A stretch of 64,000 nt of DNA, taken from positions 69,595 through 133,594 of the forward strand of contig LDXR01000008.1 of the NCBI GenBank assembly GCA_001443495.1, read 5' to 3'. Of this stretch, positions 1 to 64,000 are shown in pieces; position 1 is the stretch's first letter; each line of letters opens with the position of its first letter. Under the pieces are notes generated by a model. It searched no databases. It was not told where the DNA came from and saw nothing but the letters and a program-made list of their open reading frames with translations. Source of the stretch: a candidate division NC10 bacterium CSP1-5 (lineage in GTDB: Bacteria; Methylomirabilota; Methylomirabilia; Methylomirabilales; CSP1-5). The position numbers were made by a program, and so were the translations under genes.

Positions 1-105
1 TTGCAGGGCTAATTGTTGTGCCGGGCCTTATGGCACACTCCTTGCTAGGCTCCGTAGTGGTTGTCCTCACTTCATCACGTCTAGGCAAAGAACTGGAAGG
101 GGAAG

Positions 106-1491
106 ATGCTGAGGGAAAGTGCATTTCTGAGACGGCTGCGCAAAGAGCTCCCGGTGTGGCTTCAGCAGGGCTGGGTCACCCCGGGGAGTGTACAGAAGAT
201 CCTCGACCATGTCGCCGCTCAGCGCGGCACCGGCGTTCGATATCTCCCCCTGGCGTTTTCGATTCTCGGGGTCCTGTTGCTGGGTGCCGGCGTCATCACC
301 TTTTTTGCCGCTAACTGGAGCATCATGCCCAAGGTCGCCAAGCTCACCCTTCTCTTCGGCAGCATGTGGCTGGCCTATGCGGGGGCGGGCTATGCGCTGA
401 GATACCGGGAAGCCCCGCAGCTCGGCGAGGCGCTGCTCTTGCTGGGCGTGATTCTCTTTGGGTCCAACATCATGCTGATCGGCCAGATCTACCACATTGA
501 CGCCCACTATCCGAACGGGGTTCTGCTGTGGGCCCTGGGCGGGATGGTGACGGCCTATCTCATGTACTCTCAGTCCGCCATGGTCGCGGCGATCGCGCTC
601 GCGACGCTCTGGACCGGCATGGAGTCCTTTGGATTCGACCGGAGTTTCCATTGGCCTTTCCTGATCCTATGGGCCTCTTGCCTTCCCGCCATCCATAAGA
701 AGAGATGGATGCCCGCCTCACACGTGGCCATGATCGGCCTCCTACTCTGGAGCTGGTTTGCCTTTCAGCACATTACCTGGAAGTCGCAGGACTGGGGGGG
801 CGGCGTGCCGCTGTATCTGATGCAGATTTACTTTCTAGCCTATCTGGGGATTTTTGTCTTGGGGCTGGTAATGGCGACGTACGGCCACCTCAGCCCTTTC
901 TCCGGTGTGGTCCAACGCTACTCGGCCTTCGCGTCCCTGGCGAGTCTTTACGCCCTGACCTTCCCGCATCTTCACCGCGGCGTCGAGTGGTCGGGGGCAG
1001 GAAGCCGTCTCCGCGTGGCCGCCCAAGGTTCCTGGGTCATGGTGACCCTGACTGCCCTGGCTGCGGTGATCGCCTTTGCCTTATGGCACCGGGTCCGGAC
1101 CTCCGGGGTGGACCGGCCGATTTACCTCAAGTGGGGAGATGGCTTGCTCGGCCTGACGATCGCCCTCGTCCTGGCCAATCTCTTTCTGACCGGAACGCAT
1201 GGCGGGCCCGTTGCCATTGCATTCAATCTCCTCTTCCTTGCAGGGCTCGTGTGGCTCATCTTTGCGGGAATGCACGGCAATGACCGGGCCTTGGTCAATA
1301 TGGCCTTTCTCTTTTTCGGCGTGGGGCTGCTGAGCCGCTATTTTGACACGTTCTGGACTCTACTGAATCGCTCGTACTTCTTCATGGGCGGCGGTCTCCT
1401 CTTGATCGGCGGTGGGTACCTCCTCGAGAAACAACGACGTAAGCTCACCGGCCGCATCGCCGCGGCGCAGGCTGAAGGGAGACACCCATGA
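106..1491 (+). CDS. DUF2157 domain multi-pass membrane protein
   Basis: A 461-residue integral membrane protein. The first 40 residues form a soluble segment (LRKELPVWLQQGWVTPGSVQKIL) typical of the DUF2157 N-terminus. About ten or more hydrophobic segments follow, from roughly residue 45 to 445, ending in a basic tail. The biochemical function of the family is unknown. The stop overlaps the start of the next gene by 4 bp (ATGA), so the two are translationally coupled. DUF2157 proteins are often found next to GDYXXLXY proteins, as here, so they probably work together at the inner membrane. The ATG at 106 was chosen because it follows a GGAAGGGGAAGA purine-rich stretch. Confidence 0.85.
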   Translation: MLRESAFLRRLRKELPVWLQQGWVTPGSVQKILDHVAAQRGTGVRYLPLAFSILGVLLLGAGVITFFAANWSIMPKVAKLTLLFGSMWLAYAGAGYALRYREAPQLGEALLLLGVILFGSNIMLIGQIYHIDAHYPNGVLLWALGGMVTAYLMYSQSAMVAAIALATLWTGMESFGFDRSFHWPFLILWASCLPAIHKKRWMPASHVAMIGLLLWSWFAFQHITWKSQDWGGGVPLYLMQIYFLAYLGIFVLGLVMATYGHLSPFSGVVQRYSAFASLASLYALTFPHLHRGVEWSGAGSRLRVAAQGSWVMVTLTALAAVIAFALWHRVRTSGVDRPIYLKWGDGLLGLTIALVLANLFLTGTHGGPVAIAFNLLFLAGLVWLIFAGMHGNDRALVNMAFLFFGVGLLSRYFDTFWTLLNRSYFFMGGGLLLIGGGYLLEKQRRKLTGRIAAAQAEGRHP

Positions 1492-2066
1492 GGACGACGC
1501 TCCGCCTCGCTATCCTCATTACGCTGCAAACGCTCGTCCTGGGGGCGATGATCGCCATGAAGCAGTGGACCTTGAGCACTGGCACCCCCATTGTGCTCGA
1601 GACCCAGCCGATCGATCCCCGCTCCCTCTTCCAGGGAGACTATGTGCGTCTGAATTACACAATCAGCACCCTGGGCGTGGCCGATCTTCCCGCGGACCGT
1701 CCATTCAAGAAGCACGGGCGGATCTACGTCCTCTTGCGGAGAGGAGATCCCTATTGGGAGCCGATCTCGATCCATCACGAACGACCCGCGTCACCGCCAG
1801 ACCACGTCGTCCTGAAGGGCACGGTGGTCGGCATGGGGAACAGGCGGTGGAACCCGGACTTACGGTCGTGGGAAGCGACCGAGCACTTGATGGTGCGGTA
1901 CGGCATCGAGAATTACTTTGTCCCGGAGGGTGAGGGACGAGATGTGGAGCGCCCGACGCCGCATGAAAAGATTTCCATCCGTGTGGCGGTGGATCGCTTT
2001 GGCAATGCCGGCATCAAGGCCGTGTTGGTCAACGGCCGGCCGCGGTACACCGAGACCCTCTTCTGA
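1488..2066 (+). CDS. GDYXXLXY domain protein
   Basis: A 192-residue protein with one N-terminal hydrophobic segment (residues about 5-22, signal anchor). The family signature lies near residue 50: F-Q-G-D-Y-V-R-L-N-Y matches GDYxxLxY. The remainder looks like a periplasmic beta-rich domain. The start overlaps the stop of the upstream DUF2157 gene by 4 bp, so the pair forms an operon. The family is uncharacterised. The association with DUF2157 suggests an envelope role, but no enzyme motif is visible. Confidence 0.85.
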   Translation: MRTTLRLAILITLQTLVLGAMIAMKQWTLSTGTPIVLETQPIDPRSLFQGDYVRLNYTISTLGVADLPADRPFKKHGRIYVLLRRGDPYWEPISIHHERPASPPDHVVLKGTVVGMGNRRWNPDLRSWEATEHLMVRYGIENYFVPEGEGRDVERPTPHEKISIRVAVDRFGNAGIKAVLVNGRPRYTETLF

Positions 2067-2106
2067 TCCCCCCACCCCTTCCTTGGCAGTTTCGACGACC
2101 TCCCGC

Positions 2107-2135
2107 TTGGGCCGGGCGTTCCCGTGGTGTAGAAT
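2107..2135 (+). promoter_or_regulatory. Promoter of the NYN gene, near-leaderless
   Basis: TTGGGC (2107-2112), 17 bp, then TAGAAT (2130-2135). The expected start point near 2142 is only about 3 nt before the ATG at 2145, and no Shine-Dalgarno sequence is visible. The transcript is therefore probably leaderless. Confidence 0.45.
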
Positions 2136-2144
2136 AGTGCGGTT

Positions 2145-2654
2145 ATGCGGTGGCTGGTGGACGGGTACAACGTGATCCGGTGCGACCCGGGCCTGGCGGC
2201 TCACGAGGGCGAGAGCCTCGAAGCGGGACGCGATGCGCTCTGTCGCCTTCTGGCAGACGCCGCCCGCACCTCCGGTGACCAGTTCACGATCGTGTTTGAC
2301 GGGGCGCGAGGCGGCGGTGTGACCTTTGCAGGCAGGGGCGTGCGCATTCTCTTCTCGCGGGCGCCGGAGCGGGCCGATCACGTCCTCGCCCGGCTGGCCG
2401 GTGCAGGAGTCGCCGTGGTCACCAACGACCGCGAGCTACGACAAACGATTGCACGTACTGGCGCGGTTGCCGTGTCTGCCGATGAATTTGTGGCCCGAAT
2501 CTTCGCGCCACCCGGCCCCGGCAGGAGCGAAGACGACGAAGAGGACCTCTCCCGAGGGCCGAAAAAGGGGAATCCCCACCGCCTCTCCAAGAAGGCGCGA
2601 GCGGCGACCCGCGCACTCAATCGTCTCAGGCATCGTCCCAAGCGGTCTCCGTAG
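2145..2654 (+). CDS. NYN domain (YacP-like) predicted RNase
   Basis: A 169-residue protein beginning MRWLVDGYNVIR, the hallmark first Asp of the NYN/PIN-like nuclease fold. Further acidic positions follow in FDGARGG (about residue 50) and VVTNDRELR (about residue 90). YacP/Rae1-like proteins cleave mRNA or rRNA, often on the ribosome. The C-terminus from about residue 125 is acidic and then strongly basic (KKARAATRALNRLRHRPKRSP), a likely RNA-binding tail. The gene has its own near-leaderless promoter. The family call is firm; the substrate is unknown. Confidence 0.8.
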   Translation: MRWLVDGYNVIRCDPGLAAHEGESLEAGRDALCRLLADAARTSGDQFTIVFDGARGGGVTFAGRGVRILFSRAPERADHVLARLAGAGVAVVTNDRELRQTIARTGAVAVSADEFVARIFAPPGPGRSEDDEEDLSRGPKKGNPHRLSKKARAATRALNRLRHRPKRSP

Positions 2655-2719
2655 GGACCTTGACCCCGAACACGCAGGCCGTTCGGAGGAGGCTGCTCTG
2701 GGGCAAGAGGGAGGAAGCC

Positions 2720-3214
2720 ATGTTGGTCGAGGAAAACATCAGGGTCACAGAGGAGCACCTCGAGGCCGAGGCGAACAGGGAGTTGGCCCGGCTACTCGGG
2801 ACGCTTGCGGATGATTCCGTGTATGAAGAGAGCCTGTTGGAGGCGCCCGTTCGGGGCAAGGCGGCGATCGCGGGCTATTACCGGGAGCTCTGGAAGGGAT
2901 TTCCCGACTTCAGCTACATCGTCACCAATCGGGTCGCTGATGACTCTTGCGTCATCTACGAGATGACATTTCGTGGGACGCACACCGGGACTTTTCGCGG
3001 CATCCCTCCAACCGGGAGGAGCGGCGAGATCAAGGGGGTCGTCGTCTTTCCGATGAAGAATGGTAAGGCGCTGGGGGAGCGGATATACCTTGACAGCTTC
3101 TCGCTCCTCACCCAGCTCGGCGTCCTGCCGAAGCCAGAGAGCCTTTCCGGCCGCCTCCTCTTCTCTCTCCTCCGCCTCCGCCTCTCCATCACCTCGTTCT
3201 TCCGTCGCACCTGA
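2720..3214 (+). CDS. SnoaL-like ester cyclase family protein
   Basis: A 164-residue protein of the SnoaL/NTF2-like fold. Visible family features are Y-Y-R-E-L-W-K-G-F-P-D-F-S-Y and F-R-G-T-H-T-G-T-F-R-G-I-P-P-T-G-R, which match the ester cyclase subgroup. The ATG at 2720 is preferred over an upstream in-frame start at 2660 because GGGAGGAAG precedes it at good spacing and the fold begins there. SnoaL-like proteins include cyclases, hydrolases and many of unknown activity, so the substrate cannot be read from the sequence. The C-terminal 25 residues are basic and unusual for the family. Confidence 0.7.
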   Translation: MLVEENIRVTEEHLEAEANRELARLLGTLADDSVYEESLLEAPVRGKAAIAGYYRELWKGFPDFSYIVTNRVADDSCVIYEMTFRGTHTGTFRGIPPTGRSGEIKGVVVFPMKNGKALGERIYLDSFSLLTQLGVLPKPESLSGRLLFSLLRLRLSITSFFRRT

Positions 3215-3389
3215 GGTGAGAAGGGTTCTCAGGTCCCATCCGGCGGGTTCCGCCTATGAGTTATGTCCAGCCCGCCTAGTCCTCCTGGTACGCGTCGTCC
3301 CGTGCCAGAAAGGGTTCCCATAATTGACCTCTTGCCTCGACAGGGCGGCCTAAGGATGGTTGCCTAGGCCAGTCATCCGAAAAATTTGC

Positions 3390-3437
3390 TTGACAAGATA
3401 TCCGCCTTATTCTAATTTTCACCCAAGGGTGAAAATT
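3390..3437 (+). promoter_or_regulatory. AbiE promoter with palindromic operator over the -10
   Basis: A consensus TTGACA (3390-3395) is followed after exactly 17 bp by TAATTT (3413-3418). A perfect inverted repeat, arms AATTTTCACCC (3414-3424) and GGGTGAAAATT (3427-3437) separated by AA, overlaps the -10 and the expected start point. This layout is what an autorepressor operator would look like. AbiEi antitoxins are known to bind inverted repeats in their own promoters, so this is a strong operator candidate. Confidence 0.75.
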
Positions 3438-3445
3438 GTTTCAGA

Positions 3446-4504
3446 TTGAAAATTCTGGTGAAACAAATGCTACAGGATGTCGAAAAGCACCTTACCCGGT
3501 TTTTTGCTGAGATCCCTGATTTGGGGGTAACAACCCGGAGAGAACCCTCCTCCCGGCACGGATTCCGTCCCGACATCGAAGTTCGGCTCCGTCGGGGGGA
3601 TCGAAGGGCCGTGCTGCTCATCGAGGTTAAACCATCTGCGGAGCTGAGGATTGTGCACGACTGGGTCGACCGTCTGGCTCAATTGCCCGAAGCGCCCGAC
3701 GCGCATTACCCCATCCTCTGTGCGCCTTACATAAGCGTTAAAGCTGCCGAAGTTCTTAAGTCGCACCGGGTCGGGTACATTGATCTTTCCGGAAACTGCT
3801 GGCTTGACCTTGGATTTCTCTTTGTCGAGCGCAGCGGTCAGCCCAATCGCTTCAAGGTTCCCAAAGAGCAGCGGAACCTATTTGCAGCTCGGGCGTCCAG
3901 AATTGTGCGCACCATGCTGGAGCATCCGGGGAAGGACTGGACCCTTCAGGAGCTTGCCCAAACTTCCGGCGTAAGCGTCGGTCTCGTGCATCGGGTGGCC
4001 AAGGCCCTGGAGGAGCGCTTATTCGCTGAAAGGCGGTGGGGTCGGTTTACCCTGCAGGACCCCGGAGGTCTTCTTGACGCCTGGCGGAGTTTCTATGTCG
4101 AGCAACGCATTCGATGGCGGCGTTACTATTGGGCCATGGTCCAGGATGTCCGCACGGGCATGCACGAAATTGCGAGCTACGCAAGGGAACTTGAGGTCCG
4201 CTACGTGTTTACCGGGCCTGCCGCAGCATCACTGCTAGTCCCGCACCTTATGGTTTCCGCCATTCACTGTTACGTTGACGCCCTTAAGCCTGTCCTGTTG
4301 GATTCACTAAAGGCTGATCCCGTCCCGTCGGGAGGCAATCTATGGTTCAGCGTGATTCAGAGGGAGGACATCTTCCTAGGATCCCATCAAATCGAAGATC
4401 TGTATGTCGTGAGTGATATCCAGATGTACCTCGATCTTTCCGCCCTTGGCGGCCGAGGTGAAGAGGCTGCCCAAACCTTGCGAGAACGGCGGCTACAGTT
4501 CTGA
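3446..4504 (+). CDS. AbiEi-family antitoxin-like protein with nuclease-like N-terminus
   Basis: A 352-residue protein resembling the type IV toxin-antitoxin AbiEi family. From the TTG at 3446, residues 40-65 contain RPDIEV...LLIEVK, a PD-(D/E)xK-like core (D43, E60, K62). Residues about 145-215 form a winged helix (TLQELAQTSGVSVGLVHRVAKALEE). The rest is the family's C-terminal domain. It probably represses its own promoter and neutralises the downstream nucleotidyltransferase. An alternative start is the ATG at 3467, which has GGTGA five bases upstream. The next gene starts 10 bp after the stop. The large N-terminal domain is notable, because simple AbiEi antitoxins are shorter. Confidence 0.75.
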   Translation: MKILVKQMLQDVEKHLTRFFAEIPDLGVTTRREPSSRHGFRPDIEVRLRRGDRRAVLLIEVKPSAELRIVHDWVDRLAQLPEAPDAHYPILCAPYISVKAAEVLKSHRVGYIDLSGNCWLDLGFLFVERSGQPNRFKVPKEQRNLFAARASRIVRTMLEHPGKDWTLQELAQTSGVSVGLVHRVAKALEERLFAERRWGRFTLQDPGGLLDAWRSFYVEQRIRWRRYYWAMVQDVRTGMHEIASYARELEVRYVFTGPAAASLLVPHLMVSAIHCYVDALKPVLLDSLKADPVPSGGNLWFSVIQREDIFLGSHQIEDLYVVSDIQMYLDLSALGGRGEEAAQTLRERRLQF

Positions 4505-4514
4505 GAGAGCTCCG

Positions 4515-5270
4515 ATGTTTGATGCACAAGCGACTACCCGGTGCCATCAAGTCCTGTGCGAGGTCATGGCCGCTTTAGGGGAGACCGCGTCTGAGGCCTA
4601 CCTGATCGGTGGCTGGGCCATTTACTATGTCTTAGATCGACCCGATCGTCCCGTCAGTCGTCTGCCGTACGCTGGAACTCTTGATGTAGATGTGGCCCTG
4701 GCGTTTCAAATCCCCAAGAGGGAGGAACTGGTTGAGCGGCTTGTCTCCAAGGGATATGTTCGCGATAAGCGGATCGTAGACAGGCTCCTGCGGCCTTTCC
4801 CTGAAGGCGAAGTTCAGCCGGTTGCGGTAGACTTCTTGGGGGGTGACAAAGAGGTGCTCCAAACCCTTACTCAGCGTGTCGGCGTCGTGGGTAAGACCCC
4901 GGAGGGGGTGCCCTACGAAGGATCGGTGGCGGTTGCCAGAATGGAAGCGTGCCTGGCCATGAAAGCCATCGCCTTTGACCGGGACCCCAAGGATAAAGAC
5001 GCCTACGACATCTACTACCTCGTCACCTATGCGCGGGATGAGCAGGGTGACTGTGCGGACCACGTGAAGGCGACTCTCGAGCACCCACTGATCCGGCGAG
5101 GGCTAGATGCCCTGACGGTCCATTTCGGGAGGCGAGAGGGTCGAGGGCTTCAAAAGGCCATGCAGATGTTGCGGGACCAGGATGGGATGAATCCAGTTGA
5201 GGCTCGCGCCACAGTCCGAGCCTCCCTACGTGCCTTTTTCCGCAAGTTGGGTCACGACGTCAATTACTGA
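4515..5270 (+). CDS. AbiEii-like nucleotidyltransferase (toxin)
   Basis: A 251-residue nucleotidyltransferase. Motif I is GG (32-33) followed by D57-V-D59 (TLDVDVAL), with a third acid at D106 (VAVDFLGG). The AbiEii-type signature K150 and KDKDAYDIYY (159-168) follows. AbiEii toxins transfer nucleotides to targets such as tRNA and act in abortive phage defence. The ATG at 4515 follows GAGAGAGC and lies 10 bp after the AbiEi stop; an upstream in-frame start would overlap AbiEi. All expected catalytic residues are present, so it is likely active unless held by its partner. Confidence 0.75.
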   Translation: MFDAQATTRCHQVLCEVMAALGETASEAYLIGGWAIYYVLDRPDRPVSRLPYAGTLDVDVALAFQIPKREELVERLVSKGYVRDKRIVDRLLRPFPEGEVQPVAVDFLGGDKEVLQTLTQRVGVVGKTPEGVPYEGSVAVARMEACLAMKAIAFDRDPKDKDAYDIYYLVTYARDEQGDCADHVKATLEHPLIRRGLDALTVHFGRREGRGLQKAMQMLRDQDGMNPVEARATVRASLRAFFRKLGHDVNY

Positions 5271-5421
5271 TGGCGGCGATGGGCAAAACGAACCAGAGGG
5301 GTGGCGATCAGATCAAGAAGTGGTCCACAACGGATGTGAGCCCCTGGTGAAGCCGAAGGCTTGTTAAGATGGTTTATTTAAGTGTCCATTGGCAGTAAAA
5401 TCGATAGATGACGATTATTGG

Positions 5422-5450
5422 TTGACGGTCGGATCGAGAAGGCATAACAG
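5422..5450 (+). promoter_or_regulatory. Possible promoter of the kinase-TPR gene
   Basis: TTGACG (5422-5427), 17 bp, TAACAG (5445-5450). The expected start point near 5457 is almost at the ATG at 5459, so this too would be close to leaderless. The -10 is weak. Confidence 0.35.
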
Positions 5451-5458
5451 CGGAAATC

Positions 5459-7732
5459 ATGAAGATTTTCAAACAATTTTTTCGCCGTAACTTTCGGTAC
5501 TTGTGGTGGGACCGCCCACCGGAGCTGGGCAACAACCGTACGGAGGTCCGCACGCCTGGGAAGGATTCCGCTGCTCAGAGTCTTCCCAGTGTGGTGTACA
5601 AGAAAGGCGAGATCATCGGCCGAGACTATCGGGTCTATGGTGTTCTTGGAATCGGTGGTTTCGGTCTGGTTTATCTCGTCTATTCGCACACGAGCGGGAC
5701 CGTCTTTGCCCTCAAGACCGTTCGGGACGATTTTCTCGACGATGCGGAAACCAGAGAGCGGTTCCGCAGGGAGGCACAAGTTTGGGTGGACCTAGGACGT
5801 CACCCGTATCTTGTTCGGGCGTATTACGTGGACGATATAAGAGGTCGGCTCTTCATTGCTATGGAATACATAGCACCGAATGAGCAAGGGCTGAACTCTC
5901 TTGAGGGTTATCTGACGAGCAGGCCGCCTGACCTGGCCCAGAGCCTCCGATGGTCCGTTCAGTTCTGTCACGGGATGGAATATGCTTACACACGAGGAAT
6001 CCTATGCCACCGTGACATTAAGCCAAGCAACATTCTCATCAGCAAGGATAGGATGGTCAAAATCTCCGATTTCGGTCTGGCGGGGGCTCTCGCTACGTCA
6101 AAATCAAGGCCAGGGATAACACTCAGTATTCGCGATGACCGGGTTGGGTTATCCTGCCAAACCCTGAGAGGGACCGGCTTTGGCACACCTGGGTACATGC
6201 CCGCTGAGCAGTTCAAGAGCGCCGCCGAGTGCGATGAGAGAAGCGACATCTACGCATTCGGTGTTGTCCTCTATCAGATGGCTTCAGGAGGAAAGCTTCC
6301 GTTCCTTGCTGTTCTTCCGAGAGACAATTCGGAGGCGGAGGCTGTGCGATTCTGGATAGAGATGTATAAACGACACAGCGAATATCCTATCCCGAGGCTA
6401 AACTCGCCCTTGTTTCGCATGATCGAGCGTTGCCTGCAAAAGGACCCTAGGAGGAGATATCAAACCTTCGCAGACTTGAGCTCAGACTTGGAAATGCTTC
6501 TCATGAACTACACAGGGGAGGTTATTAGACCACCAGAGCTTAAAGCTCTTGAAGCTTGGGAGTGGAGCAACAAAGGGCTCAGCTTGTATGCTCTGGGGCA
6601 GCACAGTGAGGCAATTCAGTGTCTAGATCAAGCTCTTGCGCTTGACCCGCTTGACGCGGGAGCATGGAATGACAAAGGCCGGAGTCTTAGCGCTCTGGGA
6701 CGCTTTGAGGAAGCTCTTGGATGTTACGATCGAGCGGTTGAGCTCGATCAGGGATATTCCTACCCCTGGGTTAATAAGGCACTGGCCCTTCAAGCCCTGC
6801 GACGTTATGAGGAAGCACTGCGTTGTTACGACGACGCTCTCAAACTTGATCCGAGGGCTGCCTGGACATGGAATAACAAAGGTCTTTGTCTCCATGGACT
6901 CGGTCGTTTCAGCGAATCCCTCAGTTGCTATGATGAGGCCCTTAAGCTGGACCCTCGGAACTCTTATGCTTGGAACAATAAGGGACTAAGTTTGCAGGGT
7001 TTAGGGCGTCTTGAGGAGGCCCTCAGTTGCTTTGATCGGGCCCTTGAGCTCGATCCGGGTTATTCGGCCGCCTGGCAAAACAAGGGCCTTTCCTTAAGAC
7101 ACGCTGGCCGTGTTACGGATGCCCTGTACTACTTCGATAAGGCCCTTGAGTTTGACCCCCGTGACGCAAAATTGTGGTCTAACAAGGCATCCGCCCTTTT
7201 GGCCCTGGGCCGCTACGAGGAGGCCCTCGGATGTTGTGATATAGCTTTGGAGCTGAAGGCCGAATATGCTCATGCCTGGAATAATAAAGGAATTTGTTTG
7301 AAAGGCTTGGGTCGCGGGGAGGAGGCCCTGCGGTGCTACGATAGGGCGCTTCAGCATGATCCGCTCCATCTAAACGCCTGGCATAACAAAGGAAATATCC
7401 TTCACGAGCTAGGCCACTTTGAGGAGGCCGTGGACTGTTATCGTCACCTACTTCAGCTCGACCCCCGGAATTCATGGACATGGCTAAATAAGGGACGCAG
7501 CCTACACTCTCTGGGCCGTTTGCGTGAGGCGCTTCATTGTTACGATGAATCTCTTAAACTACACCCGTATGACCCATTGGCCTGGTACAACAAAGGTCTT
7601 GCGGAAGACAAGCTTGGGCAGAGGCACGACGCCGTTTATTCGTTTCAGCAGGTCGTGAAATTGGCCCCACCGGATTATCGGGATGAAATCCAGTACTCCA
7701 GGCGCCGGCTTCAGGAGTTGGAAGGGGGCTGA
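5459..7732 (+). CDS. Serine/threonine protein kinase with 11 TPR repeats
   Basis: A 757-residue eukaryotic-type kinase. Key residues are all present: glycine loop LGIGGFG (63-69), K86, E105, HRDIKPSN (184-191), DFG (204-206) and GTPGYMPAEQF (242-252). From about residue 366 to 739 come eleven tandem 34-residue TPRs, each with W-x-N-K-G-x-x-L and a conserved EALxCYDxALxLDP half. There is no transmembrane segment, so it is cytoplasmic and probably uses the TPR array to recruit substrates. The next gene starts 2 bp after the stop and is probably its partner. Kinase-TPR proteins occur in signalling and in defence islands; the context here is accessory. Confidence 0.9.
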   Translation: MKIFKQFFRRNFRYLWWDRPPELGNNRTEVRTPGKDSAAQSLPSVVYKKGEIIGRDYRVYGVLGIGGFGLVYLVYSHTSGTVFALKTVRDDFLDDAETRERFRREAQVWVDLGRHPYLVRAYYVDDIRGRLFIAMEYIAPNEQGLNSLEGYLTSRPPDLAQSLRWSVQFCHGMEYAYTRGILCHRDIKPSNILISKDRMVKISDFGLAGALATSKSRPGITLSIRDDRVGLSCQTLRGTGFGTPGYMPAEQFKSAAECDERSDIYAFGVVLYQMASGGKLPFLAVLPRDNSEAEAVRFWIEMYKRHSEYPIPRLNSPLFRMIERCLQKDPRRRYQTFADLSSDLEMLLMNYTGEVIRPPELKALEAWEWSNKGLSLYALGQHSEAIQCLDQALALDPLDAGAWNDKGRSLSALGRFEEALGCYDRAVELDQGYSYPWVNKALALQALRRYEEALRCYDDALKLDPRAAWTWNNKGLCLHGLGRFSESLSCYDEALKLDPRNSYAWNNKGLSLQGLGRLEEALSCFDRALELDPGYSAAWQNKGLSLRHAGRVTDALYYFDKALEFDPRDAKLWSNKASALLALGRYEEALGCCDIALELKAEYAHAWNNKGICLKGLGRGEEALRCYDRALQHDPLHLNAWHNKGNILHELGHFEEAVDCYRHLLQLDPRNSWTWLNKGRSLHSLGRLREALHCYDESLKLHPYDPLAWYNKGLAEDKLGQRHDAVYSFQQVVKLAPPDYRDEIQYSRRRLQELEGG

Positions 7733-7734
7733 CC

Positions 7735-8580
7735 TTGTTGTGTCACTCAGGAGGCTGGATATTTCTCTGTGACATCGCGGGAAGGGTAACTGAGAAAGAT
7801 CCATCCCCCTGGATTACTGTTAGCGCGGTTGGCGTTCCATCGGATATGAAGGAGTCTGCTCGAGCAGTGTTACTAGGCTGTTTCGGGGGGAAGCCGGTTA
7901 AATGGAGATCTTCTTCGGGGGAGCACTTGAAGTCGATCCTCGAACTTGTAAGGTGCAGGCCGATGCCGTCTGTTACCATCCATTGCCAACGTAGCGAGCC
8001 GGCATGGAGTCAATTTTGGAAGGAAGGCCGTGAGTTTCACCGCGAGTTCAGTAACCAGACTCGGCATAAGGCCAGTTTGTTCAAGCCGGGGACTGTACTG
8101 CGATATCTTTTGTTTGAAAAAGCCGTAGCTTTATTGGTCGCCGTCATCGTTCGGGAGTGTGGCGCGGGGGCCCCCATAGACACAGGAGGTATCGGGTCAT
8201 TGTCGTTGAGTCTAGTATTTGACCGAGAAATCGAGGATCCGGAGGGCCAGGCCACACTGGAGGAAGCGTTCGGGCATTGGGAAAAGACGAGTCGTCTTCG
8301 CGATCGTCTGGGAATTGCGCCTAAGGTTCGAGTAGAATTCGCCACAGAGCAAGAGGAGCCCCTTCTCCTGCTGCCCGATTTCATTGCAGGGGCACTCCAT
8401 GTGCGGTCCCTAAGCGCGAAGGGAGAGAGACTGGACTTCCCAGCACAATTGATAGGGGCGGCAAAAGACCCAGAGCTTGCCTTGTCACCTATTTTTGTTG
8501 AGTCAGAGGAGCCCTTTTGCCACAAATATCCCCTGGGGCTTGAGGATGGGCGGGTTGTTCTCCGCAATCGGCTGGGGTAA
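7735..8580 (+). CDS. Unknown protein coupled to the kinase-TPR gene
   Basis: A 281-residue protein I do not recognise. It starts with TTG at 7735, only 2 bp after the kinase stop, with GAAGGGGG placed correctly inside the kinase 3' end, so translation is coupled. A hydrophobic stretch (LLFEKAVALLVAVIV, about residue 125) and a conserved-looking LLLPDFIAGAL (about 215) are visible. The latter resembles the end of the DUF3800/RNase H-like fold, but this match is weak. The likely roles are a substrate or effector of the kinase. Base composition is lower in GC than the surrounding core genes. Confidence 0.6.
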   Translation: MLCHSGGWIFLCDIAGRVTEKDPSPWITVSAVGVPSDMKESARAVLLGCFGGKPVKWRSSSGEHLKSILELVRCRPMPSVTIHCQRSEPAWSQFWKEGREFHREFSNQTRHKASLFKPGTVLRYLLFEKAVALLVAVIVRECGAGAPIDTGGIGSLSLSLVFDREIEDPEGQATLEEAFGHWEKTSRLRDRLGIAPKVRVEFATEQEEPLLLLPDFIAGALHVRSLSAKGERLDFPAQLIGAAKDPELALSPIFVESEEPFCHKYPLGLEDGRVVLRNRLG

Positions 8581-8644
8581 CTGATCAAACAATGTCCACC
8601 AGATAGTTCCCCCGTTCAATTGAGTTAAGCTCCGCGCTGAATAA

Positions 8645-8889
8645 TTAGCGGTCCTCGAACACGATTCGGTCGATCTCCTTCTCCGTGAAGGGCCTGGGGC
8701 GCTTCAGTTGGCGGGAAATCCGGCGCTGGAGCCGAACGAACTCTTCTTCGTCCTGTCTCGCCTTGTAGACAGCACCATCTCACGCAAAAGCTCCCCCTTG
8801 CTCTTGCCGACTTCCTTTGCCAGGGCCTCGAATTCCTTCCCCAGCCCACGAGGGACTGAAAGCCTAAGGATGCGGCTCTTGCGAGGCAT
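8645..8889 (-). pseudogene. Frameshifted ribbon-helix-helix antitoxin-like gene
   Basis: From the ATG at 8889 the frame reads MPRKSRILRLSVPRGLGKEF and continues through KEVGKSKGELLREMV, a ribbon-helix-helix DNA-binding domain. The frame then stops at about 8707. The -1 frame from about 8770 to 8645 continues with YKARQDEEEFVRLQRRIS and a plausible charged tail to a TAA, but it has no start codon of its own. The two pieces together would make one protein of about 81 residues. This is a decayed gene, a sequencing error, or less likely programmed frameshifting. No toxin partner is adjacent. Confidence 0.55.
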
Positions 8890-8949
8890 TCCAACCTCCC
8901 TTGAGATGATTGTAATGGGAGTGATCGAGGGGAGAAAGGCCAAACTTTC

Positions 8950-9945
8950 TCAGGACAACGGGGGGACGGTGTCGTCGATTTCGAAGCCGTGGGCCTCGAT
9001 CATGCGGTGGGTGTCGGCGGCGGTCTGGCCCGGAGTGGTGAGGTAGCCGTTCACGAAGAGGGAGTTGGCGGGGTAGAGCGCGAAGGGCTGCATGTCCCCG
9101 AGGTTCAGTTCCCGGCCGCCGGCGACCCGGAGCTCTGTGGCTGGATTCACGAAACGGAAGAGGCAGAGGACCTTGAGGCAGCGCTCGGGCGTAAGCTGAC
9201 GGCGCCCCTCCAGGGGGGTTCCCGAGATCGGATGGAGGAAGTTGACCGGAATCGATGCCACATCGAGCCCCCGAAGGCTCAGGGCCAGGTCGATGACGTC
9301 CTCGTCCGTCTCACCCATCCCGATGATCCCACCGCAGCAGGTGCTGAGGCCCGCCCGCCGAACATTATCAACCGTCCGCACTCGGTCGTCATAGGTGTGG
9401 GTGGTGCAGATCTGGGGATAGAAGCGCCGGCTGGCGTTCAGGTTGTGATTCACGCGCTCGACCCCCGCGTCCTTGAGGCGTCGTGCCTGATCCTCCGTCA
9501 TCAGTCCAAGGCAGCAGCAGATGTTGATATGCACTCGCTCCCGAATCTCCCGAACAATGGATGCCAGCGTATCAATATCCCGGTTGCTGGGCCCCCGGCC
9601 GCTCGTCACGATACAATACCGCACCGCCCGGGCCGCCTTGGCTCGATAGGCACCCTCCACGAGTTGTGCTCGGGAGAGGAGAGGATACTTGGAGATGGGC
9701 GCCTGCGAGATGGCCGACTGCGAGCAGTAGTGACAGTCTTCCGGGCAGAGGCCACTTCTCGCATTGATCAGCATATGGAGGTGCACCGTGCGTCCGCAGA
9801 AGTGTTCACGGACGCGAAGGGCCGCCTGGAGGAGGCATTGAAGGTCCTGCGCGGGGTCGCTGAGGACCCCACGCATCTCCTCCCGGCTCGGGACCTCTCC
9901 CCGGATCGATTTTTCTGCAAGTTCTTGGTAGTCCACGGCACCCAT
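8950..9945 (-). CDS. bioB: Biotin synthase
   Basis: A 331-residue radical SAM enzyme that inserts sulfur into dethiobiotin. The SAM cluster motif is C67-P-E-D-C71-H-Y-C74. The auxiliary [2Fe-2S] ligands are represented by YCIVTSGRG, INICCCLG and LSTCCGGIIGMGE, with the conserved Arg in ELRVAGGRE. Length is typical for BioB. It is a lone biotin gene here, with no bioA, bioD or bioF beside it, and it is divergent from the helicase gene. Identification is firm. Confidence 0.95.
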   Translation of the reverse strand: MGAVDYQELAEKSIRGEVPSREEMRGVLSDPAQDLQCLLQAALRVREHFCGRTVHLHMLINARSGLCPEDCHYCSQSAISQAPISKYPLLSRAQLVEGAYRAKAARAVRYCIVTSGRGPSNRDIDTLASIVREIRERVHINICCCLGLMTEDQARRLKDAGVERVNHNLNASRRFYPQICTTHTYDDRVRTVDNVRRAGLSTCCGGIIGMGETDEDVIDLALSLRGLDVASIPVNFLHPISGTPLEGRRQLTPERCLKVLCLFRFVNPATELRVAGGRELNLGDMQPFALYPANSLFVNGYLTTPGQTAADTHRMIEAHGFEIDDTVPPLS

Positions 9946-10019
9946 CCATAACAGATTCCCGCATAAAAGCCAAGGGATTTTGCCGACGGGCTCTGCTCAT
10001 TTCCCCTTTCCAGCCCGTA

Positions 10020-10028
10020 TGGTACACT
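10020..10028 (+). promoter_or_regulatory. Extended -10 promoter of the helicase gene
   Basis: TG-G-TACACT (TG at 10020-10021, TACACT at 10023-10028) forms an extended -10. The expected start is within about 2 nt of the ATG at 10037 and there is no Shine-Dalgarno sequence, which suggests a leaderless mRNA. No good -35 is visible. Confidence 0.4.
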
Positions 10029-10036
10029 AAGCATCT

Positions 10037-12466
10037 ATGGACACAGCGCTTCTCGACAGCTTTCGTCTCCGGTATCCATTCGCCCTTGATCCCTTTCAGG
10101 AGGAGGCGATCCGCTGCATCGTGGAGGGCGATTCGGTCATCGTCTCGGCACCGACGGGGGCGGGGAAGACCCTCATCGCGGAGTTCGCGATCTACAAGGC
10201 GCTGGCCACAGGAAGACGCATCGCCTACACGACCCCCCTCAAGGCCCTGAGCAACCAGAAGTTTGCCGATTTCTGCAAGCAGTACGGCGAGGAGTTCGTG
10301 GGGATCTTGACGGGAGATGTCAAGGTCAACCCGAGCGTCCCCCTGGTCGTGATGACCACGGAGATCCTCCGCAACAAGCTTTATACCCACTCGCTGGAGG
10401 ATATCGCCTACGTGGTGCTGGACGAATGTCACTACATGGGAGACGAGGGACGGGGCACGGTGTGGGAGGAGATCATTATCAATTGCCCTCGCGAGATCCA
10501 GCTCATCGCACTCTCGGCCACCGTGGGTAACATTGACGAAATCGCGGAGTGGATCAGCGGAGTCCACCGACCCATCAGGGTCGTGGTGCATCAGTGGCGT
10601 CCCGTCCCGCTCCACTACTACCTCTGTGGTCCAAAGGCAGAGATGGTCGAGGTCGATGGGCGTTCCCGCGCTCAACTGTATCAGGCGGTGAGCTCCTGGG
10701 GAAGCATCCCCCGGGTTCGCATGCGGGGACGCCAGGATCGGGAGCGACGTCCGAGGCCCGTCCGGTGGCGGGTGAGCCCGTCGGCCCTAGTCCCGAGCCT
10801 GAAGACGCGAGGGTGGCTTCCGTCCATCTACTTCATCTTCAGCCGGGCCGGATGTGAAGAGTCCCTCCGACGGTTTTTGGAGGAAGGGCTCTCTCTGTTG
10901 AACGCCAAGCAGCAACAGGAGGCCGATGAGGCGACTGCGACCTTTGTCAGCGAGAATCCAACGCTCGTGAGTAAGTCGGAACTGAACGCGTTGATCTTCG
11001 AGGGGCTTCGTCGAGGGACGGGGGTGCATCACGCCGGGATCCTTCCCGCCCTCAAGCGTCTGACCGAGACGTTATTCGAGCGGGGGCTGATCCAGGTGGT
11101 CTTTGCCACCGAGACGATGAGCCTCGGCATCCATATGCCGGCCAAGAGCGTCGTGATTCAGACCCTGACCAAGCGGAGCGATGTCGGCTTCCGGACCTTG
11201 AGCCACAATGAGCTGACCCAGATGGCTGGCCGTGCCGGCCGGCGAGGAATCGATCCTGAGGGCAAGTGCGTTATTGGCCTCGACGGCCCGGAGGCTGTGG
11301 AAGAGACACTGCATCTCCTCCGGAAGCAATCGGAACCCATCGAGAGCCGGTTCCGGATCGGCTACAGCTCTGCCACCCTGCTGCTTCTCACCCACAGGGA
11401 CCCTCTCGATATCCGGCGCAATATCGAGTCCAGCTTCGGTCAATTCCAGAATCGGAAGCGGATCCGGGCGATCGAGGAGCGGCTCAAAGGCCTCAGGGAG
11501 GGGCTTGAAGAAGGTCGGCGGGCCGATCTGCCCTGCTGCACGGTCGAAGAGCTCCTCACCTATCAGGAGAAGCGGCAGGAGGTAGAGTCGCTGAGGCAAG
11601 AACTTCATCAGCTCCGGATAGCGGAGGGCCCGGTGGCCCGGCGGGGGCGGAGACGACGGGGGCATGTTCATCGACGGGAAGAGGAGGGCAAGACCGTTTC
11701 GGTCCAGGACTACCTGGCGGCCAAGAGACGGATCGAGGAGAAAGCAGAGGCCCTCGGCGCTCTCTCCTGCCACAGTTGCCCGGAGCGGCGGCGGCTGGAA
11801 AAACTCCTCAAGAGGGAGCGACGGCTGAGAGAGACCATCCGGACCCAGATGGAAACCCTCGAGCATCTCCAAAATACGTACTGGGAGCAGTTTCTGCGGG
11901 TCGTCGAGGTCCTCAAGCACTTTAACTGTCTGCGGAACGGAGCCCTCAACCACCAGGGGATGTTGGTCGCCTCCCTGCGCCACGACAATGAGCTCTTGGT
12001 GGCCCGGGTCGTCTTCTCGGGAGTGCTGAGTGGGCTCAAGGCCCACGAGATGGTGGCCGTCCTCTCGTGTCTCGTGGAGGAACCTCGCGAGACCGAGGCC
12101 CATTTCGCCCGACAACTTCTCAAGCGTGAGCGGCATCTCAGAGACCGGATCAGGCATATGGAGGTGTTGGCGCGGGAGGTGATGGACGTCCAGCGCGCGC
12201 ATCGAGTCTTTCTCCCGGTGTCCCTGCACACGACTTACCTTGCAGCGGCCTATGAGTGGGCGGCGGGGGAGGAGGATTGGGTATACTTGGTCGAGAGCCA
12301 ATACGAAGGCCATGAAGGAGACCTGATCCGGGCCTTTCGGCGCCTCATCGATCTCTCGCGGCAACTCCTCGAGTCCTCCGAGCTGCCGCCAGCGCTCCGC
12401 GATGATCTGCGTGCGGGGGTGCGGGCCCTGGATCGAGGGATCGTCCTCGAGAGCGCGTTGATATAG
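10037..12466 (+). CDS. Ski2-like DExH RNA helicase
   Basis: An 809-residue superfamily 2 helicase. Motif I is APTGAGKT (38-45), motif II DECH (129-132), motif III SAT. The C-terminal RecA domain carries HHAGILPALKR, FATETMSLGIHMPA and QMAGRAGRRGID. The remainder resembles the Ski2/Mtr4 (DSHCT-type) C-terminal region. A long charged, helical stretch follows motif VI (about 460-640), probably an arm or coiled coil. A basic low-complexity insert sits near residue 225-250. Such helicases occur in actinobacteria, cyanobacteria and a few other phyla and are thought to unwind structured RNA. It is monocistronic by context. Confidence 0.85.
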   Translation: MDTALLDSFRLRYPFALDPFQEEAIRCIVEGDSVIVSAPTGAGKTLIAEFAIYKALATGRRIAYTTPLKALSNQKFADFCKQYGEEFVGILTGDVKVNPSVPLVVMTTEILRNKLYTHSLEDIAYVVLDECHYMGDEGRGTVWEEIIINCPREIQLIALSATVGNIDEIAEWISGVHRPIRVVVHQWRPVPLHYYLCGPKAEMVEVDGRSRAQLYQAVSSWGSIPRVRMRGRQDRERRPRPVRWRVSPSALVPSLKTRGWLPSIYFIFSRAGCEESLRRFLEEGLSLLNAKQQQEADEATATFVSENPTLVSKSELNALIFEGLRRGTGVHHAGILPALKRLTETLFERGLIQVVFATETMSLGIHMPAKSVVIQTLTKRSDVGFRTLSHNELTQMAGRAGRRGIDPEGKCVIGLDGPEAVEETLHLLRKQSEPIESRFRIGYSSATLLLLTHRDPLDIRRNIESSFGQFQNRKRIRAIEERLKGLREGLEEGRRADLPCCTVEELLTYQEKRQEVESLRQELHQLRIAEGPVARRGRRRRGHVHRREEEGKTVSVQDYLAAKRRIEEKAEALGALSCHSCPERRRLEKLLKRERRLRETIRTQMETLEHLQNTYWEQFLRVVEVLKHFNCLRNGALNHQGMLVASLRHDNELLVARVVFSGVLSGLKAHEMVAVLSCLVEEPRETEAHFARQLLKRERHLRDRIRHMEVLAREVMDVQRAHRVFLPVSLHTTYLAAAYEWAAGEEDWVYLVESQYEGHEGDLIRAFRRLIDLSRQLLESSELPPALRDDLRAGVRALDRGIVLESALI

Positions 12467-12506
12467 ACGCAGATAGCAGTGTTCAGTACAAAGGGGTAGG
12501 AGTCCC

Positions 12507-13802
12507 GTGGTCAACCTCGTGTTTGCGGATCAGAGGGGACGGATGGCGGACCACCCGACCTTGGAGATGGGTGGGGCGTCCGGCGGCGACTGGGTTCGCG
12601 TTCCCGACAGGGAGCTGATCGCCTTGCCTGAGGGGGCGCGCCTCTTTACGATGCCCGGGGCGCACCCGGTCGGGTGGAATACGGCGCTCTGCTCCTTCGA
12701 GGCGGTCCAGACGGTTGGCAGGCGGGAGGCGCTGGCGGTGGCGGCCTTCCTGCCGCCAGGGTACATGCGGACCCACCTACCGGCTACCTTCTCTCCCGAT
12801 CCTTCCGCGGCACCCTACCTGCCCCTGTGGGCCTATACCGCCGTGGGGTGGAGGGACGGAGAGTTCGTCACTGCCGCGGTCCGGGTAGATTCGATGGACC
12901 ACCAGGAGCCCTGGCAGTACGATGATCGGACACTCCTGCCCCTCATCAAAAAGCGCCTGGCCGAGCAGCCGAACAACCGCGTCTGGCATCAGATCAAGCG
13001 TTGCGCCACAGAGTACCACTGCCTCTGTGCCAAGAACGGATTCTACCGGCGATGGGAGGCGCCGCTCCCCATCGCCTTCGCCTGTAACGCGGACTGCGTG
13101 GGATGCATCTCGCTCCAGCCCGACGGGCTCGTTCCGGCATCCCATGAGCGCGTGGCCTTCGCACCGACGCTTGAGGAGCTCTGTGCGGTGGCGCTGCCGC
13201 ATCTGACCGAAGCGGAGGAGGGCATCGTCAGCTTTGGACAGGGTTGCGACGGAGAGCCGCTGTTGCAGGGGGACCTGATCGAGGCGGTGATTCGGCGCGT
13301 GAGGGCTGAGACCGACCGGGGAACGATTCATCTGAACACGAACGGCTCCCTGCCTCGGGTCGTCGAACGCCTGTGTCAAGCGGGCCTGGACGGCATTCGG
13401 GTCAGCCTGAACTCGACCCAGCCGGACCTCTATGCGGCCTACTATCGGCCCCGGCACTACGGCTTGGCGGACGTGATCGCCTCGATCCGGATGGCCAAGG
13501 ACCTTGGCTGCTACGCCGCGATTAACCTGCTGGTGTTCCCCGGAGTCTCGGACCGGGAGGAAGAGGTTGAGGGGCTCCTTCGTTTGGTCGCCGAGACGGG
13601 GCTCGACCTCATCCAGATGAAGAACCTCAACATCGATCCCCGCAGGTACCTGGAAGGCTTGCCCCCACGCCGTGGCCGGGCCATCGGGATGCGGGAGCTT
13701 TTGCGGACGATCCGGCTCGAAGCCCCGCACATTGACTTAGGATATTTCAACCGGTCCAAGGAGCATTTCGACCGCTCCTTCTCGCGGGCCCTTGTATTCT
13801 GA
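12507..13802 (+). CDS. Radical SAM protein of unknown substrate
   Basis: A 431-residue protein with the [4Fe-4S]/SAM motif C193-N-A-D-C197-V-G-C200. A core TIM barrel follows (SFGQGCDGEPLLQ, HLNTNGSLPRVVERL, GIRVSLNST). The N-terminal 190 residues are an unrecognised domain with several Cys (IKRCATEYHCLCAKN, about residue 170). The GTG at 12507 was chosen because GGGGTAGGAG precedes it. The stop lies 1 bp before the ATG of a SAM methyltransferase, so the pair probably acts on one substrate. The exact reaction cannot be predicted. Confidence 0.8.
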   Translation: MVNLVFADQRGRMADHPTLEMGGASGGDWVRVPDRELIALPEGARLFTMPGAHPVGWNTALCSFEAVQTVGRREALAVAAFLPPGYMRTHLPATFSPDPSAAPYLPLWAYTAVGWRDGEFVTAAVRVDSMDHQEPWQYDDRTLLPLIKKRLAEQPNNRVWHQIKRCATEYHCLCAKNGFYRRWEAPLPIAFACNADCVGCISLQPDGLVPASHERVAFAPTLEELCAVALPHLTEAEEGIVSFGQGCDGEPLLQGDLIEAVIRRVRAETDRGTIHLNTNGSLPRVVERLCQAGLDGIRVSLNSTQPDLYAAYYRPRHYGLADVIASIRMAKDLGCYAAINLLVFPGVSDREEEVEGLLRLVAETGLDLIQMKNLNIDPRRYLEGLPPRRGRAIGMRELLRTIRLEAPHIDLGYFNRSKEHFDRSFSRALVF

Positions 13803-13803
13803 G

Positions 13804-14451
13804 ATGGGGATCCCGATTTATGAAAGGCAGAAGGGCTTCTTCCGCCGGGCGTACGAGGCGGGGGAGACGCCCTGGCCACGCTTCAGGCCGACCCCGGCGG
13901 TCGTGCATCTCGCTCGGCGCCTCAGGCGCGAACGGGGACGGGCACGGGTCCTCGATATCGGCTGCGGCGAGGGGCGCCACATGATCTGCCTGGGCCAGGC
14001 AGGACACCGGGTGGTGGGCGTCGACTATGAGCGGCTCGCCTTGACGAAGGCCCGCGCGCGAACGGATGCCAGGCCGATCCGGCCGCGCCTGACCTTTGCG
14101 CTCGCCGATGCCTTTTGTCTTCCCTTTCGCGAGGCAAGCTTTGACGCCGTGCTCGATTCCGGCTGCTTCCACCATGTGAAGAAGGCCGACTGGTCCCGGT
14201 ATCTGGCCGGCCTCACGGCGCTTCTGAGGCCCGGCGGCTACCTTCACCTGACCACCTTCAGCACGCGCTTCAAGCACTACCCGGGCGAGCGCCGCAGCCG
14301 GAACTGGCTCGTCCACCGGAATCACTACGACCACTTTTTTCGCAAGGCTGACTTTGCGCGGATTTTCGGGAAGAGGTACGAGATTCTCAAGATCGAGGAG
14401 GAGCGCCAGAAGCTTCATGCCTTCTGGCACGTCCTCTTACGGAAGCGTTGA
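13804..14451 (+). CDS. Class I SAM-dependent methyltransferase
   Basis: A 215-residue methyltransferase. Motif I is VLDIGCGEGRHM, followed by an acidic motif II in VVGVDYERLAL, ADAFCLPF and DAVLDSGCFHHV. The ATG at 13804 is favoured over the upstream TTG at 13792, which overlaps the radical SAM gene. The spacing to that gene is 1 bp, so they are co-translated. Family members act on small molecules such as thiols, chloride, tellurite or quinones; no substrate can be assigned here. Confidence 0.8.
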   Translation: MGIPIYERQKGFFRRAYEAGETPWPRFRPTPAVVHLARRLRRERGRARVLDIGCGEGRHMICLGQAGHRVVGVDYERLALTKARARTDARPIRPRLTFALADAFCLPFREASFDAVLDSGCFHHVKKADWSRYLAGLTALLRPGGYLHLTTFSTRFKHYPGERRSRNWLVHRNHYDHFFRKADFARIFGKRYEILKIEEERQKLHAFWHVLLRKR

Positions 14452-14572
14452 CCGATGACCGTTGTCCGATGACGGAAGGAACCCGGTGACCGGCGACCGC
14501 AAAGACTCGATGACCGAGAAACCCTCTGGTCCCTAACGGTCATCGGATTTCGGTCAACGGTCGTCGAACCTA
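14447..14572. repeat. GACCGATGACCG-type hairpin repeat between convergent genes
   Basis: Imperfect copies of GACCGATGACCG/GTCCGATGACGG lie on the left and their reverse complements (CGGTCATCGGATTTCGGTCA) on the right, making a long imperfect hairpin. The loop holds GAGAAACCCTCTGGTCCC. It lies between the convergent methyltransferase and CBS genes and could act as a two-way terminator. Similar units are at 16240-16368 and 60559-60655. Confidence 0.6.
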
Positions 14573-15121
14573 GCCGCCCTCGACCCGGGGCTCATACTCC
14601 CGATGGGGGTCAGGGGGAAGGGTCAGGATCTGCTGGGCGATGAAGGAGACGATGTAGTCGTTCACGTCCTTCACCGATACGATCCCCACCGGGCGGTACT
14701 CGTTGTCCACGAGAGGGACATGGCGGAAACCGCCGAGATGCATCGTATGGATTGCATAGGCAATCACGTCGTCGAGCTTGAGCACCTCGGGGTTGCGCGT
14801 CATATACTTCTCTACCGTCACTTCGTTTAGATTCACATCCGTCCCTAGGACCTTTTTCAGGATGTCCCGCTCCGAAAGGATCCCGATCAGCCTTTCGCCC
14901 TCCTGGATCATCACTGCGCCGACGCTGTGCTGCTGCATCAGCTTGACCGCCGCGGCAAGTTTCGCTGTGCGCTGGACGCACAGGGGGGGATGGTAATGCA
15001 GGTCACGGATGGGACGGTTGAAGATCCCTTCATCGACGGTGATCCGGGGTTGCGCCCTCTCTTCACTGACGATCAGATATTCGTCCTGATTCTCCTTGTC
15101 GGTTTCATCAGGGTCTCCCAT
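14570..15121 (-). CDS. CBS domain pair protein
   Basis: A 183-residue cytoplasmic protein made of two CBS motifs (about residues 45-100 and 105-165), with GIMLSERDI-like GILSERDILKKV and GIVSVKDVNDYI. CBS pairs bind adenosine nucleotides and sense energy charge. No fused catalytic domain is present, so it probably acts by binding a partner. The N-terminal 30 residues are acidic and likely disordered. It is transcribed alone, convergent with the methyltransferase gene. Confidence 0.85.
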   Translation of the reverse strand: MGDPDETDKENQDEYLIVSEERAQPRITVDEGIFNRPIRDLHYHPPLCVQRTAKLAAAVKLMQQHSVGAVMIQEGERLIGILSERDILKKVLGTDVNLNEVTVEKYMTRNPEVLKLDDVIAYAIHTMHLGGFRHVPLVDNEYRPVGIVSVKDVNDYIVSFIAQQILTLPPDPHREYEPRVEGG

Positions 15122-15314
15122 GGAAACCTCCCCTGGGACTCGCGGCTGTCCCTTTGAGCTCTTTCTCTCAGTAGGTCGTCCTGCCCTTTAGTCCTACATA
15201 GCACGTTTGCCTCTCCCTCTCAACTGCTTTGTCCGATGCCCCGCACTGCCGGGACCTGTTTGGGGATTCGCCGCCCGCCATCCATCCGCGGAGGGCGGGC
15301 TCGCCGCTTTGTCC

Positions 15315-15342
15315 TTGAAAAAGCAACGAAAGTGGTTAAGAT
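15315..15342 (+). promoter_or_regulatory. Promoter of the PAP2 gene
   Basis: TTGAAA (15315-15320), 16 bp, TAAGAT (15337-15342). The start point would fall near 15349, leaving a leader of about 23 nt that contains CAGGAGAG as the ribosome site for the ATG at 15372. Confidence 0.5.
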
Positions 15343-15371
15343 GAGCCCTCGATATCCGCAGGAGAGTGACC

Positions 15372-16241
15372 ATGGACGGGAATCCGAGAATTACGCCGGT
15401 GGATCTCATCACCTATCTGGCGCTCCTCGTTTTGATGCTCACCACGGTGGTGACGCTGCCTGCGAATCCCCACGGACCGGTCCTTTTGGCGAAATACAGT
15501 GGCCTCGCCGCTGTTCTCACTCTCCTCTGGTGGCTGGATCGGAGACAGATCTGGATCGTGCGGGCGCTCCACGCCTTCTACCCTCTCATCTTCATTCCGA
15601 TCCTCTTCGATAGCTTTGCCGATCTCCTCCCGTGGGCGAGCCCGAGCGCACGGGACCCGTTCCTCATCCGATTGGATCACGCCGTCCTGGGTACCCATCC
15701 CACCGTCTGGCTCGAGCGGTTCAGCCACCCTGTGCTCACGGAAGTCCTGACGTGGGCCTACACATCCTACTACGTTCTTCCCTTCATCCTGGCCGTTGCC
15801 ATTTACCGGCGAGGAAAGACAGAAGACTTTGACCGGGCAGTCTGTGGGCTGGTCCTCTGCTATTACCTCTCGTACGTCGGTTACTTTCTGGTTCCTGCCG
15901 TTGGGCCTCGGTTTACACTGGCCCATCTGCAACACATTGACCTTCCCGGGGTCTTCCTGGCGGACACGATCCGGGATACCCTCAACGTCCTTGAGCGCTT
16001 CAAGCAGGATGCCTTCCCGAGTGGTCACACCGCCATCGTCCTCGTGGTCCTCTCTTACGCGCGGCGGTTCGACCGTGGTCTCTTCTGGATATTCCTGCCG
16101 ATGGTGGTTGCCCTGATCTTCTCCACCGTGTACCTCCGCTATCACTATGTTGTGGATGTCCTGGCGGGGATCCTGCTGGCCGCCCTGTGTCCGGTCCTGG
16201 AGCGCGTGACGTTCGCCCTCTGGCGGCCGGACAACGGATGA
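15372..16241 (+). CDS. PAP2-family membrane phosphatase or phosphotransferase
   Basis: A 289-residue membrane protein with about six helices. The PAP2 motifs are visible: DAFPSGHTA (C2 motif, with catalytic His) and RYHYVVDVLAG (C3 motif, His and Asp). The spacing and the long N-terminal membrane region resemble the Aur1/Ipt1 (inositolphosphorylceramide synthase-like) subgroup. ATG 15372 follows CAGGAGAG; the GTG two codons earlier is less likely. It is convergent with the ceramide-type operon, which makes a lipid head-group transferase role attractive but unproven. Confidence 0.8.
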   Translation: MDGNPRITPVDLITYLALLVLMLTTVVTLPANPHGPVLLAKYSGLAAVLTLLWWLDRRQIWIVRALHAFYPLIFIPILFDSFADLLPWASPSARDPFLIRLDHAVLGTHPTVWLERFSHPVLTEVLTWAYTSYYVLPFILAVAIYRRGKTEDFDRAVCGLVLCYYLSYVGYFLVPAVGPRFTLAHLQHIDLPGVFLADTIRDTLNVLERFKQDAFPSGHTAIVLVVLSYARRFDRGLFWIFLPMVVALIFSTVYLRYHYVVDVLAGILLAALCPVLERVTFALWRPDNG

Positions 16242-16368
16242 CCGACGACCGCAAGGCGATGGGCGACGACAGAGTGCTGACTACCGGTCTCTACTGTCAT
16301 CCGTCATCGGTGACCGGTCATCACGTTCTTTGGTCATCGGTCACCGGACGACGGTCATCGGCCTTACA
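16238..16368. repeat. GACCGATGACCG-type hairpin repeat
   Basis: GATGACCGACGACCG on the left faces CATCCGTCATCGGTGACCGG, GGTCATCGGTCACCGG and GACGGTCATCGG on the right. It lies between the convergent PAP2 and GNAT genes, as does the copy at 14447 between another convergent pair. Confidence 0.55.
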
Positions 16369-17467
16369 GAGGCAGTTCGTAGATCCGGTACCGCTTGTAC
16401 GGGACGCCCCCCCACCGCTCCACGAGCCGGAGGACGATCCAGTTATCCTCCAGCACCCATGAGATCTCAGCGTGGATGAACCCCCGCTGGTTCAGAGCAC
16501 GCGTGGCGAAGAAATAGAGGAGCGCGTCGACCCCTTTGCCCCGGTACTCGGGTCTGACGCCCAGGAGGATGAGGCGTGCGTCACGGATGCGACGGCGGTA
16601 CCAGAGGAACTTCAGCAGGCCGACCGGTCCGAGGCGACCGTTGAGGTGGCGGAGGACCTGGTTGTAGTCGGGGAGGAGTATGAGAAATCCGATGGGGCAC
16701 CTTTCGACCTCGGCAATTAGCGCGAGTGAAGGCACGAGCAAGGGCTTCAGGTGCTTGGCCATCCACCGGGCCTCAGCGTGCGTCATCGGGGTGAAGCCCC
16801 AGTTGTCCTGCCAGGCGATGTTGTATAGCTCGCGGAAGATCTCGACCTCCTCGTGCAGTCGCTTCAGATTCATAGGGCGGACCCGGATGCCCTTTTGCTC
16901 CGCCCCTGCGGCGAACCGGGCCATCTTGGGGGGGAGGGTCTTCGGGATCACGACGCGGTATGCCAGCAGGTCCTTCGCCTTGCGGAATCCGGCTGCCTCG
17001 AGGAGGGCCTGGTAGCGCGGGGGATTATACGGCATCAGGAAGGTGGGTGGGGAGTCAAAGCCCTCGACCAGGAGGCCGCACGGGTTGTGCATCGAGGGAT
17101 TGACCGGCCCGCGGATTGCCCGCATCCCCTTTCCGCGGAGGAACTCCTGCGCCGCTGCCAAGAGCCCTGCCGTGATTCCCCCGTCGCCGAGGCATTCGAA
17201 GAAGCCGAAGAAGCCGACCGGGTCATGATGGAATTCGAGAAAGTGCCGGTCCAGAATCGCGGCGATCCGGCCCACAACCTGGTCACCTTCCCTGGCTAGG
17301 AAGAGACGGATCTCGGCTTTCTCAAAGAAGGGGTGTTGGCCGGTAAGGAGCTGGCGCTGCTCTAGGAGGAGGAGGGGGACCCAGTGGGGATCACCCCGAT
17401 AAATGCGCCACGGAAGGTGGAGGAAGAGCTGGAGATCCCGGTCGGTGGTGACAGGCAAGACCTCCAC
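16364..17467 (-). CDS. GNAT-fold acyltransferase, candidate bacterial ceramide synthase
   Basis: A 367-residue GNAT-family protein of the YghO-like subgroup. It starts EVLPVTTDRDLQLFLHLPWR, with the typical phrase IYRGDPHWVPLLL. An internal region GPVNPSMHNPCGLLVEGFD (about residue 140) and the acyl-CoA-type motif LLGVRPEYRGKGVDALLY (about 305) follow. It starts 2 bp after the stop of the serine palmitoyltransferase gene. Bacterial ceramide synthases are acyltransferases of this type that N-acylate the sphingoid intermediate. The assignment rests on fold and on the operon. Confidence 0.65.
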   Translation of the reverse strand: MEVLPVTTDRDLQLFLHLPWRIYRGDPHWVPLLLLEQRQLLTGQHPFFEKAEIRLFLAREGDQVVGRIAAILDRHFLEFHHDPVGFFGFFECLGDGGITAGLLAAAQEFLRGKGMRAIRGPVNPSMHNPCGLLVEGFDSPPTFLMPYNPPRYQALLEAAGFRKAKDLLAYRVVIPKTLPPKMARFAAGAEQKGIRVRPMNLKRLHEEVEIFRELYNIAWQDNWGFTPMTHAEARWMAKHLKPLLVPSLALIAEVERCPIGFLILLPDYNQVLRHLNGRLGPVGLLKFLWYRRRIRDARLILLGVRPEYRGKGVDALLYFFATRALNQRGFIHAEISWVLEDNWIVLRLVERWGGVPYKRYRIYELPL

Positions 17468-17469
17468 GG

Positions 17470-18648
17470 TCAGATAGCCCCGAGTTCCCTCCTGACGGCG
17501 CGAAAGGCCTCCAGGACCCGATCGATATGGGCGTCCGTATGAGTGGCCATATAGCTCGAGCGGATGAGGGCTCGCCCCTCGGGGACGGCGGGGCTCACGC
17601 TCACGTTGGCGAAGACCCCCTGTTCGTAGAGGGCGCGTCCCATCCGGAAGGCGTGCAGGTCGTCGCCGAGCAGGACCGGGACGATGGGCGTTTCGCTCAG
17701 CCCCGTGTCAAACCCCATCCCTTTCAGGCCCTCTCGCACCCGCTGCGCATTCTTCCAGAGCTGCGTGCGTCGCTCTGGCTCACGCTCGATCACCTCCAGG
17801 GCAGCCCCGATGGTGGCCACACAGGCGGGGGGGAGGGAGGCGCTGAATATCATGGAACGGGCCTTATGCTTGACGTAGTGGATTACCTCGTGGCTCGAGG
17901 CGATGAAACCTCCCACTGACGCCAGGGCCTTGCTGCACGTCCCCATGACGATGTCCACTTCCTCTTCGAGCCCGAAGTGTTCCGCAGTCCCGCGGCCCTC
18001 CTTGCCAAGCACGCCGGTGGCGTGGGCGTCGTCCACCATCACCCTGGCCCCGTATTCTCGGGCGAGGCGAACGATTCCCGGGAGGTTGACGATATCTCCC
18101 TCCATGCTGAAGACCCCGTCCACGACGATCAGCTTCCCCTTATCAGGGTGAGCGGCCAGGATGCGCTCGAGATCTTCCATGTCGTTGTGCCGGTACTTCA
18201 GGATCTGGCCAAAAGAGAGGCGACAGCCGTCGATGATGCTGGCGTGGTTCCACCGGTCGATGATGACTACATCGTCTTTGCCGACCAGGGCCGAGATGAC
18301 GCCCAGGTTCGTCTGAAACCCGGTCGAAAAGAGGAGGGCGGCCTCTCTCCCCTTGAACTTGGCGAGCTGGGCTTCGACCTCGGTGTGAAGATCCATGGTG
18401 CCGTTGAGGAACCGGGAGCCGGCGCATCCGGTCCCGTATTTCTCCACCGCCCGGATCGCCGCCTCCTTGATGCTTGGGTGCGAGGTGAGTCCCAGGTAGT
18501 TGTTGGACCCCACCATGATCATTCGTCGCCCGTCCACGACGACCTCGGGGTCCTGAGCCGATCGGATCACTTGGAAGTATGGGTAGAGCCCGGCCGCCAT
18601 TACCTGCTTGGCGTCGGTGTATGCGTAACATTTGTCGAAGATGTCCAT
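17470..18648 (-). CDS. spt: Serine palmitoyltransferase (alpha-oxoamine synthase)
   Basis: A 392-residue PLP enzyme. It condenses L-serine with a fatty acyl thioester to 3-ketosphinganine. PLP contacts include H135 (WNHASIIDG), D206/H209 (DDAHATG) and the Schiff-base K240 (GTCSKALASVGGF). The phrases MAAGLYPYFQVI, GTGCAGSRFLNGT and LKYRHNDMEDLE are closer to bacterial serine palmitoyltransferases than to BioF or Kbl. It is the middle gene of a tight three-gene operon with a reductase and a GNAT acyltransferase. Glycine C-acetyltransferase is the main alternative, but no threonine dehydrogenase is adjacent. Confidence 0.8.
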   Translation of the reverse strand: MDIFDKCYAYTDAKQVMAAGLYPYFQVIRSAQDPEVVVDGRRMIMVGSNNYLGLTSHPSIKEAAIRAVEKYGTGCAGSRFLNGTMDLHTEVEAQLAKFKGREAALLFSTGFQTNLGVISALVGKDDVVIIDRWNHASIIDGCRLSFGQILKYRHNDMEDLERILAAHPDKGKLIVVDGVFSMEGDIVNLPGIVRLAREYGARVMVDDAHATGVLGKEGRGTAEHFGLEEEVDIVMGTCSKALASVGGFIASSHEVIHYVKHKARSMIFSASLPPACVATIGAALEVIEREPERRTQLWKNAQRVREGLKGMGFDTGLSETPIVPVLLGDDLHAFRMGRALYEQGVFANVSVSPAVPEGRALIRSSYMATHTDAHIDRVLEAFRAVRRELGAI

Positions 18649-18657
18649 GGCCCCCCT

Positions 18658-19662
18658 TTACAACCAGCCGTGACTCTGATACCACTCGGCCACCCGTTGC
18701 GCTCCCACGTCCAGGGGAACGGAGGTGGTGAAACCCAGTTCGTGTGAGGCCTTGCTCGGGTCGCAGACCCAGTACCGCTGCCGCATCTCACAGGCCTTGT
18801 CTCGGTTGAGCAGGGGCGGGACTCCCGCAAGGCGGGCGATCCCCTCCCAGGCCCAAGCGGCGCCAGCGAGGAGGGCAGAGGGAACGGGAACGGTCATTGG
18901 CCGGACGCCCAGGGCCGCCGCGATGGCCTGCGATATCTCTTCCCAGGACCGAGGAGATTTTTCTCCAAGGTAGTATATCTCCTGGTCCCTGCCGCGCTCG
19001 GCCGCCAGGGTGACCCCGCGGATCAGGTCCTCCACGTAGCACAGGCTAAAGGCCCGCCTCCCGCTCAAGCGAAACGCCATCCGCCGTTTGGCCAGTCGAT
19101 AAAAAACCAAAAGATCCCGGTCCCGCGGACCATAGATCACCGGGGCCCGCACAATCACCCACGGAATCGCCCCCCCGACTTGCTCCAGGGCCTTCTCCCC
19201 TTGCAGCTTGCTCCGGCCGTAGTGACTCACAGGTTGGGGAGGGTCCGACTCCCGCAGCGGAACTCCATCCCGGCTCGGACCGGCTGCCGCCAGGCTGCTC
19301 AGATACACCAGTCGGGGTGGCTGTGTCCGTCCGGCCAGGATCGCCACCAAGTTGGCCGTGCCCTCCCCGTTGACCCGATAGTACTCGTCGCGCTCCAGCG
19401 CCTTGGTGAGTCCGGCCACGTGAAAGACCCAGTCAAAGTTGTCATCGAGGCGCCCACCGAGTTCGGGGTCTGTGCAATCACCTTCGATGACCCTGACCTG
19501 TAGGCCTTCGAGCCAGCGGAGGCGGCTCTGGCTTCGGGCCAGGCAGGTGACCTCGTCTCCTCGGTGCAGCAGGTATTCCACCAAGTGGCTGCCGATGAAC
19601 CCGGTCGCGCCCGTGATCAAGGCCTTCACGCTGCCCCGCGTCCCTCCGGGTTGATAATCCAC
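18658..19662 (-). CDS. NAD-dependent epimerase/dehydratase, candidate ceramide-pathway reductase
   Basis: A 334-residue extended short-chain dehydrogenase. The nucleotide motif is GATGFIGSHL (about 18-27) and the catalytic YxxxK is Y-G-R-S-K (about residue 168). It resembles the 3-beta-HSD/dihydroflavonol reductase group, as does the CerR reductase of the bacterial ceramide pathway. It is the first gene of the operon, 9 bp before spt. The start is uncertain: GTG at 19662, or GTG at 19629 directly before VKALITGATG. Confidence 0.75.
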   Translation of the reverse strand: MDYQPGGTRGSVKALITGATGFIGSHLVEYLLHRGDEVTCLARSQSRLRWLEGLQVRVIEGDCTDPELGGRLDDNFDWVFHVAGLTKALERDEYYRVNGEGTANLVAILAGRTQPPRLVYLSSLAAAGPSRDGVPLRESDPPQPVSHYGRSKLQGEKALEQVGGAIPWVIVRAPVIYGPRDRDLLVFYRLAKRRMAFRLSGRRAFSLCYVEDLIRGVTLAAERGRDQEIYYLGEKSPRSWEEISQAIAAALGVRPMTVPVPSALLAGAAWAWEGIARLAGVPPLLNRDKACEMRQRYWVCDPSKASHELGFTTSVPLDVGAQRVAEWYQSHGWL

Positions 19663-19823
19663 CCCTGCCGGGGTGAGGCGGCCCGAAACGAGGCTCTATT
19701 CTATGGCAACTGCCTTTTCCAAGGCAAGCAGGAACACACAAAGGGCCTTGGGGCCGGCAGGGGAGCCGGCGCGGTCCCTCCACAAGATCCAAAGCCGCCT
19801 GTCAGCCGGCTGCATCACCATGG

Positions 19824-20141
19824 TTAGGGGAAGACAGTGACCATCACCGCAAAGAGTATCAGTTCGTCCCTCCCGGCGTTTCCAATCCAGACCTCGTCAC
19901 CGTCGCCCGCCATGAAGAGATCCCCTGCCCGGCCCTCCTCCTCGCGGTCTCCGATGCGGATGCGGGCTCGACCTCGAACAACATACATGAGGGTGTCGCT
20001 CCCGTGGCGCGTGGGCCCGAGGCGCTGCCCGGATTTGAAAAAATGGGCGACGCACCTCAGATGCGTTCCCTTGCCGAGCTCGACCGATTTGGGCCCGTTG
20101 ACCTGATATTCCCGGACCGTCTCGATGTTGACCAGTCTCAC
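19824..20141 (-). CDS. Small cupin protein
   Basis: A single-domain cupin of about 105 residues. Cupin motif 1 is degenerate (GPTRHGSDTLMYVVRGRARIRIG) and motif 2 is GDLFMAGDGDEVWIGNAG. Only some of the usual metal ligands are visible, so it may bind a ligand rather than act as an enzyme. The GTG at 20141 is chosen because GGAGG lies 7 bp upstream; a longer frame from 20264 adds a low-complexity basic segment that does not look like protein. It is the gene left of the IS element. Confidence 0.55.
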   Translation of the reverse strand: MRLVNIETVREYQVNGPKSVELGKGTHLRCVAHFFKSGQRLGPTRHGSDTLMYVVRGRARIRIGDREEEGRAGDLFMAGDGDEVWIGNAGRDELILFAVMVTVFP

Positions 20142-20413
20142 CACTCCTCCTCCAGGCTCTCCCCTCTTCCCGCTGGACTCGCCCTCTCGTCTTCTGTACG
20201 GTCGTGCATTGCGGACGATTCCGTGACTGCCAAGCTCGGTGGCTGTCGCCACGGCAGTCGTCACTGTGCAAGGCGAGCGTGGTGGAAAAGCCAGAGGGAT
20301 GACGGCATATGCATCCTGGAGATGGTTAACTACACGGACCGTCGATTATCTCTTCATGGCCCGGGTGGCGCGGGGGCTTAGGCTACCATAGGGTGCATCT
20401 GATTGCAAGGCCC

Positions 20414-21517
20414 TGTACTCGTTCACTACATATGAGACACGGAGGGGCTCTCCTTGGGTATGATGCCGTGTTGTTGGAGGAACTGCAAGGGTGTGAGATA
20501 GCCGAGCGCTTGGTGGGGCCGGACGGTGTTGTAGATGCCTTCCCATTGAGCGAGCTCTCGGTTGAGCGCCTCAACGGTCCAGGAGCACTCGGTCACCTCA
20601 TAGAACTCCTCGGTATGGGTCCGCTGCGCCCGCTCGACCGCGCCATTGAGCTTGGGGCTTTTCGGGGGCAGCACGAACAGGCGGATCCCGCGGCGCTGGC
20701 ACTCCGCTTCAAAGGCCGCGAAGAATTCGGCGCCCCCATCCACCTGGACGGCCCGGATGGGGAAGGGCATGCGCGCTTGCACGCTATCCAGAAACTGCAC
20801 GGCGAGGGCGGCGGTGGCCCGGCGATGGGCCTCCAGGACATCCCAGCGCGAGACCACGTCGCGGGCGGTGAACTGTTTGAGGAGGACCCCGGGCACGGGC
20901 CGGAGATCGAGGGTGTCGAGCTGAACTAAGTCGCCCGGCTGCCGAGGGTGATACTCTTTCGGTTTCCGCATGGCGTACGGGCGGTGGGGCCGCCGTCGGG
21001 CGGCCCCCAGGGCTCGCCGCTGCGGTTCGACGAGCCGCCCATGCCTTTTGAGATAGGTGAGGATGCGCCCGACCGTGGACGCCGAGGTGGCCTGCCCCTG
21101 GGCCCGGAGCAGGATCACCAACTTATCCTTCCCCCAGCGGGGGTACGTCGCCCGCACCTGGTGCACAGCGGTGATGAGCGTCAGGGGCCACCGCGGAGCG
21201 CGCACGCGCCGCGGGCGCCGGGAGCGCTCTTTGAGCGAGGTCAGGTCGGTGGGGTCAAAGCGGCGGCGCCACCGGTAGAGGGTCGCCCGGCTGACCCCGA
21301 AGGTCCGGCAGGCCAGCGGGACGTCCCGGGTCTCCTGCCAGAGGCTGAGCGCCCTCAGCCGATCCCGCTCCCGGGGCGACAGCGCCACATGCCCATACCG
21401 CGCGACCCAATCGAACTGCCAGTTCAGGCCAAAGACGCTCATGAGGGGTTCCTCCTTCCGCGTGGGAACCCCTCCCTTGTACCCTAAGTTTGTCTCACAT
21501 GTATCTGAACGAGTTCA
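20414..21517 (-). mobile_element. IS481-type insertion sequence, complete
   Basis: A 1,104-bp element with terminal inverted repeats: left TGTACTCGTTCA then ACATATGAGACA, right (reverse complement) TGAACTCGTTCA then ACATGTGAGACA, with only a short mismatch block between. It is flanked by a 5-bp direct repeat GGCCC (20409-20413 and 21518-21522), the expected target duplication. One intact transposase fills it. The intact ends and duplication point to a recent insertion. Confidence 0.85.
20426..21442 (-). CDS. IS481-family transposase
   Basis: A 338-residue DDE transposase. The N-terminal helix-turn-helix is VPLACRTFGVSRATLYRWRRRF (about 41-62). The catalytic triad is D in QLDTLDLR, D in QVDGGAEF and E in NGAVERAQR. 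The C-terminus has the rve-type NTVRPHQALGYLTP. The frame is uninterrupted and lies fully inside the inverted repeats, so the element is probably still able to move. Confidence 0.9.
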   Translation of the reverse strand: MSVFGLNWQFDWVARYGHVALSPRERDRLRALSLWQETRDVPLACRTFGVSRATLYRWRRRFDPTDLTSLKERSRRPRRVRAPRWPLTLITAVHQVRATYPRWGKDKLVILLRAQGQATSASTVGRILTYLKRHGRLVEPQRRALGAARRRPHRPYAMRKPKEYHPRQPGDLVQLDTLDLRPVPGVLLKQFTARDVVSRWDVLEAHRRATAALAVQFLDSVQARMPFPIRAVQVDGGAEFFAAFEAECQRRGIRLFVLPPKSPKLNGAVERAQRTHTEEFYEVTECSWTVEALNRELAQWEGIYNTVRPHQALGYLTPLQFLQQHGIIPKESPSVSHM

Positions 21518-21637
21518 GGCCCCGAGCCCGGGACCCCTTGCTCCCCCACCCTTTCGCATGCTACCCTCCCGGTGGCCTCGGCGACTGCGCTGGTCGACGG
21601 GGCCGATGCCCTCAGCGATTTCGGGGGTGAAGAGTTC

Positions 21638-23458
21638 ATGCTGGAACCCCTGAAGCGGTTTTTGATCGGTGAACCGAAGGCGACGGCCCAGGCGCCGCAC
21701 GAACGCCTGTCCAATCCTGTCGCCCTGGCGGTCTTCTCCTCCGACGCCCTGTCCTCAGTGGCGTACGCCACAGAGGAGATCCTCCTCGTCTTGGTCCTCG
21801 CTGGGGCGACCGCCCTCACGTGGTCGAGCGGTATCGCCGTGGCCATCGGACTCCTCCTCCTCATCGTCACGGTGTCGTACCGCCAGACGATCCAGGCCTA
21901 TCCGGCAGGCGGCGGGGCGTATCTCGTCAGCAAGGATAACCTGGGCGTCCCCGCGGGCCTGGTAGCCGGCGCCGCCCTGCTCATCGATTATGTCTTGACC
22001 GTTTCCGTCAGCGTGGCCGCGGGCGTGGCCGCCATCACCTCCGCCTGGCCCGCCCTCTACGGGCAGCGCGTCCTCCTCGGCGTCGTGGCGGTGGCGGCGA
22101 TCGCCATAGCAAATCTGCGCGGGTTGCGGGAGTCGGGAAGGCTGTTCGCCGCCCCGACCTACCTCTTCATGATCAGCATGCTCGGCCTCATCGTCTTGGG
22201 CCTCGCCCGTCTCCTCTGGGGGGAGACCCCGGTGGTGCCTCTCCCCTCGTCCCCCGTGGTTCCGGTGGCGGCCGTGACCCCCTTTCTCATCCTCCGGGCC
22301 TTCGCGTCCGGGTGTACCGCCTTGACGGGGGTCGAGGCGATCTCCGATGGCGTCCCGGCGTTCCGCAAACCTGAGGCCGACAACGCCAAGCGGACCATAG
22401 CCTGGATGGCCGGCATCCTGCTGATCCTCTTCCTTGGGGTCACCTTCCTGGCGCGAGCGTATGAGGTCCTCCCCCGCGAAGGCGAGACGGTGGTTTCTCA
22501 ACTCGCCCGGATGATTGTCGGCACGAGCCCCTTCTATTACGTGATCCAGGCGGCGACAGCCCTCATCCTCCTCTTGGCGGCCAACACCAGCTTTGCCGAC
22601 TTCCCGCGGCTGTCCTACTTTCTTGCCCGCGACCGCTTCCTCCCCCGCCAACTCGTCAACCGGGGCGATCGACTGGTCTTCTCCAACGGGGTTATCGTCC
22701 TCGCCCTTCTCGCCTCGTTGCTCCTCGTCCTCTTCGGAGGCGACACCCATGCTCTGATCCCTCTGTATGCCGTCGGCGTTTTTATCTCATTCACCCTGTC
22801 TCAGGCGGGTATGGTCCGACGGCATCTCCGCCTTCGGGAGACGGGCTGGCAGCGCGGTATCCTCATCAACGGGGCGGGGGCGGTAACCACGGCGGTCGTC
22901 CTCACGGTCGTCGGGGGGACAAAGTTCGTCGATGGGGCCTTCCTGGTGGTGGTCATGATTCCCATCCTCGTGGGCATGTTCGCCGCGATCCACCGCCATT
23001 ATCGGCAAGTGGGGGAGCAGCTCCGCATCAAGCATTTCGCCGTTCCGGACAAGGTGACGCATGCGGTCCTCCTCCTCGTGTCGGACGTCCACATGGGCAT
23101 CCTCAACGCACTGAACTATGCCCGGGCGATCTCGCCAGAGGTGGAGGCGGTCTACGTCAGTCTGGATGAGGAGGCGACGAAGCAGATGCGGCTTCGCTGG
23201 GGGCTCTGGTCGGGGGGTGTCCCCCTGGTGATTCTCGACTCGCCCTACCGGTCCGTCGTACAGCCACTCATCGAGTACGTGAACAAGATCCAAGCCGAGC
23301 GACAGGTGGATTTCGTTACCATCGTCCTGCCGGAGTTCGTCCCCGCGCGGTGGTGGCATCACCTCTTACATAATCAGACCGCCCTCCGGATCAGGGCCCA
23401 TTTCCTCTTTCGCAAGGGGACGGTCATCATCAACGTGCGTTTCCATCTCGAGACGTAG
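21638..23458 (+). CDS. APC-family amino acid permease with cytosolic C-terminal domain
   Basis: A 606-residue transporter with about 12 membrane helices. The APC-type first helix region is visible in NPVALAVFSSDALSSVAYATEEI and the second in YPAGGGAYLVSKDNLG. The last 150 residues form a soluble domain (TDVHMGILNALNYARAISPEVEAVYV-like). The ATG at 21638 is chosen because GGGGGTGA sits 7 bp upstream; an earlier in-frame start at 21572 adds a non-conserved tail. The IS element lies just upstream and may affect its expression. The substrate is unknown. Confidence 0.85.
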   Translation: MLEPLKRFLIGEPKATAQAPHERLSNPVALAVFSSDALSSVAYATEEILLVLVLAGATALTWSSGIAVAIGLLLLIVTVSYRQTIQAYPAGGGAYLVSKDNLGVPAGLVAGAALLIDYVLTVSVSVAAGVAAITSAWPALYGQRVLLGVVAVAAIAIANLRGLRESGRLFAAPTYLFMISMLGLIVLGLARLLWGETPVVPLPSSPVVPVAAVTPFLILRAFASGCTALTGVEAISDGVPAFRKPEADNAKRTIAWMAGILLILFLGVTFLARAYEVLPREGETVVSQLARMIVGTSPFYYVIQAATALILLLAANTSFADFPRLSYFLARDRFLPRQLVNRGDRLVFSNGVIVLALLASLLLVLFGGDTHALIPLYAVGVFISFTLSQAGMVRRHLRLRETGWQRGILINGAGAVTTAVVLTVVGGTKFVDGAFLVVVMIPILVGMFAAIHRHYRQVGEQLRIKHFAVPDKVTHAVLLLVSDVHMGILNALNYARAISPEVEAVYVSLDEEATKQMRLRWGLWSGGVPLVILDSPYRSVVQPLIEYVNKIQAERQVDFVTIVLPEFVPARWWHHLLHNQTALRIRAHFLFRKGTVIINVRFHLET

Positions 23459-23607
23459 CCGGGGCCCGCACCTGGGACTCCCTCGCGCGAGCAATCCAAT
23501 ATCGGGAATACGGGGAGTGCGCCACAGTGTGACAGGGTGAGGGTGCACACCCGTTCGGGGAAAACAGGACGTGAGGGGAAGGGAGGCTGCCTCGGGCGCT
23601 GATGTGC

Positions 23608-23685
23608 TGGTGACCCCAGCGGGATTCGAACCCGCGTTGCCGCCTTGAAAGAGCGGTGTCCTAGGCCAGGCTAGACGATGGGGTC
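23608..23685 (-). tRNA. tRNA-Glu (UUC)
   Basis: A full cloverleaf reads on the minus strand. Acceptor 5' GACCCCA (from 23685) pairs perfectly with TGGGGTC, discriminator A, then an encoded CCA (23608-23610). The anticodon arm is CCGCT/TTC-bearing loop/GGCGG, with anticodon TTC at 23647-23649. The T arm is GCGGGTTCGAATCCCGC. Confidence 0.95.
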
Positions 23686-23860
23686 CACCGCGGGCATGAT
23701 GCGATGGCTAGACACATAGCATATCCGGTCTCGGTTCGCAAGGGAGAAGACCCCGGGAATGCGCGCCTAGGAAGACGTCAGGCCCCTGATACCGGGGAAG
23801 GGCGTTGACAAGGTGAAATGATTCAAGAGAAGATGACACGGGCTCTCCCGGGGGTCTTCC

Positions 23861-24226
23861 ATGGATCGGAAGCGATTCGCGCGACTCGTGGCGGAGGCCT
23901 TGGCAACTCTCCCCCCGCTGTTTCAGGAAAAGTTGACGAATCTCGAGGTGGTCATCGAGGCCTGGCCCCGCAAGGAAGATCTGGAAGAGGTGGGTCTTGA
24001 CCCGCGGGAGACGCTTCTCGGTCTCTACCGGGGTGTCCCGCTGACAGAGCGGGGGGTCGAAGGACCACTGATGCCTGATCAGATCGTCATCTTTCAGGGC
24101 CCGATCGAGTCCTACTGTATGGATGATAGCGAGATCCGGGAGGAGGTTCGCCGGACCGTTGTCCACGAGGTGGCCCATCACTTTGGGATCGGGGAGGAGC
24201 GCCTAGAGGAGCTGGGTTGGGACTAG
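23861..24226 (+). CDS. Small zincin-like metallopeptidase family protein
   Basis: A 121-residue protein of the minimal zincin (DUF1025-like) family. The zinc motif HExxH appears as VVHEVAHHFGIGEERLEELGW near the C-terminus, with a downstream Glu as the likely third ligand. The N-terminus MDRKRFARLVAEALATLP is typical. Family members are small cytoplasmic proteins of unclear peptidase activity. It has no obvious operon partner apart from a 40-residue zinc-ribbon gene 36 bp downstream. Confidence 0.85.
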   Translation: MDRKRFARLVAEALATLPPLFQEKLTNLEVVIEAWPRKEDLEEVGLDPRETLLGLYRGVPLTERGVEGPLMPDQIVIFQGPIESYCMDDSEIREEVRRTVVHEVAHHFGIGEERLEELGWD

Positions 24227-24261
24227 AATCGAGGCGGTGAGTTTCTCCTTGTGTCGAGCAT

Positions 24262-24384
24262 ATGGATTTCCCGGTACGGTGCGCTACGTGCGGATGGACA
24301 GGGCAGATCGATGAGGCCAAACCCGGCCCTTCGGTGGCCCTGTGCCCGGCCTGCGGCAAGCCCCTCTTCCCCGAAGAGGGCTAG
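24262..24384 (+). CDS. 40-residue zinc-ribbon protein
   Basis: The frame from ATG 24262 to TAG 24384 encodes 40 residues with two CxxC knuckles (C7-A-T-C10 and C28-P-A-C31) 17 residues apart. This is a complete minimal zinc ribbon, which is unlikely to arise by chance in so short a frame. The ribosome site is weak. Function is unknown; it may bind RNA or a protein partner. Confidence 0.55.
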   Translation: MDFPVRCATCGWTGQIDEAKPGPSVALCPACGKPLFPEEG

Positions 24385-24486
24385 TACCGTTCCGACGCGA
24401 TGAGCCGAATTTGGCGGCGTGGCTCGTTCCAATGGTCGTGGGAGTGCGGAGCGAGAAAGTTTGCAAACAGTTGCAACGGCACGAGG

Positions 24487-24729
24487 CTACGCTGGATTAC
24501 GCTGCCAGAAGGGCCGGAGGCGGAAGGTCTTGAGCGAAGCAGAGCAGATGCTGTTGGCGCAGCGGTATACGCGGAAGAGGAGTCGGTGGGTCCCGGTGGG
24601 GATCAGGTAGCAGTCGCAGTGGGGGCAGAGACGCCGGTCCTGGTAATGCTCTTCGACGTAACGCCGAATCTCCTGCAGGTTACAGATGATCTCCCCGCCT
24701 GGGCTGAGAAAGAGATATTCGGTAATCAT
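24487..24729 (-). CDS. Small Cys-containing hypothetical protein
   Basis: An 80-residue frame with CPHCDCYL (about 35-42) and CANSIC (about 57-62), a possible zinc-binding pair of knuckles. The N-terminal part is mixed alpha/beta in character. The ribosome site is weak. It lies 60 bp after the 31-residue membrane protein and in the same direction, so the two may share a transcript. Coding status is uncertain. Confidence 0.4.
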   Translation of the reverse strand: MITEYLFLSPGGEIICNLQEIRRYVEEHYQDRRLCPHCDCYLIPTGTHRLLFRVYRCANSICSASLKTFRLRPFWQRNPA

Positions 24730-24789
24730 CGTCGGTTCGCTACAGCCGTTTCTTCATGGCACACGTCCGGGCGCGGCGGGCCTTCGGTG

Positions 24790-24885
24790 CTATTCCTCAA
24801 CCTCCCGGCGCGCCTTCCGGACAGCCAGCCAGATGACAAGCACTATGACTCCCATCCAGAGGACCTCGAAGAGCACCAGTTGCAT
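24790..24885 (-). CDS. 31-residue single-pass membrane protein
   Basis: The frame from ATG 24885 to TAG encodes 31 residues: a short N-terminus, one hydrophobic helix (VLWMGVIVLVIWLAV, about 8-22) and a charged tail RKARREVEE. A strong GGGGGAGAGGG ribosome site precedes the ATG. This helix-plus-basic-tail form is common among small inner-membrane proteins. Function is unknown. Confidence 0.55.
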   Translation of the reverse strand: MQLVLFEVLWMGVIVLVIWLAVRKARREVEE

Positions 24886-24990
24886 CCCTCTCCCCCTGGG
24901 GCCCGGAGATCTTCACTATCATCTATATTCTACTCCTTCTCGATCCGGTGTCAAGGACTTCGATCCATCACCTGGTCTTCAAAGCCGGCC

Positions 24991-25019
24991 TTGGCCGATC
25001 CTGCAGTCGCTGCTATGAT
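24991..25019 (+). promoter_or_regulatory. Leaderless promoter of the lipoprotein gene
   Basis: TTGGCC (24991-24996), 17 bp, TATGAT (25014-25019). The expected start point coincides with the ATG at 25026, and no ribosome site is present. Confidence 0.55.
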
Positions 25020-25025
25020 ACGCGC

Positions 25026-25346
25026 ATGAGATGGGCGATACCGCTGCTGTTGGCGAGTCTTCTCCTTGGGGCGGGGGCGTGCTCGGTACCATGGCTCGGC
25101 GACCGCGACGTGCAGGAGTGGCGGGGGCAAATCGTTGAGCTGAATCGGGATCGGGGGTATATCGTGGTGCGCTCCCAGGAGCGGTTGCTCGATTATGTCT
25201 TTCGGCTGACCTCCAAGACCGAAATCACCGCACAGGGGCCGGCGAGGCGTTCCCTCGAGCCTGGCCAGTGGGTTACCGTCCAGTATGAGAAGGATCGTTC
25301 CGCGGACGGACCGCCTGCCGCCCTCCGCGTTCAGGTAATCCGGTGA
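25026..25346 (+). CDS. Small lipoprotein, OB-like
   Basis: A 106-residue protein with a lipoprotein signal: MRW, hydrophobic stretch LLLASLLLGAGAC, and Cys 19 as the lipidation site. The mature part (GQIVELNRDRGYIVVRSQERLL...PGQWVTVQYE) is a short beta-rich domain resembling an OB fold. It probably sits in the periplasm, attached to a membrane. Its partner is unknown. A leaderless promoter directly abuts the ATG. Confidence 0.65.
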   Translation: MRWAIPLLLASLLLGAGACSVPWLGDRDVQEWRGQIVELNRDRGYIVVRSQERLLDYVFRLTSKTEITAQGPARRSLEPGQWVTVQYEKDRSADGPPAALRVQVIR

Positions 25347-25577
25347 TGAAGACCTCGTCCTCCTCCCTTCCATATGATTGATCCAGGAAGACCCGCCACA
25401 TTTGGGACAGGGCTGTTTCAGCTCTGCCATGTCACTCCCTTTGTGTCTCCCGGCGTTTGAGGAAAGCAGGCTCGCCCGCTCCATCGGCGGAGAGCCTCGG
25501 ATGGAGATCAAGGGGGGGCGATCGACGAGGGCCTTTACGGAGCCGGGGGCGAGACCGTGAGGGGAACGGGGGAGGAT

Positions 25578-25985
25578 CTAGCGCTGCCCTAGGGTCTGGA
25601 TCCTGGCGAGCCACTCCTTGGAGGGGATGACGCAGAGAAAGCCCAATGGCTCGTCGCCGATGTTCTCGAACTGGTGCTGTTCGTTCTGCGGGATATAGAC
25701 GATATCTCCGGCTTCCACCTCGTGGACCTCCCATCCCAGAAGGACTCGAGCCCGGCCTTTCAAGATCATGACTCCCTGGTCATGGAGATGATGTTCAAAG
25801 GACGATTGGCCGCGGGGGGGGATCTCGAAGTAGCGGACGGCAAAGTGCTGGGCTCCGTCCTTGGGGCCGATCAGGACGTGGCGACAGCTCCCCTCGCTGG
25901 TCCCGCCCCCCTGATAGAGTTCCGTCTCGACCCCTTCCCATGCGAAGTTTCTGTCCCCGCCGATCCGCTTGTGGACGACACCCAT
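25578..25985 (-). CDS. Cupin domain protein next to a diiron protein
   Basis: A 135-residue cupin. Motif 1 contains FEHHLHDQGVMILKGRARVLLG with the His residues and motif 2 is DIVYIPQNEQHQFENIG, so the metal-binding set is intact. The upstream gene, 12 bp away and co-oriented, encodes a ferritin-like diiron protein; the two probably form a small operon for an oxidation reaction. No substrate can be named. Confidence 0.75.
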   Translation of the reverse strand: MGVVHKRIGGDRNFAWEGVETELYQGGGTSEGSCRHVLIGPKDGAQHFAVRYFEIPPRGQSSFEHHLHDQGVMILKGRARVLLGWEVHEVEAGDIVYIPQNEQHQFENIGDEPLGFLCVIPSKEWLARIQTLGQR

Positions 25986-25997
25986 CGCGATCCCTCG

Positions 25998-27044
25998 TCA
26001 CATGAAGTTGGGGACGGCGCCGCCATGGAGGTTGGAGATCCGTTCGGCCATGCCGTGCTGAAAGCCCACCTGGATGAGTCGCTTCACGCGTGTGGCGTGC
26101 ATCTCCTTGTACAGCTCCTTGACCCGCTCGCGTCCGTGGGCGATCTGCTCGGGCGCCGAGCCGCCGCCGGCGAGGACCGCCAGGGCCTGCTGGACAAAGG
26201 GACTCGCCCCGGCGGCCTGTCGCAGAAAGGCGGCCCGCGCCTCGGCCGCCTGGGTGAGCTGCACCACCAGGGCGGGATCGTGCTTCAGATGGTAAGCGAT
26301 GTGGGAGACGCCATAGCCCACGTGCCGGCCCTCGTCCTGGCGGGTCATCTTGAAAATTTGGGCCGTCACGGGATCCGGAGCCACCTCTTCGAGGAACTTT
26401 AGAAGCTCCATGAAGGTTCCCTCTCCCAGAATGTGGAGGAGGAAGGAGGCGCTGGTGAAATCCTCCTGGGTCAGGAGACTCTTGAGGGACCACTCGGTGG
26501 CCGCCGAGACATACTGGAGACCCCCGCCATTGGCGAGCGCTCGCTTGGTGAAGACCTCGACGTGACGCGCCTCGTCCTCCACCTGGCTTGCCAGGAAGAG
26601 CACGACCTCGGTGAAACGCGGGTCCACCCGGGTAAGGAGCTTGGCGGGCAGGTAGAGCGCCAAGTATTCGTTCTGAATCATGAAGGTGCAGATCTGGCAG
26701 ACCGCCTGCTCCAGGTCAGCCGGGAGAGGATGGAGCTTGTCCCAGGGGATGTCGGTCGCGGCATTCCACTGGCCCAGCTTGGCCTGCTCGACCAGGTCGG
26801 CGATGTTGTCGGCCCAGACTACCGCCTTCTTGTTCACCGGGAACTCGAAAGGCGGGGTGTTGGGGTCCACCACCGAGCCGCGCTGGGCGAGGCCCAAGTG
26901 GGCCGGGGCCTCGTCCGGGACCTGGCCTGCCTGACCGACGAAGCAGTCCCGAAAGTCGATGCCGCCGCCATCCCGGACAGGCACGCGAATGCCCCAATCG
27001 GGCTCGCCCCAGTTAGTGGTGTCTGGCAGCTTGATCTCGGTCAC
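25998..27044 (-). CDS. Ferritin-like diiron protein
   Basis: A 348-residue four-helix-bundle diiron protein. The metal ligands follow the order E (MIQNEYLAL), ExxH (QVEDEARHVEVF), E (GEGTFMELL) and ExxH (RQDEGRHVGYG). This is the pattern of diiron oxygenases and R2-like proteins. The first 60 residues are an extra Gly/Pro-rich segment. It is followed 12 bp later by a cupin gene. It may oxidise a small molecule or protein; the exact reaction is unknown. Confidence 0.8.
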   Translation of the reverse strand: MTEIKLPDTTNWGEPDWGIRVPVRDGGGIDFRDCFVGQAGQVPDEAPAHLGLAQRGSVVDPNTPPFEFPVNKKAVVWADNIADLVEQAKLGQWNAATDIPWDKLHPLPADLEQAVCQICTFMIQNEYLALYLPAKLLTRVDPRFTEVVLFLASQVEDEARHVEVFTKRALANGGGLQYVSAATEWSLKSLLTQEDFTSASFLLHILGEGTFMELLKFLEEVAPDPVTAQIFKMTRQDEGRHVGYGVSHIAYHLKHDPALVVQLTQAAEARAAFLRQAAGASPFVQQALAVLAGGGSAPEQIAHGRERVKELYKEMHATRVKRLIQVGFQHGMAERISNLHGGAVPNFM

Positions 27045-27086
27045 CCGTCATCTCCTTGTGATTGTCCTCTCGATCTCTGGTGGTCT

Positions 27087-27398
27087 TCACGGTTTCTCCA
27101 GATACTTCACCACCAGGAGGTGCCTCACATCACGCACCCCAGGAACACCTCTCGTCACCTCGATGGCCCGCAGTTTCTGCTGTTCAGAATCGACAAAGCC
27201 CGAGAGGAGGACGATCCCACGGAACGTCTCCACGCTGATGCTGAGGTAGCTCAAGACCCCCTCTCCGGCGATGGCCGCCTTAACCTGGGAGGTGATGCCC
27301 ACATCGTCGAAGTACTCCCGGATCGTCACGTCGGTGTGGGGGGCACAGCTCGCCGCGACGAGGACAGCCATGGCGAGGAGACGCAACTTCAAATGCAT
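27087..27398 (-). CDS. BON domain lipoprotein
   Basis: A 103-residue protein. The N-terminus MHLKLRLLAMAVLVAASC has a lipobox AASC. The mature part is a single BON domain (ITSQVKAAIAGEGVLSYLSISVETFRGIVLLSGFVDSEQQKLRAIEVTRGVPGVRDV). BON domains bind phospholipids or act in envelope stress proteins such as OsmY. The ATG at 27398 was selected over an upstream frame that lacks protein character. Confidence 0.8.
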   Translation of the reverse strand: MHLKLRLLAMAVLVAASCAPHTDVTIREYFDDVGITSQVKAAIAGEGVLSYLSISVETFRGIVLLSGFVDSEQQKLRAIEVTRGVPGVRDVRHLLVVKYLEKP

Positions 27399-27483
27399 CG
27401 TGTGGGCTCCACCATAGTTCCCGGGACCGCCCAGTAGTGTACCAAGACCCCGCCTTGGTAGAAAGGGATTTCTGGTCAGAGGC

Positions 27484-27744
27484 CTACAGATACTCTTCGT
27501 CACGTTGAAGAGGAAGGCTGATACCTGGGCGCGGCAAGAGCAAATCTGGTCCAGAAAGGATGGTTTGGGAGTCAAGGAGGAGCTTATGAACATGATCGGC
27601 CAGGGTCTGCTTTTCTGGGGAGGTGAGGTCAAAGTATCGGCGCTGGGGAAAGAGTTCTTTGGCCACGACGAGCATCAGCTGACTCATGGTTGCGACGAGG
27701 AGGGTCGCATGGAGTGGATCCTGACCTCCTGACACCACGATCAC
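27484..27744 (-). CDS. Small hypothetical protein
   Basis: An 86-residue frame with no recognised domain. MSQLMLVVAKELFPQRRYFD and LADHVHKLLLDSQTIL look helical. It starts with GTG at 27744 after GAGGAAGGG, which is a plausible ribosome site. An opposite-strand frame (27505-27732) overlaps it; the minus-strand protein looks more natural. Coding status is uncertain. Confidence 0.35.
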   Translation of the reverse strand: MIVVSGGQDPLHATLLVATMSQLMLVVAKELFPQRRYFDLTSPEKQTLADHVHKLLLDSQTILSGPDLLLPRPGISLPLQRDEEYL

Positions 27745-27849
27745 CCCCTTCCTCGCGGGTTGTCGGCACGTGGGTTGCTCGCGTCCGGGATTCTATCGTA
27801 TTGGGTGGACACCCGCAAGCCGTCCTGTCCGCACTGGCCTGCTGTTCGC

Positions 27850-28047
27850 AGCACCTTCGGCCCGTCGCTCCGGGCCTCCCGCGGCGACCCTGAGCGGCGG
27901 CTTACGGCCTGGGTCCCTCCGTGTTCACGATCCGTGCAAGGAAGGCCAAGGATCGCGCCTCGGTTTCCCAGGCCGTCGCCCGCCGAGGGACCCCGCCGCT
28001 CCCGGCAATGTCGCTCGGGGCCTGCAGGCGCTGCCGAGGCAAGCAGA
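27850..28047 (+). repeat. Interspersed repeat copy A (long form)
   Basis: About 200 bp, closely similar to copy B at 60184. The conserved core is GGCGACCCT, then GCGGCGGCTTACGGC, then GGGTCCCTCCGTG followed by TTCACGATCC. A 3-bp indel and scattered mostly C/T and G/A changes separate the copies. CGTG-TT-CACG forms a small hairpin. It lies in the 0.5-kb gap 27745-28241, which otherwise shows no gene. Confidence 0.75.
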
Positions 28048-28241
28048 ATTCGGGAGGGCGAGGGGAGATGGGCCTGGACCCGGCGGAACGACCCACTCCC
28101 CGAGCCCTTCCGGACAAAGCTACCAGAGAACCCCAGAGCGAGGGGCCAAGGGTGCCGTTTCGCGTCGGTAGTGGTGTGAGCTATCGCATGGAGAAGTGCG
28201 ATGCCTGCGGAAGCGCTGTGGATAAGGGGTGTGTATGCGGG

Positions 28242-28442
28242 CTAGGCAGAAAATGTGAGGCTGCTCGGCGCCCCCTCCCAGAGAAGCCCCGGGTCACCGT
28301 CCTGGTGATGTGCCTCGCAGAGCCACCGCATTCGCTCCTGCTCGATCGCAGCCTTGATGGCTCCCTCGGCACACTGCATACAGATCATGCCAGCGTGCTC
28401 GCACGTCTCGAACGCCTCAATCGCCAACTCTTTCGCCGTCAT
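28242..28442 (-). CDS. Small Cys-rich hypothetical protein
   Basis: A 66-residue protein from ATG 28442, preceded by GGGAGGGAATGCA. It contains MTAKELAIEAFETCEHAGMI, then CMQC, and later WLCEAHH, so four Cys and two His could bind a metal. The rest is helical with an unordered tail. I do not recognise a family. The gap 28443-28756 to the next gene holds no gene I can support. Confidence 0.5.
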   Translation of the reverse strand: MTAKELAIEAFETCEHAGMICMQCAEGAIKAAIEQERMRWLCEAHHQDGDPGLLWEGAPSSLTFSA

Positions 28443-28756
28443 TGCATTCCCTCCCGCACGATGCGGCTGATCTTCGTGATGATCTTTCGCGGCCCTTCGA
28501 ACCCAGGGTGTTTGGGTGCAAAATGCGGACCACTTGTGTTCTTTTGTTCTTACTTCCTTCGTCTCCCGCCGAGTCGTCATCGTGGAGGGGCTGCTCACAG
28601 GACAAGACGTCACAGCGGGGAATTATGCGAATAAGAGAGGGGTTCGAGCGGTCGAGGGGGAGGGGGTGCGCTGTAGGTACAAGAATTGCAATGTTTGCGA
28701 CACCATAGAACCCAGCACGCCGTCGCCCATGCGGGTAGGGGCACCAAGGAGGGGCC

Positions 28757-29227
28757 GTGAACGACGCGACAACGACAGTGGAAAAAGCAGTGATATTTCA
28801 GGGCCTGAATCAGGCGCAGGTCCAGTCCATCGTTCGAATCGGGGTGGCAAAGCAGTTCGCGAACGGCCGCGTGATCTTCAAGAAAGGGGATCGAAACGAG
28901 GAACTTTACCTGATCGTCAAGGGGAAGGTTCGCATCACACGCGAGTACCCATTAGGCGGCTATGAGACACTGGCGGAACTGGAGGAGGGTCAGGCTTTTG
29001 GTGAGATGGCGGTGTTTGGCGATGAGGTGGTCCGGAGCGCCACGGCCAGGGCCGCTGCCGAGTGCGAGTTACTGATTCTGAAACGGGAGCCCTTCCGGCA
29101 ACTCCTCCAAAATGATCGTGAGCTTGCGAACACCATACTCTGGAACGTGTTGAAACAGGTCTCAGGCCGTCTCCGCACGACCAACGACAAGGTCATGATG
29201 TTCTTGGTAGCGCCGGGACTGGAGTGA
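28757..29227 (+). CDS. Cyclic nucleotide-binding domain protein
   Basis: A 156-residue protein that is essentially one cNMP-binding domain: IFKKGDRNEELYLIVKGKVRI (about 45-65), followed by GQAFGEMAVFGDEVVRSATARA, the phosphate-binding cassette with its Glu and Arg. There is no DNA-binding domain, so it probably regulates a partner. It starts with GTG at 28757 after an excellent AAGGAGGGG ribosome site. Confidence 0.85.
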   Translation: MNDATTTVEKAVIFQGLNQAQVQSIVRIGVAKQFANGRVIFKKGDRNEELYLIVKGKVRITREYPLGGYETLAELEEGQAFGEMAVFGDEVVRSATARAAAECELLILKREPFRQLLQNDRELANTILWNVLKQVSGRLRTTNDKVMMFLVAPGLE

Positions 29228-29265
29228 TTTCCGCTTGTCAGCTTGGTCCGAAAAGAGGACGCTGC

Positions 29266-29302
29266 TGACCCGTGCGGGACTCGAACCCGCGGCCCCCTGC
29301 TT
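29266..29302 (-). other. tRNA-Lys 3' half fragment (possible att site)
   Basis: A 37-nt stretch matching the 3' half of the tRNA-Lys gene at 33245-33317, with one mismatch (36 of 37), in the same orientation. The 5' half is absent and no cloverleaf can form. Such 3' fragments are left when elements integrate at tRNA genes. It lies about 4 kb from the intact tRNA, on its 3' side. Confidence 0.75.
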
Positions 29303-29346
29303 GAGGGCCACATCGGATGATGGAGACCATGGGGCATGCAAGGGTG

Positions 29347-30171
29347 CTAGCCTTGCCACGAGGGATGGCGCGACTGCTCCTCCGTGGGGAGGAGAACGAC
29401 GATCTCCCGGGCCACCTCCTCAACGGACTTACCTGTCACGTCGATCTGCCGCCAGTCATGCTTGGCGCACAGCCGCTCAGAGTGGTGAAGCTCCTTCCGG
29501 ACGTTCTCCAGTGAGGCGTATGCCTTCGCAGGAATCCTGAGGTACTCAGCGCGCACCCGCCGCAATGCCGATAGCCGCCTGGGCTCCATGACAAGACAAA
29601 TGATCCGTTCGGAAGGGAAGGAGAGCACCGCCGGGGGCATCGGGATTCTTGGGACAATGGGCACGTTGGCGGCGAACCAGCCCCGGTACGCGAGGTACAG
29701 CGTCGTCGGGGTCTTCATCGTTCTGGAGACGCCGACCAGGATGACTTCCGCACGGCTGAGTTCATCTGCGTGCTGCCCGTCGTCGTGGCGGAAGGCGAAC
29801 TCCACGGCCTCGATTTCCCTCGACCTTGCCTCGACCAGCTGCTTGAAGAGCCCGGGTTTCTCTTGGGGCCTCAGCTTGAGGTGCTTGGCGAGGCGATCCA
29901 GCATCGGGCCCATCAGGTCCATTGCATCCACCCCTTGCGCACGGGATTCGGCCAGCATCAGGCGGCGCAGTTCGTCCGACACCAGGGTGTGAAGAATCAG
30001 GGAATCGTGGCCAACGGCTTCCTGAACGATCGCGCGGAGCTGCTCCGGGGTGCACACATTCCCTCGCCGGATCACGATTGCGGGCGCCTCCTTGAACTGG
30101 ACGAGAGCGGATCGGACCATTCGCTCCGCCGTCTGACCCGTGGCGTCGGAAACCACGAAAATCCTCAGCAT
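29347..30171 (-). CDS. Pyruvate phosphate dikinase regulatory protein
   Basis: A 274-residue DUF299-family bifunctional kinase/phosphorylase. These enzymes inactivate and reactivate PPDK or PEP synthase by ADP-dependent phosphorylation of a Thr. The P-loop-like motif is GVSRTMKTPTTLYLA (about 155-169). Length is typical. It sits 30 bp after ppdK, with which it is co-transcribed, which supports PPDK as its target. Confidence 0.9.
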   Translation of the reverse strand: MLRIFVVSDATGQTAERMVRSALVQFKEAPAIVIRRGNVCTPEQLRAIVQEAVGHDSLILHTLVSDELRRLMLAESRAQGVDAMDLMGPMLDRLAKHLKLRPQEKPGLFKQLVEARSREIEAVEFAFRHDDGQHADELSRAEVILVGVSRTMKTPTTLYLAYRGWFAANVPIVPRIPMPPAVLSFPSERIICLVMEPRRLSALRRVRAEYLRIPAKAYASLENVRKELHHSERLCAKHDWRQIDVTGKSVEEVAREIVVLLPTEEQSRHPSWQG

Positions 30172-30201
30172 CGAACGCTCGCCACCCCGCTGTCGGTTGT
30201 G

Positions 30202-32859
30202 TTATTTCTCTCCTACCTCCACGAGCCGGACTTTTTCCTTCAGGGCTGCGTGCGCCGCTGCCAGCTTGGCCACCGGGACTCGGTACGGAGAGCAACTCAC
30301 GTAATCCAGGCCCATACGGTGGCAGAATGCGACCGACTGCGGGTCGCCACCGTGCTCGCCACAGATGCCGATCTCCAGGGTCTTCCGGGCGGTGCGCCCC
30401 TTCTTGACCGCAATAGCCATCAGCTGCCCGACCCCTCGCTCATCGATGCTGATAAAGGGATCGTCCCTCAGCACACCTTCCTCGACATACTGTGGGAGGA
30501 ACTTCCCTGCGTCGTCCCGAGAAAAGCTAAAGGTGGTCTGTGTCAGGTCATTGGTCCCGAAGGAGAAAAAGTCGGCCTCGGCGGCGATCTCGTCCGCGAC
30601 CAGGCAGGCCCGAGGGGTTTCGATCATTGTCCCGACCTTGAACGCGACCTTGACGCCCAGTTCTCGCATGACCTGGGCAGCCACACGGTCGATAATGGCC
30701 CGCTGGTGGCGGAATTCTTCTACGGTAGTCACTAACGGAACCATCACCTCGGGGTACACCTTTTTCTTTTCTCGGACCATCTGGCAGGCCGCCTCGAAGA
30801 TGGCCCGGGCTTGCATCTCCGTGATTTCGGGATAGGTAATGGCGAGCCGGCAGCCCCGGTGGCCAAGCATCGGATTGGACTCCTGAAGCAGTTCCACCTT
30901 GCGCACGAGGCGCTCCACGGGAATGCCCATGTCCGCGGCCAGTACCTGCAGTTCCTGCGACGTCTTGGGTAGGAATTCATGCAGCGGCGGATCAAAGAGG
31001 CGGATGATGACCGGCAACCCCTTCATCTTCTCAAAGATCGCCTTAAAGTCGGTGCGCTGCATTGGGAGCAGCTTGGCGAGGGCTTGCCGCCGACCCGCTG
31101 TGTCTTCGGCCACGATCATCTCCCGCATGGCGATGATGCGGTCGTCCTCGAAAAACATGTGCTCGGTCCGGCACAACCCGATCCCCTCGGCCCCGAAATC
31201 CATGCTGGCGGCGGCGTCGGTGGGGGTGTCGGCATTGGTCCGGACCCCGATGTCTTGGAAGGCGTCAGCCCACTTGACCAGAACGACAAAGTCGCCCGAC
31301 AGCTCGGGCTGGACCAGCGGCAATTTGCCTAGCATCACATCGCCGGTCGTGCCGTCGATGGTGATCCAATCCGCTTCTTTGACCTTCCGCCCCTTCACCG
31401 TGAAGCTCTTGTTGGCCTCGGAGATGTTGATTTCGCCGCAGCCTGCTACGCAGGGCTTCCCCATGCCGCGCGCCACCACCGCGGCATGCGAGGTCATCCC
31501 CCCTCTGGCCGTCAAGATCCCCTGAGCGGCATGCATCCCGCCGACGTCCTCGGCAGACGTCTCGGCCCGAACCAGAATCACCTTTTCACCTCGCGCGGCC
31601 CAGGCTTCCGCTTCCTCCGCCGTGAAGACCACTCTTCCTACGGCTGCTCCCGGAGAGGCGGGAAGCCCGCGGGCCACTCGCTCGACCTTGGCCTTGGCGT
31701 CGAGCATCGGATGGAGGAGAATCTCCACCTGATGGGGATCCACGCGGAGGACCGCCATTTTTTTGTCGATGAGGCCCTCGTGCTGCATGTCCACGGCGAT
31801 CTTGACCGCAGCCGTCGGTGTCCGTTTTCCCGTTCGGGTCTGCAGGAGATACAGTTTCCCCTCCTGGATGGTGAACTCGATATCCTGCATGTCCCGGTAG
31901 TGCTTCTCTAGGCGCCGGCAGATACCGGAAAAATCGCGATACGCCTTCGGGGCGATGTGTGCGAGGGTCTCAATGGGCTGCGGGGTCCGGATCCCGGCGA
32001 CCACGTCCTCTCCTTGGGCGTTCATCAGGAACTCTCCATAGAGGCGCTTCTGTCCCGTGCTCGGATCCCGGGTAAATGCGACCCCGGTCCCGGAGCGTTC
32101 CCCCATATTGCCAAAGACCATGGCCTGCACGTTGACCGCCGTTCCCCAGGTATGGGGCAGGCGGTGGATCTCCCGATACTTGATGGCCCGCGGGTTATTC
32201 CACGACCCGAAGACGGCCCCCACGGCCATCTGGAGCTGCTGCCGAGGATCCTGGGGAAACTCCCGCCCGATACGCTCCCGGACCAGGCTCTTGTAGCGTC
32301 GCACGATTTCTTGGAGATCGGGCGCCGCGAGATCGGTATCTAACTCGACCCTCACCTCCCGCTTCCGGTGCTCCAAAATCTCTTCGAAATTCTTGGTGGA
32401 GATTCCGAGCACCACGTTGCTGAACATCTGGATGAAGCGGCGATAACTGTCATAGGCGAAGCGGGGATTCCCGGAGAGGTCCGCGAGCCCCTCTGCGGCG
32501 TCGTCATTCAGGCCCAAGTTGAGTACTGTATCCATCATTCCGGGCATGGAGACCCTCGCCCCGGACCGCACCGAAACCAGGAGGGGAGCATTCCGATCGC
32601 CAAAGGTGAGGTCCATGGCCTTTTCCAGATTGCGCAGGCTCTTCTCCACCTGTTTCCACATGCCTGGCGGGAACTTTCCAGCGCGCTTCATCGACTCGAC
32701 ACAGGCCTCCGTCGTGATGGTAAAGCCCGGAGGGACTGGGATCTTCAGATTGGTCATCTCGGCCAGGTTCGATCCCTTCCCTCCCAAGAGATCCTTCATC
32801 TTGGCCGACCCTTCGGCTCGGCCCCCACCGAAGAAGTACACGAATTTCTTCGTCGGCAT
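30202..32859 (-). CDS. ppdK: Pyruvate phosphate dikinase
   Basis: An 885-residue cytoplasmic enzyme that interconverts pyruvate + ATP + Pi and PEP + AMP + PPi. It has the N-terminal ATP-grasp domain (KGSNLAEM, SVRSGARVSMPGMMDTVLNLG), the central phosphohistidine domain with catalytic His in GGMTSHAAVVARGMGKPCVAG (about residue 455) and the C-terminal PEP/pyruvate TIM barrel ending in CGEHGGDP. The Thr before the catalytic His is the usual target of the regulator encoded next door. Both genes lie between a tRNA-Lys gene and a copy of its 3' half. Confidence 0.95.
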   Translation of the reverse strand: MPTKKFVYFFGGGRAEGSAKMKDLLGGKGSNLAEMTNLKIPVPPGFTITTEACVESMKRAGKFPPGMWKQVEKSLRNLEKAMDLTFGDRNAPLLVSVRSGARVSMPGMMDTVLNLGLNDDAAEGLADLSGNPRFAYDSYRRFIQMFSNVVLGISTKNFEEILEHRKREVRVELDTDLAAPDLQEIVRRYKSLVRERIGREFPQDPRQQLQMAVGAVFGSWNNPRAIKYREIHRLPHTWGTAVNVQAMVFGNMGERSGTGVAFTRDPSTGQKRLYGEFLMNAQGEDVVAGIRTPQPIETLAHIAPKAYRDFSGICRRLEKHYRDMQDIEFTIQEGKLYLLQTRTGKRTPTAAVKIAVDMQHEGLIDKKMAVLRVDPHQVEILLHPMLDAKAKVERVARGLPASPGAAVGRVVFTAEEAEAWAARGEKVILVRAETSAEDVGGMHAAQGILTARGGMTSHAAVVARGMGKPCVAGCGEINISEANKSFTVKGRKVKEADWITIDGTTGDVMLGKLPLVQPELSGDFVVLVKWADAFQDIGVRTNADTPTDAAASMDFGAEGIGLCRTEHMFFEDDRIIAMREMIVAEDTAGRRQALAKLLPMQRTDFKAIFEKMKGLPVIIRLFDPPLHEFLPKTSQELQVLAADMGIPVERLVRKVELLQESNPMLGHRGCRLAITYPEITEMQARAIFEAACQMVREKKKVYPEVMVPLVTTVEEFRHQRAIIDRVAAQVMRELGVKVAFKVGTMIETPRACLVADEIAAEADFFSFGTNDLTQTTFSFSRDDAGKFLPQYVEEGVLRDDPFISIDERGVGQLMAIAVKKGRTARKTLEIGICGEHGGDPQSVAFCHRMGLDYVSCSPYRVPVAKLAAAHAALKEKVRLVEVGEK

Positions 32860-33241
32860 AATTCCTCCCCTTCAATGCCTCCTGCTGGGACCTGAGATCC
32901 TCTCCCCAGATCAGATTTGGTTCCTCGGAACAGCCGGGAGCCTCCCTCACACCGATCGGTTAGAAGCGTGACCGCCCAAGCGGCGACGGAGGCTAGTATG
33001 TAATATCGAGAAGAACTGATGAAGACGTCAAGAGCCCTCTTACGTCACATTCAAGTCTCCAGAGAGACTTTATTAAACATCACCATTATTGAACATGATC
33101 ATTATCATGGGCGAAGTCCCCGACATCAGGGCAGCGGGGTGTGTGGTCGATTCTTCCTGGCCTGGAAGGAAACCGTCGGCCCGAGTATGGCGAGTCTCGC
33201 GAGGGGGAGAAGGATAGACGGCGAAAAGGCTTGACGAGAAG
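32860..33241. other. Intergenic region upstream of ppdK
   Basis: A 382-bp gap without a convincing gene. It contains an AT-rich patch (about 33055-33110) with the near-palindrome CATGATCATTATCATG, which could be a regulator site. A short frame (33019-33234) has no recognisable features. Confidence 0.4.
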
Positions 33242-33317
33242 TGGTGACCCGTGCGGGATTCGAACCCGCGGCCCCCTGCTTAAAAGGCAGGTGCTCTGCC
33301 AGCTGAGCTAACGGGTC
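33242..33317 (-). tRNA. tRNA-Lys (UUU)
   Basis: A full cloverleaf on the minus strand. Acceptor GACCCGT pairs with ACGGGTC, discriminator A, encoded CCA (33242-33244). D arm GCTCAGCTGGCAGAGC, anticodon arm CCTGC-loop-GCAGG with anticodon TTT, T arm GCGGGTTCGAATCCCGC. The 3' half is duplicated at 29266-29302. Confidence 0.95.
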
Positions 33318-33427
33318 ATGCCCTGATTCTGCACCTTTATCCGACCACAGTCAATCCCCACCCGACCCGAAACGCCCGAAACCGCGCCCAGTAGATTCCC
33401 GAAACTCCCGTGCCGGGCTTCAATGCA

Positions 33428-33487
33428 GGGATCGTGAACACGGAGGGACCCACGCCGTAAGCCGCCGCATAGGGTCGCCACAGGAGG
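33428..33487 (-). repeat. Interspersed repeat copy D (short form)
   Basis: On the minus strand it reads GGCGACCCT, GCGGCGGCTTACGGC, GGGTCCCTCCGTG, then TTCACGATCC, as in copies A-C, and it extends into GAAGCCCGGCACG shared with copy B. It begins directly after the purA stop codon, in sense orientation. Confidence 0.7.
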
Positions 33488-34792
33488 CTAGACTAGTCCC
33501 CATTGTTTCAGGGTGGGGGTGGGCAGGAGGATGGTTTGGTCCCGCTCAGGGCCTGTCGAGATGATCGAGATGTCGATCCCGAGGATGGTCTCGAGGCGAT
33601 CCAGGAAGGCGTGGCATTTTTTGGGCAATTCCGCGACGGACGTGGCCCCGACCGTGTGCTCCTGCCAGCCCTCGATCTCTTCGTAAACCGGTTGGCATTC
33701 CTTGAGGATGTCGACCTCGTTGGGGAATTCCTCGAGAATCTGACCCCGGTAGCGGTAGGCCTGGCATATCTTCAATACGGGGAAAGTGTCGAGGACATCC
33801 AGCTTTGTCAGGGCCAAGCTGCTGAGGCCGTTCACCCGGATCGCATATCGGAGGGAGACCGCGTCGAGCCACCCGCACCGCCTGGGCCGCCCTGTCGTGG
33901 CCCCGTACTCTCGGCCGCGATTGCGCAGTTCCTCACCGGTACTGTCCTTGAGCTCCGTGGGGAAGGGACCTTCGCCCACCCTGGTGGTGTAGGCCTTCAT
34001 AACGCCCAAGACGCCGTCGATCCGGGTCGGTCCAACCCCGGTTCCGATGCAGGCGCCTCCGGCGGTCGCGCTGCTCGAGGTGACATACGGGTACGTCCCC
34101 AGGTCCACATCCAGCAGGGTCCCCTGCGCCCCCTCAAACAAGATCTTCCTGCCCTCGTCGATCATCCTGTTAAGCGTCGCCGAGGCATCGACCAGGAAAC
34201 CCTGGACCTCACGGAAATGGGCCATCTGTTCATCAAAGATGCGCTCGGCGTCGAGAGAGTGCAGCGCGCTTGTCGCCGGAGCATGAATCTGCTTCTCGGC
34301 GAGGTTGATGCGCAATCGCTCGTGGAAGAGGGCCGGATCGAAAAGGTCCCCGATCCGAATCCCCACTCTGGCCGCCTTATCGGCGTACGCCGGACCGATT
34401 CCACGCCCGGTGGTGCCGAGGGGACGGGCGGCGTGTTTCTCCCGCTCTTGATCGAGGATCTTGTGATAGGGAAGGACCAGGTGCGCGTTCTTCCCGATGT
34501 GCAGGTGTCCCTCCGCTTTCACGGCCAGGCGGCCAAGCTGGTGGAGCTCGTGAGTGAGGCCGGGAAGATCGACCACCACCCCGTTGCCGAGGATGCAGAT
34601 CTTCCCTTTCCGAAGGATGCCCGAGGGGACGAGATGCAGAACGACCTTCTCGGTGCCCACCACCACCGTGTGCCCCGCGTTGTTCCCTCCCTGGTACCGG
34701 GCCACGGCGTCGAATGACTCGCTGATGGTGTCAACGATCTTCCCCTTGCCCTCGTCGCCCCACTGGGTCCCGACCACGATCACGTTGGCCAT
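33488..34792 (-). CDS. purA: Adenylosuccinate synthetase
   Basis: A 434-residue enzyme of purine biosynthesis that joins IMP and aspartate using GTP. The N-terminal GTQWGDEGKGKIVD (8-21) carries the catalytic Asp and the P-loop-like segment. GNNAGHTVVV has the catalytic His, and GRPRRCGWLDAV sits in the substrate-binding loop. Length is typical. It overlaps the 3' end of hisZ by 13 bp, so the two are coupled. Confidence 0.95.
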   Translation of the reverse strand: MANVIVVGTQWGDEGKGKIVDTISESFDAVARYQGGNNAGHTVVVGTEKVVLHLVPSGILRKGKICILGNGVVVDLPGLTHELHQLGRLAVKAEGHLHIGKNAHLVLPYHKILDQEREKHAARPLGTTGRGIGPAYADKAARVGIRIGDLFDPALFHERLRINLAEKQIHAPATSALHSLDAERIFDEQMAHFREVQGFLVDASATLNRMIDEGRKILFEGAQGTLLDVDLGTYPYVTSSSATAGGACIGTGVGPTRIDGVLGVMKAYTTRVGEGPFPTELKDSTGEELRNRGREYGATTGRPRRCGWLDAVSLRYAIRVNGLSSLALTKLDVLDTFPVLKICQAYRYRGQILEEFPNEVDILKECQPVYEEIEGWQEHTVGATSVAELPKKCHAFLDRLETILGIDISIISTGPERDQTILLPTPTLKQWGLV

Positions 34793-36075
34793 TGCACCGT
34801 CCCATCCGTGACCTGCTGGCAGAACTCGGCGACGGAGAAGGTCGTTGCCGTCCCGGTAGTGAGATCTCGCAACGTCAGTCGGTCTCCGGACATTCCCTCG
34901 ATCCCCAAGACAATCACGCGGGGGATGGCGCTTACCCGGGCATAGTCGAGTGACCCCTCGAGATCACGCCGGATGATGTCCCTGGCGACGGCGTAGCCCT
35001 TGCTCCTGAGCGTCTGGGCGATGTGCAGAGCCTGACGCTTGTCCGGATTGAAATCCATGATGAGGAAGTCCGGCCCCTGATCGCGTGGGAGAATGCCCTC
35101 CGCCTCTAAGGCGGCCAGGACCTTCTCCAGCTCGAAGGCGAAGCCGGTCGCGGGACACGGATAGCCAAACTGGCCGATCAGGTTGTCGTAGCGGCCGCCG
35201 CTTCCGATGGGATAGCCCAGCGACTCGGTGAAAACCTGAAAGACCACACCCGTATGATAGTCAAAGGCGTACGTCTCTCCGAGGTCGATGATGATGTGGT
35301 CGGCCAGGCCGTAGGTCTTGAGGACGGTGTAGACCTGCGTCAGATTTTCGAGGGCGAATCGCGATTGCTCTGTGACCGCCCATGCCTTTGCCCTTTCAAG
35401 GATCGCCTCCCCACCGTACAGCGTGGTCAAGTGCTGAATCCCCTCTTTCAGTCGGGCCTCGGCTGGCAGGGGCTTCAGCGTCAGCTCAAGCTCCACGGCG
35501 TCCTTCCGCCTCAGCGCCGACAGGATCCTGCGGCGAAGTTCGGGGGCCGGGTTCAGCGCGCTCAGCAGGCCTCGGAGATATTCCACCTGCCCGACGTCGA
35601 TCTGGAAGTGTCGAAGGCCCGCCTCCTGACATCCCTCGACCGCCATGGCGATCATCTCGGCGTCCGCCTCGGGCCGATCCGAACCGATGAGTTCCACGCC
35701 GGCCTGGAAGAACTCCCGCTGCCGTCCTGCCTGGGGCTCCTCGTGCCGGAAGACCGAGGCGGAGTAAGCGAGGCGTAGGGGCAGGGGATGATCCCGCATG
35801 GTGGAGGCCACCATGCGCGCGACCTGGGGGGTGAGGTCGGACCGCAGCGCCAGGAGAAGCCCGGTCTGTCGATCGACGAACTTAAAGGTCGTCCCGTAGA
35901 CTCCGTCTCCCGCTTCGTGGGCGAAGACCTCCAAATATTCAAAGGTCGGGGTTAGCACTTCCCGAAAGCCCCAACGCTGGAAGACCGTGAGGAGTTTCTT
36001 CTGGATCCAACGGAGGCGGGCCGCCTCGGGCGGGGGGAGGACCCGGACCCCTTTGGGAATGGCCGTCGGGATCAC
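34780..36075 (-). CDS. hisZ: ATP phosphoribosyltransferase regulatory subunit
   Basis: A 431-residue HisRS-like protein. Class II motif 2 appears as YSASVFRHEEPQAGRQREFFQAG, and the GGRYDNLIGQFG motif is kept. A C-terminal domain (FLIMDFNPDKRQALHIAQTLRSKGYAVARDI) resembles the HisRS anticodon-binding domain. HisZ binds short HisG to make the first enzyme of histidine synthesis. HisS itself is the main alternative, but the motif set and the neighbours fit HisZ better. It is directly downstream of serA and overlaps purA. Confidence 0.85.
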   Translation of the reverse strand: MIPTAIPKGVRVLPPPEAARLRWIQKKLLTVFQRWGFREVLTPTFEYLEVFAHEAGDGVYGTTFKFVDRQTGLLLALRSDLTPQVARMVASTMRDHPLPLRLAYSASVFRHEEPQAGRQREFFQAGVELIGSDRPEADAEMIAMAVEGCQEAGLRHFQIDVGQVEYLRGLLSALNPAPELRRRILSALRRKDAVELELTLKPLPAEARLKEGIQHLTTLYGGEAILERAKAWAVTEQSRFALENLTQVYTVLKTYGLADHIIIDLGETYAFDYHTGVVFQVFTESLGYPIGSGGRYDNLIGQFGYPCPATGFAFELEKVLAALEAEGILPRDQGPDFLIMDFNPDKRQALHIAQTLRSKGYAVARDIIRRDLEGSLDYARVSAIPRVIVLGIEGMSGDRLTLRDLTTGTATTFSVAEFCQQVTDGTVQWPT

Positions 36076-36076
36076 G

Positions 36077-37657
36077 TCAGACCTTCACCACCTTGGCATA
36101 GACGATGTTGGGCATTCGCCGGATCTGGTCGAGGACCGGCGTGGGGATCGCGCTATCGACGTTCACGACCGAAACCGCCTGACCGCCCGGCTTCTCTCGG
36201 CCGAGCACCATGCCGGCGATGTTGACCTGACTCTGTCCGAGGAGCGTACCGATCTTGCCGATCACCCCCGGGACATCCAGGTTGGAGAAGATGAGGAGAT
36301 ACCCTTCCGGCACGGCCTCGAGGGAGAATTCATCGATCCTCACCACCCGAGGCTCTCGTCGGCTGAAAAGGGTCCCGGCCACGAGGTGCTGCCCTCGGTC
36401 GGTCTGGATGATGACAGAGATGAGGCTCGCGTAGTCTTCTTCCTCGGTGCTCTTCGACTCCACCACGCGGATTCCCCGCTGTCGGGCGAAGGGCAGCGCA
36501 TTGACGATGTTGATGGTGCTTGAAATGATCGGATCGAGCACCCCCTTCACCACCGTCGCCGTGAGGGGCGAGGTGTCGAAGGTCGCGACCTCTCCGGTGT
36601 ACTCGATGCGTATCTCCCGGAACCGCCCCTCGGCCAGCTGCGAGTTGAGCCGTCCGAGCTTTTCCGCGAGGGTGAGATAGGGCCTGATCTTGGCCAAGAT
36701 CTCCGGCTCGATGGACGGCGTGTTCACCGAGTTCCGGATCACCCCCGTGGTCAAGAAATCCGCCACCTGCTGAGAGATAGCGACGGCCACGTTGTCCTGG
36801 GCCTCGGCGGTGGCGGCTCCGAGATGCGGGGTGCCGATGAAGCTCTCCAGGGAAAAGAGAGGGCTGGCGGTCGCCGGTTCCTTTTCGAAGACGTCACACG
36901 CGGCACCGGCCACGTGTCCGCTCACCAACGCCTCGTAGAGGGCCTCCTCGTCCACCACGCCCCCCCGGGCGCAGTTGATGATCCGCACCCCCTGCTTCAT
37001 CAGGCCGATGGTCTCGCGGCTGATCATGTGGTGCGTATCGGGGCCAAGCGGGACGTGAATGGTAATGAAGTCTGCCTGGCGGTAGACTTCCTCGAGATCA
37101 ACGAGTTCGACGCCGAGCCGGCTCGCCACCTCGGCCGAGATGAAGGGATCGTAGGCGATGACGCGCATGGCAAAGCCCTTCGCCCGCTTCGCGACCTCCG
37201 AGCCGATCCGCCCCAGTCCGATGATCCCCAGCGTCTTGTTATACAGCTCCACGTTCAGGAACTTCCCTTTTTCCCACCGCCTCGCCTGGAGTGAGGCCGC
37301 CGCCTGGGGCACATGCTTTGCGAGGGCCAAGAGGAGCGAGATCGTGTGCTCGGCGGTCGTGATGGTGTTCCCCGTCGGAGTGTTCATGACCACCACGCCC
37401 TGGGCGGTGGCCGCCTCCACATCGACGTTATCCACCCCCACGCCGGCGCGACCGATTACCTTGAGCCGCTTCCCGGCCTGGATCACATCGGCGGTCACCT
37501 TCGTGCCGCTGCGAACGATCAGGGCGTCGTACTGATCGATCACCGTGACCAGCTCTTCGGGCGAGATCCGTGGTTGGAGCGTGATGTGGATGTTGGGATT
37601 CTGGCGAAGGACCTCCAGACCTCTGGGGGAAAGGTCATCGGTGATCAGGACCTGCAT
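36077..37657 (-). CDS. serA: D-3-phosphoglycerate dehydrogenase
   Basis: A 526-residue enzyme of serine biosynthesis. It has a two-lobed dehydrogenase core (GRAGVGVDNVDVEAAT, NAD motif GLGRIGSEVAKRA, catalytic His in GTPHLGAATAEAQ), an intervening domain, and a C-terminal ACT domain (VPGVIGKIGTLLGQSQVNIAGM). ATG 37657 is chosen because GGAGAG precedes it; the longer frame from 37732 overlaps the aminotransferase gene and lacks family residues. It is co-directional with and overlaps no gene after trimming, and probably shares a transcript with the upstream aminotransferase. Confidence 0.92.
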   Translation of the reverse strand: MQVLITDDLSPRGLEVLRQNPNIHITLQPRISPEELVTVIDQYDALIVRSGTKVTADVIQAGKRLKVIGRAGVGVDNVDVEAATAQGVVVMNTPTGNTITTAEHTISLLLALAKHVPQAAASLQARRWEKGKFLNVELYNKTLGIIGLGRIGSEVAKRAKGFAMRVIAYDPFISAEVASRLGVELVDLEEVYRQADFITIHVPLGPDTHHMISRETIGLMKQGVRIINCARGGVVDEEALYEALVSGHVAGAACDVFEKEPATASPLFSLESFIGTPHLGAATAEAQDNVAVAISQQVADFLTTGVIRNSVNTPSIEPEILAKIRPYLTLAEKLGRLNSQLAEGRFREIRIEYTGEVATFDTSPLTATVVKGVLDPIISSTINIVNALPFARQRGIRVVESKSTEEEDYASLISVIIQTDRGQHLVAGTLFSRREPRVVRIDEFSLEAVPEGYLLIFSNLDVPGVIGKIGTLLGQSQVNIAGMVLGREKPGGQAVSVVNVDSAIPTPVLDQIRRMPNIVYAKVVKV

Positions 37658-37688
37658 CGGTCTCTCCATCCTTGAGCCCCCTGGTCTC

Positions 37689-38825
37689 CTACGGTCTTTG
37701 GAGGACTTCCTGGGCAGCCCGGATGCCGTCACCGAGTTTTACCGGGTACCCCACCTCCGAGAGCGTCAGTTCCAGCGCCGAGAGTGCAACGACCACATCC
37801 GTCGAGTCCGCGTACCCCATGGTGGCCAGGCGAAAGATCTTCCCCTTCATTGATCCCTGACCACCCGCGATGATCACCCCGTGCCTTGTCCGGAGCGTGT
37901 TGAGGATTGCACCACCATCGATCCCTTTCGGGACAAGCACGGCGGTCACCGCGGGGCTCGGTCGCTCGGCAAAGAGCTCCAAGCCGAGGGCAGTGATCCC
38001 CGCCCGCATGGCGGCCGCGAGTCTCTCGTGGCGGCGGAAGATATTGGGGAGCCCCTCACTCCGGATCATCCTGAGGGTCTCCCGCAGTCCGACGACCAGC
38101 GAGATGGCCGGGGTGAAGCGAGACTGGTTCTTGAGCAGATGTTTCTGTTCCGCCGCGAAGTCAAAGTAATACTTCGGCAGGCGAGATCGCTCTACCGCCG
38201 CCCACGCCTTCCGGCTGACCCCGACCATGGCCAGGCCAGGCGGCAGCATGAGGGCCTTCTGCGAGCCGGCCACCACCACATCCAACCCCCAATCATCCAT
38301 GGGAACGTCCACCACCCCCAGGCTGGTGATCGCATCCACCACCAAGAGGGTGGGGGTCTTTCGGACGACCCCGGCGATGGCCTTGATATCGTGGAGAACC
38401 CCCGTCGAGGTCTCGCTGTGGGTGCTGAGGACGACGGCGATTCGGGGATCCTTCTCCAGGGCGGCGGCCACGAGCCCGGGATCCACCGCCTTCCCGTAGG
38501 GGACGTCGATCGGCGTGAAGTTCACGCCGTAGGCCTGACAGATCTCTCCCCATCGCTCTCCAAACTTTCCGCCTCGGATCACCAGCGCCTTCTCGCCCGG
38601 CGAAAGGGTGTTGACCACCGCCGCTTCCATGCCTCCGGTCCCCGAGGCGGCGAAGAGGAAGACCTCTTCGGTCGTCTGGAACAGCACTTTGAGGCCCTCC
38701 CGCACCTCGGCGATGAGCGCCTCATACTCCGGGGTGCGGTGGTGGAGGATGGGATGGGCCATGGTCAGCAGGGCCTCGGGAGGGATGGGGGTCGGCCCTG
38801 GGGCAAAAAGGTGCGTCTTTTTCAT
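37689..38825 (-). CDS. Class V aminotransferase (alanine-glyoxylate / serine-pyruvate type)
   Basis: A 378-residue PLP enzyme. The start MKKTHLFAPGPTPIPPEALL and the Schiff-base Lys in GSQKALMLPPGLA (about residue 195) are typical for the serine-glyoxylate/alanine-glyoxylate family. The Asp contacting PLP is in VVDAITSLGVVDV. Placed directly before serA, it may convert phosphohydroxypyruvate or glyoxylate, so it may serve serine formation. GAGAGGAG precedes the ATG. The 299-bp gap to the divergent thioredoxin gene holds no gene that I can see. Confidence 0.85.
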   Translation of the reverse strand: MKKTHLFAPGPTPIPPEALLTMAHPILHHRTPEYEALIAEVREGLKVLFQTTEEVFLFAASGTGGMEAAVVNTLSPGEKALVIRGGKFGERWGEICQAYGVNFTPIDVPYGKAVDPGLVAAALEKDPRIAVVLSTHSETSTGVLHDIKAIAGVVRKTPTLLVVDAITSLGVVDVPMDDWGLDVVVAGSQKALMLPPGLAMVGVSRKAWAAVERSRLPKYYFDFAAEQKHLLKNQSRFTPAISLVVGLRETLRMIRSEGLPNIFRRHERLAAAMRAGITALGLELFAERPSPAVTAVLVPKGIDGGAILNTLRTRHGVIIAGGQGSMKGKIFRLATMGYADSTDVVVALSALELTLSEVGYPVKLGDGIRAAQEVLQRP

Positions 38826-39124
38826 TCAGCTCCTCTCCTGTAAAGGGGTCGAACCGGAGGGCAGGAACCTTGAACAAACCCGCAGGAGGGGTGCCTCACC
38901 CCGATGCCCGGGAATGAGGATATTGTCTGCTCGTAGGCTTCTTGGGCATGGCGACCACGTGCGGGAGCCCCCAAGCTCCCTGGGGGCCTTCCCCGACGGC
39001 GTTTCACTATAGCGGGAAGGGACGGGTGTGTCAAGACGAAACCCGTGGCCCATTTCTATTGTAGAGTCCAGCATTCTGTGGTAGTTTCCCACACCTGGAA
39101 TCCTACTTGCAAGCGGAGGAGCCT

Positions 39125-39664
39125 GTGTCGCACCTCAAGAGCCGGATGCACGTGAGACAGGCGTTGTGTGTGCTGGTCGTGGCTGGCCTCGTATGGGGGC
39201 AGGGTCCGGTCGGGAGCGCGGATGCGCGTTCCCCTCAGGTGGCCGTGGAAAAGCCGGCACCTGATTTCACCCTGACTCTGCTTTCGGGAGAGAAGGTTCG
39301 ACTGGCAGATTTTCGAGGGAAGGTCGTCCTCTTGAACTTCTGGGCCTCCTGGTGACCGCACTGCCAGCGGGAGTCTCCCGTGCTGATCAAGGCCTACGAG
39401 ACGTTCAAGGACCGGGGGGTGATGTTCCTCGGCGTGAGTATCTGGGATACGGAGGAGGCGTCTCGACGATTTGTCCAGGAGCGTCGCGTCCCCTATGCCG
39501 TCGGACACGATCAGGGCGACCGGATTGCCAGGCTCTATGATATTCAGGGGACGCCGACCACCTTTCTCGTTGCCCGCGATGGCACCGTGGCGGCTGTGGC
39601 CCGGGGGGGCATGGCGCTGGAGACCCTGGCGGCGGTTCTCGAACGACTCCTCGAAGGCCGATGA
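39125..39664 (+). CDS. Thioredoxin-like (TlpA-type) protein with in-frame TGA, probable selenoprotein
   Basis: One continuous reading frame of 179 residues with TGA at 39353-39355 (codon 77). The N-terminus is a signal anchor, then [35 protein letters not shown], then [45 protein letters not shown]. The family active site is WCxxC (WASWCPHC), so TGA stands exactly at the first catalytic Cys, giving a U-x-x-C site. A hairpin fitting bacterial SECIS follows (39365-39385). The GTG at 39125 has GGAGG at the right distance. The alternatives are a one-base TGC-to-TGA error or a real stop. The EamA gene overlaps the true stop by 4 bp, as expected if the full gene is translated. Confidence 0.75.
39365..39385 (+). 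promoter_or_regulatory. SECIS-like hairpin after the in-frame TGA
   Basis: CAGC and GGGA pair with TCCC and GCTG around a 3-nt apical loop GTC (39373-39375), with a 2-nt bulge. The loop G is 18 nt after the TGA, inside the usual range for bacterial SECIS elements. The structure lies inside the coding frame, as such elements must. Confidence 0.55.
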
Positions 39665-40596
39665 CTGCATGGAAAGGCCGCGTAAAGGGTACCTTGATGG
39701 TCCTCGGGGCGGCGACGGCCTGGGGGCTTATGGGGACGGTGGCCCGGTATCTCTTCACCGCGGAGGAAGTCGGTCCTCTCCCGCTGACCGCTATTCGCTC
39801 GAGCCTCGCTGTCCTTATTCTCGTCGCGGGGCTTTTCGTGTGGGATCAGCGGCACTTGCGGCTGCCGCTGCAGGATGTGCCCTTGGCCGCCCTCGTAGGA
39901 GTGGCCGGCCTGGCCATGGCCAACGTCACGTACTACTACACCATCAGCCTCACCAGCGTGGCCACCGCGATTCTCCTCCAATACATGGCGCCGATCCTGG
40001 TCGCCCTGGGCTCCGTCCTCTTCTTGAGAGAGCGCCTGACAAGGATGACACTCCTCGCCTTGGGCGTGGCCGTGGGCGGCTGTTTCTTCATGGTGAAAGG
40101 GTACGATCCGACGCACCTCCGGCTCAATCTTCCGGGCCTGATCAGCGGGCTCGTCTCGGCGTGCGCCTTTGCGGGGTACACCCTGCTCACCAAGCGGGCC
40201 GTGGCGCGGATCCCTGCCTGGACGCTCCTGGCATACGCGTACGCCTTCGCCACCCTCTTCTGGTGGATCGTGACACCGCCCTGGCGTCTCCTGGCCGAGG
40301 GGTACCCCCTTCGTCTCTGGGCGATCTTCTTCCTGATCGGTGCCGCCGGGACCGTGCTTCCGTTTGCCCTGTACACTTTCGGCCTCACGTACCTGCCTGC
40401 CACCCAGGTCAGCATCGTCAGCACGATGGAACCGGTGGTGGCTGCGGGCGCCGGGTTTGCGCTTCTCGGGGAGGCGCTCGACTGGTCCCAGCTCTTCGGG
40501 GGGGCCCTGGTGGTGACGGGGGTGGTGCTGGTCCAGCGAGGGTCCGCGGCGGCCCGGAGTGTTCCCGAGGCGATGCCGGCAGGGCACCGAGGGTGA
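39661..40596 (+). CDS. EamA/DMT-family transporter
   Basis: A 311-residue protein with ten hydrophobic segments in two repeats of five (EamA domains about 10-145 and 155-295). Characteristic motifs such as ITLTSVATAILLQYMAPILVALGSVLFLRERLT (first repeat end) and YLPATQVSIVSTMEPVVAAGAGFALLGEALDWSQLFGGALVVTGVVLVQR (second) are visible. It is an inner-membrane exporter or importer of metabolites of unknown identity. Its ATG overlaps the stop of the thioredoxin gene (ATGA), so they are co-expressed. Confidence 0.88.
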   Translation: MTAWKGRVKGTLMVLGAATAWGLMGTVARYLFTAEEVGPLPLTAIRSSLAVLILVAGLFVWDQRHLRLPLQDVPLAALVGVAGLAMANVTYYYTISLTSVATAILLQYMAPILVALGSVLFLRERLTRMTLLALGVAVGGCFFMVKGYDPTHLRLNLPGLISGLVSACAFAGYTLLTKRAVARIPAWTLLAYAYAFATLFWWIVTPPWRLLAEGYPLRLWAIFFLIGAAGTVLPFALYTFGLTYLPATQVSIVSTMEPVVAAGAGFALLGEALDWSQLFGGALVVTGVVLVQRGSAAARSVPEAMPAGHRG

Positions 40597-40603
40597 CTGC
40601 TCG

Positions 40604-41389
40604 ATGATGTTTGATCCGATCACACTGCTGTATCGGTTCTACGAGCGTCGACTGCTCCGGGAAGTTCAGCGCGGCGTGTTGCCCAGGCACATCGGTCTCA
40701 TCCTGGATGGCAACCGACGCTATGCCCGGGAACTCGGCTTGGCCGATCCGCTCGAAGGGCATCGGCTGGGGGCGGATAAGCTGGAGCAGGTGTTAGATTG
40801 GCTGGAACAGCTCCAGATCCACATCATCACCATCTATGTCCTCTCCACCGAAAATCTGTCCCGCCCCCACGCGGAGCTCTCCGGCCTTCTCGGTCTCATT
40901 GAGTCAAAGATGCGGGAGGTGGCGGTGGACCCCAAGATCCACCGGAAAGGGGTCCGGGTCCGGGCGGTCGGGCAGCTGGAGCTTCTGCCCCCATCTCTTC
41001 AAGAGGCGATCGCACAGGCTCAGGAGACCACCCATGTCTACAACAACTTCTACCTGAATATTGCCGTGGGGTACGGGGGAAGGCAAGAGATCGCCGATGC
41101 CGTAAAGCAGCTCCTGAGAGATCGGGCCCGACGGGGAAGCCCCCTCGAGCAGGCTGCAGAAGAGATCACGCCCGAAGAGATCGGCAAGTATCTCTATATG
41201 TATGATCTTCCCGATCCGGATCTCATCATCCGGACGAGTGGCGAATTCCGCCTCTCCGGCTTCCTCCTCTGGCAGAGCGCCTATAGTGAGTTCTATTTCT
41301 GCGACGCCTACTGGCCCGCCTTTCGCAAGATCGATCTTCTCCGGGCGATCCGCAATTATCAGCAACGCAAGCGCCGCTTCGGCACCTAG
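40604..41389 (+). CDS. uppS: cis-prenyltransferase (polyprenyl diphosphate synthase)
   Basis: A 261-residue UppS-family enzyme that lengthens allylic diphosphates with isopentenyl diphosphate. Signature segments are IGLILDGNRRYARE (catalytic Asp), YVLSTENLSRP and DLIIRTSGEFRLSGFLLWQSAYSEFYF. The first motif LDGNRRYA differs from the usual MDGNGRWA and resembles the archaeal-type or divergent synthases, so chain length and product may differ. The ATG ATG start at 40604 lies 8 bp after the transporter stop. Confidence 0.88.
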   Translation: MMFDPITLLYRFYERRLLREVQRGVLPRHIGLILDGNRRYARELGLADPLEGHRLGADKLEQVLDWLEQLQIHIITIYVLSTENLSRPHAELSGLLGLIESKMREVAVDPKIHRKGVRVRAVGQLELLPPSLQEAIAQAQETTHVYNNFYLNIAVGYGGRQEIADAVKQLLRDRARRGSPLEQAAEEITPEEIGKYLYMYDLPDPDLIIRTSGEFRLSGFLLWQSAYSEFYFCDAYWPAFRKIDLLRAIRNYQQRKRRFGT

Positions 41390-41501
41390 GTCTCTCCCGT
41401 TCCACGTCCAAGGTCGACGGACGGACCTCCTCAGATTCCCAGACTTTGAACGTTGGACCTAGCCCGACTCTATCCAGGCACACGCGCCGGCTGGTAGTGT
41501 G

Positions 41502-42101
41502 CTAATTTCGCCTCTTGAGTTTGGCGCTGACGATCTCGTCAAGTAGGGCGAATGGTTCGTCTCGGAATGGCGGCTGAAGTGGCCAAGTCACCTTTATGGA
41601 CGTGGCAAGAAGGTACTGCCTCTGTTTTCGGGTGTACTTTGCGGATTTTGTGTGGGGTAGATCCTCATTCTTCACGAAGGCGAAGCGCCATTCTTGCCCA
41701 AACCCGAACAGATTGACGGCGAGTAGGTCGAAGCCCCCGACGAGCAGGCAGGTTGTCTCAACCGTCTGGCGGTTTGGGAGTTTGACAGGCCGCCTATCGC
41801 TTGCATCGCACTGAAACGTTCCTGCGTACCCCTCCCCAAGGATGCGAATCGAGTTGGTCTGCAGCGATTTCACCTGAACCGTGACCGGTACACCTCGATA
41901 GGTGAAGCCGAAGTCGCCGGGCCTCGTGCGATCATGGTTGTCGTACCTTTCCAAACCCCCGATTCGAGGATCGGAAAACCACAGTCGGGGGAGCTTGTAT
42001 TCCGCAATAAATCCGACCAGAATGCCGCGCAGGCTAGGGCGTGAGGCGAGAATCTCATTTAGCTCCTCGATTGTGACTCCCCAATCTTCGAGTAGCCCCA
42101 T
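41502..42101 (-). CDS. Putative type II restriction endonuclease (PD-(D/E)xK-like)
   Basis: A 199-residue protein with no close family that I recognise. [20 protein letters not shown] contains a nuclease-like D63-x12-Q76-V-K78 core, and E34 lies upstream in a helix. Its start lies 47 bp inside the adjacent methyltransferase gene, the usual tight order methylase then endonuclease. This makes a type II restriction enzyme the best guess. Base composition is less GC-rich than that of the flanking pyr and uppS genes. Confidence 0.55.
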
Positions 42102-42855
42102 TTCGCAACCCCTTTCCCCGAGGGTTCTTTCCTCCCGTCTTGATGAATACTAGAAAGTAGGAGTGGTTTTTTCTGGCGTGCTCCTGCTTGATAATCCGGC
42201 TCACCGCAGGTCTGTTCGGTCGAACCAGAATGAAAAGATCCTTCGTGTAAAATCCGAACGACTCGTACTCATTGATAATCTCAACATGAGTGAGCCTCTG
42301 CGTGTTCGCGCTCACCTCGTCTTGACACTTTACGATTAGGACGCCGTATTCTCTGAGTACGCGATAGGCTTCCCTGCCCGCCCTGAAGTAGAGATCCAAC
42401 ACGGCGTCATGATACTTTGGCCCACCCACCGTTTCCTCTCCGTCGGAGTAAGTTGTGCGAAAGGCGGCATAAGTACCACGCCCCGCCATGTGGCTCCTAG
42501 ATCGCCGATGCAGGCCCTCCATGTACGGGGGGTCCAAGACCACACAGTGCAATATGCCGTCTCTATAAGGCAGCTTTCGGCAATCAACGCCCGTAGTGAT
42601 GTCGGTGGGCTTAAGAACGTATTTGCTTCTTGGAACCTTCTTCCAGAAAATGCCTGTGCCATAGGTCACGTCGGCGACTACCGATCCAGGCGGTACGTGC
42701 AGATCGAGAATAAGGGGGAACAATACCTCGTTTGTGCCTACATGAGCCGTGCATATCAGCTCACTTGTGACAATTCCGTCTGGAGACTTCCTCTTGGTCC
42801 CGGGCCGGCGCAGATCGGAATAGAGCTTGAGCTGTTCTCTTACTCTCCCACTCAT
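42055..42855 (-). CDS. DNA methyltransferase of a type II R-M system
   Basis: A 266-residue SAM-dependent DNA methyltransferase. The SAM-binding motif is [13 protein letters not shown] (59-71) and the catalytic motif is [11 protein letters not shown] (105-115), DPPY at 108-111. The order motif I then DPPY and the overall length fit N6-adenine or N4-cytosine enzymes. It overlaps the nuclease-like gene at its 3' end and begins within the stop of a transposase remnant. The recognition site cannot be read from the sequence. Confidence 0.8.
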
Positions 42856-43040
42856 AGCAACCCCTCCAATCCCCGCACGTGATCACTCCCCGCTGGTTCC
42901 ATGCCCCGGCTCACCCGCAAGGTCGTGTGAACTTGCGAGGAGTTGTAGTATGCGAGGCACAGCGCCATCGCCACCTTGAGGTTTATCAGCTCCTGCGAAA
43001 AGCCATTACTCAGACTGGTGAACCGTCGGCCTGCATCCGC
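42852..43040 (-). pseudogene. Transposase C-terminal remnant
   Basis: The minus frame reads FTSLSNGFSQELINLKVAMA, then a region with YYNSSQVHTTLRVSRGM and [10 protein letters not shown] to a TGA. This is the natural C-terminus of an IS transposase family (family form: YNFVRVHKTLRVTPAMEAG...DHVWSLEEL). Upstream parts are gone. The terminal TGA overlaps the methyltransferase ATG (ATGA), so the R-M genes arrived beside it or were joined to it. Confidence 0.7.
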
Positions 43041-43122
43041 AGGGTTAGGTGATGCCGTTCCATATGCGACCCTTATACAAGACCAGCACCCGATTTTCCG
43101 CTGCTCGGCGCGGACTCCTGGC

Positions 43123-44109
43123 TTAAGCTTTCCCTTCCCGGGGGAGGGCGGCGCCGATCACGGAGCCGAGGGAATCAAAGCCGTGGCGGGTGAGATACGC
43201 CTCGACCCCGGCCAGAACGTTCATCGACGCCAATGGATCGAGAAAATTGGCGGTCCCGACCTGGACCGCGCTCGCCCCGGCGAGGAGGAACTCGATCGCA
43301 TCGTTACCGGTCATGATCCCGCCGATCCCGATGAGCGGGAGCTTCACCGCCCGCGCAACCTCCCAGACCATGCGAACCGCAATGGGACGAATGGCCGGGC
43401 CGGACAGCCCGCCGGTGGCCCCCGGCAACTTCGGTCGGCGGGTGCGCCCGTCGATCGCCATGCCGACGATGGTGTTGATTAGCGAGAGCGCATCCGCCCC
43501 CGCATCGGCCGCCGCCCGGGCGATCACGGTGATGTCGGCCACGTTGGGAGAGAGTTTGGGGATCACCGGGAGCGAGGTCGCTTGCCGGACGGCGCGGACC
43601 ACCTCGTACGTGAGGGTCGGGTCGGTGCCGAAGTCCAGGCCGCCGGCCACGTTAGGACAGGAGATGTTGAGTTCGATGCCGGCGACCCCCTCGACATCGG
43701 TGAGTCGCTTGGCCAGGGTGGCAAACTCTTCGACCGATTTTCCAGCAATGTTCACCAAGAGCGGAGTGGTGAGTGACCGAAAGAACGGGAGCTTGTGACG
43801 AAGGAAGGCGTCGATCCCGACATTCTGGAGGCCGATGGAATTGAGCATCCCTCCTGGGGTCTCGACGATTCGCGGGGGAGGATTCCCCTGTCGGGAATGC
43901 ATCGTCACCGTCTTGACGATGATGGCTCCTAACGCGTTGAGGTCGAAGAAGCGGGTAAACTCTGTCCCGTATCCGAAGGTCCCCGAGGCGGTCATCACCG
44001 GGTTTTTCATGGCAATCCCGGCGATCGTTACCGCCAGGTTCGGCCGCTTGCTCGACGACCGACGACGGCCCTGGTCTTTACCTGAACCTTTTCTTTTTTT
44101 GGAGGTCAC
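43123..44109 (-). CDS. pyrD: Dihydroorotate dehydrogenase, catalytic subunit
   Basis: A 328-residue class 1B flavoprotein. It oxidises dihydroorotate and passes electrons through PyrK to NAD+. The catalytic Cys is in ELNISCPNVAGG, and the FMN-binding GIGGIMTGNDAIEFL and phosphate loop NTIVGMAIDGRTRRPKL are present. The N-terminal 20 residues (KKRKGSGKDQGRRRSSSKRP) are extra: part is encoded by a GTCGTCGGTCGTCG repeat, like those in intergenic DNA. It overlaps pyrK by 4 bp and is the last gene of the pyr operon. Confidence 0.93.
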   Translation of the reverse strand: MTSKKRKGSGKDQGRRRSSSKRPNLAVTIAGIAMKNPVMTASGTFGYGTEFTRFFDLNALGAIIVKTVTMHSRQGNPPPRIVETPGGMLNSIGLQNVGIDAFLRHKLPFFRSLTTPLLVNIAGKSVEEFATLAKRLTDVEGVAGIELNISCPNVAGGLDFGTDPTLTYEVVRAVRQATSLPVIPKLSPNVADITVIARAAADAGADALSLINTIVGMAIDGRTRRPKLPGATGGLSGPAIRPIAVRMVWEVARAVKLPLIGIGGIMTGNDAIEFLLAGASAVQVGTANFLDPLASMNVLAGVEAYLTRHGFDSLGSVIGAALPREGKA

Positions 44110-44159
44110 CAGGCAATCTCCTGCGCGTCGAACACTGGGCCATCCTTACAACAGAGCTT

Positions 44160-44250
44160 ATAGCTTCGGTCGTTCATGGTTGATAGTTCGTCGTTCATGG
44201 CCGGAGGTTTCCTTGATCCCTGAACCCTGAACCCTGAACCCTGAACGGGG
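44160..44250. repeat. Tandem heptamer repeats inside pyrK
   Basis: Four copies of CCCTGAA (44218-44246) and TTCATGG-type units (44174-44200) encode the insert between the iron-sulfur ligands of PyrK. On the coding strand the unit is GGTTCAG, which has no stop in any frame; the reverse would give TGA. Confidence 0.75.
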
Positions 44251-44991
44251 ATGACGCATCCCATGCACGCCCCAAACCCGCAGCCCATCTCGGCCTCCAG
44301 CGAGACCTGACAGGGAATCTCGAATCGCTCGGCGACCCGCGCGACGGCATGGAGCATCGGGTGAGGACCGCAGGCGTAAATCGTTGACCGTCGACCGTCG
44401 ACCGATGACCGGAGGAACGAATCCAAGAGGTCGGTCACGAGGCCCCGATGGCCGAGACTGCCGTCTTCGGTGGCGACGTGGACCGTCGCCCCCGCCTTGC
44501 GAAGGTCGGCGGCACAGAGGATGTCGTGGCGGGTCTTCCCCCCGATGAACGCCACCATTCGTCGATGTCCGATGTCTCTCTTCCGTGAAGCGTGAACTGT
44601 GAACCGTGAACGCCGTAGACTTTCGGCCAGTGCGACGACCGGAGGGACCCCGATGCCTCCCGCCACTAGGAGGGTGGTGGTGAGGTTGCGAGGGACCCGA
44701 TAACCGTTCCCCAAGGGGCCTAAGAAGTCGACGCGATCTCCCCGCTTGAGCTGAGAGAGGGCGGTCGTGCCCTTCCCGATCACCTTGTAGAGGATCTCGA
44801 CCACGGTCTTCCCGCCTCCGGCCCGCCTTCCGGGGCGCTTGACTCGCAGGATGCTGTAGGCCCTCGGCAGGAAGGGGTCGAGCGATCCCGAGGGCTTCAC
44901 CATGACGAACTGTCCCGGCTCAAAGACCAGACGGGGTGAGGTGAATCGCTGGAGGTAGTAGTCTCCGTGGAGCCTGTGGAGCGAATCCACC

Positions 44992-48270
<3,279 letters not shown>

Positions 48271-48299
48271 TGCTACGGCTCGTGAAGGAGTGTGCCTGC

Positions 48300-49565
48300 C
48301 TAAGTGACGATCTCGCCTCGTTGACGGACCCGCGACCGCTCGACCCCGGGAAGCTCCACCGCCTGTGGCGTTCTGCGCCCCCGCTCCATCAAGGCCACGA
48401 AACGGTCAAAGAGGTACCGCGAGTCGTGGGGCCCCGGAGAGGCCTCGGGGTGGTACTGGACCGAGAAGATGGGGAGTCGCGTGTGCCGCATCCCTTCGAC
48501 GGTCCCGTCGTTCAGGTTCACGTGCGTCAGTTCCACCTCACCACCCGGGATCGAGTCGATGTCGACGGCAAAGCCGTGGTTCTGGGTGGTGATCTCGACC
48601 TTCCCGGTGTGAATCTCCTTGACCGGATGGTTCGCCCCGTGATGGCCGAATTTGAGCTTGTAGGTCCGACCGCCCAGGGCGAGGCCCAGAATCTGATGCC
48701 CGAGGCAGATCCCGAAGATCGGTATTCTTCCGATGAGCCGCCGTGTGGTCTCAATCAGGTACGTCACTCCCTCCGGGTCGCCGGGACCGTTGCTGAGAAG
48801 GATGCCGTCTGGATTATAGGCCAGGATCTCGTCAGCCGTGGCGAAGGCCGGGACGATGAAGACATCGCAACCAGCGCTCACCAGCTGTCGAAGGATGTTG
48901 TACTTGATCCCGCAGTCGATGGCCACCACGCGGAACCGCGGGCGAGGACTGAGGGCTGAGGACTGAAGGGAGAAGAGGTCGAGCTGCTCCCTCTTCGACT
49001 CGGGACTCATGGCTCCTGGCTCATCGAGATAGCCGTGGGGCCAGCGCCACTCCCCTTCCCACCATCGGAACGGCTCAGTGCAGCTTACCTCCTTGACGAG
49101 ATCGCGCCCGATGAGACCTGGAGAAGATCGGGCCTTCTCGACAAGGTTCCTGGGGGAAAGGTCGATCGTGGAGATCACGCCCTCCATGGCGCCCTGATCC
49201 CGGATGTGCTTGGTCAGGGCGCGCGTGTCGATCCCCTGAATCCCCACAATCCTCCACTCCTTGAGGTAGGCGTCGAGTGTCTGGGCCTTGCGCCAGTTGC
49301 TGGGGTACGGGGATCCTTCCTTGACGATAAAGCCTTCCACAAACGGGCGTCGGGACTCGATGTCCTCGGGGTTGATCCCGTAATTGCCGATAAGAGGGTA
49401 GGTCATGCAGACGATCTGCCCCTTATACGAAGGGTCCGTCAGGACCTCCTGATAGCCGGTCATGGCCGTGTTGAAGACTACCTCGCCGACACACTCCCCC
49501 TCCGCGCCGAAGGAGGTGCCCTCAAAGACGGTGCCATCCGCTAGGGCGAGGATCGCGGGCTTCAT
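48300..49565 (-). CDS. carA: Carbamoyl phosphate synthetase small subunit
   Basis: A 421-residue glutaminase subunit. The nucleophile Cys is in [17 protein letters not shown], with H and E in [13 protein letters not shown]. The N-terminal domain begins [26 protein letters not shown] 49565 follows GGGAGG; the long upstream frame lacks family residues and overlaps pyrC. A repeat-encoded segment ([18 protein letters not shown], 48937-48976, units GGACTGA/GGGCTGA) lies before the catalytic domain and is not a usual part of CarA. Confidence 0.95.
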
Positions 49566-50905
49566 GTCGCCTCCCACACCACCTGCCCGGCCACGATCGT
49601 CATCGCCGCTCTTCCTTTGAGCTTCCAGCCGATGAAGGGCGTGTTCTTGCTCTTCGATTGGAGGGCCTGCTCTTCGGCGACCCATTCGTGGTCAGGGTCG
49701 ACGATGGTAATGTCCGCATCCGCGCCGGGAGCGAGCGTCCCTTTATGCTTGAGCTTGAGGATCCGGGCTGGCGCGGCCGCCATGCGCTCCACGATCATGG
49801 CGAGCGTGAGGAGACCGGTATGGTAAAACTCGCTCAGGATCAGGCCGAGGGCGGTTTCAAGCCCGACGATGCCGAAGGGGGCGTAGTCGAATTCCATCTC
49901 TTTCTCGGCGCGGGCGTGGGGGGCGTGGTCGGTGGCGATCACCTCGATGGTGCCGTCGATGAGCGCCTCGCGGAGCGCCGCGACGTCCTCGACCGCGCGG
50001 AGCGGAGGATTCATCTTGGTGTTGGTGTGAAAGCCGCGGACGGCCTCGTCGGGGAGGATCAGGTGGTGTGGTGTCGCCTCGCCGCTGACCCGCATCCCCC
50101 GCCCCTTGGCCTCGCGGATGAGACGGATCGACTCTGCCGTGCTCACGTGACAGATGTGGAGGCGCGCCCCGGTGTACTCGCTGAGCAGGATGTCCCTTCC
50201 CACCATGGCCGCCTCGGCGACAGACGGGATCCCCTTGAGCCCCAGTTCGGTGCTGACGCGCCCCTCGTGCATGACCCCCCCTGCGGAGAGGTGGAGGTCC
50301 TCACAGTGGGGGAGGAGAGGGACGTCGAACATGGTGGCGTACTCCATCGCTCGCCGCATCAGATCGGCATTCATCACCGGCTTGCCGTCATCGGAGAGGC
50401 CGACACAGCCTGCCGCCACCAACTCACCCATCTCAGCCAGCTCCTGGCCTTGCTGCCCCTTCGATATGCATCCGATGGGGAAGACGTGCACGCGTCCCAC
50501 CTTCTGGGCCTGCTCCAAGATGTACTCGGTGACCGAGGCGGTATCGTTCACCGGCTCGGTATTCGGCATGCAGCAGATCGATGTGAACCCGCCCCGGGCG
50601 GCGGCCGCCGTCCCGGAGGCGATGGTCTCCTCGTCCTCTCGTCCCGGCTCCCGGAGATGGACATGCATATCGATGAGACCCGGGACCACAATCTTGCCTG
50701 TGGCGTCGATCACCCGATCGACCTTCGGTACTGCGGGATCGTCCTCCACCGGCTTCTTGTTCTTTCTCCCTTGAACCCTGAATCCTGAACCCTGAGCTGG
50801 TTTGTCCACGTGGAGGATCTGCGCGTCCTCGACGAGCACATCAAGGGTGTCGTCAATCCCGCTCGCCGGATCGATCACCCGGCCTCCTGTGATCAACAAT
50901 CGCAT
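49562..50905 (-). CDS. pyrC: Dihydroorotase
   Basis: A 447-residue amidohydrolase that closes carbamoyl aspartate to dihydroorotate. Metal ligands are HVH in [15 protein letters not shown], later His in LPHCEDLH and HICHVSTAE, and the Asp in [14 protein letters not shown]. Sequence [13 protein letters not shown] (about residue 45-60) is encoded in part by tandem heptamers, a repeat insert before the catalytic core. It overlaps carA by 4 bp and follows pyrB after a repeat-filled gap. Confidence 0.94.
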
Positions 50906-50927
50906 CTCACGCTCCGTTGCACTCCGC

Positions 50928-51015
50928 GGGTTCAGGGTTCATCGTTCAGGGTTTATGGTCGGTACTTCAGAGATTCTCGGGCTACCATGAACCATGAACC
51001 ACGCACCATGAACGA
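50928..51015. repeat. Heptamer repeats between pyrC and pyrB
   Basis: GGGTTCAGGGTTCATCGTTCAGGG on one side and ACCATGAACCATGAACC... units on the other fill almost the whole pyrB-pyrC gap. They share the unit types seen inside the coding regions of pyrC, pyrK, carA and pyrD. Confidence 0.7.
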
Positions 51016-51017
51016 AG

Positions 51018-51950
51018 TTACCGCTCGGCAGGCTGGCCGCCCGTCAACAGGTACAGGAGGGCCATGCGGATCGCCACCCCGTTGGTCACCTGATCGAGGA
51101 TGAGGCTGTACGGTCCGTCCGCCACCTCGGGTGCGATCTCCACCCCCCGATTGATCGGCCCCGGGTGCATGATCAGCACGCCTTCCTTTGCCTTCTTCAA
51201 CCGCTCGACGGTGAGGCCGAAGAGGCGGCTGTACTCGCGGAGCGATGGGAGCAGGGTGGGACCCTGCCGCTCCCGCTGGATCCGAAGCATCATGATGATG
51301 TCGGCATCAGCGATGGCCGCCCCTATCTCGCAGGTCGCCCGAACCCCGAGCTGCTCCGGAAAGCGCGGGAGGAGCGTGGATGGTCCCGCGACCCTCACCT
51401 CTATCCCCATCTTGCGCATGGCGGCAATGTTGGATCGCGCGACCCGGCTGTGGCTGATGTCTCCCACGATCGCCGCCCGGAGCCCATCCAGCCGTCCCAG
51501 CCGCTCGCGGATGGTGAACAGGTCGAGGAGCGCCTGGGTGGGATGCTCGTGGGCCCCGTCCCCGGCATTGATGATCGAGGCCCGCAGGCAATCGGCCAGG
51601 ATCTTGGGGGCCCCCGGAGCCGGATGGCGGATCACCACCACATCCGGGTGCATGGCCTGAAGGGTCTTGCCGGTGTCGAGGAGGGATTCGCCCTTGGTGA
51701 CGGAGGAGGCGGTCGCAGAGATGTTGATTACATCGGCGCTCAACCACTTGCCGGCGATCTCGAAAGAGGTCCGCGTCCTCGTGCTCGGCTCGTAGAAGAG
51801 GTTGATCACGGTCTTGCCCCGAAGGGCGGGGACCTTCTTAATCTCTCGGGAGGCGATCTCTTTCATCGAGTCGGCCGTGTCCAGGATGAACTGGATCTCC
51901 TCCGCCTCGAGATCGCGGATCGTCAACAGATCCTTTCGCTTCAGCGCCAT
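51018..51950 (-). CDS. pyrB: Aspartate carbamoyltransferase catalytic subunit
   Basis: A 310-residue transcarbamylase that joins carbamoyl phosphate and aspartate. The carbamoyl phosphate loop is [13 protein letters not shown], and the aspartate loop [17 protein letters not shown]. Catalytic [13 protein letters not shown] is also present. No pyrI regulatory gene is nearby. It is the second gene of the operon, after pyrR by 22 bp, and before pyrC. Confidence 0.95.
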
Positions 51951-51972
51951 TGTTCTTCCCGATGCCCCCCCA

Positions 51973-52645
<673 letters not shown>

Positions 52646-52651
52646 CACATC

Positions 52652-52681
52652 ATCATATTATTCAGGCCCTTCTCCTGTCAA
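52652..52681 (-). promoter_or_regulatory. pyr operon promoter
   Basis: On the minus strand TTGACA (52676-52681), 18 bp, TATGAT (52652-52657). The start point near 52645 puts the PyrR-binding loop at the very start of the leader. Confidence 0.65.
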
Positions 52682-52815
52682 GCAGATTTTCGGAGCTGGG
52701 GGGCACGGATTCGGCACCCTCAGCACGGGCGTCTCCAAAGATGAGTCAGAATCAGACCTGACCCTCCCGACAGATCTGGCAGAGTCGCATAAGGACTTAG
52801 CCCCAAATTCCTGGG

Positions 52816-53562
52816 CTATCGTTGCTTTCGGACCAAGCGGAAGATAATCCAAGCCATGGCCAGTGTGAGAGCCGTCAGGGTGACGGCCAACACTCCCGCA
52901 GAGGCCTTGCTCCAGCGGAGGATCCTCATCTCCCCATAGGTCAGTAGTGCTCCGATGACGGCTCCTGTGATCGCCGCAATGGACACCGCCCACCGGGTCC
53001 AGGCCGGGGGGCCCTGGTCGGCAACCCGGCTCAGGGCTTTGTACCTGCGTTCAAGGTATGCAAGGGTCCAGAGGCCGATGGCGCCGATCGAGCCGAGCAC
53101 CATATTGGCTATGTCGGTCGGGCCATTTATCCCGCGCCGGATCTGGAGGGCTCCGTTCAGGGCCACGAGCAACATCCCTAACCCGAGAACGATCATCATG
53201 ATTGGCTTGAGAAATATGCCTTGCAAGCGTTTCTGGTGCCCGGGGTACGCTCCTCTGTCTCGCCACCACATACGCATCGCCCGAATGGTCGGCGGGATTC
53301 CCAGGTAGCCGCATACATTGAGGATCCCCCAAAGTGGGACCTGGCTCCGCAATGGGAGTACGCTCCAATGGATTCCGCCGGACAGCAGCATGAGCGGCAG
53401 GTAGAAGATGAGGCCGGGCAGCAGCAGGACTGTCTCGACCCAACTCAGGCTTTTGTCGGTCAGCGGGGGCCTCCCGTGCAGGAGGATGACAGTCGCTCCG
53501 ATGACCAGGAGGGCGTATAGCACGCGGCTCCAGCGGGAAAGGCGGATCCGCCGGTCGCTCAT
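52816..53562 (-). CDS. Multi-pass membrane protein of unknown function
   Basis: A 248-residue membrane protein with about six hydrophobic segments (about residues 12-28, 42-62, 80-98, 120-138, 150-168, 195-240). The N- and C-termini are basic (MSDRRIRLSRWSR; FRLVRKQR). I do not recognise a family. It is divergent from ligA and upstream of the pyr promoter. Confidence 0.6.
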   Translation of the reverse strand: MSDRRIRLSRWSRVLYALLVIGATVILLHGRPPLTDKSLSWVETVLLLPGLIFYLPLMLLSGGIHWSVLPLRSQVPLWGILNVCGYLGIPPTIRAMRMWWRDRGAYPGHQKRLQGIFLKPIMMIVLGLGMLLVALNGALQIRRGINGPTDIANMVLGSIGAIGLWTLAYLERRYKALSRVADQGPPAWTRWAVSIAAITGAVIGALLTYGEMRILRWSKASAGVLAVTLTALTLAMAWIIFRLVRKQR

Positions 53563-53695
53563 GGGAGCATCCCCAGCGTCGCCATACCATCCTGGTTTCG
53601 TCTAGCCGAAGGCCGGCTTCTCATCGCTCCCACCCGAAGCTTTTCGTGTCACGGCAATGCTCCCCGGGACTGAAGTGGTGCAAGAATTATGCTGA

Positions 53696-55819
<2,124 letters not shown>

Positions 55820-55849
55820 CTCAAGTCCGGTAACCTTGGAGAAGCCGCC

Positions 55850-56845
55850 GTGTCTCTCCGGAAGATTGCCCCTTTTGCCCTCGCAGTTGTGATTCTCGGA
55901 GGCGCCCTCATCGCTTTTAGCCTGGGCCGGGACTCTGCAGGAAAGATCCTGGAGGGGACAGGGACTATTGAGGCGACCGACGTCAGGGTGGGAACGAAGG
56001 TCTTGGGACGCATTAAGGATCTGCTGGTCAGGGAGGGGGATGCGGTCAAGGCAGGGCAGGTGATTGCCCGGCTGGAGAGCGCGGAGTACGCGGCGGCGGT
56101 CGCCCGGGACCGGGCGAGCGTGGCCAAGGCCGAGGCTCAACTCGCCGAACTGCTCGCCGGGGCCCGGGAGCAGGAGATCAAGGAGGCGAGGGCAACCGCT
56201 GCCCAGGCCGCGGCGAATCTCGAGAAGGCGCGTCTCGACTGGGAGCGGTATCAGGAACTCTATGCCGAAGGCGCCATCTCTTCTCTGGATCGGGACGCCG
56301 CCCTGAACCGGCATCAGGTGGCCCAGGAGCAGCACAAGGCGACCCAGGAGCGACTGAACCTGCTCCTCGCCGGTGCGCGCGCCGAGGCGATCGAGGCGGC
56401 CCGCTGGGAGGTGGCGCGGGCCAAGGCAGCCTTGACCGCCTCGATGGTGACCCTCGACGAGACCGTGATCCGGGCGCCGATCTCGGGGATCATCCTCACC
56501 AAGGCGTCGGACCAGGGGGAGACGGTCCTGACCGGCGCATCGATTGTTGTGATGATTGATCCCCAGGATATTTGGCTCAGGGTCTACATTGCCGAGAGTG
56601 ATATCGGCAGGGTCCGGCTGGGCCAGCGGGCCCGGATCCGCGTCGACTCCTTCCCCGATCGGTCCTTTCCGGGGAAGGTGACAGAGATCGCGAGCAGGGC
56701 AGAGTTTACCCCGAAGAACGTCCAGACCAAAAAGGAGAGGGTCTATCTGGTCTTCGGCGTCAAGATCGCCCTGGAGAATCCCGAGGGACTGCTCAAGCCC
56801 GGTATGCCGGCCGACGCAGAGATCATTATGGAGGGGACAGGGTAA
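55850..56845 (+). CDS. HlyD/YbhG-type periplasmic adaptor of ABC efflux system
   Basis: A 331-residue membrane fusion protein. It has one N-terminal membrane anchor, biotinyl-lipoyl halves (GTGTIEATDVRVGTKVLGRI; VIRAPISGIILTKASDQGETV), a long alpha-helical hairpin (about residues 95-195) and a beta-barrel domain. It links an inner-membrane transporter to the outer membrane. It starts with GTG 30 bp after ligA and is followed after 7 bp by the ATP-binding subunit gene. The substrate of the system is unknown. Confidence 0.88.
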   Translation: MSLRKIAPFALAVVILGGALIAFSLGRDSAGKILEGTGTIEATDVRVGTKVLGRIKDLLVREGDAVKAGQVIARLESAEYAAAVARDRASVAKAEAQLAELLAGAREQEIKEARATAAQAAANLEKARLDWERYQELYAEGAISSLDRDAALNRHQVAQEQHKATQERLNLLLAGARAEAIEAARWEVARAKAALTASMVTLDETVIRAPISGIILTKASDQGETVLTGASIVVMIDPQDIWLRVYIAESDIGRVRLGQRARIRVDSFPDRSFPGKVTEIASRAEFTPKNVQTKKERVYLVFGVKIALENPEGLLKPGMPADAEIIMEGTG

Positions 56846-56851
56846 GGGGAG

Positions 56852-57826
56852 ATGGGTGAGTACGCCATCGTCACGAAGCAGCTAACGAAGCGGTTTGGGA
56901 AGCGACTCGCCGTGGATCATGTCGACCTCAGGGTCCGAAAGGGGGAGGTCTACGGGTTCCTCGGACCGAATGGGGCCGGGAAGTCCACCACCATCCGGAT
57001 GCTCTGCGGCATCCTCGATCCCACCGAAGGGGAGGGAACCGTCCTGGGCTACGACATCCGAACGGACGCCGAGAAGATCAAGGAGAAGATCGGCTACATG
57101 TCCCAGCGGTTCAGCCTGTATGAGGATCTGACTGTCCAGGAGAACCTGGAGTTCTACGCCAGTATCTATGGGGTTCCCAGGACCCAGTGGAGGGCGCGGA
57201 TCGAGCGGATGATCCGGATGGCCGATCTGGTGGGGCGGGAGAAGGACCTGGCGGCGACCCTGTCCGGGGGATGGAAGCAGCGGCTGGCCTTGGGCTGCTG
57301 CATCGTGCACACCCCTCAGCTGATCTTTCTCGATGAGCCGACGGCGGGGGTGGATCCGGTTTCGCGCAGGAATTTCTGGGACCTCATTTACCGCCTGGCC
57401 GAAGAGGGAACAACCGTTATGGTGACCACCCACTACATGGATGAGGCGGAGCACTGCGATACCCTGGGATTTATCTACAAAGGCCGGATCCTGGTGCAAG
57501 GGAGCCCTGCTGAGATCAAGGCCACCCAGCTCCAGGGGCAGGTCTGGGAGGTGGACTGCAGCCCGCCCGCCCGGGGCTTCGAGGTGCTGGAGAAGATGGA
57601 GAAGGTCGATGAGGTCGTTCGGTACGGGCGGCTCCTTCACCTCATCGGGGCGAGGGATGGCCTCTCGGAAGCCCGGGTGACTGACGCCCTGGAGAAGGCC
57701 GGGATTCAGGTGCGGCGGGTGGAGGAGGTCGCTCCCTCCGTCGAGGATATCTTTGTTTCCTTCGTCGGCCTTGATGAGCGCAAGAGTCTCCGCGCCCGGC
57801 TCCGGCGGGGGATCGAGGAGGAGTGA
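56852..57826 (+). CDS. ABC transporter ATP-binding protein
   Basis: A 324-residue ATPase. Walker A is GPNGAGKSTT, the signature is LSGGWKQR (the Q-rich usual LSGGMKQR), Walker B LIFLDEPTAGVD and the H-loop TTHYMDE. The C-terminal extension of about 100 residues is typical of ABC-2 drug or lipid exporters. It is preceded by GGGGAG and overlaps the permease gene by 4 bp. It belongs to the YbhF/CcmA-like exporter class. Confidence 0.93.
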   Translation: MGEYAIVTKQLTKRFGKRLAVDHVDLRVRKGEVYGFLGPNGAGKSTTIRMLCGILDPTEGEGTVLGYDIRTDAEKIKEKIGYMSQRFSLYEDLTVQENLEFYASIYGVPRTQWRARIERMIRMADLVGREKDLAATLSGGWKQRLALGCCIVHTPQLIFLDEPTAGVDPVSRRNFWDLIYRLAEEGTTVMVTTHYMDEAEHCDTLGFIYKGRILVQGSPAEIKATQLQGQVWEVDCSPPARGFEVLEKMEKVDEVVRYGRLLHLIGARDGLSEARVTDALEKAGIQVRRVEEVAPSVEDIFVSFVGLDERKSLRARLRRGIEEE

Positions 57827-58956
57827 TGAATACGCGACTGCTGGGAATCATGCGCAAGGAGTTCATCCAGCTCTGGAGAGATCGTATCACCTTGACCCTG
57901 ATTCTCTTTATGCCGGCGATGATGCTCTGGATCTTCGGCATTGCGGTCAATACCGAGGTCAAGCACATCAGCACGGTGGTCTGGGACCAGGCTCGGACGC
58001 CGGAGAGCAGGCAGCTCTTGGAGGCCCTGGAGAATTCCCAGTATTTCGCGATCACCGATTACGCAAAGAACCTGCGGCAAGTCACCGAGAGCGTCGACCG
58101 GGGCAGGGCGAAGGTGGGCGTTGTGATCCCGCCCGACTTTGCCGAGAACCTCCACGCCAGGAGACCGGCGCAGGTCCAGGTCATCGTCGATGCTACGGAT
58201 CCGTTAGTGGCCACCTCTGCGGTCAACGCGGCGACGGCCATTGGTCAGGCCCGCTCTCTGGATCTGGCTGTGGAGGCGTTCCAGGGCATGGGCATACGCG
58301 CCGGGTCGAGCTCGCTGCTCGATGTGCGGGTCCGCGCCTGGTACAATCCCGACATGCTGAGCCCCCTCTTCATCATTCCCGGCCTCATCGGCGCCATGCT
58401 GATGCAGACCACGATCGCCATCGTGGCCGCGGTCATCGTGCGCGAGAAGGAGCGGGGGACCCTCGAGGCCCTGATCGTGAGCCCGCTCAGGCGGTGGGAG
58501 CTGATGACGGGGAAGCTGGTCCCCAATATCGTGGTGGCCTACGCCCAGATGACGGTCGCCCTGGTGCTGGGCAACCTCTTCTTCCATGTGCCTATCCGGG
58601 GGAGCCTGGTTCTCTTGTACGCCATGAGCCTGGTCTTCATCATCGGAAGCCTCGGCCTCGGGATCTACATCTCCACGCTTGCCCAGACCCAGCACCAGGC
58701 GATGCAGATCTCTTACTTCTTCTTCCTCCCCGGGATCTACCTCTCGGGCCTCCTCTTCCCGGTCGAGGGGATGCCGCCCGTTGGCCAGGTCTTGGCCCAT
58801 TTCATGCCCTTGACCTATTACCTCCAGATCCTGCGGGGCATTCTCCTCAAGGGGATCGGCATCGCCTATCTTTGGCCTCAGCTTTTGATCCTGTCGGCCT
58901 TTGGAGTCGTGGTCTTCACCTTGAGTGTTCTTCGATTCCAGAAGAGGTTGGGGTAG
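57823..58956 (+). CDS. ABC-2 type permease
   Basis: A 377-residue permease with one N-terminal helix, a large periplasmic domain (about residues 45-175) and five C-terminal helices. The ABC-2 signature EKERGTLEALIVSPLRRWELMTGKLVPNI (about 205-235) is present. It resembles YbhS/YbhR-type proteins, which form homodimers. It overlaps the ATPase gene and is followed 4 bp later by a metalloprotease gene. Confidence 0.92.
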   Translation: MMNTRLLGIMRKEFIQLWRDRITLTLILFMPAMMLWIFGIAVNTEVKHISTVVWDQARTPESRQLLEALENSQYFAITDYAKNLRQVTESVDRGRAKVGVVIPPDFAENLHARRPAQVQVIVDATDPLVATSAVNAATAIGQARSLDLAVEAFQGMGIRAGSSSLLDVRVRAWYNPDMLSPLFIIPGLIGAMLMQTTIAIVAAVIVREKERGTLEALIVSPLRRWELMTGKLVPNIVVAYAQMTVALVLGNLFFHVPIRGSLVLLYAMSLVFIIGSLGLGIYISTLAQTQHQAMQISYFFFLPGIYLSGLLFPVEGMPPVGQVLAHFMPLTYYLQILRGILLKGIGIAYLWPQLLILSAFGVVVFTLSVLRFQKRLG

Positions 58957-58960
58957 GCGG

Positions 58961-60172
58961 GTGGCCATACGCATCCTCCCGGGAGCCGCCCTCGTGTGTG
59001 CGTTGAGCCTGCTCCTGGCGAGCGCGGTGATGGCGGGAACGCCAGGGATGCGGGAGGCGGCATTGAGGCACTTCACGCCCGAGGAGATCGCACGGGGCCA
59101 GAGCTACATGGGGGGCCGGTATCTCCTCTTCGGGATCCGCAGCGTGGTCCAGCTGGCCTTCTTCCTTGTTCTGATTTTTGCGCCCGCCTCTCGCACGCTG
59201 CGGGACCTGAGTGAGGCCTGGGCCGGTCATCGCCCGTGGCTCGCGCTGACTTTGTATGCCGCGTGCCTCCTGCTGCTGTACCGTCTCCTCCTCCTCCCCC
59301 TGGAACTCTATGGAGGCTACTATCGGGAGCACGCGTATGGCCTCTCGACTCAGGGCCTCGGCGGCTGGTTCAGAGACTGGGGCAAGGGACTGCTTCTGCA
59401 GGTGATCCTGCTTTTGCCGACGGTAAACCTGTTGTATCTCTTTGTTCGGCGCGACCCTCTCCGCTGGTTCCTGCCCGCCGGCGGGGTCCTCGCAGTATTG
59501 ATCCTCGTCCTTGCCTTTGCATCCCCGGTCCTCATCGATCCCCTCTTTCACACCTTCACCCCGCTCAAGGATGCCGATCTGAAGGGGAGGGTGATCAGAC
59601 TGGCGGAGCGGGCGGGGATCGCGGTCGAGCAGGTGCTCGAGGCCGATGCGAGCCGCAGGACGGTCAAGGCCAATGCCTATGTGACCGGGTTCGGACGGAC
59701 CAAGCGCATTGTCCTGTATGACACGCTCCTCAAGCGGGCGTCAGCCGATGAGGTGGAGGTGGTGCTCGCCCATGAGATGGGCCACCGGATGTATCGCCAC
59801 ATCTGGAAGGGAGTGGGGTTGTCAGTTGTAGCCCTGTGCGTCGCTCTCGGCATCGCTGCAGTGGTCTTCCGATGGGGGAGCGCGCGAGGCTTGATCACGC
59901 ATCCGGGCGATCCCGCCGGGCTTCCGCTGCTCATTCTGACGCTGTTCTTGCTGAACCTGGTGACGCTGCCGCTCCAGAACGTCGTCTCGCGCCATTTCGA
60001 ACGCCAGGCGGATCGCGCGGCCCTGGAGCTCGCCGGCAATCGCCAGGCCCACATCAAGGTCGAGGTGGATCTGGCGCGGTCCAACCTGGCCGACACCACC
60101 CCGCCCCGCTGGGCCGTCCTGCTCCTCTACACCCACCCCCCGGTCCTCGAACGCATCGCCATCGCCGAGTAA
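58961..60172 (+). CDS. M48-family membrane metalloprotease (Ste24-like)
   Basis: A 403-residue protein with several membrane segments. The zinc site is VVLAHEMGHRMYRH (HExxH), and the third ligand lies in FERQADRAALELAGN. The first half has long hydrophobic helices as in Ste24/CaaX proteases. The GTG at 58961 lies 4 bp after the permease stop and starts with a signal-like segment VAIRILPGAALVCALSLLL. It is the last gene of the efflux operon; its role there is unclear. Confidence 0.85.
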   Translation: MAIRILPGAALVCALSLLLASAVMAGTPGMREAALRHFTPEEIARGQSYMGGRYLLFGIRSVVQLAFFLVLIFAPASRTLRDLSEAWAGHRPWLALTLYAACLLLLYRLLLLPLELYGGYYREHAYGLSTQGLGGWFRDWGKGLLLQVILLLPTVNLLYLFVRRDPLRWFLPAGGVLAVLILVLAFASPVLIDPLFHTFTPLKDADLKGRVIRLAERAGIAVEQVLEADASRRTVKANAYVTGFGRTKRIVLYDTLLKRASADEVEVVLAHEMGHRMYRHIWKGVGLSVVALCVALGIAAVVFRWGSARGLITHPGDPAGLPLLILTLFLLNLVTLPLQNVVSRHFERQADRAALELAGNRQAHIKVEVDLARSNLADTTPPRWAVLLLYTHPPVLERIAIAE

Positions 60173-60183
60173 GAAAAAGAGGG

Positions 60184-60383
60184 CAGCACCCTCGGCCCCT
60201 CGCTCCAGGCCTCCCGCGGCGACCCTGAGCGGCGGCTTACGGCCTGGGTCCCTCCGTGTTCACGATCCGTGCAAAGAAGCCCGGCACGGATCGTGCCTCG
60301 GTTTCCCAGGCCGTCGCCTGCCGAGGGGCCCCGCCGCTTCCGGCAATGTCGCTCGGGACCTGCAGGTGCTGCCTCAGCAAGCA
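60184..60383 (+). repeat. Interspersed repeat copy B (long form)
   Basis: About 200 bp, closely similar to copy A over its whole length. It begins 11 bp after the stop of the M48 gene, in sense orientation. It contains a perfect 12-bp inverted repeat, CACGATCCGTGC (60261-60272) and GCACGGATCGTG (60284-60295), around an 11-nt loop. The rest of the 0.6-kb gap to 60763 holds a second repeat (60559-60655) and a promoter. Confidence 0.8.
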
Positions 60384-60558
60384 AGGCCGGGGTTGTCGGG
60401 AGGGCAACGGGTGGCGGAGGCCGGGCGCCCATCCGCCCGGAGGAGAATTTCGCCACCGCTGCTTCTTTCTTGATGGAATGGTGCGTGAAGTCTCCGAGGA
60501 CGGATGGGGTGGCCGACGACAGGACCCGTTGGCGAAGGCGCAGGTGGGGGAAATATCG

Positions 60559-60655
60559 CGTTGACCGCGGACCGATCACCGATGACAGAAAGAACCTCTT
60601 GGTTTTAACGGTCGTCGGTGATCCGTCATCGGTCAGCGGGTCGGGAGCGAGGGGC
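60559..60655. repeat. GACCGATGACCG-type hairpin repeat
   Basis: GACCGCGGACCGATCACCGA on the left pairs with GGTCGTCGGTGATCC and GTCATCGGTC on the right; the loop AGAAAGAACCTCTTGG is similar to that of the 14447 copy (GAGAAACCCTCTGG). Confidence 0.6.
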
Positions 60656-60687
60656 CTGCAGGTGCTGCTCCACCCAGTCGCACGACC

Positions 60688-60716
60688 TTGACAGCGCCCG
60701 AAGCGTGTGGTAACGA
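60688..60716 (+). promoter_or_regulatory. Promoter of the TPR gene
   Basis: Consensus TTGACA (60688-60693), 17 bp, TAACGA (60711-60716). GAGGTGA before the ATG at 60764 is the ribosome site. Confidence 0.45.
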
Positions 60717-60763
60717 AAGATCTTAGTGACTCGCTATCGGTGATAGGAACGAGGTGAGCTTGT

Positions 60764-61249
60764 ATGGTGGATCCTGCCGGTCTCGAACAGGCAGAGTTTT
60801 TCTTCCAGGAAGGCTATCGCCATCAGATGAGTGGCGACCTGGATGCTGCTGTCGAGAGCTATCACCGCTCGATCGAGCTCTACCCCACGGCCGAGGCGCA
60901 TACCTTTCTCGGGTGGGCGTACAGCTTTCAGGGCAAGATCGACGACGCCATTCGAGAATGCGAGGTCGCCATCCAGATCGACCCCGATTTTGGAAACCCC
61001 TATAACGACATCGGGGTCTACCTCATGGAGAAGGGGGAGTACGAGGCGGCCATTCCCTGGCTTGTGAAGGCGATGCAGGCCAAGCGGTACGAACCGCGCC
61101 ACTATCCCCACATCAACATGGCGCGCGTGTGCGCCAAGAATGGGAAGATTGCCGAGGCCATCGCCGAGCTCCGGAAGGCGCTCCAGTTTGATGCCAATCA
61201 CCTGGGGGCGCGGCGCGAGCTGCATCGCCTGATCGGCATGCTGAACTGA
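60764..61249 (+). CDS. TPR repeat protein
   Basis: A 161-residue soluble protein built of about four TPRs (e.g. AFFFQEGYRHQMSGDLDAAVESYHRSIELYP-like first repeat, then FLGWAYSFQGKIDDAIRECEVAIQIDP). No signal peptide or enzyme domain is present. TPRs mediate protein contacts; the partner is unknown. ATG 60764 follows GAGGTGA at 7 bp. A terminator follows. Confidence 0.85.
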   Translation: MVDPAGLEQAEFFFQEGYRHQMSGDLDAAVESYHRSIELYPTAEAHTFLGWAYSFQGKIDDAIRECEVAIQIDPDFGNPYNDIGVYLMEKGEYEAAIPWLVKAMQAKRYEPRHYPHINMARVCAKNGKIAEAIAELRKALQFDANHLGARRELHRLIGMLN

Positions 61250-61255
61250 AGGTTC

Positions 61256-61316
61256 GACCCCCGGGGTCTTGAGGATGCTTATTTCCGGGTCCCGGGGTCT
61301 TCTTTTTCCGGGGGGC
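61256..61316 (+). terminator. Intrinsic terminator after the TPR gene
   Basis: GACCCCCGGG near 61257 pairs with CCCGGGGTC near 61291, followed by TTCTTTTT. The long loop (GTCTTGAGGATGCTTATTTCCGGGT) is unusual, but the stem is GC-rich. Confidence 0.5.
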
Positions 61317-61318
61317 TG

Positions 61319-63064
61319 GTGGGGACGCCACTTCACAAGGGTGCAGGCCCGGCGGATCTGGTGATCCGGGGAGGGACGCTCCTCAATGTCTATAGCGGGG
61401 AGCTGCTCGAAGGATGGGGCGTGGCCGTTCGGGGGGAGCGGATTGTCGCCGTGGGGCACGATCTCAGCCATGCCATCGGCCCCGACACCGAAATGCTCGA
61501 GGCGAAAGGTCGGTATCTCACCCCCGGCCTCATTGACGGTCACACCCATCTGGACTACATCCAAAGCCTGCACGAGTTCCTGCACGCGGCCGTGCCGCAG
61601 GGACTGACCACCGTCATCACCGAGCTGGTCCATGCAGCGAACGTGGCCGGGGCAGCCGCCTTTCGTGCCTTCCTCGCGGGTCTCGAGGACCTACCGATCC
61701 TGGTCTACACCACGGCGCCCTGCATCTCGTTCCTCTGCTCTGACCGGGGCGATGGGCAGCCGGTCATCTCATCGCAAGAGGTGGCAGATCTCTTGGAGCA
61801 TCCTCTGGTGCTGGGGCTTGGAGAGGTCTACTGGCATCTGGCATTAGATCACCGCCCTGACCTCCTCGCCTTGATCGAAAAGGCCCGTTCCCTTCGAAAA
61901 CAGGTCGAGGGCCATGCCGCGGGCGCCCGCGGGTGGAAGCTCCAGCAATACCTCAGCCTCGGGATCGGCTCGTGTCACGAGCCGACCACGGCAGAGGAAG
62001 TCATCGAACGGCTCCGTCTCGGGGTCCACGCCATGGTTCGGGAGGGATCGGTCCGTCATGACGTGGGTGCGCTGAGCGGGGTGATTCCTTCCGGGGTCAA
62101 TCTCCGCCGCCTGATCCTGGTCACCGATACCGTGTGGCCCGATGATCTTCTCGGCCGGGGATCCATGAACCATGTCGTTCGCCGGGCGATCGAAGTGGGT
62201 GTCGACCCGGTGTCGGCGGTCCGGGCGGCCACGCTGACCTGCGCGGAGCATTTCGGCATCGACCACCTCGTGGGGGGCCTGGCACCTGGCAGATATGCCA
62301 ATGTCTTGGTAATTCCGGATCTCAGGCGTATGGAGCCAGAGGTCGTGATCAGCAAGGGCAAGGTCATCGCGCGGGAGGGGCGGTGTCTGGTGGAGATCAA
62401 GGGAAATCCTCGGGTCCGGGAGGTTCTTCCTCGACCCGCGCTTCCACCGTCGTTCACGACGGCTGATCTCCAGGTCCCGGCCGATCGTTTGGGCGGATGG
62501 GTCAAGGTTCGGGTCGTCGGGATTGCCGGTCCGATCGTCACGAAAGAGATGACGCTTTCCCTCCCGGTGGAGGGGGGCCGGGTGATCGCTGATCCCAAAC
62601 AGGATGTTTTGAAGGCCGCGGTGCTGGATCGGAGGGGTCTCGGACACAAGACGGTCGGCTTTGTACAAGGCTTTGGGCTGAGGGATGGGGCGCTCGCCTC
62701 GAGCATCTCTTGGGACGTGAGCAATCTGGTGGCGATCGGGGCGAGCGATGCCGATATCGCTTTCGTGCTGAACCGGCTCGTTGAGATTGGTGGCGGGTTC
62801 GTCCTGGCGGTGGCCGGGAAGGTGGTCGAAGAGCTTCCGATGCCGGTCGGGGGGATCATCAGCGAAGAGCCCGTTCACGTCCTTGCCGAGAAGATGGCGC
62901 GGATCAAGAAGGTGGTGAAAGGGATCGGCTCTGCTGTCGATGATCCCATCCTGACGCTTCAAGCCCTTACCTTCACCGCCATCCCGGCTGTGAGGCTGAC
63001 GGAGCACGGGCTCCTCCAGGTCAAGACGCGTCAGATCCTCCCCCTGCTCGGTGACGCGTCCTGA
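61319..63064 (+). CDS. ade: Adenine deaminase-family amidohydrolase
   Basis: A 581-residue protein of the adenine deaminase family (adenine to hypoxanthine). Features are ADLVIRGGTLLNVYSGELLEGWG, the metal motif TPGLIDGHTHLDY, EGHAAGARGWKLQQYLSLGIGSCHEPTTAEE and the C-terminal WDVSNLVAIGASDADIAFVLNRL region. Some usual substrate-binding phrases differ, so another purine or pyrimidine analogue is possible. It starts with GTG after GGGGGG, directly after the terminator of the TPR gene. Confidence 0.85.
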   Translation: MGTPLHKGAGPADLVIRGGTLLNVYSGELLEGWGVAVRGERIVAVGHDLSHAIGPDTEMLEAKGRYLTPGLIDGHTHLDYIQSLHEFLHAAVPQGLTTVITELVHAANVAGAAAFRAFLAGLEDLPILVYTTAPCISFLCSDRGDGQPVISSQEVADLLEHPLVLGLGEVYWHLALDHRPDLLALIEKARSLRKQVEGHAAGARGWKLQQYLSLGIGSCHEPTTAEEVIERLRLGVHAMVREGSVRHDVGALSGVIPSGVNLRRLILVTDTVWPDDLLGRGSMNHVVRRAIEVGVDPVSAVRAATLTCAEHFGIDHLVGGLAPGRYANVLVIPDLRRMEPEVVISKGKVIAREGRCLVEIKGNPRVREVLPRPALPPSFTTADLQVPADRLGGWVKVRVVGIAGPIVTKEMTLSLPVEGGRVIADPKQDVLKAAVLDRRGLGHKTVGFVQGFGLRDGALASSISWDVSNLVAIGASDADIAFVLNRLVEIGGGFVLAVAGKVVEELPMPVGGIISEEPVHVLAEKMARIKKVVKGIGSAVDDPILTLQALTFTAIPAVRLTEHGLLQVKTRQILPLLGDAS

Positions 63065-63151
63065 GAACTCTCGGTGCAGGGTTCTTCGACTACACTCTGA
63101 TTATGGCCTGCAGCTTTTCCTTCGTCATTGCTGTTCAGGGAGGGATGAGCC

Positions 63152-63868
63152 ATGATCCTCAAGAAGGACTTGTCGATCACCTGGTACGGGCATAGCACCT
63201 TTAAGATCGTGAGCCCCAAAGGGAAGCACATCCTGATCGACCCCTGGGTCACGGGGAACCCGGCATGCCCGCAGCATCTGAAGAAGGTGGACCGGGTTGA
63301 TCTCATCCTGATCGCCCACGGCCACTTCGATCACATGGCGGATGCGGTCACGATTGCCAGGGCCCATTCACCGAAGGTGGTGGGAATCTACGAAGTTGCC
63401 GCCTGGCTCGAAGGCCAGGGCGTCGGGCACACCCGCCCGATGAACATGGGGGGCACCCAGGAGGTTGACGGGATCAGCGTGACGATGGTTCAGGCCTTCC
63501 ACAGCTCCGGGATCCAGGACACCGACGGGAGGATTGTTTACGGCGGGTCGGCGGCCGGGTATGTGGTGAGGTTGGAGAACGGCTTTACCTTTTACCATTC
63601 AGGGGATACCGCCGTCTTTGGCGATATGCGCCTCATTGCCGAGCTTTACAAGCCTCAGCTCTGTTTTCTTCCCATCGGAGGACTCTTCACTATGTCTCCG
63701 AGGGAGGCGGCCTACGCCTGCAAGCTCCTGAAACCCAAGTGGGCGATCCCGATGCATTACGGGACCTTCCCGGCCCTGACGGGGACTCCCGCAGAGCTCA
63801 AGGCATTGACCAAAGGGATTCGGGGACTCAAGGTGATCGAGATGCAGCCGGGCGACACGATCAGGTGA
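63152..63868 (+). CDS. UlaG-like metal-dependent hydrolase
   Basis: A 238-residue metallo-beta-lactamase-fold protein. It begins ITWYGHSTFKIVSPKGKHILIDPW, followed by the metal motif AHGHFDHM, and later FYHSGDTAVF (Asp ligand) and the terminal IPMHYGTFPAL (His). This pattern fits the UlaG/YtkL-like subfamily (predicted Zn hydrolases). The ATG is preceded by GGGAGGGATGAG. The substrate is unknown. Confidence 0.88.
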   Translation: MILKKDLSITWYGHSTFKIVSPKGKHILIDPWVTGNPACPQHLKKVDRVDLILIAHGHFDHMADAVTIARAHSPKVVGIYEVAAWLEGQGVGHTRPMNMGGTQEVDGISVTMVQAFHSSGIQDTDGRIVYGGSAAGYVVRLENGFTFYHSGDTAVFGDMRLIAELYKPQLCFLPIGGLFTMSPREAAYACKLLKPKWAIPMHYGTFPALTGTPAELKALTKGIRGLKVIEMQPGDTIR

Positions 63869-63916
63869 ATGGCACGGCTCGGGGAAAGGCCTTCGCATCG
63901 TTGGCGAAACAGCACC

Positions 63917-64000
63917 AGCACCCTCGGCCCCTCGCTCCGGGGCTCTCGCGGCGACCCTGTTCGGCGGCTTACGGCCCGGGTCCCTCCGTGTTCACGATCC
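63917..64000 (+). repeat. Interspersed repeat copy C (cut by window end)
   Basis: Starts about 48 bp after the UlaG-like gene, in sense orientation. The core (GGCGACCCT, GCGGCTTACGGC, GGGTCCCTCCGTG, TTCACGATCC) matches copies A and B and runs off the end of the window. Confidence 0.7.

Follow-up and report, generated by a model that had tools for sequence, protein, structure and literature searches.

A probable ResA/TlpA-like selenoprotein with a covarying SECIS hairpin in the Methylomirabilota

Does the single TGA inside a thioredoxin-like gene of a candidate division NC10 bacterium encode selenocysteine (Sec), or does it mark a damaged gene, a different genetic code, or the insertion of another amino acid? 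The gene lies in a 64,000-nt stretch of DNA (the window) from a genome of the lineage Methylomirabilota (NC10), assembled at 2.77 Mb in 40 contigs and 99.7% complete. A first-pass annotation, made from the letters of the window, had proposed a probable selenoprotein, and this proposal is now strongly supported by the Sec machinery of the genome, by conservation of the codon, and by a hairpin that occurs in TGA genes only and covaries. We consider it almost certain that the gene encodes a selenoprotein, with UGA decoded as Sec via SelB and the hairpin, and we predict a product that is a ResA/TlpA-type thiol-disulfide oxidoreductase, probably exported. A gene like this would be split or cut short by standard gene calling, so that a probably exported redox enzyme would go unseen, here throughout an order whose members are mostly uncultured and which belongs to the same phylum as the methane-oxidising Methylomirabilis.

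A thioredoxin-like frame and its neighbours

The reading frame is interrupted by a lone TGA and open before and after it, and every position given by the first-pass annotation was right on re-checking (Table 1). When the TGA is read through, the full frame matches the Pfam families AhpC-TSA (3e-32) and Redoxin (9e-26), and the nearest solved structures are ResA proteins (4nmu, 1.6e-26; 3c71, 1.2e-25). These matches run across the TGA, confirming that the two halves belong to one protein. The TGA was also correctly placed at the first Cys of a WCxxC motif (W-A-S-W-U-P-H-C): it aligns with the attacking Cys, and 3c71 reads WCPHC in the same alignment. The frame thus carries the marks of a ResA/TlpA/DsbE-type thioredoxin, namely the AhpC-TSA/Redoxin fold, the CxxC position (UPHC) and the cis-Pro region (GTPTTF). 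We call the protein ResA-like rather than ResA because it scores 127 bits against the NCBIfam ResA model NF002854, below the cut-off of 170 bits.

Three codons are candidate starts (GTG 39125, ATG 39146 and GTG 39149), and the choice among them is uncertain: the putative Shine-Dalgarno sequence ahead of the first is not kept intact in the same-genus relative L012, and by eye GTG 39149 best fits the start candidates of L013 and L014. The N-terminus, read by eye, is hydrophobic and resembles a signal peptide, followed by GSADA, and the product is therefore probably exported to the periplasm.

Table 1. Positions of features in the window and of divergent tRNA-Sec-like RNAs in related genomes
Feature	Position	Strand	Remark
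Predicted Sec-containing ResA/TlpA-like thioredoxin-fold protein	39125..39664	+	179 residues if the start is GTG 39125
In-frame TGA, read as Sec in the favoured interpretation	39353..39355	+	codon 77, the U that begins the active site U-P-H-C
Putative resolving Cys codon TGC (UxxC)	39362..39364	+	
GGAGGAG, likely Shine-Dalgarno for GTG 39125	39115..39121	+	by eye
Bacterial SECIS hairpin	39367..39381	+	stem GCGGGA/UCCCGU (39367-39372/39376-39381), loop GUC 39373-39375
EamA-family transporter gene	39661..40596	+	ATG within the selenoprotein stop (ATGA)
Divergent tRNA-Sec-like RNAs	L149 ~1027-1124; L151 ~1039-1136; G020:C49:3626-3723; G024:C3:50105-50202		

The frame ends at a TGA (39662-39664), which the next gene overlaps by 4 bp, as had been noted at first reading. 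Relatives share the gene order aminotransferase / Sec-TlpA / EamA / UPPS: the aminotransferase and UPPS neighbours are kept in five same-genus genomes, and in three of these (L012, L013 and L014) EamA comes next, with the ATGA overlap kept in all three. The EamA gene is probably co-translated with the selenoprotein gene. Since EamA starts inside the selenoprotein stop, Sec insertion at the UGA could in principle gate the supply of ribosomes to the transporter, an unlikely arrangement in our judgement; if it held, expression of the transporter would depend on selenium status.

Codon 77 in homologues

Homologues of the protein occur in all 41 genomes searched (its own and 40 relatives), as expected for a thioredoxin fold. 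When they were compared at the position of codon 77, as the first-pass annotation had suggested, exactly that codon was found to be TGA or TGC/TGT: of the 30 closest whole-genome matches 25 have TGA and five have TGC/TGT, and five other genomes of the window's genus are among the best Sec members. A further 80 homologues from other bacteria carry TGC/TGT there, an outcome that follows in part from the design of the scan, whose seeds were Cys-based peptide patterns that disfavour TGA homologues; we do not take it as a gauge of how rare Sec is beyond the phylum. The gene combines the properties expected of a bacterial selenoprotein gene: an in-frame UGA, conserved coding sequence on both sides of it, and Sec/Cys pairs among homologues.

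These comparisons bear directly on whether the TGA is an error of sequencing or assembly, or the nonsense mutation of a recent pseudogene. A single TGC-to-TGA change would suffice to produce it, and the assembly behind the window is a draft. However, relatives of the same genus have TGA at the same codon in separately assembled genomes, which in practice excludes a base error; the part after the TGA is conserved at least as well as the part before it (dN between the window and L012 is 0.022 after and 0.090 before); and the frame runs intact to a stop whose overlap with the next gene is conserved in the genus. We regard error or decay as extremely improbable.

A codon that is evidently translated through might also be read as another amino acid throughout the genome, as in codes where TGA means Trp or Gly. 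Yet no other stop is as common in the window as TGA, which ends 29 of the 52 long frames, and we therefore reject genome-wide reassignment. The true stop of this very gene is a TGA as well, the in-frame TGA aligns with the catalytic Cys only, and the genome holds a complete Sec system. A reassigned code has next to no likelihood on this evidence, and the TGA of codon 77 is best read as a signal for Sec.

The SECIS hairpin and the Sec machinery

The first-pass annotation had described a hairpin inside the frame with a loop G 18 nt downstream of the TGA, and the G does lie at exactly +18. The stem arms occupy nucleotides 12-17 and 21-26 past the UGA, and the 3-nt loop is GUC or GGC with its G at +18. 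Published constraints for bacterial SECIS elements (bSECIS) ask for a loop of 3-9 nt, an upper stem of 4-16 bp, a G in the first two loop positions, a UGA-to-loop distance of 16-37 nt and an MFE <= -7.5 (PMC13188914). The hairpin falls within them, with a 3-nt loop, a stem of 6 bp, a distance of 17 nt and a folding energy of -7.5 to -8.0 kcal/mol; the 15 nt of the window's own hairpin fold at -7.5 kcal/mol.

Taken from the window sequence alone, the energy evidence is weak. The 54-nt region folds modestly better than synonymous-codon shuffles (z=-2.0, p=0.022), the longer 54-nt fold favours another pairing than the hairpin, and the hairpin itself includes one G-U pair; a search of Rfam over the window returned two tRNAs only and no match to a SECIS family. 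For this reason a comparative test was used in place of single-sequence folding energy. The core CGGGAG-K-CTCCCG is present in 25 of 25 TGA homologues and in none of 85 Cys homologues. For covariation, 19 more TGA sequences were added, some of them from more distant paralogues, giving 28 distinct sequences in which 96.4% of stem cells pair, two-sided changes occur at four of the seven stem pairs, and compensatory (two-sided) cells number 28 against 4.5 in shuffles; sliding the pairing partner abolishes the signal. In 28 Cys homologues 48.5% of stem cells pair, no better than in slid controls. Synonymous differences between the window and L013-L016 are also lower in the 23 codons after the UGA (0.19-0.38) than upstream (0.55-0.72). 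The comparison of homologues excludes a chance hairpin, and coding constraint alone does not predict the two-sided changes. The covarying hairpin gives the Sec clade a clear SECIS definition.

The expectation that the host has Sec machinery, which the first-pass annotation had proposed to check by searching for selA, selB, selC and selD, was borne out by the presence of all four in the same genome. SelA is an open frame of 478 aa with a match to its N-terminal domain (1.2e-16), SelB (1.4e-113) carries the SECIS-binding winged helices SelB-wing_2 and SelB-wing_3, and tRNA-Sec has the anticodon TCA (74.3 bits). SelD (L044 / G000:C13:29194-30120) is itself a Sec form, with its own in-frame TGA in SHGAGUACK; Sec-containing forms of SelD with Sec in this position are already known. 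At strict thresholds, tRNA-Sec and SelB are each found in 34 of the 41 genomes.

Several observations on the Sec system stand beside this gene. The same genome has two more thioredoxin-fold genes with an in-frame TGA in the active site, L147 (G000:C4:64307-64675; FWTHGUINS) and L148 (G000:C13:74107-74433; FWTYCUINC), which are likely further selenoproteins. In some related genomes there is a second tRNA-Sec-like RNA, divergent, whose anticodon is UCA (54-58 bits), and in G034 such an RNA is the sole one found at the strict threshold. L144 (G039:C81), a TlpA-like gene that has the TGA and a SECIS-like hairpin, comes from a genome given as 100% complete, in which neither tRNA-Sec nor SelB was found at strict thresholds; missing contigs or loss of the Sec system would account for this.

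Might the UGA instead be passed by near-cognate readthrough, or receive Cys, carried on tRNA-Sec and perhaps inserted when selenium is scarce? Homologues have Cys at this position, and some systems are known to insert Cys instead of Sec. The SECIS hairpin, however, is found with covariation in TGA members only, and the SelD of this genome is present in a Sec form; taken together these favour Sec over Cys, and we hold decoding as anything but Sec to be very unlikely.

In the mechanism that we favour, Sec insertion, a ribosome on the mRNA would reach the UGA at codon 77, where SelB with Sec-tRNA-Sec (UCA anticodon) would bind the hairpin just 3' of the codon and deliver Sec in place of termination, so that the full-length protein would end at 39664. 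The product would be an exported ResA/TlpA-type thiol-disulfide oxidoreductase, in which the selenolate would serve as attacking nucleophile and the Cys of UxxC would resolve the mixed selenosulfide; the redox activity, the electron donor and the substrate are inferred.

Sec clades in the phylum and known relatives

In a tree of 99 proteins the Sec labels need four changes, against a mean of 32.7 for shuffled labels, and the Sec clade of the window has support of 99/95; the deep forks are not firm because the alignment is short. One member of this clade, L029, has Cys (CPHC) and a decayed hairpin, and is a probable Sec-to-Cys reversion. The tree has two further Sec clades outside this one (L135 and L138-L146, TlpA-like proteins from the order and class), and their hairpins have compensated pairs at the same position. 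Several Sec clades and a probable reversion within one phylum would be useful for studying the gain and loss of Sec.

Comparison with known systems places the gene as follows. With the extracytoplasmic ResA of Bacillus (4nmu, 3c71, 1st9) the protein shares the CxxC position, a Glu three residues past the second Cys and the cis-Pro region; it differs in having Sec for the first Cys (UPHC, whereas native ResA has CEPC), and the genes immediately beside it do not belong to cytochrome c maturation. The solved ResA proteins are too distant for their substrate or partners to be transferred to it. The model NF041054, for a ResA-like WAxxUGC motif-containing selenoprotein, shares the ResA-like fold and an active-site Sec, but the window protein reaches 48 bits where the cut-off is 300, and its motif is UxxC in place of UGC. 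Similar by its published description is the thiol-disulfide isomerase-like selenoprotein (cd02966 TlpA-like, UxxC), first reported from the Sargasso Sea set (PMC1088965) and included in the table of a 2026 review (PMC13188914), with which the window protein shares a TlpA-like thioredoxin fold, Sec first in UxxC, and a TGA followed by a bSECIS. The Sargasso Sea examples are from a marine metagenome, whereas the clade described here belongs to the Methylomirabilota and has a near-invariant hairpin core. That review (PMC13188914) also cites Deng 2026 for a metagenome-assembled genome of the same phylum in which 63 selenoprotein genes are predicted; like the window genome, it has many selenoproteins. 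TlpA-like UxxC selenoproteins and a selenoprotein-rich member of the Methylomirabilota are thus already known, and the window gene is a further, well-supported member; what goes beyond them is a Sec clade that spans the order, together with two additional Sec clades and a single probable reversion from Sec to Cys.
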